From a virus, in the IMG/VR virus record IMGVR_UViG_3300048778_000640, positions 1-36,979 of that record: 36,979 nucleotides of DNA; one strand, written 5' to 3'. Of the stretch, positions 1-36,979 are shown in pieces (the stretch's first letter is position 1; every line of letters starts with the position of its first letter). Under the pieces are notes generated by a model. It was not told where the DNA came from, made no database searches, and saw only the letters and a program-made list of their open reading frames with translations. The position numbers and the translations under genes are program-made.

Positions 1-453
1 TTATAGCAGATGAACCAAGAACATCATGATCAGAGTCAGCACCACAAATGCCGACGCATGAATGTAACCAGTAGCCCGCCGCTTCTGGCCGGCAGTGCTT
101 GCGCTCAGATTTACCGTAACGCCGAACAGGGCCAGCACCTTCTGACTGATTTCCTCGACCATCTTCAAAGCATACGCAGACATAGAGGCAACGGCCAGTC
201 CGGTCGCCCAGCCGCTGGCCATACCCAGATTTGATGCAAACAGCGTAAAGTTGACCTGGGCGATAACCACCAGGGCCAGCAGCGCCAGGAAATACGGGAT
301 CTCGGTGGTCAGGTACTGTGGGAGTTGTTGCAGGTTGAACGTGCCCTGAATCAGCGATACCACAATCGCCAGGGCCACGTTGAGTACGATCAGCGCCAGC
401 ACTCCTAGCAGGGAGTACACCAGCACCAGGTTCAAAGCAAACAGGTTGCTCAT
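1..453 (-). CDS. holin-like multi-span membrane protein
   Basis: A 150-residue protein with about four hydrophobic stretches: roughly residues 7-35, 50-75, 78-100 (weaker) and 130-150. It ends right after the last helix, following a short basic segment (GQKRR). The ATG at 453 is preceded by AAGGAAGGA. It lies downstream of the endolysin and papain-like genes, so it belongs to the lysis/host-interaction end of the late operon. Size, topology and position suggest a holin or accessory lysis membrane protein, but I recognise no specific holin family. The TAA stop falls on the first bases of the window, so the ORF is complete. Confidence 0.75.
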   Translation of the reverse strand: MSNLFALNLVLVYSLLGVLALIVLNVALAIVVSLIQGTFNLQQLPQYLTTEIPYFLALLALVVIAQVNFTLFASNLGMASGWATGLAVASMSAYALKMVEEISQKVLALFGVTVNLSASTAGQKRRATGYIHASAFVVLTLIMMFLVHLL

Positions 454-510
454 GCGATCCTTCCTTTCTCTCCCGCAGGAGATGGCAGCAGAGCGCCGCC
501 CGTTGTTTAG

Positions 511-1374
511 CTAGGCCGCTGTATCCAGCTCGTTCAGGTAAGCATTGAGGGCAGCGCTGTTGTACCCGTCAATGGTAGTGCCCTGCGGGCCAATAGCATC
601 CTCAGACAAGACAGCCCATGCCTCTGTGCAGTAATTGTCAAGGAAGGCCTGAGTTGCCCCCAGGAGATCGCCCCAGCTAACAATCTTGTATTGAGCAGTC
701 CTGATCCCTACGATAGGAATATCATGGCCACCGTCGATTTCCGAGGTCGGATCATAGTCCCAAGGCTGCCCTGGTTGCAGGTTAAACACGGACGCCGGCA
801 GGTTCACGCCCAGCTCCACCAGGAAGTCACATTCCAGCGCAACCGGGATCTCTTTCGCCAGGTTGGACAGGTCCAGCGCCATGAAGGCGCCGATCTTATG
901 CCGGACACCGTTGGCGTCGATCATGCCGACGTTACGCCGGTACTTCAGCATGTCACGGATCATACAGCCGCTGTCATTGGCCCCGGTCTGAGGATTATAG
1001 GGCGGATTGGTGTTGGCAACATAGTCAGAGATCGTGTTGGCTCCAGTGAATTGAGCCATGGTGCCAGCCTCTGCCGTAAACAGCATGGTCTCATGGTCAG
1101 CCGCTGCGTTGGTGCAGTCGCCAGCCCCCTGAAACCCCGGGAATACCGAGTCATCCGGGCCGTTGCCCAGCATCAGCCAGGCGGTTGTTCCGATCAGGGA
1201 CTCATGACCGACGTTGGTGGGATCGGCAGGCTCTGGCACCGCTTTCATCTCTGCTTTGCGAGCCATAATCTTGGCGTGGATTTTCTCAACGTCAACGAAA
1301 TTCTTCATCATGGCGTCACGCTCGTCCGGTTGCTTCGGCAGTACGCCAGGTTTGAATTGTTCTCGGGTAATCAT
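511..1374 (-). CDS. papain-like cysteine peptidase-fold phage protein
   Basis: A 287-residue protein. Cys87 sits in a GAGDC motif, His217 in a DGGHDIP motif and Trp234-Gly235 in a SWGD motif. This Cys-His-(WG) order is that of papain-like (C1-type) folds, and I recall similar proteins in many phages and prophages, usually left as hypothetical. There is no signal peptide or membrane helix. The gene starts at ATG after AGGAGGAGAG and lies between the glucosaminidase and a holin-like gene, so a role in wall or peptide cleavage during lysis or entry is reasonable inference. Substrate and activity are unknown. Confidence 0.7.
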   Translation of the reverse strand: MITREQFKPGVLPKQPDERDAMMKNFVDVEKIHAKIMARKAEMKAVPEPADPTNVGHESLIGTTAWLMLGNGPDDSVFPGFQGAGDCTNAAADHETMLFTAEAGTMAQFTGANTISDYVANTNPPYNPQTGANDSGCMIRDMLKYRRNVGMIDANGVRHKIGAFMALDLSNLAKEIPVALECDFLVELGVNLPASVFNLQPGQPWDYDPTSEIDGGHDIPIVGIRTAQYKIVSWGDLLGATQAFLDNYCTEAWAVLSEDAIGPQGTTIDGYNSAALNAYLNELDTAA

Positions 1375-1406
1375 GCCTCTCTCCTCCTATGACGATGGTC
1401 TCCGCC

Positions 1407-2051
1407 CTAGATTGTGATCCCTTTCTGTTTGGCATTGAGCAGGATCGCGCACAGCTCTCCATAGGTCGGGATCGCATTGGGGTTGTGGGTCTGACTGAGC
1501 AGCCCCAGCGACACCGCCTCGGCTACCGCTGTCGTTCCGTATGCCGGGACGGCTCCTACCTTAATGATATTCCCAGCCGCATCCGTGGTGATTGGTAAAG
1601 CCAAAACTACCGCCTCCTCTGCCTGGCTGGCCAGGTTGTATTCAGTCATGATCGATATAAGCTCCTGGGCATAATTCGGGGCAGTAGCATACCCGCAGGC
1701 CTGGAGAGCCTGTGCGTAGGCCACCGGGTCGTTCTCCGCCGCCACGGCCCGGGCGTAGGTCGAACTGCCGGTAATCAATGCAGCGTAGTCAGCAAAGCTC
1801 TCCTCGTAATTAGCGTATGCCCGGAAGGTCTGCACTAGCTGCTCCGCCACGCCGTTGACATACTCGGTGGTCATGGCCTGGACGCTCTGGCCGTTGTAGC
1901 TGCCCTTGATGTTGAAGAGGTTATTTGATGTTTTCCCGGTAGTCATGTCGGCAGTCACGTTTGCCAGCCAGCCAGTCTCCAGGGCCACCTGGGCAACCAT
2001 CCCCGCAGCAGGCAGCCCATACTCGATCTCTACCTGGGCAGCAGATGGCAT
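1407..2051 (-). CDS. GH73-type glucosaminidase endolysin
   Basis: From the first canonical ATG this is 214 residues. Residues about 5-145 match the FlgJ/GH73 N-acetylglucosaminidase pattern: an ALETGW motif with the likely catalytic Glu25, SNNLFNIKG, then FRAYANYEESFADYA and a C-terminal ALQACGYAT..YA helix. The remaining ~65 residues look like a small wall-binding or spacer domain that I cannot assign. The enzyme would cut glycan strands of peptidoglycan at lysis. The start is odd: the only strong ribosome binding site (AGGAGG near 2090) is eight bases from an in-frame ACG at 2081, not from this ATG, and the ten extra residues fit the family N-terminus. No signal peptide, so a holin is needed for export. 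Confidence 0.85.
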   Translation of the reverse strand: MPSAAQVEIEYGLPAAGMVAQVALETGWLANVTADMTTGKTSNNLFNIKGSYNGQSVQAMTTEYVNGVAEQLVQTFRAYANYEESFADYAALITGSSTYARAVAAENDPVAYAQALQACGYATAPNYAQELISIMTEYNLASQAEEAVVLALPITTDAAGNIIKVGAVPAYGTTAVAEAVSLGLLSQTHNPNAIPTYGELCAILLNAKQKGITI

Positions 2052-2100
2052 CAGTGTGTTTATGCAGGGTTGTGGATCCGTGTCGTTCGCCTCCTCTTAT

Positions 2101-2163
2101 TTAAGGAGACCCGTGAAAAATCTCCCATATGAAAGCTGCCACAAGGAGAAAAAACTTTTTCAT
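2101..2163 (-). CDS. possible 20-residue hydrophobic peptide
   Basis: A 21-codon ORF (MKKFFLLVAAF...) lies between the holin-like gene and the endolysin. It has two lysines followed by about twelve hydrophobic residues, like a minimal signal or membrane peptide. A G-rich tract (GAGGGGGC) precedes the ATG at 2163. Its stop lies about ten bases before the endolysin ribosome binding site, so it could also act as a coupling leader. Function unknown, and it may be chance. Confidence 0.35.
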   Translation of the reverse strand: MKKFFLLVAAFIWEIFHGSP

Positions 2164-2180
2164 TCCAGATCTGCCCCCTC

Positions 2181-2597
2181 TTATGGTGGTAATTCCGGGT
2201 TACTACTTGTCCCTGGCGTTGTGGTTGTACTCGTAGGGCTACTAAAGAACCCGTAGACCATACTGACAGCCTGCGGGATACTGTTGACTATCCCAAAGGT
2301 CTGCTTCACGAAGGTGCTGCCCCCGGAGATCAGTAGGGCGGTCATTAGCCAGCCCTCGCAGGCATGATTAAACGCAAAGCCCAGGCTGGTAAAAAAACAG
2401 AAGTTTCCCCGCCAACAAATCACATAGCCAGCGACGAACACAATCAGGTAGGCCACTGGCGCCCAGAACTTATTCGGCAGCCAGGGTATCCGGTGCATAA
2501 CCTCCTCCAGCACCAGGACCGCCCTATCGACCATCACGCTCAGAAAGCAGAGGGCAATGAACGGGACGATCAGGGCTGCGGCGCTTGTTCCGTACAC
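2181..2597 (-). CDS. holin-like membrane protein
   Basis: A 138-residue protein with membrane segments at about residues 5-28, 46-72 and 84-105, then a Ser/Thr/Pro-rich tail after residue 118. It starts at GTG (2597), seven bases after GAGGTG. Three helices with a polar C-terminus, placed just upstream of the endolysin, fit a holin-type protein or a phage membrane protein of unknown role. The segment ending GGSTFVKQTFG resembles the last helix of small phage membrane proteins I have seen in clostridial prophages. Assignment as holin is by context only. Confidence 0.7.
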   Translation of the reverse strand: MYGTSAAALIVPFIALCFLSVMVDRAVLVLEEVMHRIPWLPNKFWAPVAYLIVFVAGYVICWRGNFCFFTSLGFAFNHACEGWLMTALLISGGSTFVKQTFGIVNSIPQAVSMVYGFFSSPTSTTTTPGTSSNPELPP

Positions 2598-2637
2598 AGT
2601 GAATCACCTCACAGGGGCATGGGCATTTGCGATGTGT

Positions 2638-2880
2638 TCAGGCGTCCCTCGCCACTCCATGCTCAATCCAGATGTGATAATCGCAACCCCTAACGCAGGC
2701 GATGGACGGAGATACGCAGACCTTGCCGTTTGGGTCAAATGTGACGACGTGATTGCTCATTACGGTCCGGACGCCGCATTTTGGGCAGGTGTGAACGTAA
2801 CCGCCTCCGGCCATGTCGAAATAGGGCAGTTCGAGCGCCTTGCCTCGGTACTCGTACCATGCTCGTTCAGGCAATTGCAT
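2638..2880 (-). CDS. small zinc-ribbon phage protein
   Basis: About 80 residues. CPKC and a later CVRGC give a likely four-cysteine zinc site in a short beta-rich protein; the N-terminus PERAWYEYRGKALELPYFD is followed by the zinc ribbon. AAAGGAG lies two bases from the ATG at 2880 and eight bases from a TTG two codons later, so TTG at 2874 may be the true start. The open frame extends to 2931. It sits in the lysis/host-interaction cluster. Function unknown. Confidence 0.65.
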   Translation of the reverse strand: MQLPERAWYEYRGKALELPYFDMAGGGYVHTCPKCGVRTVMSNHVVTFDPNGKVCVSPSIACVRGCDYHIWIEHGVARDA

Positions 2881-3038
2881 CGCTCCTTTCCAATACCTGC
2901 CGCCTGCCTGGGTATCCGGGCGCAGGCCCACGTCTCCTTAAAACACAAAACGCACTGCCCCAATGGGTGTGCGCTGCCATATTCCGCCAGGCTGATTAGA
3001 TCCTCAATACTCAGTTGGGAAGTCTTCTCTGGCCACAA
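2760..3038 (-). CDS. doubtful small ORF upstream of the zinc-ribbon gene
   Basis: A 92-codon frame starting at TTG (3038) after GGGGGGGTGATC. Only its first third lies in otherwise empty sequence (2932-3038). The rest overlaps the zinc-ribbon gene out of frame. It contains CVLC and CNC pairs. Without it, 2932-3054 holds nothing I can name. Probably spurious, or a remnant of a small Cys-rich gene. Confidence 0.2.
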   Translation of the reverse strand: MWPEKTSQLSIEDLISLAEYGSAHPLGQCVLCFKETWACARIPRQAAGIGKERCNCLNEHGTSTEARRSNCPISTWPEAVTFTPAQNAASGP

Positions 3039-3054
3039 GGAAGATCACCCCCCC

Positions 3055-3402
3055 CTATGTTGTTGTAACATCCACCCCTTCTGTATTGATTGTCACGTCG
3101 CTGTTCTCCACAATGACGTTCCCGGTGGTGTTAATTACGGACTGGGCGCTTGACATGCCCGTGTAATCGCTCGTCCAATTTGCATAAATACTGTAAATTA
3201 AGGTGATAAATAGCCCCCATTTAAGCCAGATCGCAGGCATGAAAAAGAACATGTAGGCAATAAGCGGAAAGTTGATGGTCCAGTACCAAAAGCCAAAGGT
3301 GTGAATCTTAAGTTGGATCTTGGGGTTGTTATCCAGTTCGTTTATGTCGCGTCCTAGAAGAGACCACAGCTTCCCTATAGGATGAGACCTATAAGACTTC
3401 AA
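3055..3402 (-). CDS. small two-helix membrane protein of phage lysis regions
   Basis: About 115 residues from a TTG at 3402 that follows GAGGTGG. The frame is open to 3420, where another TTG overlaps the stop of the transporter gene. The N-terminus SHPIGKLWSLLGRDINELDN is cytoplasmic-looking. Two adjacent hydrophobic stretches (FWYWTINFPLIAYMFFF and the following WLKWGLFITLIYS) form a hairpin. The C-terminus is Thr/Val-rich and soluble. I recall similar small proteins near lysis genes of Firmicute phages, without known function. The predicted short linker between helices suggests a membrane hairpin. Confidence 0.7.
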   Translation of the reverse strand: MKSYRSHPIGKLWSLLGRDINELDNNPKIQLKIHTFGFWYWTINFPLIAYMFFFMPAIWLKWGLFITLIYSIYANWTSDYTGMSSAQSVINTTGNVIVENSDVTINTEGVDVTTT

Positions 3403-3412
3403 AAATACCACC

Positions 3413-4066
3413 TCAAGCAATCAATTTTCCTACGGCAAACGCTGCCCCCGCCGCGATTCCGCTGACCGCGACAACCCCCAGAATGCTCTTCCAGGGATTG
3501 CTGCCAACTGCTCTCGCCTTCGCATAGCCGAAACCAACCAGGGTAACCAGCGTAACGACGATTGACCACAGCAGCGCCCTGTAGGGCGTTGGCACAACGA
3601 AATACGGTGCCAGGGGGATGCACCCCGATACCAGATACGCCAGGCCCACGACAGCGCCACTGGCTGCAGCCTCATTTCTGGCCGGCCGGCACAGGTCAAA
3701 CTCATTCAGGAGCAGGAGATCGATCCAGCGCTGCGGATTGGCCTTGAGCGTCTCCACGACAGGCTGTATCTCCTCCGAAGTCAACCCGTACTGAGAGAGC
3801 ACCTGCACGCTTTCCTGCACCTTCTCCGGCACTGGCTCACTGTACTCCACCGTCTCTTTTCCGCGGTAGTAATCGACGTCGCTCTGTGTCGCCAGGTAGC
3901 CTCCCAGCCCCATGGAGATCGTCCCGGCAACGATGGAGGAGATCCCGGCCACGATGATCGCGGTGTTGTGGGTCACGGTGCCAGAGATGCCGGCCGCCAA
4001 GGCGAAAGGGACGGTCAGGCCATCCGACATGCCGATGATGATGTTATGAATCGCGTTGGAAGCCAT
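3413..4066 (-). CDS. VIT1/CCC1-family metal ion transporter
   Basis: A 217-residue membrane protein. The first helix carries GMSDGLTVPFALAAGISG, the family signature around the first substrate-binding helix. The second helix runs to MGLGGYLATQSDVDYYRGKE. A soluble acidic domain at about 72-130 is the metal-binding insert of VIT proteins, and three further helices follow. Family members export Fe(II)/Mn(II) from the cytosol, usually by proton exchange. The commonly seen Gly-Glu-Tyr at the end of helix two is Gly-Gly-Tyr here, so a conserved acidic side chain may be missing. It lies between the tail-fibre genes and the lysis cluster, downstream of a terminator, and is unusual cargo for a phage. 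Confidence 0.85.
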   Translation of the reverse strand: MASNAIHNIIIGMSDGLTVPFALAAGISGTVTHNTAIIVAGISSIVAGTISMGLGGYLATQSDVDYYRGKETVEYSEPVPEKVQESVQVLSQYGLTSEEIQPVVETLKANPQRWIDLLLLNEFDLCRPARNEAAASGAVVGLAYLVSGCIPLAPYFVVPTPYRALLWSIVVTLVTLVGFGYAKARAVGSNPWKSILGVVAVSGIAAGAAFAVGKLIA

Positions 4067-4070
4067 GCTC

Positions 4071-4469
4071 TCACCATCCCATCGCCTTTATGATCATCGG
4101 CATATGCTGGCTCATCTGCAGCAGCGCTGCGCCAAGAAGCATCGCTAAGATCGGATAGAGGATGTATGCCCTTTCTGGCCTGACAAAGCGCTTGCCTTCT
4201 GCCAGCAGGCGGGCCGTCTCGATGTCCTGTACGACCTTTGCCTGGCAGCGCGCCTCACACTCGTCGAGCGTGACATACTTCTTTTTGACTATGCAGTCCA
4301 GCCGCTCGTGCACTCTGTCCAGCGCGCTGTGTACCAGCGTGCGGTCCTCTCGCTGGTCGACCCTCAGCGCTTCGATCCCTGCGGCGATCCCCTCGACGAG
4401 GCCGGTCAGATAATCATTTTTCCTCTGTACCACCTTGCCCTTCCCTGGTTCGGTCGCACTCAAGTGCAT
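4071..4469 (-). CDS. coiled-coil protein with C-terminal membrane anchor
   Basis: A 132-residue protein: a charged helical region (residues ~15-95, with two Cys in DECEARC) followed by one hydrophobic segment near the C-terminus (ILYPILAMLLGAALLQM). Its stop lies four bases before the transporter start codon, so the two genes are probably co-translated. AGGAGGGG sits only two bases before the ATG at 4469, so a GTG about twelve codons later may be the used start. The layout recalls small XhlA-like phage lysis accessory proteins, but I see no firm family match. Function unknown. Confidence 0.65.
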   Translation of the reverse strand: MHLSATEPGKGKVVQRKNDYLTGLVEGIAAGIEALRVDQREDRTLVHSALDRVHERLDCIVKKKYVTLDECEARCQAKVVQDIETARLLAEGKRFVRPERAYILYPILAMLLGAALLQMSQHMPMIIKAMGW

Positions 4470-4502
4470 CCCCTCCTGCTGATGATTTTCGTCTACAAAC
4501 CA

Positions 4503-4522
4503 AAAACCGCCCGGAGGCGGTC
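4503..4522 (-). terminator. intrinsic terminator after the tail-fibre gene
   Basis: On the minus strand ACCGCC-TCCG-GGCGGT is followed by TTTTGGTTT. It begins a few bases after the stop of the 903-residue fibre ORF, so it should end the tail transcript and separate it from the transporter/lysis genes. I see no convincing promoter just downstream, so these genes may depend on readthrough. Confidence 0.8.
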
Positions 4523-4529
4523 TTTGTTG

Positions 4530-7241
4530 TTAAAGCGGCGCTGGGTTCGGATACGGCAGGCACTTCCAGGTGGAGTCCGAGTGCACGATCTGTGCTCCTG
4601 AGCTGTGCCGTGCCGTGACTAGCAGGCCTGCCGGGTTCGGATCTGGGAATGAGACGTGGCTGCCCTTGACCGCTATGATATGATTGCCCGCTGGCATCGG
4701 CAGCGTTACCGAGTAGATGTTCGTCACTGCGTTTACCGCCGTCCACGTCACCGTGAATGCCGTACCCGTCGGAATCTCATTTGCATCGTAGACATACAAT
4801 TCCAGCGAGTTCCCAAAATCATAACTCCCTCTGGCCCAGTCAATCATGTTCGCTGAAACAAATGGATCTTGACCAGGAATGCATTTCACATAAATAGGCG
4901 CTCCCATTGCCACATCAACCGGGAAGCCCACACCCCCGCTGCACTCCAGGAAATTCGCTGCTGGCCCCTCGCATGTGACCTGGAAGATTGTCGTTCCGTC
5001 TGCTGGCGGAATCGGTATCCCCATACTCAATCCTGACAGTCCATACCAATTATTCCAGACGCCAGTGTATGCGACCACTTGACCGCCGTACTTATTGAAG
5101 TCCCCGGAAAGAACCGGCGATCCGTCCACGTACATCAAGAAGTCGCTATCTCCAACTGCGTCGATTGTGATGTAGTCCTCTGTCGTCAGCGTGAATTTAC
5201 ACCTGAAGTAATTATCTCCGATCGGTTGGTTCACGTCAGACAGTTCTGCGCCGAGACCATCTCCTCCGAGCGGTTGCGTACCCCATGTCCACCACGCTGT
5301 CCCATCGACCCAGCCAGGAGGCGTCTGCCATATATTCGGGCTGTAATGGGTTGGCGCTGCTGCCGTGCAAAGCTCCAGTGCCGTCTGCCACCAGCTGTCA
5401 TCATAGTTAAGCTCATACCAATGCACCAGGCTGACTGGCTCACCGAATGTGACCAGCGTAATCGCTGCTCCCGCCGCCGTCCCCGCCGCCGTCGTCGGGA
5501 CGTCCGTCCCCTCCGGGTAAACCCAGACGCCCGTGGTCGCTAGCTGACCTTGGTATGCGCCCCTAATCGGCTGGCAGATCAACTGGAATGATGACCCAGC
5601 GAAGGCTGACGCTATCGTCGCCTGAATATTCGGCGAGCAGAAGATCTGGGACACCGGCGTCGCCAGCGTGAATTGCACGCCTACCGCCGAGTACGGTGCG
5701 CTGAAAAGCTGCGGCACCAGTTCCACTTCATTCGGCTCGCTCTCTGGTCCATCGACGTAAACTCCCGGCCACTCGCCCGTCCAGTCCGGCCCGATCTGCA
5801 CGGCGTCGATGTATGCGTTCGTGTCTCCTATGTTGTCGATGCGGATTGCGACCGGCCCTCCGGTTACGCTCGCTGCCACGTTGCATGTCCGCATTGCCGT
5901 CGTCAGCGTGCCGCTGGCGTCCATGCTCGCCCAGTCCGGCGAGCAGTTGACCTCCCAGCCGTATGGTGCTGGCACCTGCATCATCGTGCCGCCGATCATG
6001 TAGCTGAGCGGCACCGGGCTGCCTCCCTGCAGCACCGTGATCTTGATCTGCCCCTGTCCTTTAGCCTGTAATGCGATCCGTGTCCCTCGCTGGCACCATG
6101 ACCACCAGCCCGGGTCAGCCAGCAGCGTGCCTGTCTGAACCACGTACTCGCCCGGGGCCAGCTTCAGACTGTAATCTCCCACAAATGCGGCATCGTCCGA
6201 GACGCATCCGCTCGTTTCCCAATATGCGGGCAGCAGCGTCTCCGGGTCGAAATTCTCAAAGCTGCTGTTGGCGCACTTGTTCGGGTAGCACGTCACAAAG
6301 TTGGGGTTCAACCCGAATTGATCCGAAATAACCGCCGTGTTCGCCGCCAGCTGCGTCAGCCCCGCCGCTGCTGTTATTGTCGTCCCTGCATAATCCTGGC
6401 CGAGCATGACCGCTCCGCTGGTCTGTTTGACCAGGCAGATGTTAGCAAACTTCCCGGCGTCGCCCGATGTGACGACCGTCACAGTCATATTGCTGACCGA
6501 CTTTGTGTCGTCCGCCGTGATCATGCTGCTGATGTTGTACCATAGGCCGGTCATGATGTAGCCCTGCGCTGGCACCGTGAACGTGTCGATCGTGCTGTCC
6601 GAGTAACCTATCGTGACCATGATGTACGCGTTCATCTGCACCGATGCGGGCGTGTACGCTGTGGCCGGTAGCCAGTCCGCTGTCAGCTGAAATACGGTCG
6701 GTGTCTCTTGCGACCCGATGCTCTGGGACATGCTGGCTGTCGCCTCAAACTCAAAGCAGAAGTTGCTGCCATCGCTGACCACTGTGACGCCGGTCGCTGT
6801 CCAGTCTGTCAAACCATCCCCTGCCGAGCCATTTGCCAGCAGGTTGCCGCTGTATGTCACTGGCGGTATTGGCGTCGCTCCCTGCGTGAACGTCGGTGCT
6901 CCCATTGCTCCCTGTGCTGGAATGCCAGCCGGTACCGGGAGAGCCAGGCCAAGATTCGGCGCTCCTGCTGCTGCTGGCGTGGGAAGCCCTGCCGGGCTGA
7001 TCTTACCCGTCCACTCCGGTGCGCCGATCGCTGCCAGTGACGGAAGACCTGCCGGTGCGGGGTATGATCTGCTCAACCGTGGAGCACCGATCGCTGACGG
7101 CGAGGGCATCCCTGCCGGTGTCACCGATTGCAGCAGTCCGAGCTGCCCGCTTGAGTTATCGCCGAACGCCGTAAATGTGCCGTCATCGTTCAGGATAAAC
7201 GTGAAGTCTGCGCCTGCAAATGCCGCGACTGGCGTAGCCAC
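4530..7241 (-). CDS. large tail fibre / receptor-binding protein, RCC1 start plus jelly-roll-like domains
   Basis: A 903-residue ORF starting at GTG (7241), the codon directly after the TAA of the upstream ORF and in the same frame. Residues 1-35 are one complete RCC1 blade (DGTFTAFGDNSSGQLG). Residues ~40-125 contain four Pro/Ala/Gly repeats of the form PAG(L/M/I)P...AIGAP. Two or more beta-rich, Trp-containing domains follow (about 130-280, 325-495, 600-770), reminiscent of carbohydrate-binding jelly rolls (NLLANGSAGDGLTDW; SSFENFDPETLLPAYW). Position at the end of the tail module and this architecture indicate an adhesin on the tail tip or side fibre. Exact domain families and receptor are not known. 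Confidence 0.8.
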   Translation of the reverse strand: MATPVAAFAGADFTFILNDDGTFTAFGDNSSGQLGLLQSVTPAGMPSPSAIGAPRLSRSYPAPAGLPSLAAIGAPEWTGKISPAGLPTPAAAGAPNLGLALPVPAGIPAQGAMGAPTFTQGATPIPPVTYSGNLLANGSAGDGLTDWTATGVTVVSDGSNFCFEFEATASMSQSIGSQETPTVFQLTADWLPATAYTPASVQMNAYIMVTIGYSDSTIDTFTVPAQGYIMTGLWYNISSMITADDTKSVSNMTVTVVTSGDAGKFANICLVKQTSGAVMLGQDYAGTTITAAAGLTQLAANTAVISDQFGLNPNFVTCYPNKCANSSFENFDPETLLPAYWETSGCVSDDAAFVGDYSLKLAPGEYVVQTGTLLADPGWWSWCQRGTRIALQAKGQGQIKITVLQGGSPVPLSYMIGGTMMQVPAPYGWEVNCSPDWASMDASGTLTTAMRTCNVAASVTGGPVAIRIDNIGDTNAYIDAVQIGPDWTGEWPGVYVDGPESEPNEVELVPQLFSAPYSAVGVQFTLATPVSQIFCSPNIQATIASAFAGSSFQLICQPIRGAYQGQLATTGVWVYPEGTDVPTTAAGTAAGAAITLVTFGEPVSLVHWYELNYDDSWWQTALELCTAAAPTHYSPNIWQTPPGWVDGTAWWTWGTQPLGGDGLGAELSDVNQPIGDNYFRCKFTLTTEDYITIDAVGDSDFLMYVDGSPVLSGDFNKYGGQVVAYTGVWNNWYGLSGLSMGIPIPPADGTTIFQVTCEGPAANFLECSGGVGFPVDVAMGAPIYVKCIPGQDPFVSANMIDWARGSYDFGNSLELYVYDANEIPTGTAFTVTWTAVNAVTNIYSVTLPMPAGNHIIAVKGSHVSFPDPNPAGLLVTARHSSGAQIVHSDSTWKCLPYPNPAPL

Positions 7242-8363
7242 TTACATCACCTGCTCCGGCGTGCTGACGTCCGCTGTCAGGCCGTCGCCTAACTGCCCGG
7301 CGCTGTCATACCCCCAGGCCCAGACGTCCCCGTCGCTGTCTACGGCGATGCTGTGGTATTCGCCTGCTGCTATCGAGACGATGTCGGAGAGCGCCGTCAC
7401 CTGCGTCCATGTGTTGAGATTGGTCGTGTCGCCTTGCCCGAGTTGGCCGTGATTGTTCAGGCCGGTCGCCCAAACGTTGCCGCTGCTGTCCAAAGCCAGC
7501 GAGTGATAGCCGCCTGCTGCCACGGCGGTGATGCCGGCCAGCTCCGTTACCTGGGTGAATGCGGTTTCCTGCGGCCTGGTGTACGGCGCTGTTGGCGGCG
7601 TGAAGTTTTCAGTCCAGCGGGCGATACCCTTGCTGAACCTAAATTCCTGCAGGAAGCCACGGGTGTTTTTCCATTCTTCTCCCTCGTTGCCTATCACCAT
7701 GGGGACAACGATGCCAGTTGGAATTGCCACGGCATTGACGGTCGTGTAAATCAGGTTGCCATTCAAAAAGAAGTACCACGTCGTTCCCTGTCGGCAAACT
7801 GCTATATGCTGCCATCCGTCTGCGATTATCGGGTTGGTTGTGTTGCCCGGTCCTATTAGCGTTGCACCGCCTGGTGTTTGGCTTACAAATACTATACCAG
7901 CCTGCGAGGAATTGTAGCCAAAGAACCACTTATTGTAAGAACCAGGTTGGCTATCCAGGCCGCACCAATCCTGCGCATTCGTGTCCGCTGGGTTGAGCCA
8001 GAAATCAATCGTAAAATCCCCGGAAATGTTTAGGCTCTCGTCGGGCTGTGCTATCTCCAGGTATGCGCTGCCGTCAAAGTAGCCAGATGATGTCTGACCA
8101 ACCATCGCCTCTGCTGTCGAAGTTACAGCACTTCCTTCTGCCGTGACTGTCTTCTGATTTGCAAACGATGAATCTGGGAATGATGTTCCGCCGTTTGCTC
8201 CTTGGCAATGGAGCATGAGAACCGTATATTTATCGATACCACCGGTGCCTGTGTCGATGCCCAGTTGCCCATATGTGTTGTCTCCCGCGCCGAAGACCAC
8301 GCCGTCCGCCCGCAGCAGTAGCGAGTGCGCTACGCCTGCCGAGCCTTTCGTGTATACTGCCAT
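7242..8363 (-). CDS. RCC1-repeat tail protein with inserted LamG/concanavalin-like domain
   Basis: A 373-residue protein. Residues 1-36 form an RCC1 blade (GVAHSLLL...FGAGDNTYGQLG). Residues ~45-265 form a laminin-G/concanavalin-A-like lectin domain (SGYFDGSAYLEI, FTIDFWLNP, GWQHIAVCRQGTTWYFFLNG, RGFLQEFRFSKGIARW). Residues ~270-373 hold two more RCC1 repeats (AAGGYHSLALDSSGNVW, AAGEYHSIAVDSDGDVWAWG). The third repeat is cut at the TAA, and the register continues in the next ORF. Such a propeller with an inserted lectin domain suits a host-surface-binding tail component. Start ATG 8363 follows GGGGGTG. Confidence 0.85.
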   Translation of the reverse strand: MAVYTKGSAGVAHSLLLRADGVVFGAGDNTYGQLGIDTGTGGIDKYTVLMLHCQGANGGTSFPDSSFANQKTVTAEGSAVTSTAEAMVGQTSSGYFDGSAYLEIAQPDESLNISGDFTIDFWLNPADTNAQDWCGLDSQPGSYNKWFFGYNSSQAGIVFVSQTPGGATLIGPGNTTNPIIADGWQHIAVCRQGTTWYFFLNGNLIYTTVNAVAIPTGIVVPMVIGNEGEEWKNTRGFLQEFRFSKGIARWTENFTPPTAPYTRPQETAFTQVTELAGITAVAAGGYHSLALDSSGNVWATGLNNHGQLGQGDTTNLNTWTQVTALSDIVSIAAGEYHSIAVDSDGDVWAWGYDSAGQLGDGLTADVSTPEQVM

Positions 8364-8380
8364 AATTGAGCACCCCCAGC

Positions 8381-8803
8381 CTATACGCGCAGAATCTGAT
8401 TCGCCCCGCCATCCCAGTTCACCGTCAGATCCGTCCCGTTCGGCGTGATCGAGATCGGATTGCCGTTGACGTCGCGGTCGTAGTAGCCGAGCAACGGGCT
8501 GGTCGCTGCCGTCCCTGTGTCCTTGTATATCGCCATCGCTCCAACCGTGTTTCCGCTGAGCGCCGAAAATGTCACCGGCGCGCCGCCGAACACACCTAAC
8601 GTGTTGAGCGTTGCGACCGTGATCGCCTGATCAGTCCCGATCCGCGGGTCGCTCGACCCGATCAGGTCGCTCAGGAATTGGTGCGCCGCCGAAAATGTAT
8701 ACTTGGTCAGGTCCAGCAAGCACACCTTGATCGTGTCCGTCATCAGGTCGATCTGACCTAGCCCGAACAAATATTCGCTGTATGGGTACCTTGCGTTCGC
8801 CAT
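8381..8803 (-). CDS. phage tail-tip/structural protein (conserved, unknown role)
   Basis: A 140-residue beta-rich protein with the pattern MAN..Y...L.G.IDL..DTIKVCLLD...YTFSAAHQFLSDL and a C-terminus TPNGTDLTVNWDGGANQILRV. I recall this as a common small protein in siphovirus tail regions and in contractile phages. AAAGGAGGAG precedes the ATG at 8803. It lies between the hub protein and the RCC1 fibre ORFs, so it may connect fibre to hub. No enzymatic motif is seen. Confidence 0.8.
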   Translation of the reverse strand: MANARYPYSEYLFGLGQIDLMTDTIKVCLLDLTKYTFSAAHQFLSDLIGSSDPRIGTDQAITVATLNTLGVFGGAPVTFSALSGNTVGAMAIYKDTGTAATSPLLGYYDRDVNGNPISITPNGTDLTVNWDGGANQILRV

Positions 8804-8816
8804 TTTCGCTCCTCCT

Positions 8817-10469
8817 TTATGCTGCCGTCACCGGCTTGCGCGCGTCTACCTGGCCGCTTAGGGCACCGTCGTAGTCAAGCTGAATCCGGGTAGGCACGAC
8901 GTTGACCGTGCCGATCTTATCCACGTTGTCCACAAGTTGCACGATGTCCCTGACCTCGACGGCCGGATCACCCCGGATGGTGAGCGTGAATTTGACCGTA
9001 GGATCCTTGCAGAAGTTCAGCAGCGTCTGTGCATACTCCTGAGCCGTCGCCTGGTCCTGGATCAGCGGACAGGAGACTGTCAACGTCTTGACCCCTATGG
9101 ACGCCACGGCCGCGTCATCCTGAACCGTGACCGTCGATGTGATCAGTCCCACGGCCTCGCCCACGGCCTCGACCGTGACCGTCTCCTGCGCCCCGGTATT
9201 TTCAACCGTTAAAGTGAGTGTCCAGGCTCCCCACGAGATCGCCGTGATCCTGGAGTTGACCGCCCCGCTCAGGTAGACCGAGTCCAGATTCACCACCGGG
9301 CCATCGGTAAAACAGAGATTCGAAAGCACCGTCGTCCCCGTTGGGATGATCTGATTCTGGATTTCAAGCAGCGACTCAGAGGCCTGAATGTACGGGATGT
9401 TATAGTTGACCACCACCTGGCTATAGATGTCCATGAACTTCTGTGGGTTGTCAGCCTGGTTGATCATGGTGTTGTCCGCCCAGGTGGTGACCGGATCGCC
9501 CGGGGTGAAGATGCTCTGCACCTGGATCACTCCGTAGCGATCGCAGGTCACCCAGACGCAGCCGGCGATGGCCAAGGCCTGCAGGGCATCCAGCACCGGT
9601 GTCGTTATGGTAGCGCCTGTGGCCATATTTGTCGTGCTCGATGTGCTCACAGTGTTGATAGCCTGGTAGGAATCATCGGGAATCCAGCCGATCGCCACTG
9701 GCTGAGTCAGGCTCGGGTCAATGTTGTACTGATCCGATGTTAGCCCCAGCGCCTGGAAGAGCAGCTCGAACAGGCCGCCGATCGTCGTTCCCTGCACCAC
9801 ATGCAGCATCGGGACATTCTCCTGGCCAATGTAATACAGGAGATCCTCACAGGTCACCGTGGCCTCCAAGTTGGAGGATGGGCTTGACCAGTCGGTGGTC
9901 CGGAAGACGCCCAGGGGAACATCCGCAAAAGGAACGCCTATCGTTCCGGGACAGAGATCGGCGGAAAGCGCGGAGCAATGAAGCGTCTGCGCCCCAATGG
10001 CCGCCGCGGCCGTGAGGGCCACATAAACATCTCCGCTAAGGGGATCGTTGAATACCAGTTGCTCACCGTCCTCGAATGCCACCGTGAGCGCCTGGACAGG
10101 AATCGAGTTTGCGCCGGATTCGGCAGCCTCTGAGGTTGTTACCGCCAGAGCAACGAGCCACACTTCCAGGTAAGCCACAACTTTAATGTTCGGCGTCAGC
10201 TTGCCGTAGTACGGGCTGGCGGTGTTCTGGGGAGTGAACGGCCTGTTTAGGTTGTTGAAGCCAACCGTCAATTCGTTTGCACTCACCAACCCCAGGGGGT
10301 TGCTGGTGTCGGCGGAGACCTCATCCAGCAGATGCACCTCGCAGAGCCCGGTCTTGTCAAATGTTACAGGGGGCTGATCGTCGCCTTCAAAATAGACGTC
10401 CACCAGCGGCACGATCACGCGGTAGGGGGCGTTGATGGCCGCTGCATAGGCCGCTGATTCCGTGATCAT
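8817..10469 (-). CDS. tail hub / baseplate-like protein
   Basis: About 550 residues from ATG 10469, chosen because GGAGG lies seven bases upstream; the frame is open to 10523 but would overlap the previous gene. Beta-rich throughout. Near residues 60-130 is a segment of the form LGLVSANELTVGFNNLNRPFTPQN..SPYYGKL.PN.KV, typical of phage tail proteins that follow the tape measure. A long central part with LDALQALAIAGCVWVTCDRYG resembles hub proteins, in which such motifs precede a beta-barrel. It probably forms the distal tail hub that holds the fibres. No peptidase motif seen. Confidence 0.75.
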   Translation of the reverse strand: MITESAAYAAAINAPYRVIVPLVDVYFEGDDQPPVTFDKTGLCEVHLLDEVSADTSNPLGLVSANELTVGFNNLNRPFTPQNTASPYYGKLTPNIKVVAYLEVWLVALAVTTSEAAESGANSIPVQALTVAFEDGEQLVFNDPLSGDVYVALTAAAAIGAQTLHCSALSADLCPGTIGVPFADVPLGVFRTTDWSSPSSNLEATVTCEDLLYYIGQENVPMLHVVQGTTIGGLFELLFQALGLTSDQYNIDPSLTQPVAIGWIPDDSYQAINTVSTSSTTNMATGATITTPVLDALQALAIAGCVWVTCDRYGVIQVQSIFTPGDPVTTWADNTMINQADNPQKFMDIYSQVVVNYNIPYIQASESLLEIQNQIIPTGTTVLSNLCFTDGPVVNLDSVYLSGAVNSRITAISWGAWTLTLTVENTGAQETVTVEAVGEAVGLITSTVTVQDDAAVASIGVKTLTVSCPLIQDQATAQEYAQTLLNFCKDPTVKFTLTIRGDPAVEVRDIVQLVDNVDKIGTVNVVPTRIQLDYDGALSGQVDARKPVTAA

Positions 10470-10480
10470 AGTCTGACCTC

Positions 10481-10858
10481 CTACTGCTCGATCAGGGAGA
10501 ACTCGATATCGGTATAGACCCATTCATTTGGATCCTCATCAACGTGGAGCAGCGTCCCCACGGTCTTGACCGCGCCCCGGTAGACGGTGGCTGATCCCGT
10601 GGCACCGTTCTCCGGAAAGGTGAGGATGAGAAACAGGTTACTGCTCCCACTCAGAAGCGCTGCGATCGGGAACCAGTCGGAGCCTTTTATTCCGGCATAC
10701 TTGAAGGTGAATTTCCGCTTGTCGGCCACGAATTCCAACTGCATCGAGCCATCAGTTGTGCGGCCGCCCTTGGTCAGGGGATATTTTTCCGGCTGGAATG
10801 TGGTTGGCGTCTTGATCGCTGTGCCGTTTATAGTGATCGGGATGAGTGGGGTGCTCAT
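10481..10858 (-). CDS. small tail protein following the tape measure
   Basis: A 125-residue protein whose ATG overlaps the tape-measure stop by four bases. A beta-rich pattern (TINGTAIKTPTTFQPEKYPLTKGGRTTDGSMQLEF.ADKRKFTFKY) resembles short phage proteins, such as those I associate with DUF6711, coded just after tape measures in low-GC Gram-positive phages. It likely belongs to the distal tail or tail-tip adaptor. No catalytic motif. The link to DUF6711 is from memory and should be regarded as tentative. Confidence 0.75.
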   Translation of the reverse strand: MSTPLIPITINGTAIKTPTTFQPEKYPLTKGGRTTDGSMQLEFVADKRKFTFKYAGIKGSDWFPIAALLSGSSNLFLILTFPENGATGSATVYRGAVKTVGTLLHVDEDPNEWVYTDIEFSLIEQ

Positions 10859-13713
10859 GTCGGCGTCAACCCCCGTCTGATCGATTCCGCCTGGTTGATC
10901 GGCGCGATGGCCCGGCTGAGACCGAGAAGATTTGAGCGGCTAGTGTCGATCTTGGCAGTCAATCCTGAGAGAGCGCTGGCAACCGCACTGGCGATATCCT
11001 CCGCAGAGGGACCGCTATAGCCTCCACCTGACCCGGCTACTGATGCCAGCAATGCGGCCATCTGGGGTTCTGGAGTGATGAATTCTCCACCGCTCTCGCC
11101 GACCAGCGCCAGTGTCGGTCTGCTGTAGTAACCGCCGCTTGCGTTCGGGACGACCCCCTCTGTTTGCCAGAGCGCGCCCAGCGTCGTGTTGCCTGCCGGC
11201 ATGCCTGCGGCGCTACCGCCAGCGACACTGCCGCCGCCCATCCCCAGAGCGCCCCTGATGGCGCTCATGACGTTGTTGGCGTCACTTGTGATGCTGTTGA
11301 ATATCCCGGATACATCCGATACGAGGCTCTGGAATGCCGCGATTATCGACTGTACAACCCCCGAGGCTATCCCTGGTAGCTGCCCGACCCAATTGCGAAA
11401 TGCTGTCGCAATGCCTTGAAATTCCTGATCGGCCCCGGCTGAGATGCCGCTAAAGAAATTCTCAACGCTGGAAACCACGTTACTTGCCTCTTGAGGCAAC
11501 TGGCCAATCCAATTGGTGAATGATGTAGAAATATCTGACCAGACCTGCTCTGCCTTGCCCGGGATCTCCTGAAAGAAGCTAATTATCTGATCCTTGAAAT
11601 GGGCCGCCAGCACTCCGAGCGCCGCCAGGCCACCTCCGATCGCCAGCCCCATAGCCGACGCCGCTCCTTCTGCCCCTACTACGATCGCAGCGAATCCCTC
11701 AACGAAAGCGGCACCCAGCGCTACTATGCCTGCGCCTACCACGTCCAGGCCGCCTGATAAGACGGTCACCAGAATTGCCCCGAGGCCGATAAAAATCCCG
11801 ACGATCAGCGTGCTGTGTTGCTTCCACATGCTTATCATCCACGCCAGTACCGTCTGAAGTCCTGTTTCCAGCGCCGGGAAGGGATTGAGGCTCTTGAGGT
11901 CGTTCTCGATGGCCTCGCCTGCTTGCTGAGCATCTCTTTTGATTGCCGCCCATGCGGCAGCCCCTAGCGCCTCAAGCGTGGGAAAGGGGTTAAGGCCGGA
12001 TAGGAGCTTTTTGATTGCGTCCCATGTCTGCTGAGCATCCTTCTTGATTGCCGCCCATGCGGCAGCCCCCGCGGCTTCTAACGCTGGGAAGGGATTGAGA
12101 CCGCGGAGCGCATCCTCAATGGCCTGCTTCGCCTTCAGCGCATCAGCTACGATCTTCGCCCAGACTGCTGCGAGTGCTGCCCCCAGATCCGGCACCGGAA
12201 TTGGTGGCCAAGGTTGAGTCAGCCGCTTTTTTATCTCGTCATATTGTTTTTTCAGCCATTCCCAGAATGAATCCCATGCCCCCTCTGGTGGCGGCGGTAT
12301 CACAAGCGGCACTCCGCCATCAGTTGGCGGTTTTTTTACTGGAGTGACTGCTGTTGGCACTTTTGGTTTTCCAATTCCGCCTGGACCGCCCCCTCCGCTA
12401 CTGGGTCTCCCTCCGCCGCTGGGTCCTCCTGTGTCTCCAAGGTCCGGGAGCGACGTTTCCTGCCCGATGCTGTACAATTCATCGAAAGAGGCGCCCATTT
12501 TGTTCAGCGTGGTCAGCGCATCATCGAGCTGGGTGTTATAGTCGGCCATCTGGGACGTCATCGTGTCGGCAACGGTGCTATTGGAGTCACCCGCCAGCTT
12601 CTTGAGCCAGTAATCGAGGCCGGAAACAGCAGCTATGGCCACGAGTATCCAGGCCACCAAGGATGCAATGGCCGTAATCGGGTCCGCTTCCAGGGCGGCT
12701 GTGAAGGCAATGACAGCATTTCTGCACCAGGTGATGGCTGCAGCCGCGATTTCTGCTACTTGTAGCGACTGGAGACCAATTTTAAACCAACCAATCAACT
12801 GATTGACCAGAATCAGGATGCTTAGGCCGGTGATCGCCACGACCAGGCCGGTGATATACGGGCGCAGGATACTAACCACCTTTGCAATATCCTGGAGCGC
12901 CTTGAGCAGCATCGGGGCCAGTGTCTGCACGACAGGAAGGAGCGCAGAACCGAACGCCACACCGACCAGTTTGGTCTCCAGCCCCACCTCTTTCATACTT
13001 TGGCTTTCCTGGTGCAGGGCGTCGACATCTATGCCGCTGAAGTCGATCTTGCCGACGATGTCGGCGTATTCGGCATAGTCAGCCATCAGTGGAACAAGCT
13101 CCTGACCCCGGGCGCCGAGCAACCCCGTGACATATGCCGTTACCTGGCCGGAAGCAGCCGCTCGCTGGTAGCCATCAGCCAGAGCCTTGAGCTGATCGGG
13201 CATGTTTTTCAGTCCATGGGAGTCTTCCAACTGCACATCGAAGGCCTGCAACGCCCTGGTTGTCGTATTGCCGCTTTTGCCAGCAGTGAGCAGACCCTTG
13301 TCCAACCGTGCGATGGTGCTCACAAAGGCGCTGGAATCTATACCGGACTGCTCGAACATGCCATTCATGTAGGCCGCCTCAGATCCGGTGATGCCCATCT
13401 GCTTGCTGAGGTCGTAGATTGTATCGCCATAGGTTGCAGCGCTTTTGGCCATCTCGAAGAGGCCGAAGCCGGCGCCGATCGCGGCAGTCATGGTGAGGAT
13501 GCTTTGCGTTACTTGGCTCAGGCCGGCCTTCACGTTCGTTGCAAAGGTCGAGACCTGTGTCTCGGCCTTCTGGAAACTGCTGGCGGTGGTATTCATGCCG
13601 GTCTGAGTAGACTTGGAAAAGCTGCTTATCTGCTGCTCGGCCTGCTTCATGCCTTTTTGGTAACTTGAGGTGTCCAGACCGAGCACGACCATGAGATCGC
13701 CGAGGCTTGCCAT
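10855..13713 (-). CDS. tail tape measure protein
   Basis: 952 residues from ATG 13713, selected because GGAGG lies eight bases upstream; a GTG three codons earlier falls inside that site. The N-terminus (MASLGDLMVVLGLDTSSYQKGMKQAEQ) is a typical tape-measure start, followed by helical coil, hydrophobic segments around 290-325 and 640-710, a Gly/Pro-rich linker near residues 430-490, and three 35-residue repeats around residues 530-620. Tape measures fix tail length and are ejected ahead of DNA. At roughly 1.5 angstroms per residue the length suggests a tail of about 140 nm (general rule, not measured). The C-terminal part (LGALWQTEGVVPNASGGYYSRPTLALVGESGGEFI) matches the usual tape-measure tail-tip motif. 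Confidence 0.95.
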   Translation of the reverse strand: MASLGDLMVVLGLDTSSYQKGMKQAEQQISSFSKSTQTGMNTTASSFQKAETQVSTFATNVKAGLSQVTQSILTMTAAIGAGFGLFEMAKSAATYGDTIYDLSKQMGITGSEAAYMNGMFEQSGIDSSAFVSTIARLDKGLLTAGKSGNTTTRALQAFDVQLEDSHGLKNMPDQLKALADGYQRAAASGQVTAYVTGLLGARGQELVPLMADYAEYADIVGKIDFSGIDVDALHQESQSMKEVGLETKLVGVAFGSALLPVVQTLAPMLLKALQDIAKVVSILRPYITGLVVAITGLSILILVNQLIGWFKIGLQSLQVAEIAAAAITWCRNAVIAFTAALEADPITAIASLVAWILVAIAAVSGLDYWLKKLAGDSNSTVADTMTSQMADYNTQLDDALTTLNKMGASFDELYSIGQETSLPDLGDTGGPSGGGRPSSGGGGPGGIGKPKVPTAVTPVKKPPTDGGVPLVIPPPPEGAWDSFWEWLKKQYDEIKKRLTQPWPPIPVPDLGAALAAVWAKIVADALKAKQAIEDALRGLNPFPALEAAGAAAWAAIKKDAQQTWDAIKKLLSGLNPFPTLEALGAAAWAAIKRDAQQAGEAIENDLKSLNPFPALETGLQTVLAWMISMWKQHSTLIVGIFIGLGAILVTVLSGGLDVVGAGIVALGAAFVEGFAAIVVGAEGAASAMGLAIGGGLAALGVLAAHFKDQIISFFQEIPGKAEQVWSDISTSFTNWIGQLPQEASNVVSSVENFFSGISAGADQEFQGIATAFRNWVGQLPGIASGVVQSIIAAFQSLVSDVSGIFNSITSDANNVMSAIRGALGMGGGSVAGGSAAGMPAGNTTLGALWQTEGVVPNASGGYYSRPTLALVGESGGEFITPEPQMAALLASVAGSGGGYSGPSAEDIASAVASALSGLTAKIDTSRSNLLGLSRAIAPINQAESIRRGLTPT
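11875..12130 (-). repeat. 105-bp tandem repeats within the tape measure gene
   Basis: Codons for LNPFP recur at 11875, 11980 and 12085, exactly 105 bases apart, each followed in the protein by LE..GAAAWAAIK.DAQQ...AI. The unit is 35 residues. Two copies share a long run around gattgccgcccatgcggcag, so the duplication is still visible at DNA level. Confidence 0.85.
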
Positions 13714-13783
13714 AATTTTCACCTCCGAAAGAAGGAATTTGGCATTTTATGCGTAAAATATATCGAGAAAGGGGGAATTGGTG

Positions 13784-14770
13784 ATGTCAGATGAAATAAT
13801 TGGATACCGATGCCCCAGTTGCAAAACCATAAACCCCAAAAATGTTACGTACTGCACCCATTGCGGATCATGGCTTTTAGATACGGTTCACGAAGCGCAG
13901 CCGGTAAGGAGAAGCGATTTTTCCAAACCTTCAAATCATGCATCGCCACATTATAATCGTACAAACACTGATAAAAAGAGTAATACAAAGACTTCTTGGG
14001 TAGTATTTATCACAATTGTAGTTTTTTTTATTTATTTTTGTTGGCCTAAAACTCAGGTTGTGCAAGCAATTCATTATCAGCCAGATATTTCAACTACATC
14101 CAAAGACTACAGTTGGACATATAACAATGAGAAGTATGCCTGGCATGTAGAAGTTCCAAATGATTTATTAGAATGGGATAGGCAGATAAATAGTACTGTT
14201 TTAACTTTTTATGACGGCAATAACAATGGTTATACTCAACAAGCCATGGAAATGACAATGCCGGACAATGAAAAGGAAATCGTTTTAGCTTGCTCTACTG
14301 ATGGCGATATTAGATTATTAGCAACTGAAGTACAAAATTATGACTATATTGTAAATCTGGCTGTGAATTTGAACGCGCAAGCTGAGGAAAATAACTTTAA
14401 TGCAGTACAAAAGATAGAATTCATACAAAGTTTTGTTGGTGGCGCTATTCCATATGTCGTAAACGCTGAGGATCAACTCCCTGCTCAGACATTAATTGAT
14501 GGTGGCAATTGCGAAACTAAATCAATACTCTTAGCCTCGATTCTAAAATATCTCAATTATAAAGTTGCGTTGCTCGATTTTAAGAATCAAAATCATATGT
14601 CTGTTGGAATAAGTACAGACTCATCAGATATTCCAAATACTGCAATATATTTTCAAGCTGCAGATGGAACAAAATATTTTTATCTCGAAACAACAGAACC
14701 TGGATGGACGTTTGGAGCGGTTCCTACCGATCAAAATTATGTCGATCCACAAATTATTCCAATAAAATGA
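13784..14770 (+). CDS. plus-strand moron: zinc ribbon, membrane helix, transglutaminase-like domain
   Basis: The only gene on the plus strand: 328 residues from ATG 13784, eight bases after AAAGGGGG. Order: zinc ribbon with C10, C13, C24 and C27; a polar linker; a membrane helix at ~71-88; then an outer domain containing GGNCETKSILLASIL (Cys243), QNHMSVG (His271) and FYLETT (Glu302), the Cys-His-acid order of transglutaminase-like proteases. A cytosolic ribbon and an external catalytic domain are predicted. Codons are strongly A/T-ending (AAT, AAA, TTA, GAT), unlike the neighbours. It interrupts the tail module between chaperone and tape measure. Likely horizontally acquired and expressed in the lysogen; substrate unknown. 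Confidence 0.85.
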   Translation: MSDEIIGYRCPSCKTINPKNVTYCTHCGSWLLDTVHEAQPVRRSDFSKPSNHASPHYNRTNTDKKSNTKTSWVVFITIVVFFIYFCWPKTQVVQAIHYQPDISTTSKDYSWTYNNEKYAWHVEVPNDLLEWDRQINSTVLTFYDGNNNGYTQQAMEMTMPDNEKEIVLACSTDGDIRLLATEVQNYDYIVNLAVNLNAQAEENNFNAVQKIEFIQSFVGGAIPYVVNAEDQLPAQTLIDGGNCETKSILLASILKYLNYKVALLDFKNQNHMSVGISTDSSDIPNTAIYFQAADGTKYFYLETTEPGWTFGAVPTDQNYVDPQIIPIK

Positions 14771-14773
14771 AAT

Positions 14774-14798
14774 GGGGGGCCAGCAAACCTAGCCCCCT
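14774..14798 (-). terminator. hairpin between convergent moron and tail chaperone genes
   Basis: A seven-pair stem GGGGGGC/GCCCCCT (one G-T pair) with an 11-base loop overlaps the chaperone stop. On the minus strand the stem is followed by the T-rich ATTTCATTTTATT; on the plus strand there is no T tract. It may be a weak terminator for the minus transcript or a shared hairpin for both genes. Confidence 0.5.
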
Positions 14799-15223
14799 CT
14801 CAGATCTTTCCCGCCAAAGGCCGCATTCAAAGCCTCCACGACCGCCAGTTGCTCCTGCCAGGTCTGCTGTTTCTTCTTTGGCTTCTCCCCATCAAAGTCC
14901 GGCAAAAACTCTTCGAGCTTGTAAGGGCGCCGCTTCGGATCCCGGTGGCAGTTAGCCACTGTGGATGCAATCATGGCCGCCATGTTCCAGGAGGCCTCAT
15001 TCTTGGCGGTCTCTAAATCGTTCTCGGCCTTCTGCGCCTCTCGGGTTGCCGTCAGAACAGCGTCGAGCTCATCCATATGCATCTCACGCCACTCGGACGG
15101 CGGCAGGCCATGCTTGGCCAGGAAGACTACGACTTGGCCATACGCATCTTTGTTCCCATCTGAGCCAAGGACAAAAGCGGCTTGAAGATTTTCTTTAACC
15201 CAGTAAAATTTACGGCAATCCAC
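14789..15223 (-). CDS. tail assembly chaperone, frameshift (T) part
   Basis: A 144-codon frame overlapping the end of the upstream chaperone ORF in the -1 frame. It has no plausible ribosome binding site of its own. The end (FDGEKPKKKQQTWQEQLAVVEALNAAFGG) is the classic C-terminus of the frameshift product that precedes the tape measure in siphoviruses. Slippage at 15205-15211 would fuse 125 residues of the first ORF to 138 residues of this one, giving a 263-residue protein. Such fusions bind the tape measure and recruit tail-tube subunits during assembly; they are absent from the virion. Normally the tape measure gene follows directly, but here the plus-strand moron lies between. Confidence 0.8.
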   Translation of the reverse strand: MDCRKFYWVKENLQAAFVLGSDGNKDAYGQVVVFLAKHGLPPSEWREMHMDELDAVLTATREAQKAENDLETAKNEASWNMAAMIASTVANCHRDPKRRPYKLEEFLPDFDGEKPKKKQQTWQEQLAVVEALNAAFGGKDLRGG

Positions 15224-15579
15224 GCCTCCACCAGGGCCTCAATCTCGGAGGGATAAGACTCTTCGATGTCGGCCGGGGTGAGTTCCGGGAAGAACTCGAC
15301 CAGCTTGTCCTCAAATACCGGAATGATCTCGGTGATGTTCATACCGAGAGAAACTTTGCTGGGTACCGGTTCTGCCGGCGCATCTTCAACGGCAGCCACA
15401 TCCTCTGCAGGCAGGGCTTGCTCATCAGGTGCTGGCAGTTCTGGCGTCTCCTTGCTGAGCAGGACGCCGAGGTTGAAGAGGCTGCCCAGTTTCGGGATTA
15501 TCTCGTCCTGCAGCACTTTGATCTTGTACTCTTTGACGACGATCTTCTTACCATTGACGGTTACTGTTTGGTTACGCAT
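15127..15579 (-). CDS. tail assembly chaperone, G part
   Basis: A 150-residue protein starting at ATG 15579 after AAGGAGGAGC. Residues ~40-75 are Ala/Pro/Glu-rich and probably disordered. The rest is helical (ITEIIPVFEDKLVEFFPELTPADIEESYPSEIEALVEAWIAVNF). Position between tail tube and tape measure, and overlap with a -1 frame ORF, identify it as the gpG-like chaperone expressed with a smaller amount of the frameshifted G-T product. Confidence 0.8.
   Translation of the reverse strand: MRNQTVTVNGKKIVVKEYKIKVLQDEIIPKLGSLFNLGVLLSKETPELPAPDEQALPAEDVAAVEDAPAEPVPSKVSLGMNITEIIPVFEDKLVEFFPELTPADIEESYPSEIEALVEAWIAVNFTGLKKIFKPLLSLAQMGTKMRMAKS
15205..15211 (-). promoter_or_regulatory. putative -1 frameshift slippery heptamer
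   Basis: On the minus strand A-AAT-TTT lies in the correct zero frame (GTA AAT TTT ACT) for X-XXY-YYZ tandem slippage. After slipping one base back, reading continues TAC TGG GTT into the downstream chaperone ORF. A second possible site, TTA-AAG, lies a few codons downstream but pairs less well. Confidence 0.65.
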
Positions 15580-15588
15580 TGCTCCTCC

Positions 15589-15693
15589 TTATGACGCCTG
15601 TACCTGTGCCAACTGCTCGTCCACTCTCGCCTTGGCCTGCTCCACATCCTCAGCGCCCAGCCCGTGATCCTCGATCATCTGATCCAAGATCAC
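15589..15693 (-). CDS. possible 34-residue small protein between tail tube and chaperone
   Basis: A 35-codon ORF from GTG 15693, eight bases after AAGGA, encodes an acidic helical peptide (ILDQMIEDHGLGAEDVEQAK...). It fills the gap between the tail tube stop and the chaperone. A 13-base direct repeat (TCCTTATGACGCC on the plus strand) covers both its own stop and the tail tube stop. It could be a genuine small tail gene or the end of a decayed one. Confidence 0.45.
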   Translation of the reverse strand: MILDQMIEDHGLGAEDVEQAKARVDEQLAQVQAS

Positions 15694-15704
15694 GTCCCAG
15701 ATCC

Positions 15705-16400
15705 TTATGACGCCCGGGCAATCTGCAGTGTGTAGGTTACGGCGCCCATACCGGTTTGCTGAACCCGGACAGTGATGGTGGTTACGCCGACTGGGGTGGA
15801 AATAGCTCCGGATGCCGATCCGCTGGTGACCGCCGTGCCGTTGACGGTGATTGTCCCAGCCGAAGCCGTTGGGGTCACGGTGATCGATGCGGCGCCGGTG
15901 ATCTCCACGATGTAGGAATAGGTGCCGGCCGCAAAGGCGGGCTCCCAGTTAGGCGAGCCGCCGGTGATGGTCAGGCCGCTCAGGTTGTTGGACGGCGAGC
16001 CGACCCCGAGAACTGGCTGGCCGGAAATCGTCAATGTGCCTTTGAAGCTGATCTTGTCCTCGTATTTCGAATCGGTTTCGTAATCGGTCACAAAGGCGTT
16101 GAACGTCCAGGTCGTGCCGTTGGGGAAGGTGACCACGAAGGCCTGCAGGGTCTTGGCGTTCATGTCGGCCAGGAGGCCGATCTGACCAGTCGTATCCCCG
16201 GAGATGAAGTTTCCTTCCAGCGAGACCTCGCCGCCATCGATGATGGCCATCAATTTTTCCTTGTAGCCACCAGGTGAATCGTGATTGGTGACATCGATCG
16301 TGTCGCCTTTCGGTTTCGGGCCGCCAATATCGGTGAGTTCGGCGATGTGATTGCCGGCCCGCGTTAGAGCAGTGCCAAGAGCAGCAACAGCTTCTGACAT
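15705..16400 (-). CDS. major tail tube protein with C-terminal cadherin-like beta-sandwich
   Basis: 231 residues from ATG 16400, chosen because AAGGAG lies just upstream; the frame is open to 16514 but that part reads as unlikely sequence. Residues 1-140 are tail-tube-like (GGPKPKGDTIDVTNHDSPGGYKEKL, SLEGNFISGD, FNAFVTDYETDSKYEDKISFKGTLTISG). Residues ~148-231 (NLSGLTI....PNWEPAFAAGTYSYIVEITG ... VNGTAV..G ... TTITVRVQQ...VTYTLQIARAS) fit the cadherin-like beta-sandwich domain often added to phage tubes. The extra domain should project from the tube surface and may bind carbohydrate. Confidence 0.9.
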   Translation of the reverse strand: MSEAVAALGTALTRAGNHIAELTDIGGPKPKGDTIDVTNHDSPGGYKEKLMAIIDGGEVSLEGNFISGDTTGQIGLLADMNAKTLQAFVVTFPNGTTWTFNAFVTDYETDSKYEDKISFKGTLTISGQPVLGVGSPSNNLSGLTITGGSPNWEPAFAAGTYSYIVEITGAASITVTPTASAGTITVNGTAVTSGSASGAISTPVGVTTITVRVQQTGMGAVTYTLQIARAS

Positions 16401-16419
16401 TTCCTTCACTCTCCTTGTT

Positions 16420-16824
16420 TTAAGTTTGGTACCAGACGAAAATATCCATCGGGATGGAATACAACCGATGCGTGGACGGAACAAAGGTCTCTGATTCGGT
16501 CTCGATGTAGACACCCTGCACTTGGTTGTTGACCGCTCGCCAGGTATTCAGCGCCCCAGCCAGGGCCTCGTAAATCTGTATTGCAAGCGTCATCGTGGCG
16601 GCATAGATGCCGAACTGGATCCGGGGTTTGGTGAGAGATGTGGGCCCATCCAGGGTGTACGAGATCCCCGGCGAGATGATGGCATACTCGATATAGGGAT
16701 CGGGAGCCACATCAGGCGCTTTTACCGGGTAGATGCTGACAACGGCCGGCGCTGGAGGGGTGGCAAGCAGATTGGTCAGAGCGCTGCAGCTTGATAGATA
16801 GGCAAACAGATCGGATTCTATCAT
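16420..16824 (-). CDS. tail completion protein (DUF3168/gp17-like)
   Basis: A 134-residue protein whose ATG overlaps the gp10-like stop by four bases. The pattern (ESDLFAYLSSCSALTNLL ... IYPVKAPDVAPDPYIEYAIISPG ... RIQFGIYAATMTLAIQIYEALAGAL ... RLYSIPMDIFVWYQT) fits DUF3168-type proteins that close the head-proximal end of the tail. Directly upstream of the tail tube gene, as in HK97- and SPP1-like phages. Confidence 0.85.
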   Translation of the reverse strand: MIESDLFAYLSSCSALTNLLATPPAPAVVSIYPVKAPDVAPDPYIEYAIISPGISYTLDGPTSLTKPRIQFGIYAATMTLAIQIYEALAGALNTWRAVNNQVQGVYIETESETFVPSTHRLYSIPMDIFVWYQT

Positions 16825-17219
16825 GTAGCCGCCTCCTGCGCCAGCTTCTTCAACTGCGAACGGATCCAGCGGGCCTGCTTCGGCGCTGCGACATCGACGG
16901 CAGGGCGGAAGTAGGGATGCGCAGGCATAACGCCTCGGTAGGCGCCTGCTTTGGTGAATCTCGCCTTGGTGCCCAGCTCGACTAGGCCAGCGTGCGGCGC
17001 CTTCTTGCGATCGACGGTGACCATCACCGTGATTTTCTTGCCGGTGTTTTTCCCTCGCTTGACGACCACCGCCTGCTTGATCGTCCCGGGCGCCTGAATT
17101 TGAACCGCCTTCGCCACGTTCTCTCCGGCCTGCATCAGGATTGGCTCAGCCTGGTCCGTGGTAATCTGCATCGCCTTCCGGATCCGCCGCTGTATATCGT
17201 CAGCCCCTTTCACCTGCAC
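16821..17219 (-). CDS. HK97 gp10-like tail component
   Basis: 132 residues from GTG 17219. The sequence VKGADDIQRRIRKAM..TTDQAEPILMQAGENVAKAVQIQAPG....VELGTKARFTKAGAYRGVMPAHPYFRPAVD is the HK97-gp10 family pattern (head-tail joining/tail assembly). AAGGAGG at about 17241-17247 lies nine bases from an in-frame CTG at 17231 and 21 bases from this GTG, so the real start may be CTG, giving an N-terminus of (M)KIFVQVKG, natural for the family. The preceding gene stops at 17233, leaving one base before that CTG. Confidence 0.85.
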   Translation of the reverse strand: MQVKGADDIQRRIRKAMQITTDQAEPILMQAGENVAKAVQIQAPGTIKQAVVVKRGKNTGKKITVMVTVDRKKAPHAGLVELGTKARFTKAGAYRGVMPAHPYFRPAVDVAAPKQARWIRSQLKKLAQEAAT

Positions 17220-17232
17220 GAAGATTTTCAGG

Positions 17233-17607
17233 TTACACCACCTCCTTGCAGATCAGCCGAATCTGGATGTGCCTCTGATCAATGTCAATGATGCCATGGA
17301 TGTGATAGGTATGGGTTTGGCCTGCAGAATCTGTCCAGATAATCTGCATTGTGTTGTTCAGACCTGAGCGATACCGAATGCGGATCGTCGTGTCAACCTC
17401 GTGCTCATAGCGGCCGGCAGCCCAGAACTCGTTGCCGGTCATCGGCTCAATGGCCGCCCAAATCGTGGCCACCGTTGACCAGCCAACCGAATCGGGGTCC
17501 TCGATTATCTCCCCGAGGTTATTCTGGATGTCTATCGGAGTCTGGATCTGAACACGATGGCGGAGGTCGCCAGACTTGATAACCAGATCATCTGCCATGG
17601 TTGGCAT
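17233..17607 (-). CDS. head closure protein (head-tail adaptor)
   Basis: A 124-residue beta-rich protein: SGDLRHRVQIQTPIDIQNNLGEIIEDPDSVGWSTVATIWAAIEPMTGNEFWAAGRYEHEVDTTIRIRYRSG...HGIIDIDQRHIQIRLICKE. This is the standard SPP1 gp16/HK97 gp7-like head-tail adaptor pattern. A second ATG three codons in (MADD) may be the start. It lies between the connector and gp10-like genes, as expected for a neck module. Confidence 0.88.
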   Translation of the reverse strand: MPTMADDLVIKSGDLRHRVQIQTPIDIQNNLGEIIEDPDSVGWSTVATIWAAIEPMTGNEFWAAGRYEHEVDTTIRIRYRSGLNNTMQIIWTDSAGQTHTYHIHGIIDIDQRHIQIRLICKEVV

Positions 17608-17619
17608 ATTACCACCATC

Positions 17620-18468
17620 CTAAATAGGGATTACCCTTTCAAAACCAAGCAGATCATCCACGGTTTTGGGGATATTCTGCGGCTCTCCACGCTCAACCAA
17701 TACCGGTTCCCTGGTGTTATACCAGTGGCTGATCAGTTGCATCATCGCGGCGATAATTTCAAATGGCACGTCATTGGCAAGGTAGGGCAGTCCGGTCTGG
17801 CTCGGGATGGCTGGCGTTGATGGCTTCAGGTATAGGGTGGCGCCATCAGTAGAGACCGAGCTAATTAGAGATGCCTGATCGTTGATAATGATTGATTTTA
17901 AGGGTGACCAGACCGGGTTGAATAAATCGCCTGAAGCATTGGTCACGATCAAACCTGTCGAGTCAGTGTTGACTGTCCCTGAATAGCTCGGGTAGCCGGC
18001 CATGAATTGAATCCGGATTCCATTGAGCGGCTGTAGGACAACTGTCGGCCAGACTTTGCCCCAGGCCAGGCCCAGTCTGCCCGGTCTCCGGTCAGTGTCA
18101 ACAATGTAGTTGGTAGGATCGAAGGCGTAGGGATTGCCCAGGGTGTCATAGTAGAAACAGTTGTCAAAGAGGATCTGCTGCAGCGGCGGCTGAGGGATGA
18201 TGATCTGACGGTAGGCCGGATTGCGCTCGGCTGTTTCCTGAACGCGCTCCGGGCCGACAAACTGAAAGCCGGGCCACTGATCCAGTACTAATTCCCAGGT
18301 CTGCGTCATCAAACTGTAATTCTTGGTGTTTTCACAATATCTCCGTGCAGCGATTATTCGACCGGCAATGAGAGTGTCATCGTCATCAATATCCTGCCGG
18401 AGATACAGTTTTGCTTCCACCAGAGAGACCGGTTCTGCTATCGACGGAGTTATCAGGGTCAGGGCCAT
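17620..18468 (-). CDS. head-tail connector, gp6/phiE125 gp8-like, with extra domain
   Basis: A 282-residue protein. Residues 1-125 (PVSLVEAKLYLRQDIDDDDTLIAGRIIAARRYCENTKNYSLMTQTWELVLDQWP) and the end (DVPFEIIAAMMQLISHWYNTRE) match the phage connector family. The middle (~165-230, TDSTGLIVTNASG...YLKPSTPAIPSQTG) is an inserted beta-rich domain not found in the shortest family members. It forms the ring below the portal. Start ATG 18468 follows GGGAGGTGAAG. Just upstream is a 20-bp palindrome. Confidence 0.85.
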   Translation of the reverse strand: MALTLITPSIAEPVSLVEAKLYLRQDIDDDDTLIAGRIIAARRYCENTKNYSLMTQTWELVLDQWPGFQFVGPERVQETAERNPAYRQIIIPQPPLQQILFDNCFYYDTLGNPYAFDPTNYIVDTDRRPGRLGLAWGKVWPTVVLQPLNGIRIQFMAGYPSYSGTVNTDSTGLIVTNASGDLFNPVWSPLKSIIINDQASLISSVSTDGATLYLKPSTPAIPSQTGLPYLANDVPFEIIAAMMQLISHWYNTREPVLVERGEPQNIPKTVDDLLGFERVIPI

Positions 18469-18489
18469 GTCTTCACCTCCCGGAGGCCG

Positions 18490-18509
18490 ATTATTTCACG
18501 TGAAATAAT
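18490..18509. promoter_or_regulatory. perfect 20-bp palindrome, parS/Noc-site-like (copy 1)
   Basis: ATTATTTCACGTGAAATAAT lies in the short gap between the 62-residue gene stop and the connector start. Its core TTTCACGTGAAA equals the core of the ParB site parS. The outer bases (ATTT...AAAT) match the Noc binding site rather than parS. There is no loop or T tract, so it is unlikely to be a terminator. A second copy is at 28852-28869. Confidence 0.6.
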
Positions 18510-18510
18510 T

Positions 18511-18699
18511 TTACAGGTAGAACTGCATGATCGCCGTTACATCCGTCCAAGTGGAAACTCCATCGTAGATGAAAACCTTGGTGGTATCGGTACACAGGAA
18601 AAGCGATCCTGTAACAATGCTTGAGTCCGTAGGTTTCGGATCAGTCGAAACCCCCATGAACCTCTGTATCCTTTGAGCCACTATTTTAGCAACTGCCAT
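18511..18699 (-). CDS. small head-associated protein
   Basis: A 62-residue protein (MAVAKIVAQRIQRFMGVSTD ... SLFLCTDTTKVFIYDGVSTWTDV). Short proteins of this form are common beside head-fibre genes in siphoviruses, and the end reads like a one-repeat beta motif. AGGAGG lies eight bases before the ATG. It overlaps the preceding 46-codon ORF by 19 bases. Role unknown, probably structural or assembly-related. Confidence 0.7.
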   Translation of the reverse strand: MAVAKIVAQRIQRFMGVSTDPKPTDSSIVTGSLFLCTDTTKVFIYDGVSTWTDVTAIMQFYL

Positions 18700-18821
18700 C
18701 TAGCGCACCTCCTGAGAGGAATTATTTTCTCGGTCAGCCTGGTTTCATCTGGAGCAATCGCGGCCGTCTCATAATTCGGACCCGATCTTTTCTTTTTCCG
18801 CTTGTCCTTTGTTTTCCTCAT
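18681..18821 (-). CDS. possible small basic protein (46 residues)
   Basis: A 47-codon ORF from ATG 18821, nine bases after AAAGGAG. The N-terminus is very basic (MRKTKDKRKKKRSG), with a more mixed helical second half. It occupies the gap between the head-fibre-like gene and the 62-residue gene, overlapping the latter by 19 bases. The good ribosome binding site and position support a real gene; a nucleic-acid-binding role is a guess from charge alone. Confidence 0.55.
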   Translation of the reverse strand: MRKTKDKRKKKRSGPNYETAAIAPDETRLTEKIIPLRRCARWQLLK

Positions 18822-18848
18822 GGCCGCTTTCTCCTTTGATTAAATTTA

Positions 18849-18871
18849 GGAGGGCGAGTCTCCCGCCCTCC
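18849..18871 (-). other. intergenic mRNA hairpin
   Basis: Perfect 8-pair stem GGAGGGCG/CGCCCTCC with loop GGAGACT on the minus strand, just after the head-fibre-like gene. It is followed by TAAATTTAAT, not a T run, so it is more likely a processing or stability hairpin than a strong terminator. Confidence 0.6.
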
Positions 18872-18878
18872 CGGTTGT

Positions 18879-19661
18879 TTAAACAGCAGCTTTGCACCAG
18901 TAATTGGTGCCATCGGAGACAAGTGTCACGCTATGGATGGCGCTCGCCGCCAGAGGACCGGTCCAGCCTTCTATTGCCCCGCTGGCCGGCGTGACCGCTA
19001 CCGTGATGGCGCTGGCATCTTTGAAGATGGTGAACTCCTTGCCCGCCCACTGAGCGCCCTGCGGCAGATTAACCGTGCAGGCGACAGTAACGGCAGCACA
19101 GATGATCTCGGTATCGGTTGCCTGAGCGGTGTAGTTCTGCGATGCCCCGGTCACGAGATGCGGCGCCCCAAAATAAAGCCCGTTGACTACCGGTGAATTC
19201 AATACCGGCGCGGTCAGAGTCTTTTGAGTCAGGGTTTGGGCACCGGTCAGGGTCACGTTTCCAGACGCTGTCCAAGCGATGGCATAATAGTTCGTGCCGT
19301 CAGTCCAGACGAAGGTCGTTGTAGATGGAGCAATGGTGACAGTGTTGCCGGTGGCTCCACCGATGACCACGTTGTTTATAGCATCATTGTTGACCACTAT
19401 AAACTGCGTTCCATCGATAAGCGGAGCTATGATCTGATTTGCGTTAGAACCCGCTGCAACCACCAGGATATCGGCCAGGGCCTGCGCCGCAGTCAACGTC
19501 TGACTTCCTGCGGTCAGGGCAGGAACATCATAGACAGCCCCTGCTATTGAACTGACGCAGAGATTTGTCGGGTCGATCTGCAGCAGGATATCGCCGGTTA
19601 CAACATCATAGAACTGCAGAGCCCCGTTTACCCACTTGGAATGCACTCTTGCCATTGCCAT
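18879..19661 (-). CDS. head fibre / decoration-type structural protein
   Basis: A 260-residue beta-rich protein. The N-terminus (MARVHSKWVNGALQFYDVVTGDILLQIDP) resembles capsid-anchored fibre proteins. The middle holds LTGAQTLTQKTLTAPVLNSPVVNG, a motif frequent in phage head fibres and tail appendages. The C-terminus (APHLVTGASQNYTAQATDTEIICAAVTVACTVNLPQ...EFTIFKDAS...WYCKAAV-like) forms a beta-sandwich with aromatic residues. GAAGGAG precedes the ATG. Between capsid and connector genes it likely decorates the head and may bind host or environmental polymers. Confidence 0.75.
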   Translation of the reverse strand: MAMARVHSKWVNGALQFYDVVTGDILLQIDPTNLCVSSIAGAVYDVPALTAGSQTLTAAQALADILVVAAGSNANQIIAPLIDGTQFIVVNNDAINNVVIGGATGNTVTIAPSTTTFVWTDGTNYYAIAWTASGNVTLTGAQTLTQKTLTAPVLNSPVVNGLYFGAPHLVTGASQNYTAQATDTEIICAAVTVACTVNLPQGAQWAGKEFTIFKDASAITVAVTPASGAIEGWTGPLAASAIHSVTLVSDGTNYWCKAAV

Positions 19662-19709
19662 GTTTATTCTCCTTCACCCTTTTTAGGGGCACCCTTGCGG
19701 GCAAAGTAG

Positions 19710-19734
19710 GAGGGGCGCCCGAAGACGGCCCCTC
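19710..19734. other. intergenic hairpin with plus-strand T tract
   Basis: Seven-pair stem GAGGGGC/GCCCCTC with an 11-base loop between the decoration-like and head-fibre-like genes. On the plus strand it is followed by TTTTTAC, so it could stop antisense transcription; on the minus strand it has no T tract and may stabilise mRNA ends. A second small stem, GCCC-GCAA-GGGT, lies next to it. Confidence 0.5.
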
Positions 19735-19737
19735 TTT

Positions 19738-20208
19738 TTACACGTTGACGGGCGGCTGATCCGACGGATAGCGCTCCGCCAGGTAGAACATGACCTCGAC
19801 GATGTTGGATGCGCTGGCGCCCCCGGTGGTGATGCCCAAGTGGTTGAATCCGTTGGCATTGTCGAAATGCTCCGGATCCACCTGGAACACGACGATCTTG
19901 TGCTTGATGTTGGCGGCGGTGGTGTAGTTTGCAGCCTCAGTCTGCCTGACCAGCAGGTCGGATGTTGCTACGTCCTCATCGGACCAGATGTTGGCATACT
20001 CGATTGCCTTGGCGCCATCACCGCTGATATCGGTCGCCTGCTCCGGGGTCAGCACAACCGAGGTGGAGGCTCCCTGGAGAATGTGAGCCACGATGAAGGC
20101 CATATTGCAGTTCTGCAACGAGACCCAGGCCGAGGTTCTGGCCGCGCCGTCGGTGGTGCTGGGCGCCAGGCCTTCCACGATTTTGCAGTTAAGCGGTAAG
20201 CAAAACAT
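19738..20208 (-). CDS. capsid decoration-like structural protein
   Basis: A 156-residue protein (KIVEGLAPSTTDGAARTSAWVSLQNCNMAFIVAHILQGASTSVVLTPEQATDISG...KHKIVVFQVDPEHFDNANGFNHLGITTGGASASNIVEVMFYLAERY). I recall this as a conserved protein directly downstream of HK97-type major capsid genes, usually annotated hypothetical. It is beta-rich without enzymatic motifs, fitting a capsid cement or decoration role, which is inferred. ATG 20208 follows AGGAGG. Confidence 0.72.
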   Translation of the reverse strand: MFCLPLNCKIVEGLAPSTTDGAARTSAWVSLQNCNMAFIVAHILQGASTSVVLTPEQATDISGDGAKAIEYANIWSDEDVATSDLLVRQTEAANYTTAANIKHKIVVFQVDPEHFDNANGFNHLGITTGGASASNIVEVMFYLAERYPSDQPPVNV

Positions 20209-20225
20209 GATTAACCTCCTGTTCT

Positions 20226-20259
20226 GGACATGAGAGCCCGGTCTCCCGGGCCCCTGTCC
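20226..20259 (-). other. strong intergenic hairpin after the major capsid gene
   Basis: Minus-strand stem GCCCGG/CCGGGC closed by a GAGA tetraloop (GNRA type), with outer complementary arms GGACA/TGTCC. No T tract follows. It probably protects or separates the abundant capsid mRNA. Confidence 0.65.
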
Positions 20260-20268
20260 TGTTTTTGA

Positions 20269-21579
20269 TTAGGAACGCTGAGCCAGGGCGACGAAGGGGC
20301 TCAGGATGTTGCTGCCCTTGAACGGGGTCAATCCGACCTGCCAGATTGGCTGCCCATCGACGCGGTAGATAAACCGGAAAACCGACTCATCGTACAGGAA
20401 CCGGACGTGGATGGACACGGCTGACTGCACGCCGGGCTCCTTATCGGTCAATACGTACTGCCCCAGGTCGAGCAACATGATATCTCCCGTATTGCCCATG
20501 GTGTCCGCCTGCTCAATCGCGATAGCCGGGCGCCCGAACAGCGTGCCGTACGGTGTCGATGACAGCCCACCGGGCGGCAGCCAGACAGGAATACCACCGG
20601 TACCCACAGGCAGGCTCATGGTATTCATCTGCGGCTCGCAGTCCTGGTTATAGAACCATGCAGCGGTCATACGGCTGCGGTTAAAGCAGTGCATCCACAT
20701 CTTCTGGATGTTCTCAGTCACGATCGTCGCGGCGGCCTGGTTGGTTTCTTTGGCCACCGTCACCAGAGATCCGGAGTTCAGCACGCCCATCGGCATACCG
20801 GCGCCGGTGCCGCGGATGATCGAATCGTCGAGTTTGAAGCCAAATTCCTCGGAGAACCCCTGCATGACCACGGCCTGGAGAGCGGCCGCATCCTGGAGCA
20901 GTTCGTCGGTGGCGTAGCAAAGCCCGGTCAGTTTCCGGAGGCGCAGGTCGATCTGGCGGAACTTGGGCTTGGTGCCGGTTAAAGCATCGGCCTCACCTTC
21001 CCAGTAAGCCAGGATACCGCCCCAGCGGGAGCCATCTGTTCTCGCACGCTCATCAACGGAGTTGATCTTGAGTTCGTTGCTTGTGGTCGGGATTCTCCGG
21101 CAGCGGGAGGCCAGGACGCCGGTCTCGTATGTCCGGAGCAGCACCTCCTGGGCAAACTCAGGAGCCACTAAAAAACCGCCGTCACTCGGCACGCTTTCTG
21201 ACATGCCGGACGGTCCGAGGCGCATCTCCGTGTAGCGCTGCAACCTCGAGTCGATGACCCTCGCCTGCGGATCGCCGGCGGCGATGACAGCCATGAGTTG
21301 ATCGCCGAAGGAGCGGAACCCCATCTTGGGATCATCGGTGTTGGGATCGTTCTTGCCGGCAGGCGGCATCCCTTTACCGATCGTGCCCTCGATGCCGAGC
21401 AGCCTTTCCTCGCGGTCGATGCTCTTCCGCAACTGATCCGCCGCAGTCATGATGGCGTCATAGGCCGCGTCGTCAGCTTCCACCCAGGCCCGCTTGTCGA
21501 GGTCGATCTTGTCCAGATAGGCTCTCGCCTCCTGGATTTTTGCGGCCAGGTCGCGCCGCATCTGTAGGATCTTTTCCAT
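20269..21579 (-). CDS. major capsid protein, HK97 fold
   Basis: A 436-residue protein. Residues 1-~110 form a coiled-coil delta/scaffold domain (LQMRRDLAAKIQEARAYLDKI ... IDREERLLGIE). The mature shell part starts near GPSGMSESVPSDGGFLVAPEFAQEV, with typical downstream motifs (LRLRKLTGLCYATDELLQDAAAL, FSEEFGFKLDDSIIRGTGAGMPMGVLN, GDIMLLDLGQYVLTDK, FRFIYRVDGQPIW). The delta domain would be removed by the protease encoded just upstream. AAGGAG lies six bases before the ATG, and an intrinsic terminator separates it from the protease gene. Confidence 0.96.
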   Translation of the reverse strand: MEKILQMRRDLAAKIQEARAYLDKIDLDKRAWVEADDAAYDAIMTAADQLRKSIDREERLLGIEGTIGKGMPPAGKNDPNTDDPKMGFRSFGDQLMAVIAAGDPQARVIDSRLQRYTEMRLGPSGMSESVPSDGGFLVAPEFAQEVLLRTYETGVLASRCRRIPTTSNELKINSVDERARTDGSRWGGILAYWEGEADALTGTKPKFRQIDLRLRKLTGLCYATDELLQDAAALQAVVMQGFSEEFGFKLDDSIIRGTGAGMPMGVLNSGSLVTVAKETNQAAATIVTENIQKMWMHCFNRSRMTAAWFYNQDCEPQMNTMSLPVGTGGIPVWLPPGGLSSTPYGTLFGRPAIAIEQADTMGNTGDIMLLDLGQYVLTDKEPGVQSAVSIHVRFLYDESVFRFIYRVDGQPIWQVGLTPFKGSNILSPFVALAQRS

Positions 21580-21600
21580 TTCTTGCTCCTTTCCGCCAAA

Positions 21601-21624
21601 TAAAAAACTGCCCTCTCAGGCAGT
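21601..21624 (-). terminator. intrinsic terminator/attenuator before the major capsid gene
   Basis: On the minus strand ACTGCC-TGAGAG-GGCAGT is followed by TTTTTTATTT. It sits between protease stop and capsid start, inside an operon that must be read through. Confidence 0.75.
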
Positions 21625-21650
21625 CCTCTTGGCAATGTCGATTTGTAGTT

Positions 21651-23279
21651 TTAAAGCCCTCTCGTCAATAATTCCAGTCTCTTGCGCGCCAGCAATAGAT
21701 TGCGCCCCGCAATCGCCGCCGGCACAATGGAACTGTCATCCGGAGGTTTCGCCCCGTCCCCTCCGGGCGGTAAATAGCTCTGAAGCGCCTCGATTGACGC
21801 ATTTATGATGTCGAGGTCTGCCGGGTATAACTGCAGGCCCCGCTGCGCCCTGAAAATCACATTGGCCAGAAGCTTGAAGTCGATGCCGTTGACCTCATCC
21901 CCGCCAAGGGACCGCGAACTGAGATCGGTCTGCGGATAGGCCGGGAAGGTCACCGGAGAGATATCATAGAGCTTGACTTCCTTGAGCTCCCGCCGGTTGT
22001 TGAAAGCCAGAGGCCCGTAGTTGCTTGCCTGCGGATCTCCCGGTTCAGTAAACCAGTTATCATCGAGCGTGCTGAACCCAAAAGAGTTCTGAGTGATATC
22101 CCCACGGTCGATGCTCTCCAGAAGATCCCGGGCATAGGTCGTACCAGGAGCCTTGATGCGATAGGCGAGACCCTGCTTATCCTCAGACAGATCCAGCGTG
22201 CCAGCTCGATTGCGCCCCAGCACCAGGTTGGAATCGTGGTTGAACAGCGCCCGGATGTCATCGGTCTGGATGGTGCCGGTGAAAGCCCCGGGAAGAACTC
22301 GCTCGGTGAATCCCCCCAGGTCCTCAGACCACTGGTTAAATACTGCCGCGTGCCCCTCGATAATGGACTTGCCGCCCTGATCGGAGACCCTGATCTCCCC
22401 GGCCGGAATGTAGCGGCGTTCAATGCCACCGATTGCCCGGCAGATTGCCAGGATGGAGCTGCTACGCTTGAGTTCCGGCGGTTCGAGATCGGCGTCTCTC
22501 AGGTGAGCGGCAAGATGGTTATAAACCCCTTGCACGTCAGCATCCGGGATTGTAGTGCCGCCCTGGGCGCCATTCAGGTTGCCAATCCCAGATTGGCAGG
22601 CTTTGATATTTGCATTACCTACATCTCCGGAATCAGAGACCATGTGATGCCAAAAGCGGTAAGAGTGTTTGGCGGTTGGATCTCCAGCGGGGTCTACCCA
22701 GGCGGCTCCCTTGCGCAGCGTAGCCTCGCTGGCATCATCCGGAACCTTTTTCAGATTCTCACCAACATCCCAGGGCTGACTTGATGTCCCCGTATGATGT
22801 ACCGGGATCGCCTTGCGGAAACTCTTGATCTGGAAATTCCTGAGACTGCGATTATTGTTGGCGCAGGTCAGACAGGTCTGGAGATCGCAAGCCCTGCAGC
22901 TGCAATTTTCGCAATCCTGATCCTGACAGGTGGCGCAGGTGCAGCCAACACAATCTCCCCTGGCGCATCTACCGCAGCGGCAATTCTGGCAATCGTCATC
23001 CTGGCAACCAGCGCAACCGGGAGCCGCGCCCCTGGCCGATCTGCGGGATCGCTGCGTGCAATCCTTGCAGTCGTCATTTTCGCACCGGTAGCATCGGCAG
23101 CCGGACCGCAGACAAGATTCTTCCTGGCAGTCAACACACTTCGGGCCGCTGCCGTTGATGTCTCCGAGCGGATCCGTCTGGCAGCCGCGACAATCATCCC
23201 GGGCACACGCACGGCAACTGCAGTCCTCGCATTTATCACCCTTGCAGTTTGAGCATATTGGCCCAGTGCCTTTCGTCAA
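21651..23279 (-). CDS. prohead protease with N-terminal 32-cysteine domain
   Basis: A 542-residue protein with three parts. Residues 9-139 hold 32 cysteines in four blocks of the form C-x2-C-x4-C-x2-C-x-C-x2-C-x4-C-x2-C (block two has x4 at the third gap). Residues ~155-270 are a phage domain seen with portal and head proteins (AIPVHHTGTSSQPW, AAWVDPAGDPTAKHSYRFWHHM, GVYNHLAAHLRDADLEPPEL). Residues ~285-455 are the HK97 prohead protease (GHAAVFNQWSEDLGGFTERVLPGAF), with likely catalytic His348 (ALFNHD) and Ser399 (NSFGFS). It cleaves capsid delta domains during maturation. Ordinary prohead proteases are about 200 residues, so this one is greatly extended. The start follows immediately after the portal stop. 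Confidence 0.92.
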   Translation of the reverse strand: MTKGTGPICSNCKGDKCEDCSCRACARDDCRGCQTDPLGDINGSGPKCVDCQEESCLRSGCRCYRCENDDCKDCTQRSRRSARGAAPGCAGCQDDDCQNCRCGRCARGDCVGCTCATCQDQDCENCSCRACDLQTCLTCANNNRSLRNFQIKSFRKAIPVHHTGTSSQPWDVGENLKKVPDDASEATLRKGAAWVDPAGDPTAKHSYRFWHHMVSDSGDVGNANIKACQSGIGNLNGAQGGTTIPDADVQGVYNHLAAHLRDADLEPPELKRSSSILAICRAIGGIERRYIPAGEIRVSDQGGKSIIEGHAAVFNQWSEDLGGFTERVLPGAFTGTIQTDDIRALFNHDSNLVLGRNRAGTLDLSEDKQGLAYRIKAPGTTYARDLLESIDRGDITQNSFGFSTLDDNWFTEPGDPQASNYGPLAFNNRRELKEVKLYDISPVTFPAYPQTDLSSRSLGGDEVNGIDFKLLANVIFRAQRGLQLYPADLDIINASIEALQSYLPPGGDGAKPPDDSSIVPAAIAGRNLLLARKRLELLTRGL

Positions 23280-23280
23280 G

Positions 23281-25299
23281 TTACTTCCCCCTTTCAGCGG
23301 TTATCATGCAATTACAGCCCCCGATCAGGGGCGGGTGCCCAACCTTCGATTTCGGCGTCACAGATTTGCCGTCTGCAACCACTGAGCCGCCATCGACAAA
23401 GTGCTCATCGATGCCGATGACCTTGCCATCCAGAGACCAGCAGAATGGGCTGTCTTTCGGGTTCGTGTTCCAGCGCTTCTGAGGTATTCCGGAGTTTTTG
23501 TAGACAACCTGAGCGACAGCATTGTTGAGCTGGATCATTTCTCTGCCGGCCACCTTGCCCGGGCGCTTCTGCTCCCACTCGGAAAGCCGCTGGCTGACCA
23601 TCTCCATGGGGCTCTGCCCCTGATCAATGGCCTGGCGGACAACAGCCCGAAGTTGGTCTATCGAGGAATAGGTATATCGCTGGACAAAGGTGCCGAGGTA
23701 AGCGTGGACGAAGTTATCCAGCCCATCCATGGTGGTATCCGCATCACCGCCGATGCCGATCTCGTCTGCGGCCAGGCCGTGGACCTCCTCGCCATAGGTC
23801 TGCATCACCGGTTTCATCTGGCGGCTCATGAAGTCGTAGAAGTTGCCGTAGTAATCGTTGAGCCAGTTGTCGAAGATGAAACCGCTGTCATTGCGTAGCG
23901 ACTTCTCAGCCCCCCGCTGGACATCGTTAATCTCCCGCCTCACAATCCGGGCAGCCGCGTCCTCGAAGAGGCGCTGGTGCGCCCTGGCCAGCTTGAGCCG
24001 GGCGGTCACTACCTGCTGCGTGCGCTGCTCATAAGTGAGCCGCCTGACAGAGGCCGCCTGGGTATCCCAGTCCTTTGTCGGGGGTGCCGAGGTTGTTCCA
24101 GTGGTGTCGAGAGAGTTGGCTGGCACCATGTTTAGGGGCACCATATACATCTGCCCCTGACCATTTGGCAGAGGGTTCATGTTTTCCTTGCGGCGGACAT
24201 CATCGGCTGACATCCAACCCCACTGGCGGGCTACCGCATAAGCTGCATACCTGCTAGTCGTATCTCCTCGTATGATGGCGTCCAGGGCAAAGTTCGCAAA
24301 ATACTTCTTCCGCTCCTGGGGAAGCATGAGTTTCCAGGTGATTTGCTGCTCCCAGCGAATCACCCAAGGCAGAATCGTGTCGGTAACATGCTCGATAGAT
24401 TGTTGTTCAATGTTGCTGAATGTCGCATCGGAGAGGTCGCCGATCTTGTGTGGCTGCATCCGGTACCAGCGGCAGATCTCCCTGACCTGAAACTGTTTCG
24501 ATTCCAGGAACTGGGCATCATTTGGCGGAACCTGCGTATGGGCTATTGTCATGCCCTCTTCAAGGAGCATCAATTTATGCGCCTTGCCGAGGCCGGCATA
24601 CTTGTCCTGCAGATCCTCTTTGAGGTTCTTATGGCCCTGCTCCGTGAGTTTGCTGGGGTGCGTGACAACCACGCCAGGATGCAGGCCATTACCGAACAGG
24701 GCAGCGCCGAATTCCTCATAGGCCTGTCCAAGGCCAACAGACTCCCTAGCCATGGCGATGACCGAATAGCCTTTGGTGCCATCGAAGCCCAAACCTACCA
24801 CGTGGAAGATCTGCCAGGCCTGGAATGTGAGCTCATTGCCATCCTTGAGACGCAAGAGATAGATAATCTGGTTGTTGAACCGTTTGACTTTCATTCTGTT
24901 CGGGGGTAGCGGCCAGAGCGCCTTGACCTGGCCATCAAGGCCCCAGTCGATAAACGAATAGCAGTTTCCCCAGAGCGCCAGATGGCTCATCATCGTTTCC
25001 CGCCATGTGAATGCGGTCATCTCAGGGTTGGGTGATGTATGTAGGATTTCCTGGAGTGGATGATCCGGCGCCGCAGCGCATCCCCCCGAAACGGCTTGGT
25101 AGATGTTGAGCGGAAGATGGCCGATGGTTTCTGAAAGAACCCGGACACACGCCCAAACGGCAGAGTATTTCAGGGCATTCTGCTCGTTGATCATGACCCC
25201 CGTCTTTGTGGTCATGCCCCAGCCAATTTCCATCCAGTTGTCGATATCGATCACAGAGGGAATATTGCGAACTTCGAGCTTGCTTGCCAGGTAGCCCAT
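23281..25299 (-). CDS. portal protein fused to MuF-like minor head protein
   Basis: A 672-residue protein. Residues 1-~410 are an HK97-type portal (YSAVWACVRVLSETIGHLPLNIYQ, WRETMMSHLALWGNCYSFIDWG, GLHPGVVVTHPSKL, FQVREICRWYRMQPHKIGDLS, RGDTTSRYAAYAVARQWGWMSADDVRRKENMNPL). Residues ~430-672 match the MuF/SPP1 gp7-like head morphogenesis domain, ending with the usual PFCWSLDGKVIGIDEHF...VGHPPLIGGCNC motif. In most phages these are two genes. The portal is the DNA gate and packaging-motor docking ring; MuF proteins are minor capsid components, some ejected with DNA. GGTGCTTAA context gives direct coupling to the small membrane gene upstream. Confidence 0.93.
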   Translation of the reverse strand: MGYLASKLEVRNIPSVIDIDNWMEIGWGMTTKTGVMINEQNALKYSAVWACVRVLSETIGHLPLNIYQAVSGGCAAAPDHPLQEILHTSPNPEMTAFTWRETMMSHLALWGNCYSFIDWGLDGQVKALWPLPPNRMKVKRFNNQIIYLLRLKDGNELTFQAWQIFHVVGLGFDGTKGYSVIAMARESVGLGQAYEEFGAALFGNGLHPGVVVTHPSKLTEQGHKNLKEDLQDKYAGLGKAHKLMLLEEGMTIAHTQVPPNDAQFLESKQFQVREICRWYRMQPHKIGDLSDATFSNIEQQSIEHVTDTILPWVIRWEQQITWKLMLPQERKKYFANFALDAIIRGDTTSRYAAYAVARQWGWMSADDVRRKENMNPLPNGQGQMYMVPLNMVPANSLDTTGTTSAPPTKDWDTQAASVRRLTYEQRTQQVVTARLKLARAHQRLFEDAAARIVRREINDVQRGAEKSLRNDSGFIFDNWLNDYYGNFYDFMSRQMKPVMQTYGEEVHGLAADEIGIGGDADTTMDGLDNFVHAYLGTFVQRYTYSSIDQLRAVVRQAIDQGQSPMEMVSQRLSEWEQKRPGKVAGREMIQLNNAVAQVVYKNSGIPQKRWNTNPKDSPFCWSLDGKVIGIDEHFVDGGSVVADGKSVTPKSKVGHPPLIGGCNCMITAERGK

Positions 25300-25485
25300 T
25301 TAAGCACCTCGCTTCGGGCGCGCCAGAAAGATCAGCCAGGCACCCAATACCATAAGCGCCTTCCGGTAGTCATACCCCCAGAGGCCTATGGTAAAAGTGA
25401 TGGTACCGGCAATCAGGAGGAGGTCATCGAAGTCCAGAGGCAGCTTCAATTTCGGCAGTTTCAATATCGGTATTTTTATCTTCAT
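25300..25485 (-). CDS. small membrane protein between large terminase and portal
   Basis: A 61-residue protein with a Lys/Pro/Leu-rich N-terminus (MKIKIPILKLPKLKLPLDFD), then hydrophobic segments at about 21-37 and 43-56 ending with basic residues. GAGGAGG lies seven bases before the ATG, and the terminase stop overlaps that site. Small membrane proteins in this slot are known in other siphoviruses but have no assigned role. Confidence 0.75.
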   Translation of the reverse strand: MKIKIPILKLPKLKLPLDFDDLLLIAGTITFTIGLWGYDYRKALMVLGAWLIFLARPKRGA

Positions 25486-25497
25486 GGACTGTCCTCC

Positions 25498-27153
25498 TCA
25501 AAATGCGATGACGCCACGGGTCTCGTAGACTGATCGGTTAGAATTATGCAGCATAGCCCTGGCCATAGCGTTAACCAGCGCCACAAACCCGTCAATGCGC
25601 TCAATACCCTTCTTGCCTTTGATTGGCCGGACGTTTTCGTTCTCATCCTGCTTGATGACCAGGTTGCCAAAGTTCCATCTGGCGACAGGATTTCCGCCAT
25701 GCCGGAGTCGCCGGCCGCGGATCAGAGTCTCAATCTCTTTCATGGCCGGACTCATCGTTTTGGATCCCTGGCGCACTTCGACCATAGTCAGGCCTTCATC
25801 GTTTAGCTGAAGCGCAATCTGGTTGGCGTTCCAGGGGTCGAAACCTACTTCCTCGATCTCAAAATTATCCCGGTGGCGCAGAATGATCGCCTTGATGAAA
25901 TCATAGTCAATGATGTTACCTGGGGTGGTCTTGATAAAACCTTCCCTCACCCAGCGGTCGTAGGCAACCTTGTCGCGCTTGACGCGCTCCTTCATGTTCT
26001 CTTCCGGAATCCAGAAATCCCAAAGCACATCCCAGCAGGGATCTCCTATCGGCTGTCTCTTCCAGCGTAGTTGCCGGCGCTTCCGTATATCCGCCACCCG
26101 ACGCCTTGGAACTTTTAAAGTTTTATTGATGCGCCAGCCAGGTTCCAAGGGCGGGAACAAGAGGCAGTGCGCGGTTAGGTCATACCGGGTGGAAAGGTCA
26201 AGACCTCCATAACAGATCCGGCCTTTCAGCTTCTCCGGAATCACAAGCCCTGCGGATGCATCCCATAGATCGAGAGAGAGCCACTTGCTCTGATTCTTAG
26301 TGGTGGGCCATTGATTGAGCCGCAACTGCTGAAATAGCCTCTCTTTGGCAGGATTGTCCTTGGCCCCCAAATACAGATTGCGCACCTTTTCAACAGTTAT
26401 GGTATGGCCGATACTTGGGTTGACCTTCAGCCAGTTATTTTCATCTTCCCAATCATCCTCAGGCTCAAGACCATAGATAACTGCATAGAATGTTGGGTCG
26501 ATTTTTGTGCCGGCAAGGATGGCCTTGGCCTCGCTGTGAACCTCCCAGCCAATGCTTTCATGATCCGGATCATCACCTGCAGTAGTGATGACAAAATTAA
26601 GCGGCTGCGTCCGGGCATCGCCGGCGCCCGTGGTCATCACGTCATATAGCTCCCGGGTAGGCTGGGCGTGGAGCTCATCAAAGATGCAGCAGTGGACGTT
26701 GAGCCCGTGTTTGCTGAATGCCTCCGCCGAGCACACCTGGTAATAGCTGTTGGTCGGCTTGTAAACCAGCCGCTTGACAGATAGGACAGGCTTGATCCGC
26801 TTCTTCAGCGCCGGGCACTGGTCAACCATATCGGCTGCAACATCGAAGACAATCGAAGCCTGCCCCCGATCAGCAGCGCATCCATAGACCTCGGCGCCCC
26901 ACTCACCGTCTCCGCAAAGCATGTAGAGGGCGACGGCCGCAGCAAGCTCCGACTTGCCGTTCTTCTTCGGAATCTCGATGTAAGCTGTATTGTATCGCCT
27001 ATAGCCATCCGGCTTGATGGTGCCAAAGATGTCCCGGATAATTTTATTCTGCCAGGAGAGCAAATCAAAAGGTACTCCATGCCACTTACCTTTCGTGTGC
27101 TTGAGCGCCTTCATGAAGTCAACCGCTATCTGGGCACGTCCCTTGTCGAGCAC
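25498..27153 (-). CDS. terL: terminase large subunit
   Basis: 551 residues from GTG 27153, which follows AGGTGG and begins one base after the small terminase stop; the frame is open to 27204. ATPase domain: Walker A IPKKNGKS and Walker B CCIFDE, with coupling motif VITTAGDD. Nuclease domain: GGLDLSTRYDLTA and GFDPWNANQIA provide acidic residues. It is a Terminase_1 (HK97/P27-partner) type motor that cuts and packages DNA into the prohead. Together with the nearby HNH gene this suggests cos-type packaging (inference). Confidence 0.96.
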   Translation of the reverse strand: MLDKGRAQIAVDFMKALKHTKGKWHGVPFDLLSWQNKIIRDIFGTIKPDGYRRYNTAYIEIPKKNGKSELAAAVALYMLCGDGEWGAEVYGCAADRGQASIVFDVAADMVDQCPALKKRIKPVLSVKRLVYKPTNSYYQVCSAEAFSKHGLNVHCCIFDELHAQPTRELYDVMTTGAGDARTQPLNFVITTAGDDPDHESIGWEVHSEAKAILAGTKIDPTFYAVIYGLEPEDDWEDENNWLKVNPSIGHTITVEKVRNLYLGAKDNPAKERLFQQLRLNQWPTTKNQSKWLSLDLWDASAGLVIPEKLKGRICYGGLDLSTRYDLTAHCLLFPPLEPGWRINKTLKVPRRRVADIRKRRQLRWKRQPIGDPCWDVLWDFWIPEENMKERVKRDKVAYDRWVREGFIKTTPGNIIDYDFIKAIILRHRDNFEIEEVGFDPWNANQIALQLNDEGLTMVEVRQGSKTMSPAMKEIETLIRGRRLRHGGNPVARWNFGNLVIKQDENENVRPIKGKKGIERIDGFVALVNAMARAMLHNSNRSVYETRGVIAF

Positions 27154-27154
27154 A

Positions 27155-27682
27155 TTATCCACCTGATCTCTTGAGCAAAGCCTCCATCGGGTCCGTCTCT
27201 TCATCCGGCGCTGGCAGATTGATTCGAGACCGGCTACTCGGGGTCAATCCGAACTCGGTGCAGAAGGCCTTGAGCGCCGCTAGGGCTTTATTGCCGATGG
27301 CCACCTCCGGCCGCTGCTGCTCATAGCCGCTATCGGTCACATGCTCAACGATGTTGCCCTCTCTATCCTCGTCCCATTCCGACTTGCGGTTCATGACTGT
27401 CGTCCGGCCGGCCTTCTTAAGGTAGAGTTCACACTGGACCCAGATCGCATATTCCTGGCAAACCGCTTCGAAGGCGGCCCCGTCAATCTTAGTGAGGAGG
27501 CCCAGCTTCTCAAGTTGCGGAGCAAGCGCCTTCCAGAGTTTCTTCGCCTGAGGCGCCAACCATGCCGGAGGCTTCGGAGCGATTGGCGTCGGCTTGGGCT
27601 CATTCCGGTTGAGAGGGCGCCGTCCCGGGTTGCCCTCGATCAGTTTTAGATTGGTTGGTTTTGGTTTTCTGCCCCTGGACAT
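27155..27682 (-). CDS. terS: terminase small subunit, P27 family
   Basis: About 175 residues from ATG 27682 (a GTG lies one codon earlier), after AGGGGG. The N-terminus SRGRKPKPTNLKLIEGNPGRRPLNRNEPKP is the P27-family hallmark. A helical middle (WKALAPQLEKLGLLTKIDGAAFEAVCQEYAIW) and LAALKAFCTEFGLTPSSRSRI follow. It recognises the packaging site and recruits the large subunit. The start overlaps the stop of a 38-codon ORF in a TGATG arrangement. Confidence 0.95.
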   Translation of the reverse strand: MSRGRKPKPTNLKLIEGNPGRRPLNRNEPKPTPIAPKPPAWLAPQAKKLWKALAPQLEKLGLLTKIDGAAFEAVCQEYAIWVQCELYLKKAGRTTVMNRKSEWDEDREGNIVEHVTDSGYEQQRPEVAIGNKALAALKAFCTEFGLTPSSRSRINLPAPDEETDPMEALLKRSGG

Positions 27683-27798
27683 CACCGGTACCCCCTAAGT
27701 TCAATTTCGCGCTTTCTTGCAAAACAGGCCGACCGTGGTTTGGGACGCATCGCCCCAGAGATTTGACTACCCCCTACACCCCTTGCGGCAGTAGTCAT
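27682..27798 (-). CDS. possible 38-residue ORF between HNH and small terminase genes
   Basis: An ORF of 39 codons fills the HNH-terminase gap exactly: its ATG overlaps the HNH stop (TAATG) and its TGA overlaps the terminase ATG (TGATG). The sequence (GVGGSQISGAMRPKPRSACFARKREIEL) resembles short conserved stretches I recall at the same place in other phages. It may be a real basic peptide, or the DNA itself may be conserved as part of the packaging (cos) region. Confidence 0.4.
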   Translation of the reverse strand: MTTAARGVGGSQISGAMRPKPRSACFARKREIELRGYR

Positions 27799-28634
27799 TA
27801 TGACGTATATCTCTGCCACCAGGACTTGACCGCCTCGATATGCCTTACCTGAACCTCTACCGGGCGCCTCGGGTCGGCCTTGATCCTCTCGATGCACACC
27901 TCGGCCAGGGTATCCAGCACTATAATCTCTTTCGGTCTCAAGGCATCCTTCCACCATCGGCGCTCGATGGCTGATGGAGCGCTGATGATAAAGAATGCCT
28001 GCTTGGGCAGCCGCTTGCGGCCCAGGTCGTAGAGTATCTGGTTGCGCTTGACGATGGCAGCGTTCCATGCCTTATCATCCTGGCGCTCATATATCCTGCT
28101 GCCGGTTACCTGCGCTTTGATGACGTCGAGGTCGATGACCAGGTCACGCTCACTTGCTCGTTCGTTTGCCAACGTGCTCTTGCCTGAACCTGGCGCACCA
28201 CAGATGACAGTCAACGGTATCAGCGACGGCAACAGATCGTTCGGTCTATATCGCGGCGCTGCGCCGAAGCCGCCGTCTTCGGTCGCCGTCTTGACATCAT
28301 GACAGCGTTTGCAGAGCGTCTGCCAGTTGCCCTCATCCCAGAATAGTTCATAGTCGCCCTTGTGCGGAATGATGTGGTCGACCACTTCTCCGGCCGTTAT
28401 CACTCCCTGCTCCAGGCAGACGGCGCATAGCGGATGCTCCCGGATATACAGCGTCCTTACTTGATGCCAGCGCCAGGTATATCCCCGTTCCGATGCACTT
28501 CCCCGCTGCTGGTCGGTTCGCTGTGATTCCTGCTTCCGATGCCGGTCGCAATAGCGCTCGGTGGTCAAGTTCGGGCAACCGGGATGGTTACAGGGATGCC
28601 TCAGTCTGTTCGGCATGGCCCCAACTTGTGCCAT
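27798..28634 (-). CDS. HNH endonuclease fused to P-loop kinase-like domain
   Basis: A 278-residue protein. Residues 14-32 hold a small zinc finger (CNHPGCPN...YCDRH). Residues 55-118 are an HNH nuclease: C70/C73, VDHIIP (D86-H87), Asn103 and C108..C111-H112. Residues 138-278 are a P-loop kinase-like domain with Walker A GAPGSGKS (146-153), a DLDVIKAQ segment, a FFIISAPS strand and an IKADPRRP lid-like motif. HNH proteins next to terminases assist cos cleavage. The kinase half resembles polynucleotide-kinase or zeta-type folds. An ATG at residue 7 is an alternative start. Combined cut-and-phosphorylate action is inference. Confidence 0.9.
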   Translation of the reverse strand: MAQVGAMPNRLRHPCNHPGCPNLTTERYCDRHRKQESQRTDQQRGSASERGYTWRWHQVRTLYIREHPLCAVCLEQGVITAGEVVDHIIPHKGDYELFWDEGNWQTLCKRCHDVKTATEDGGFGAAPRYRPNDLLPSLIPLTVICGAPGSGKSTLANERASERDLVIDLDVIKAQVTGSRIYERQDDKAWNAAIVKRNQILYDLGRKRLPKQAFFIISAPSAIERRWWKDALRPKEIIVLDTLAEVCIERIKADPRRPVEVQVRHIEAVKSWWQRYTS

Positions 28635-28834
28635 TGTCGGTCTCGGTCATGGACACTCCCAGCATCAAGTCTGTACCAAACGGTCGTTGTAACCACTTGT
28701 CTGTATGCTTCGATTGCCTTATCTGGGGTTATCAATCGCAACCTTACTAGGGCGATAAGTGCTTTCGCAGTCAGCCAGTTGATGCCTTTATATGTCCTAA
28801 TCTGGACTGTTATGGTTAATCCGTCTTTTGCCAT
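28601..28834 (-). CDS. small phage protein of unknown function
   Basis: About 77 residues from ATG 28834, eight bases after GAGGTG; the frame is open to 28897 but that part would cross a terminator and palindrome. Sequence: ITVQIRTYKGINWLTAKALIALVRLRLITPDKAIEAYRQVV, a short strand followed by helices. It overlaps the HNH gene start and is the first gene downstream of the terminator at 28868-28887. No family recognised. Confidence 0.6.
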   Translation of the reverse strand: MAKDGLTITVQIRTYKGINWLTAKALIALVRLRLITPDKAIEAYRQVVTTTVWYRLDAGSVHDRDRQWHKLGPCRTD

Positions 28835-28851
28835 TGGCTCATCCACCTCGA

Positions 28852-28869
28852 TTATTTCACGTGAAATAA
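28852..28869. promoter_or_regulatory. perfect 18-bp palindrome, parS/Noc-site-like (copy 2)
   Basis: TTATTTCACGTGAAATAA, sharing 19 consecutive bases (28851-28869) with the copy at 18490-18509. It overlaps the T tract of the terminator at 28868-28887 and lies upstream of the first gene of the packaging operon, so it could be an operator there. Protein partner unknown: host ParB/Noc or a phage regulator. Confidence 0.6.
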
Positions 28870-28887
28870 AAAAGAGCCCGAAGGCTC
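28868..28887 (-). terminator. intrinsic terminator upstream of the packaging genes
   Basis: On the minus strand GAGCC-TTCG-GGCTC is followed by TTTTTT. The UUCG tetraloop and clean T run make it strong. It lies between the 83-codon ORF and the small gene at 28834, so packaging genes need antitermination or a promoter just downstream. Confidence 0.88.
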
Positions 28888-28925
28888 CTAGTACCAAAGC
28901 TCATAACAATATGATGTTAAGAAAT

Positions 28926-29147
28926 TTATTTCTTCAGTTCTTCAGGCAAGTAGTTTTTTAAGTAAGTCCTCACTGCGGGGCCAGCGTGTGCAGCACCCAC
29001 AGCAGCAAACATTTTCACAAAAATCGTTTGGATTTCTTCAGCTGACCCTACAGGCTTATCTCTGAAATACAGCATTGTGAGTTCTGTTGCAACGTCATTT
29101 TCGTTTCTTTGAATCGGAGTCGGCACTACCTTAATCTCATCAGCCAT
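28926..29147 (-). CDS. small phage protein upstream of the packaging operon
   Basis: About 73 residues from ATG 29147 after a G-rich tract (GTGGGGGG); the frame is open to 29177, where no ribosome binding site is seen. Sequence: VATELTMLYFRDKPVGSAEEIQTIFVKMFAAVGAAHAGPAVRTYLKNYLPEELKK, all helical. I recall similar short proteins in Firmicute prophages without known role. It stands alone between two terminators, so it may be separately regulated. Confidence 0.65.
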   Translation of the reverse strand: MADEIKVVPTPIQRNENDVATELTMLYFRDKPVGSAEEIQTIFVKMFAAVGAAHAGPAVRTYLKNYLPEELKK

Positions 29148-29215
29148 CCCAACACATCCCCCCACCGTTTTCCCCATACTTCGGCAAAAGGAAGCCTGTT
29201 CCTGCTAATTATTCC

Positions 29216-29243
29216 AAATAAAAACCCGCCCCGGGATGGACGG
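29216..29243 (-). terminator. intrinsic terminator downstream of the regulator promoter
   Basis: On the minus strand CCGTCC-ATCCCG-GGGCGG is followed by GTTTTTATTT. It lies about 130 bases after the predicted start site of the promoter at 29379-29407, so a short transcript is expected unless it is read through. Confidence 0.75.
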
Positions 29244-29372
29244 TTGGTTTTTTATTCGGGGCTGCCTCGGCGCATTCGCTCAAACCGATTGCAGCAGCCC
29301 CTTTCACTTTAGGTTGTCCGTTTGATTTGGCTAGAGTGAGGGCTTAAAACTTTTCCCTGCACCTTTCGCATC
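29216..29372 (-). ncRNA. candidate structured leader / small RNA
   Basis: The segment from the predicted transcription start to the terminator carries an 8-pair stem GGGGCTGC/GCAGCCCC (29258-29265 with 29294-29301) and an inner 4-pair stem (TCGG/CCGA). It contains one very short ORF (29309-29374, 21 residues, start at the predicted +1) without a ribosome binding site. It could be a small RNA or an antitermination leader for late genes. Inferred from structure and position only. Confidence 0.4.
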
Positions 29373-29378
29373 ATAAAA

Positions 29379-29407
29379 ATCATATCACAGTCGTTGTGCA
29401 GGCGCAA
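29379..29407 (-). promoter_or_regulatory. extended -10 promoter, candidate late promoter
   Basis: Minus strand: TTGCGC, 17 bases, then TGA-TATGAT, i.e. a five-of-six -10 box with an extended TGn and a poor -35, the arrangement typical of activator-dependent promoters. It directly follows the ArpU/RinA-like regulator gene. Confidence 0.7.
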
Positions 29408-29447
29408 TGTGCAACGATGCTCAACTTTTGTGCACGCGATTTGTGCA
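29395..29447. promoter_or_regulatory. four TGTGCA operator-like hexamers
   Basis: TGTGCA occurs at 29395, 29408, 29429 and 29442, so spacings are 13, 21 and 13 bases: two pairs on nearly the same helix faces. Two lie upstream of the -35 box, one abuts it, and one is in the spacer. They are the best candidate binding sites for the regulator coded immediately upstream. Confidence 0.65.
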
Positions 29448-29449
29448 AG

Positions 29450-29995
29450 TTAAACCGCCTCGGCACCGTATAGCCAGATCGCTACAGTCCGCACCAGACG
29501 GCTTCTCTGGCGTCTGACGGTCGAATCGTCACAGGGAATCTGTTTTGCAATTTTCTCGTCGGAAAGCTGCTCGAAGTATCGCCCCTTGACAACGGGGTAG
29601 TATTGGTCGTTTTCAATATTTTCGAGGGCTTTTTTTATCACATCGATCTCATGCTGATCAGCTGCGAGCTTCGCCTTACCGTCGGCGATCAAAGCCTCTA
29701 TTTTCTCCTCAGTCGATAATGATGATGATACCGAGAACCGCACTATATCTTTGCTATGACCCTGTGTTGCAGCCGCTTCGAGGGAATCAAGATATTCTTC
29801 GCTGTTGCTGACTCTTTTAATCAGCACCGGTAGGGCATACAGGCGCCTCTCGGTAGCCTTGTAGGCGTCCGTCGCTTCACGCTCAGCCTGCGCTTTCCCA
29901 GCAGCCAGCCCCGCCTCTAACCCCTTCTTCATCGCCTCTTTGACGGCCTTCTTGATGACGGCCTCTATATCGATGCCCTCTTTTGTCTTTGACAC
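29450..29995 (-). CDS. ArpU/RinA-like late transcription regulator
   Basis: A 181-residue protein from GTG 29995, seven bases after GGAGG. The N-terminal half is a long charged helix (AVIKKAVKEAMKKGLEAGLAAGKAQAEREA). The C-terminus (ALENIENDQYYPVVKGRYFEQLSDEKIAKQIPCDDSTVRRQRSRLVRTVAIWLYG) is the sigma-70-region-4-like HTH of the ArpU/RinA phage family. Members activate late genes, and the gene normally stands just upstream of the terminase block, as here. The likely target promoter, with four repeats, begins right after its stop codon. Whether it acts there is inferred. Confidence 0.82.
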   Translation of the reverse strand: MSKTKEGIDIEAVIKKAVKEAMKKGLEAGLAAGKAQAEREATDAYKATERRLYALPVLIKRVSNSEEYLDSLEAAATQGHSKDIVRFSVSSSLSTEEKIEALIADGKAKLAADQHEIDVIKKALENIENDQYYPVVKGRYFEQLSDEKIAKQIPCDDSTVRRQRSRLVRTVAIWLYGAEAV

Positions 29996-30017
29996 TTGGC
30001 CACCTCCCGGATATAAT
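29989..30017 (+). promoter_or_regulatory. perfect consensus sigma-A promoter on the plus strand
   Basis: TTGACA at 29989-29994, a 17-base spacer, and TATAAT at 30012-30017. All twelve positions match consensus. It points away from every gene nearby, and its -35 covers the start codon of the regulator gene. Predicted start near 30024. Confidence 0.7.
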
Positions 30018-30030
30018 TGACTTGGTAGGT

Positions 30031-30054
30031 CGCTCCGGAAGGGGCGCTTTTTTT
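30031..30054 (+). terminator. plus-strand intrinsic terminator
   Basis: CGCTCC-GGAA-GGGGCG followed by CTTTTTTT on the plus strand (one G-T pair). It starts only about seven bases after the predicted start of the plus-strand promoter, so transcripts would be about 30 bases long. Confidence 0.75.
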
Positions 30055-30139
30055 CTCTCTATCTCATTCCGTGCGCTGGCAGCACGTTTTTATCCTCATA
30101 CTTGCTGGGCCTCCTGGCGCCGCAGTGCTCGTGATAAAC

Positions 30140-30325
30140 TCATGGGGTCACCTCGCTTTCGTGCCTGCGCTCATACTCCAAGCAATGGAGCAGGTTGCAG
30201 CAGTAAATGGGAACCGCTGAGGCTTTGATCTCGACCTTAACCTGCTCCAGTCTCACCGTTCTCTTCAGGCACCCGTGATCCTCGTTGAACGCGCAGGACG
30301 TTTCCTTGCAGATTATCTCAGACAC
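30140..30325 (-). CDS. small cysteine-rich protein (DUF1540-like pattern)
   Basis: 61 residues from GTG 30325, directly after the TAG of the previous gene. Cysteines (C6, C11, C19, C42, C43, C48) follow an IICKETSCAFNEDHGCL... pattern, similar to the DUF1540 small zinc-binding family. End of the early/replication operon. Function unknown. A 15-codon ORF overlaps its stop (ATGA) but is too short to judge. Confidence 0.65.
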   Translation of the reverse strand: MSEIICKETSCAFNEDHGCLKRTVRLEQVKVEIKASAVPIYCCNLLHCLEYERRHESEVTP

Positions 30326-32086
30326 CTACGCCACCCCCGCCTTACTCTCGATCAACTTCCCTACCCAGACTCCCAGTTCCACGTTCCACTCCCCCTGATA
30401 CGCCGCCGGCAATCCTACTTTGTTCTTCACGTCGGACGTGACTGGAATCGCGCTGCACTTCTTCATACTGCTGTTCTTGTACGAGTTGAAGCAGTAGCCG
30501 TCATCCGCAGGTCTGATGACAATCTGCCGGTCATCGTCGGAGAGATAGATCCGGGCGGGGAATTTGCACTCCCATGAGTGATATTTTTCCGGGGCGGCCA
30601 TGACCAGGCCGGCGCAGATCCTGACCGTGCCTTTGGTGCTCATGGTTATCAGAGATTGTCCCTGCCGGATGCTGCGATTGCCGGGGGTGAAGCAGCGCAT
30701 CGTGGAGAGGTCGATTGACGGGGCAGGGGATACGGCGTTTTCCAGATCCCGCAAATATGCTATCTTCTCTTCGGACATTGGTATATAATCCCGCCGGTAG
30801 TTCGCCGGATCTCCCTGATCTTGGGAGCGTTCTTGCCACAGATAGTGATCATCTGGAGGCCTGAAGCTCATTTCCCAACAATAGGGATGGCTTGCCTGAT
30901 CATCTTCAAGCCATACCTGCTTGAGTTCCCAGGGATCAAATCCATTTTCACGGGCAATGGACCGCGCCCTTAATGCCTCTTTCTGATCACCGTGAAATTG
31001 AACTGTCGGCCAGCGATATGGGTGCCTGCGCCCTCCCTCACACGACGAAAAGGTTTTCACTCCGTTTTTCATGAGAATTTCAACTATATCCCTGACGCCT
31101 TCTTCGAGACCCTCAAAGCCTTGGACAACAACTTTTTCCACCGTCTCAATCTTGACTTCCCCGCTCTCGACGGCCTGGTGGACGGCCTCGCTGATCGGGA
31201 TTATCCGCGGAATCCAGCCCAGGTAATCAGCGTCGATGCAATCCCTGATGTCCTGCGTCGGCATGTTGCAATGGGTATACGGGTCAGCGACAAGATGGCC
31301 ACAGGTGACGCAATCCCGGATCTCTTCATCCTGGTGGCCATCGTTGAGAATGCCGACCGGCGCAGAGATACCGGCTCCGTCGATCAGAAGATCGGCTACC
31401 TCATCGATGGTCTGGTGGACGGCATCGCTAACCGGGATTATTTCTATTGGCTCCCCGTCCGGGCCGTCTACGACCAAGGGAGTGAGCACAACCCCAGTGA
31501 TACCACGGTGGCCCTCGTTGGGATGCTCGGCCAACTCCGCAAACGCTTCATCAAGCGCGGTGGAATCGGTCTTGGTTTCGTAGTATTCGACACCTGCGTC
31601 TTTTTGGATCTCTGCCAACACTGCTGCGGCCATCCTCCGCATCTCATCCTGTTTTGTTTTGAAGTCCTGAGGCGGCGCACCTCTTCTATGCAGGCCCCAC
31701 TTTTCCAGCTTGGCATTTAACCCCGGCGGATTCGGGAAATTGTATTTCCAGCATATGTCCGTTTTCGACACCCCGGCCAATAGCATCCTGGCCGCCTGCT
31801 CCCGGGTCAAATCGCCGGGCGTCAGTCTAGGTTCCGGCGCCTCATCTTTAGGATGACCGGGCGCTCTATAGTCCCACGATTTGCCGTTCTTCTTCAACCC
31901 GAGCTCTCCGAGTCGCTGGCGAAATTCCGCAATCGACATGCTGTACTTGTCTGCGATGATGTGCTGCGGATATTCTGCCTCAAGCAGGCGCCGGCAATCG
32001 TCATAGGTCAGCGCATCCGGAGGCATCTGGCGAGAATCCGTCATGGGCAGACCCAGTTGGAACACTTCAATTGGCGTAGGCTTCAT
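30326..32086 (-). CDS. large multidomain early protein of unknown function
   Basis: 586 residues from ATG 32086, seven bases after GGAGGG and overlapping the RusA stop (ATGA). N-terminal region (~20-75 and ~90-140) has two HTH-like segments (DDCRRLLEAEYPQHIIADKYSMSIAEFRQRLGELGL; TREQAARMLLAGVSKTDICWKYNF). The middle has a duplicated IIP(V/I)S(D/E)AVHQ unit flanking a CVTCGHLV..PYTHC zinc motif. Residues ~350-420 hold a phage domain (LMKNGVKTFSSCEGGRRHPYRWPTVQFHGD). The last ~110 residues are a beta-rich unit (LITMSTKGTVRICAG ... ARIYLSDDDRQIVIRP) somewhat like AbrB-type repeats. Probably DNA- or nucleoprotein-binding; role unknown. Confidence 0.8.
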   Translation of the reverse strand: MKPTPIEVFQLGLPMTDSRQMPPDALTYDDCRRLLEAEYPQHIIADKYSMSIAEFRQRLGELGLKKNGKSWDYRAPGHPKDEAPEPRLTPGDLTREQAARMLLAGVSKTDICWKYNFPNPPGLNAKLEKWGLHRRGAPPQDFKTKQDEMRRMAAAVLAEIQKDAGVEYYETKTDSTALDEAFAELAEHPNEGHRGITGVVLTPLVVDGPDGEPIEIIPVSDAVHQTIDEVADLLIDGAGISAPVGILNDGHQDEEIRDCVTCGHLVADPYTHCNMPTQDIRDCIDADYLGWIPRIIPISEAVHQAVESGEVKIETVEKVVVQGFEGLEEGVRDIVEILMKNGVKTFSSCEGGRRHPYRWPTVQFHGDQKEALRARSIARENGFDPWELKQVWLEDDQASHPYCWEMSFRPPDDHYLWQERSQDQGDPANYRRDYIPMSEEKIAYLRDLENAVSPAPSIDLSTMRCFTPGNRSIRQGQSLITMSTKGTVRICAGLVMAAPEKYHSWECKFPARIYLSDDDRQIVIRPADDGYCFNSYKNSSMKKCSAIPVTSDVKNKVGLPAAYQGEWNVELGVWVGKLIESKAGVA

Positions 32087-32556
32087 TGTTTTTCCCTCCA
32101 CTCGGTGATATAAATTTCGGTCCTCGGTTTCTCATGGTCAATCCTGAACTCCGGTTGTGGTAGTTGCAGCACATCAGCATTGTCATCAGAGATAATTCCG
32201 GCGTATCTCAACCCATCAAGCAAAAATTTTGGCGTATAGCCATCTGGATCGCGTCGCCTCTTCATCGAGAAGTAATAGACCACTTGCACCCTCGGCCTGG
32301 CCGTTATCGGTATCTTGTATTTCAGCCTCAGCATCGTCAGGTCACTGCTCAACCTTGCCACTTCGCTGCTCCTGACCGACCAATGCTGGCGGCTCCATTC
32401 GTTCAGTGTCGGCGGCAACTCCGGGATGCTGATCCAGATGCGGCCGGGCGAGACCGTCGCATCCCAGGTGGCCGCAGTGGGCCGGAGCTTGGTCAACTTG
32501 ACACCCTGGCGCTTGGTCAGCCGGGCGGCCTGGGCAGCGGTCAGGCGGATGGTCAT
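32083..32556 (-). CDS. rusA: RusA-like Holliday junction resolvase
   Basis: A 157-residue protein. Core: RIWISIPELPPTLNEWSRQHW, then VVYYFSMKRRRDPDGYTPKFLLDGLRYAGIISDDNADVLQL. The acidic pattern (D-x-D near DPDGY, then D in LLDGL, then DDN) matches RusA-family active sites, with DPDGY in place of the more common D-x-DN. It resolves branched phage DNA before packaging. It overlaps both neighbours by four bases, indicating translational coupling in the replication operon. The first ~35 residues are a basic extension. Confidence 0.88.
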   Translation of the reverse strand: MTIRLTAAQAARLTKRQGVKLTKLRPTAATWDATVSPGRIWISIPELPPTLNEWSRQHWSVRSSEVARLSSDLTMLRLKYKIPITARPRVQVVYYFSMKRRRDPDGYTPKFLLDGLRYAGIISDDNADVLQLPQPEFRIDHEKPRTEIYITEWREKQ

Positions 32557-33356
32557 GAGTCAAACACCATGCCTCTAAGCCTTGCAGCATCCTTTTCAAT
32601 ACTGCTCACCAATCTTGCCATCTCGGGAGGCAAAGACTTCTTCAGCGCCTTCTCAAAGAACTCTGCTAAGTGATGGGTATCAGACCAGTGCGCCCCATAA
32701 TTTATAGCTACTTGCCTGATTTCCTCAATAACTTTCTTATTATCTTCCTGCCTATCGATTTCACGTTGTAGTGTAGTAACTTGGATATTTAAATCACTAA
32801 TTATTTCAGAAGCTTTACTTTGAACTCTCCTGCCTAAATCGTGTTTGTTTTTCTTTTCTTCTACCCACGCCTCGAAAAACTCTCGATCGGATGAGAAGAA
32901 CGGATGCCTGGAGTCGGAGCTTAAGCGTGCCATAATCAAATACCAGAGCATGTCCTTCGGAATCTCCACCCGCCGGTAAACCGCTTTGCGCTTGGTAGTG
33001 ATGCAGCCCTTCTCGGGGTTGTACCAGATGAGCCCAACTGTCGGCTCAACCTCTTCTTCCGAGATCAACCCATTGGGGCAGGCAAAATAGAATTCGTTGC
33101 ACAGTTCAAGGTACTTCGGCCATTTGGTATCCCTGAGAAAATCAGCCCGGTCGACCTTGATTTCATATGCCACAACAAGCGGTTTTGCCCATGATTTGCG
33201 GATTGCAATAGCATCAAGCCTGAGCGTTTCACGGTTATCCCAGGTGCGGCCGTTTTTAACTTCAGCCAGGAAAATATCATCCATCTGCTGCCGCCCCGTA
33301 TGACGCTTTGCCAGTTGCTTCAGGATCAAGTCGGCGCGCACCTTTTGAGTTTTCAC
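32553..33356 (-). CDS. MmcB-like PD-(D/E)XK nuclease-fold protein
   Basis: 267 residues from GTG 33356; this start overlaps the upstream stop (GTGA) and follows GGAGGAGAGGG, so it is preferred over the ATG at 33389. Residues ~25-150 resemble the MmcB family: LDAIAIRKSWAKPLVVAYEIKVDRADFLRDTKWPKYLELCNEFYFACPNGLI, giving Asp...Glu-x-Lys. A coiled-coil region (~180-235) and a C-terminal helical part follow. MmcB-type proteins belong to the restriction-endonuclease fold and are linked to DNA repair. A role in phage recombination or DNA processing is inferred. Confidence 0.8.
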   Translation of the reverse strand: MKTQKVRADLILKQLAKRHTGRQQMDDIFLAEVKNGRTWDNRETLRLDAIAIRKSWAKPLVVAYEIKVDRADFLRDTKWPKYLELCNEFYFACPNGLISEEEVEPTVGLIWYNPEKGCITTKRKAVYRRVEIPKDMLWYLIMARLSSDSRHPFFSSDREFFEAWVEEKKNKHDLGRRVQSKASEIISDLNIQVTTLQREIDRQEDNKKVIEEIRQVAINYGAHWSDTHHLAEFFEKALKKSLPPEMARLVSSIEKDAARLRGMVFDS

Positions 33357-33640
33357 AGCGCCCTCTCCTCCTTGCTGAATTTCTTCCACGCCCCGTGATA
33401 CCTGTAACTCAATACCAACCAGCAGCCGTCAAACTGCGGCGCACAGACCGCCGACAGTTTTTGCGTCACCTGAACCCAGACCGCGCCGCCGGGATCTGGT
33501 TGGACGCCCAGGCGAAGGAGATTGTTCAGCCGGGACATTATCTGGCGCGGCCCTGGTTCATCCTGGCCGGGGGCCCGGAGACGCCATCTCTCGTGAGCAT
33601 GGTCGCTGATGCAGACGCGGGTCGCGAAGCGGCGGGGCAT
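33353..33640 (-). CDS. small early protein of unknown function
   Basis: A 95-residue basic protein (HAHERWRLRAPGQDEPGPRQIMSRLNNLLRLGVQPDPGGAVWVQVTQKLSAVCAPQFDGCWLVLSYRYHG). ATG 33640 overlaps the helicase stop in a TGATG arrangement. It has a helical N-terminal half and a beta-like C-terminal half. No family recognised. Confidence 0.7.
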   Translation of the reverse strand: MPRRFATRVCISDHAHERWRLRAPGQDEPGPRQIMSRLNNLLRLGVQPDPGGAVWVQVTQKLSAVCAPQFDGCWLVLSYRYHGAWKKFSKEERAL

Positions 33641-34959
33641 CAGTCTTCACCTGCCATTCGCTCTGGCCCTGGCCGGGAGATGATCGACAGCCAGGGCACT
33701 TTAACTTTCCCGGTCTTACCTCCGTCCCGTGCCTTCGCCACATCCACCGTGACCGTAGCCTCCGTGATCGGGATACTGCTGTCGTAGTAACTGTCCCGGC
33801 TCATCAGGAGCACGCTGTCAGCGATCTCCTCAGCCTGGCCGGTATCCCGCAGATCTGCCAGTGTCGGCATCTTATCCTGTGTCTTTTCCACGCTCCGATT
33901 AAGCTGCCACAGGGCCAGCATGGGCACACTGCAGGAAAGGGCGATATCCTTCAGGCGGTTGGCGATCTCCGATGCCCGTTCATAGTCGCTCCGGACCTTT
34001 CCATCGGGCAGCATCCGGCCGGCGTGGTCAATAATTATAAGCTGTTGGCCAAAGCGCAGTTGTTCCATGCGGATCAGTCTCAGCAGTTCGCCAGGCCTGT
34101 TGGCCTTGCAGTTGATCCGGATCTGCGGCAGGAAACCGCCCTGCTGTAAATCCTTATAAGCTTCCTGCACCCGGCCCTGGTCATAGAAGTCGAAGTATCC
34201 CTGGCGGAACTTTCTTAAACTCACCCGGCTCCAGTAAGAGAGCGCTCTGCGCCATACCTGCTGCCGGGGCATCTCATAGCTCATATAAAGCACCGGGGTT
34301 CCGTGCGTCACCGCATTAATTGCCGCCATCACCGCAAAAGCTGACTTGCCGACGCTTGTCCTGGCCGCAGAGATGCATACCTCGCCCAGCTTGATTCCTC
34401 CGGCGGTCGCAGCATCCACATCCGGCAGCCCAAACATGACACCTGAGATCGCCTCATGGCCGTCAAGAAGTTGCTGCACGTCATAACCCTCGGCAATCCC
34501 GAAGGTCTCCGCCTCGGCCCGATCCTGCTGCAGGGAGTTGATCAGCCGCTCCTCGATCTGTTCACGCTCCTGGCCAGAAGCGATCTCGGTCTGAGCTTGC
34601 ATTAAGGCATATTCCAGGGTGCGGCGACGGTGGTTCTCCTGCAGCAGACCAGTGTAATACCTGATCTGGCTCGGCATGCAAGCTTCCCCACGCATACTCG
34701 CCAGATCAACCGGATCGAGGTCTTGATCCTGCTGGTAGACCAGGGTCAGATCGGGGGCGGTTCCTTGCTCCACCAGAGTCAGAATCGTCCGGAATATTTT
34801 GCGGCTATCATCCCGGTAGAACTGCTCTGGTCTGATGGCGGCGATCTCCTGCAGGGTGTCGTAACCGGGGCCAGACATCAGGCAGCCAAGGATTGACCGC
34901 TCCACGGAGATGGCCGGTTGTGTTGCCGCCTCGTTATCCTTTTGCGCGATCTGCTTCAA
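33640..34959 (-). CDS. dnaB: DnaB-type replicative helicase
   Basis: 439 residues starting at TTG 34959. Residues 15-110 are the DnaB N-terminal helical domain (SVERSILGCLM...PEQFYRDDSRKIFRTI). The RecA-like domain has Walker A AARTSVGKSAF (Lys205), a B-strand LIIIDHAGRM, and the later ALWQLNRSVEKTQDKMPTLADLRDTGQAEEIADSVLLMSRD typical of DnaB. It unwinds DNA at the phage fork. It overlaps the replisome organiser by 26 bases, and the organiser probably loads it. Confidence 0.95.
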   Translation of the reverse strand: MKQIAQKDNEAATQPAISVERSILGCLMSGPGYDTLQEIAAIRPEQFYRDDSRKIFRTILTLVEQGTAPDLTLVYQQDQDLDPVDLASMRGEACMPSQIRYYTGLLQENHRRRTLEYALMQAQTEIASGQEREQIEERLINSLQQDRAEAETFGIAEGYDVQQLLDGHEAISGVMFGLPDVDAATAGGIKLGEVCISAARTSVGKSAFAVMAAINAVTHGTPVLYMSYEMPRQQVWRRALSYWSRVSLRKFRQGYFDFYDQGRVQEAYKDLQQGGFLPQIRINCKANRPGELLRLIRMEQLRFGQQLIIIDHAGRMLPDGKVRSDYERASEIANRLKDIALSCSVPMLALWQLNRSVEKTQDKMPTLADLRDTGQAEEIADSVLLMSRDSYYDSSIPITEATVTVDVAKARDGGKTGKVKVPWLSIISRPGPERMAGED

Positions 34960-35800
34960 GTTGCCGCCGCCTCTCCTCGTTTAACCGCAAGGCTTTCATG
35001 TCCTCGGCTATATCCATGAGGTTATCCGGCGCTCTAGGTGATGCTGCAGCATCAGGTTTTTTCAGATAGTTTTCAAACGGCCTTGATGATGATTTGAATT
35101 TATCTAACCCACGCCTCATAAACTCTTCCAGTGTCCAGCGGTATTGGAAAAAATATCGATCTGGCTCTGAAAGTATTTGACTATAATTGCCGATGGCATC
35201 AAGAATTTCTTTCTCCGCATAGCCTTCTTCAAGCCGTGCATTGATCGACCCTTTGATTTTTTCGCTTAAACTTTTGTGAGTAATGATCCCCTGGCTATTC
35301 CAAAACGAGTATATGTCTTTGGTAGGTACGGTAGGTACGGTAGGTACGGTAGGTACGGTACCTGCGCCGTCCGTACTTTGTCCATCGGATGTCTGTTGGA
35401 TGTCCTGCGGACTTCCTTTGGATGTCTTACGGATGTCTTTCTTCCTTTCTGCATCTGTCCGGCGCTTGTCCAACAGTTTTCCAACATAATCTTGCCAATC
35501 ATGAATAACTAATCCCTCGGATGTCCTCTCCAGAAAACCTGGTTTATTACCTACTCCGCAATCACACATAGCCGTAATAAATAACTCCGGATCTCCCTCC
35601 CATTTTGCTGCGCTGGCTATGTCGCTCGGATCGTACCCGGTCAAAGATCCTTCGGTGGCATATTTTAGAGACCACCACCATAAATAATGCAAATGTCCAA
35701 TAACAGACGGCTGAGATATGCTGAGCAATCTTGCCAGTTTTATTGTTTTAGGGTGTTCCCCTAGTTCATCGTGGCTCTCGATCCAGGCCGTATAAATCAC
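34934..35800 (-). CDS. phage replisome organiser (winged helix plus conserved C-terminus)
   Basis: 288 residues from GTG 35800, which overlaps the HTH gene stop (GTGA); the frame is open to 35971 but the extra part overlaps that gene. Residues 1-~130 form a winged-helix-like domain (WIESHDELGEHPKTIKLARLLSISQPSVIGHLHYLWWWSL...). A linker with repeated VPT follows. The C-terminus (YSFWNSQGI.THKSLSEKIKGSINARLEEGYAEKEILDAIGNYSQIL...FFQYRWTLEEFMRRGLDKFKSSSRPFENYLK) resembles conserved phage replication C-terminal domains. It should bind the origin and load the helicase coded next. Confidence 0.88.
   Translation of the reverse strand: MIYTAWIESHDELGEHPKTIKLARLLSISQPSVIGHLHYLWWWSLKYATEGSLTGYDPSDIASAAKWEGDPELFITAMCDCGVGNKPGFLERTSEGLVIHDWQDYVGKLLDKRRTDAERKKDIRKTSKGSPQDIQQTSDGQSTDGAGTVPTVPTVPTVPTKDIYSFWNSQGIITHKSLSEKIKGSINARLEEGYAEKEILDAIGNYSQILSEPDRYFFQYRWTLEEFMRRGLDKFKSSSRPFENYLKKPDAAASPRAPDNLMDIAEDMKALRLNEERRRQLEADRAKG
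35321..35361. repeat. 9-bp tandem repeat coding for VPT units
   Basis: GGTAGGTAC occurs four times in perfect tandem (35321-35356) plus a partial fifth. It encodes a VPTVPTVPTVPT linker in the replisome organiser and keeps the frame at any copy number. Confidence 0.95.
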
Positions 35801-36054
35801 CCCTGCCTCTTCGCTAATTCCGCCCTCAGTTCCTGATTTTCCACAGTCAATTCCGCAACTCGGTATAATGCTTTCTTCAGTTGGTTTACTAGCAGCACCA
35901 CTTTGGCGCTTGCCTGATATTCCTCGATGATGCTCGGGCCAAGGCGCCTGCGGTGGTTTAAGACCGTGCATGGATTGACGCCGATCTCCTTGGCGATCTG
36001 CACATCATTCTTGCCCTGGGCGTGTAGTGAGCGGATCTTGTCGTGGTCCCTCAT
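35797..36054 (-). CDS. small HTH protein with coiled-coil tail
   Basis: 85 residues. Residues 1-42 are a helix-turn-helix (HDKIRSLHAQGKNDVQIAKEIGVNPCTVLNHRRRLG), like resolvase/MerR-type short HTHs. Residues 45-82 form a heptad-rich coiled coil (VLLVNQLKKALYRVAELTVENQELRAEL). GGGGGAG precedes the ATG at 36054. Likely a dimeric DNA-binding protein for early control or origin binding; its stop overlaps the replisome organiser start. Confidence 0.78.
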   Translation of the reverse strand: MRDHDKIRSLHAQGKNDVQIAKEIGVNPCTVLNHRRRLGPSIIEEYQASAKVVLLVNQLKKALYRVAELTVENQELRAELAKRQG

Positions 36055-36065
36055 GCTTACTCCCC

Positions 36066-36467
36066 CTACCCCTTAATTATCTTTTCCTGCTCGTACCTGT
36101 TCCTGTTTGTGTATCCGGTGATCTCTTCCGGCTTAATCCCCTTACCATAGTGCGGGCAACACGGGATCATCCCCTCCCTGATCTCCTGCTCCATGTTTTT
36201 CAACGCCGGCAAGTGAGGTTTCCAATTGGCGATCTGTTTCCGCTGTTCGAGCAGAGACTCTACCTCCCGCTGTGCCCACTCGCGATCCCGGCAGAGATGT
36301 GCCAGGGCGTCAAAAGCATCTACCTTGGCCCCACACCGGGTGCAGATCACCTCTCGGCAGTTCTCGTCGACTTCGTAGCGCGGATGTAGACAGGCGCATC
36401 TCTTGCTCAGGTTGTTGTTCCGTCTCAAGACGGTGAGTTGGATTACCTTGTCAGGCAGTTCGTCCAT
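36066..36467 (-). CDS. zinc-ribbon and coiled-coil protein of unknown function
   Basis: A 133-residue protein. Cysteines C24/C26 with H28 and C38..CTRC give a ribbon at residues ~24-45. A helical, charged stretch (REWAQREVESLLEQRKQIANWK) follows, then a second CCPH motif near 103-106. GGGGG lies seven bases before the ATG. Early module, function unknown. Confidence 0.7.
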   Translation of the reverse strand: MDELPDKVIQLTVLRRNNNLSKRCACLHPRYEVDENCREVICTRCGAKVDAFDALAHLCRDREWAQREVESLLEQRKQIANWKPHLPALKNMEQEIREGMIPCCPHYGKGIKPEEITGYTNRNRYEQEKIIKG

Positions 36468-36520
36468 GTGTTGTCCCCCAAGACATTCAGCGTCAATCTG
36501 AGCAAATGTTTACGCCTAGT

Positions 36521-36865
36521 TTATTCCAGCCATCGCAGCCACCAAGGCAACACCGGGAACCAGGTGACCGACGACGCTGCACATTTACGGCAGGCCAGAT
36601 ACGACAACGGACTCGGGTTCCCATGCTCACAGATTCGGCACCAGCAGATGGGTCGCAGGTTAGGGTGATACAGGCTGTAGTCAGGCATGGGGCACCTCTT
36701 TCCCATATCGTTCTTCAATATCCGCCACCTCACGTTGCACTCGAAGCACCAATACGGTGACCAAGCTGTGCCCGCCGCGTTGTGGCAGCCGGGTTCGATG
36801 CACGGTTTGCCAGTGTAGAACGCGGCGCTGTTGCCGGGGTCATCCGGGTCATTATAGCCTGGCAT
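36521..36865 (-). CDS. cysteine-rich zinc-binding protein of unknown function
   Basis: A 114-residue protein with three Cys clusters: CIEPGC, CFEC, and CWCRIC...CRKC, with many aromatic residues, suggesting at least two zinc sites. ATG 36865 directly follows the TAG of the previous gene, and GGAGG lies eight bases upstream inside that gene. Early module. No family recognised. Confidence 0.7.
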   Translation of the reverse strand: MPGYNDPDDPGNSAAFYTGKPCIEPGCHNAAGTAWSPYWCFECNVRWRILKNDMGKRCPMPDYSLYHPNLRPICWCRICEHGNPSPLSYLACRKCAASSVTWFPVLPWWLRWLE

Positions 36866-36979
36866 CTACTTCGCCTCCGTTTCGTACTCAGCTAGGGCTT
36901 TGTTGAAGTGTTTTTGCAACTTCTTTGCCGCCTCGACCACCCGGAGCATCGCCCCGGCCTCAGCCTGCAGGCGCCCGAT
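36866..36979 (-). CDS. C-terminus of an early gene (partial)
   Basis: An open frame enters from the right edge and ends at TAG 36866-36868. The visible 37 residues are helical (AGAMLRVVEAAKKLQKHF...LAEYETEAK). The stop is directly followed by the start of the next gene, and its end holds that gene's ribosome binding site, which supports it as coding. Confidence 0.6.
   Translation of the reverse strand: MGRLQAEAGAMLRVVEAAKKLQKHFNKALAEYETEAK

Follow-up and report, generated by a model that had tools for sequence, protein, structure and literature searches.

Both the recruitment of prohead proteases to procapsids and their removal from these particles are poorly understood. The closest described relatives of the enzyme analyzed here are the HK97-type prohead proteases of family S78 (PF04586, TIGR01543), with which it has in common the protease core, the candidate His and Ser residues, the gene order portal-protease-major capsid protein and a fold model of the assemblin type. 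Its gene lies on a viral DNA stretch of 36,979 nucleotides (IMG/VR record IMGVR_UViG_3300048778_000640), hereafter called the window. The enzyme differs from these relatives in an N-terminal cysteine array, which was absent from 86 of the 86 relatives bearing the domain that follows the array (the middle domain).

The protease gene and translation of the cysteine extension

The assignment of the gene product as a capsid maturation protease, made in the initial annotation, was supported by matches to PF04586 (1.8e-44, 152.3 bits, cut-off 21) and TIGR01543 (8.3e-29, 100.6 bits, cut-off 59), which exceed the curated thresholds, and by a match of the protease core to phrog_80 (2e-51). Residues H348, S399 and E326 were invariant in a 44-sequence alignment of relatives. 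We take H348 and S399 to be the candidate catalytic pair; with the candidate catalytic residues intact, the protease is probably active. For the protease fold model, the only PDB match with E <0.001 was a herpesvirus protease of the assemblin type. As in HK97-type S78 systems, the gene sits between those for the portal and the HK97 major capsid protein. The gene, its parts and its neighbors are as follows.

21651..23279, minus strand: prohead protease coding sequence, 542 amino acids, TTG start
22863..23255, minus strand: cysteine array, residues 9-139, 32 cysteines in eight tetra-cysteine units, with homologous blocks in other phages
22464..22817, minus strand: middle domain, residues 155-272, predicted (pLDDT ~90), corresponding to the N-terminal domain of array-less sister S78 proteases
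21912..22391, minus strand: S78 protease core, residues 297-456, PF04586
23284..23295, minus strand: purine-rich Shine-Dalgarno-like sequence GAAAGGGGGAAG, directly ahead of the portal stop codon and the TTG start, as read from the sequence
23281..25299, minus strand: portal protein, next gene upstream, its C-terminal part of the head-morphogenesis (MuF-like) type; phrog_12 (9.9e-116) and phrog_2468
20269..21579, minus strand: HK97-type major capsid protein, directly downstream; phrog_10 (2.2e-40)
25498..27204, minus strand: terminase large subunit; phrog_9

The TTG start codon (23277-23279) and the portal stop codon (23281-23283) are one base apart. Between codons 1 and 213 the protease frame contains no in-frame ATG, GTG or TTG, and codon 213, the first such codon after the start, is located within the middle domain. 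An intact middle domain can therefore only be made together with the cysteine array. Sister proteases carry an ATG directly before the middle domain (MEVRKAIPVHHT, MGAIGVHHT). By this start-codon logic, the cysteine extension must be translated. Exclusive use of an internal start downstream of residue 140, against which the initial annotation had set its reading, fails on the same ground, the next in-frame start being codon 213. An antisense ORF (22794-23252, plus strand) was judged to be a shadow ORF because the minus-strand frame has homologues.

The 32 cysteines described earlier at residues 9-139 (22863-23255) were found at exactly these coordinates. Their proposed arrangement in four 8-cysteine blocks with one variant was retained in that the blocks are present, and was refined to eight C-x2-C-x4-C-x2-C units.

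23220..23255, minus strand: unit 1, residues 9-20, CSNCKGDKCEDC
23181..23216, minus strand: unit 2, residues 22-33, CRACARDDCRGC
23097..23138, minus strand: unit 3, residues 48-61, spacing variant, CVDCQEESCLRSGC
23058..23093, minus strand: unit 4, residues 63-74, CYRCENDDCKDC
22980..23015, minus strand: unit 5, residues 89-100, CAGCQDDDCQNC
22941..22976, minus strand: unit 6, residues 102-113, CGRCARGDCVGC
22902..22937, minus strand: unit 7, residues 115-126, CATCQDQDCENC
22863..22898, minus strand: unit 8, residues 128-139, CRACDLQTCLTC

In unit 3, the third and fourth cysteines are separated by x4 instead of x2. Linkers of 14 residues follow units 2 and 4, and units 5-8 are contiguous with a period of 13 residues, so that the 8-cysteine pattern also matches across the boundary of the third and fourth blocks as originally drawn. 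The corresponding DNA pattern occurred 4 times in the window compared with 0 of 100 dinucleotide shuffles. The cysteines are encoded by 25 TGC and 7 TGT codons. Non-cysteine positions were identical in only 15% of the between-unit comparisons, every cysteine is kept, and no tandem repeat was detectable in the DNA of the array; together this marks the array as an old, protein-level repeat. The keeping of every cysteine thus reflects selection on the protein and not recent repeat expansion. Cysteine accounts for 32 of the 131 array residues (24%) and V, I, L, M, F, W and Y together for 8; there is no histidine. With 22 D/E and 18 K/R, the array is net acidic. Its AlphaFold2 model had a mean pLDDT of 52 and was unusable for the fold or the Cys4 geometry.

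Distribution of the cysteine blocks

The initial annotation knew of no such domain on prohead proteases, and library searches found no described domain. With the array alone as query, Pfam and NCBIfam returned no family up to an E value of 1, zinc ribbons, zinc knuckles and metallothioneins included, and there was no match in PHROGs or among PDB sequences, the latter by sequence search and by profile. A tblastn search of 50,697 phage genomes found no array, a search that the low-complexity filter may weaken. A related-loci search with the array alone gave nothing relevant, and no description of the cysteine module was found in the PMC literature. The array thus stands as a Cys4-type repeat for which this analysis found no described relative. 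It resembles zinc knuckles and ribbons in its paired CxxC motifs and in glycines next to cysteines, but differs in that the CxxC pairs are only 4 residues apart, arranged in tandem, poor in hydrophobic residues and without a Pfam match. With metallothioneins it has in common a cysteine content of about one quarter and the scarcity of hydrophobic residues; the strict 13-residue repeats, the fusion to head proteins and the lack of a match to the Pfam metallothionein families set it apart.

Two of the 86 sister proteases have different N-terminal segments instead of the array. One of them (L159, 2623-3888) is similar to the window protease in carrying a Cys-rich N-terminal attachment, which is, however, a ribbon-like CxxC...CxxC segment and not a tetra-cysteine array; the other is L176. 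Since the sister proteases do without the module, S78 proteases in general do not depend on it, and its gain or loss was shown to be independent of the protease core. A profile search of ~1,150 genomes from phylum-level samples, one of which repeats the Bacillota sample at least in part, yielded no accepted match and detected the viral positive controls. Two weak matches (ORFs of 73 and 108 amino acids) were rejected as incomplete arrays. Prophages of the sampled phyla rarely carry the module.

Protein-agnostic DNA spacing patterns were then run over the 2.9 million viral contigs of IMG/VR, a set from which the closest kin of the window may have been left out. For the plain 8-cysteine pattern, the ORFs inspected among the matches listed were Cys-rich low-complexity frames. 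The pattern was refined so that no codon of the x4 loops could begin with T, which removes repeats of cysteine runs. It matched 22 stretches, 14 of them interrupted or short Cys-rich low-complexity frames and 8 of them long ORFs with the module. These eight ORFs represent five phages (L256 and its copies, L258, L260, L263 and L266): L256, L262 and L264 have identical DNA in the portion of the gene that was compared, L268 encodes the same protein, and the four were counted as one phage. A pattern based on the GxGP flank gave no further genuine carrier. All genuine long-ORF matches of the cysteine-spacing patterns were head-cluster proteins.

The carriers belong to different protein classes. L263, assigned to phrog_94 (2.4e-90), is a head maturation protease of the ClpP type (S14) and is encoded between the portal and the HK97 major capsid protein. 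Its module resembles that of the window protease in the contiguous tetra-cysteine units, the 13-residue period and a GTGP flank, but is C-terminal and attached to an unrelated protease fold. L256 and L266 are XkdF-like, their beginnings resembling those of XkdF-type head maturation proteases, with a phrog_3017 match confined to the N-terminal 30 residues; the L266 gene lies between a MuF-type gene and that for the major capsid protein. L258 and L260 are proteins of phrog_3313 (unknown function), L258 again between portal and major capsid protein. A profile comparison gave no support for classing L258 and L260 as S78-like proteases. Comparison of the middle domain with the module-adjacent domains of L258/L260 and L266/L256 gave hhalign probabilities of 21% and 11%, so that homology is suggestive only. 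An isolated Enterocloster phage encodes a relative of L258/L260 at the equivalent gene position but without the module. Further relatives of these two proteins (L334:4608-6440, L335:4371-6176, L337:4401-6065) have Asp/Glu-rich low-complexity stretches and no cysteine module.

The carriers have in common flanks and cysteines of the form GxGPxCx2CxGGxCx2CxCx2CxKx2Cx2CxETPL; the first block of the window protease reads GTGPICSNCKGDKCEDCSCRACARDDCRGCQTDPL. Similarity beyond the cysteines was assessed by shuffling with cysteine positions fixed, using profiles built without the tested group. With the window left out of the profile, its array scored 64 bits compared with 28 ± 6 for the shuffles, a score reached by 0 of 1000 and 0 of 2000 of them. 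L266, L258, L263, L256 and L260 each scored above all 1000 shuffles. On the basis of these profile scores, the cysteine blocks were shown to be homologous across phages. A second pattern had detected looser cysteine arrays on two phrog_53 (S49-type) proteases, L280 and L298, whose scores were reached by 202 and 15 of 1000 shuffles, respectively; their membership was not established by this test, and their arrays may be convergent. The domain is hence not the one-off that it had first seemed, being present on other head proteins with homology beyond cysteine spacing.

These results bear on whether the array has a specific role at all. As a neutral spacer, it would be a low-cost repeat extension that head proteins tolerate in their linkers and at their ends. 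Such tolerance would fit the acidic low-complexity stretches in module-less relatives of L258/L260 and the sister proteases that do without an array. However, a spacer explains neither that 32 of 32 cysteines are kept while the other positions diverge nor that the similarity between phages exceeds the cysteine spacing, and we regard it as highly improbable.

Possible roles of the array

The module is at the N terminus in the window protease, at the C terminus in L263 and within the chain in the other carriers, and its copy number varies as well, as expected of a self-contained module. Being homologous on unrelated proteins, at varying positions and always in head genes, it more likely serves a common head-assembly interaction than the regulation of one catalytic domain. 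Regulation of protease activity, one of the roles suggested at the outset, is accordingly not specifically supported, the module being fused to unrelated backbones at differing chain positions. The same distribution argues against a redox latch, in which disulfides or oxidative metal release would time protease activation or release. This idea had been raised in the initial annotation and draws on the 32 cysteines adjoining the protease, but the cytoplasm in which assembly takes place is reducing, and we consider it very unlikely. Because the protein works in this reducing environment, a disulfide knot is also less likely than metal coordination as the organizing principle of the array.

Sequences that are rich in cysteine and poor in hydrophobic residues are usually organized by metal when they are in a reducing cytoplasm. 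Since the block lacks a hydrophobic core, a metal-organized fold is most likely. The array may be a mobile mini-domain built of repeats, which has no name in the libraries searched and is attached mostly to head maturation proteases, and in which each 25-residue block of two C-x2-C-x4-C-x2-C units would fold by metal coordination. A block would probably contain a pair of Zn(Cys)4 sites, and the window protease about eight in all. Against this assignment, the two CxxC motifs are joined by a loop of only four residues, which leaves little room for a single Zn(Cys)4 site. Lined up in this way, the knuckles, each small and rigid, could form a multivalent element with a docking or scaffold-like function, which would recruit the protease to the procapsid by contacts with segments of the portal, capsid or scaffold and would be lost once the protease processes itself and leaves. 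We infer metal binding, zinc as the metal, the stoichiometry, the docking and the removal by self-cleavage.

Cys-rich knuckles often bind nucleic acid, and a C-x2-C-x4-C/H-x4-C spacing can be read in the array (C1, C2, C3, C5), so that zinc knuckles that anchor the protease on DNA or RNA while heads assemble were also considered. Against this stand the net acidic arrays of the window protease (22 D/E, 18 K/R) and L260 (7 versus 3) and the looser arrays of L280 and L298, which do not contain any basic residue. The L256 and L266 arrays are net basic; charge is therefore not conserved among carriers, making a simple role in nucleic-acid binding less likely. We assign this role a very low probability.

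Alternatively, a metallothionein-like array could sequester or carry Zn, Fe or Cu as a store or buffer, either to protect assembly or to withdraw metal from the host or load it into the head. The cysteine density and the lack of hydrophobic residues would suit this function, as would a VIT1-family metal transporter gene in the window phage (3413-4066, 3.9e-55) and a ferritin gene near the module protein in the L260 phage. However, VIT1 and ferritin were each present in one of eight carriers, most of the records being fragments, and the module is missing from those relatives of the L258/L260 protein that are accompanied by ferritin (L334, L336). A pure store would not need confinement to head proteins, and the spacing of the array is far more regular than that of classical metallothioneins. 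A storage function is thus unlikely.

Among the roles first suggested for the array, metal-binding blocks with a function in assembly remain the most plausible. Our best explanation, held with slightly less than even confidence, is a mobile metal-folded module that docks head proteins in the procapsid and is attached to proteins of the portal-to-capsid cluster. Carriers are few and the module is rare. More tentatively, it might be a hitherto unrecognized, horizontally shared, metal-clamped assembly domain that serves one head-assembly step in several non-homologous classes of maturation proteins, with metal loading as part of procapsid formation. A small domain common to non-homologous proteins of the portal-capsid slot would separate recruitment or assembly from catalysis and offers a handle for tests. 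Moreover, head assembly would then probably require metal, which is uncommon among tailed phages.

Additional genes in the window and in related phages

The VIT1-family gene of the window (3413-4066, minus strand; PF01988) encodes a putative iron/manganese transporter, is located in the late region and overlaps a neighboring gene. Among 50,697 phage records, tblastn found no match to the transporter with E ≤ 1e-5. Ferritin-like genes lie near the gene of the phrog_3313 protein in three head clusters (L260:1719-2237, L334:3869-4369 and L336:3392-3907), and in Enterocloster and Thomasclavelia phages this gene follows directly on the portal gene. On the opposite strand within the late operon of the window, 13778-14770 (plus strand) encodes a protein with a zinc ribbon and a membrane segment, which resembles an independently expressed accessory gene. 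In the tail region, two consecutive proteins with RCC1 repeats are encoded at 4530-8363 (minus strand), and the one at 7242-8363 also contains a laminin-G/concanavalin-like domain.
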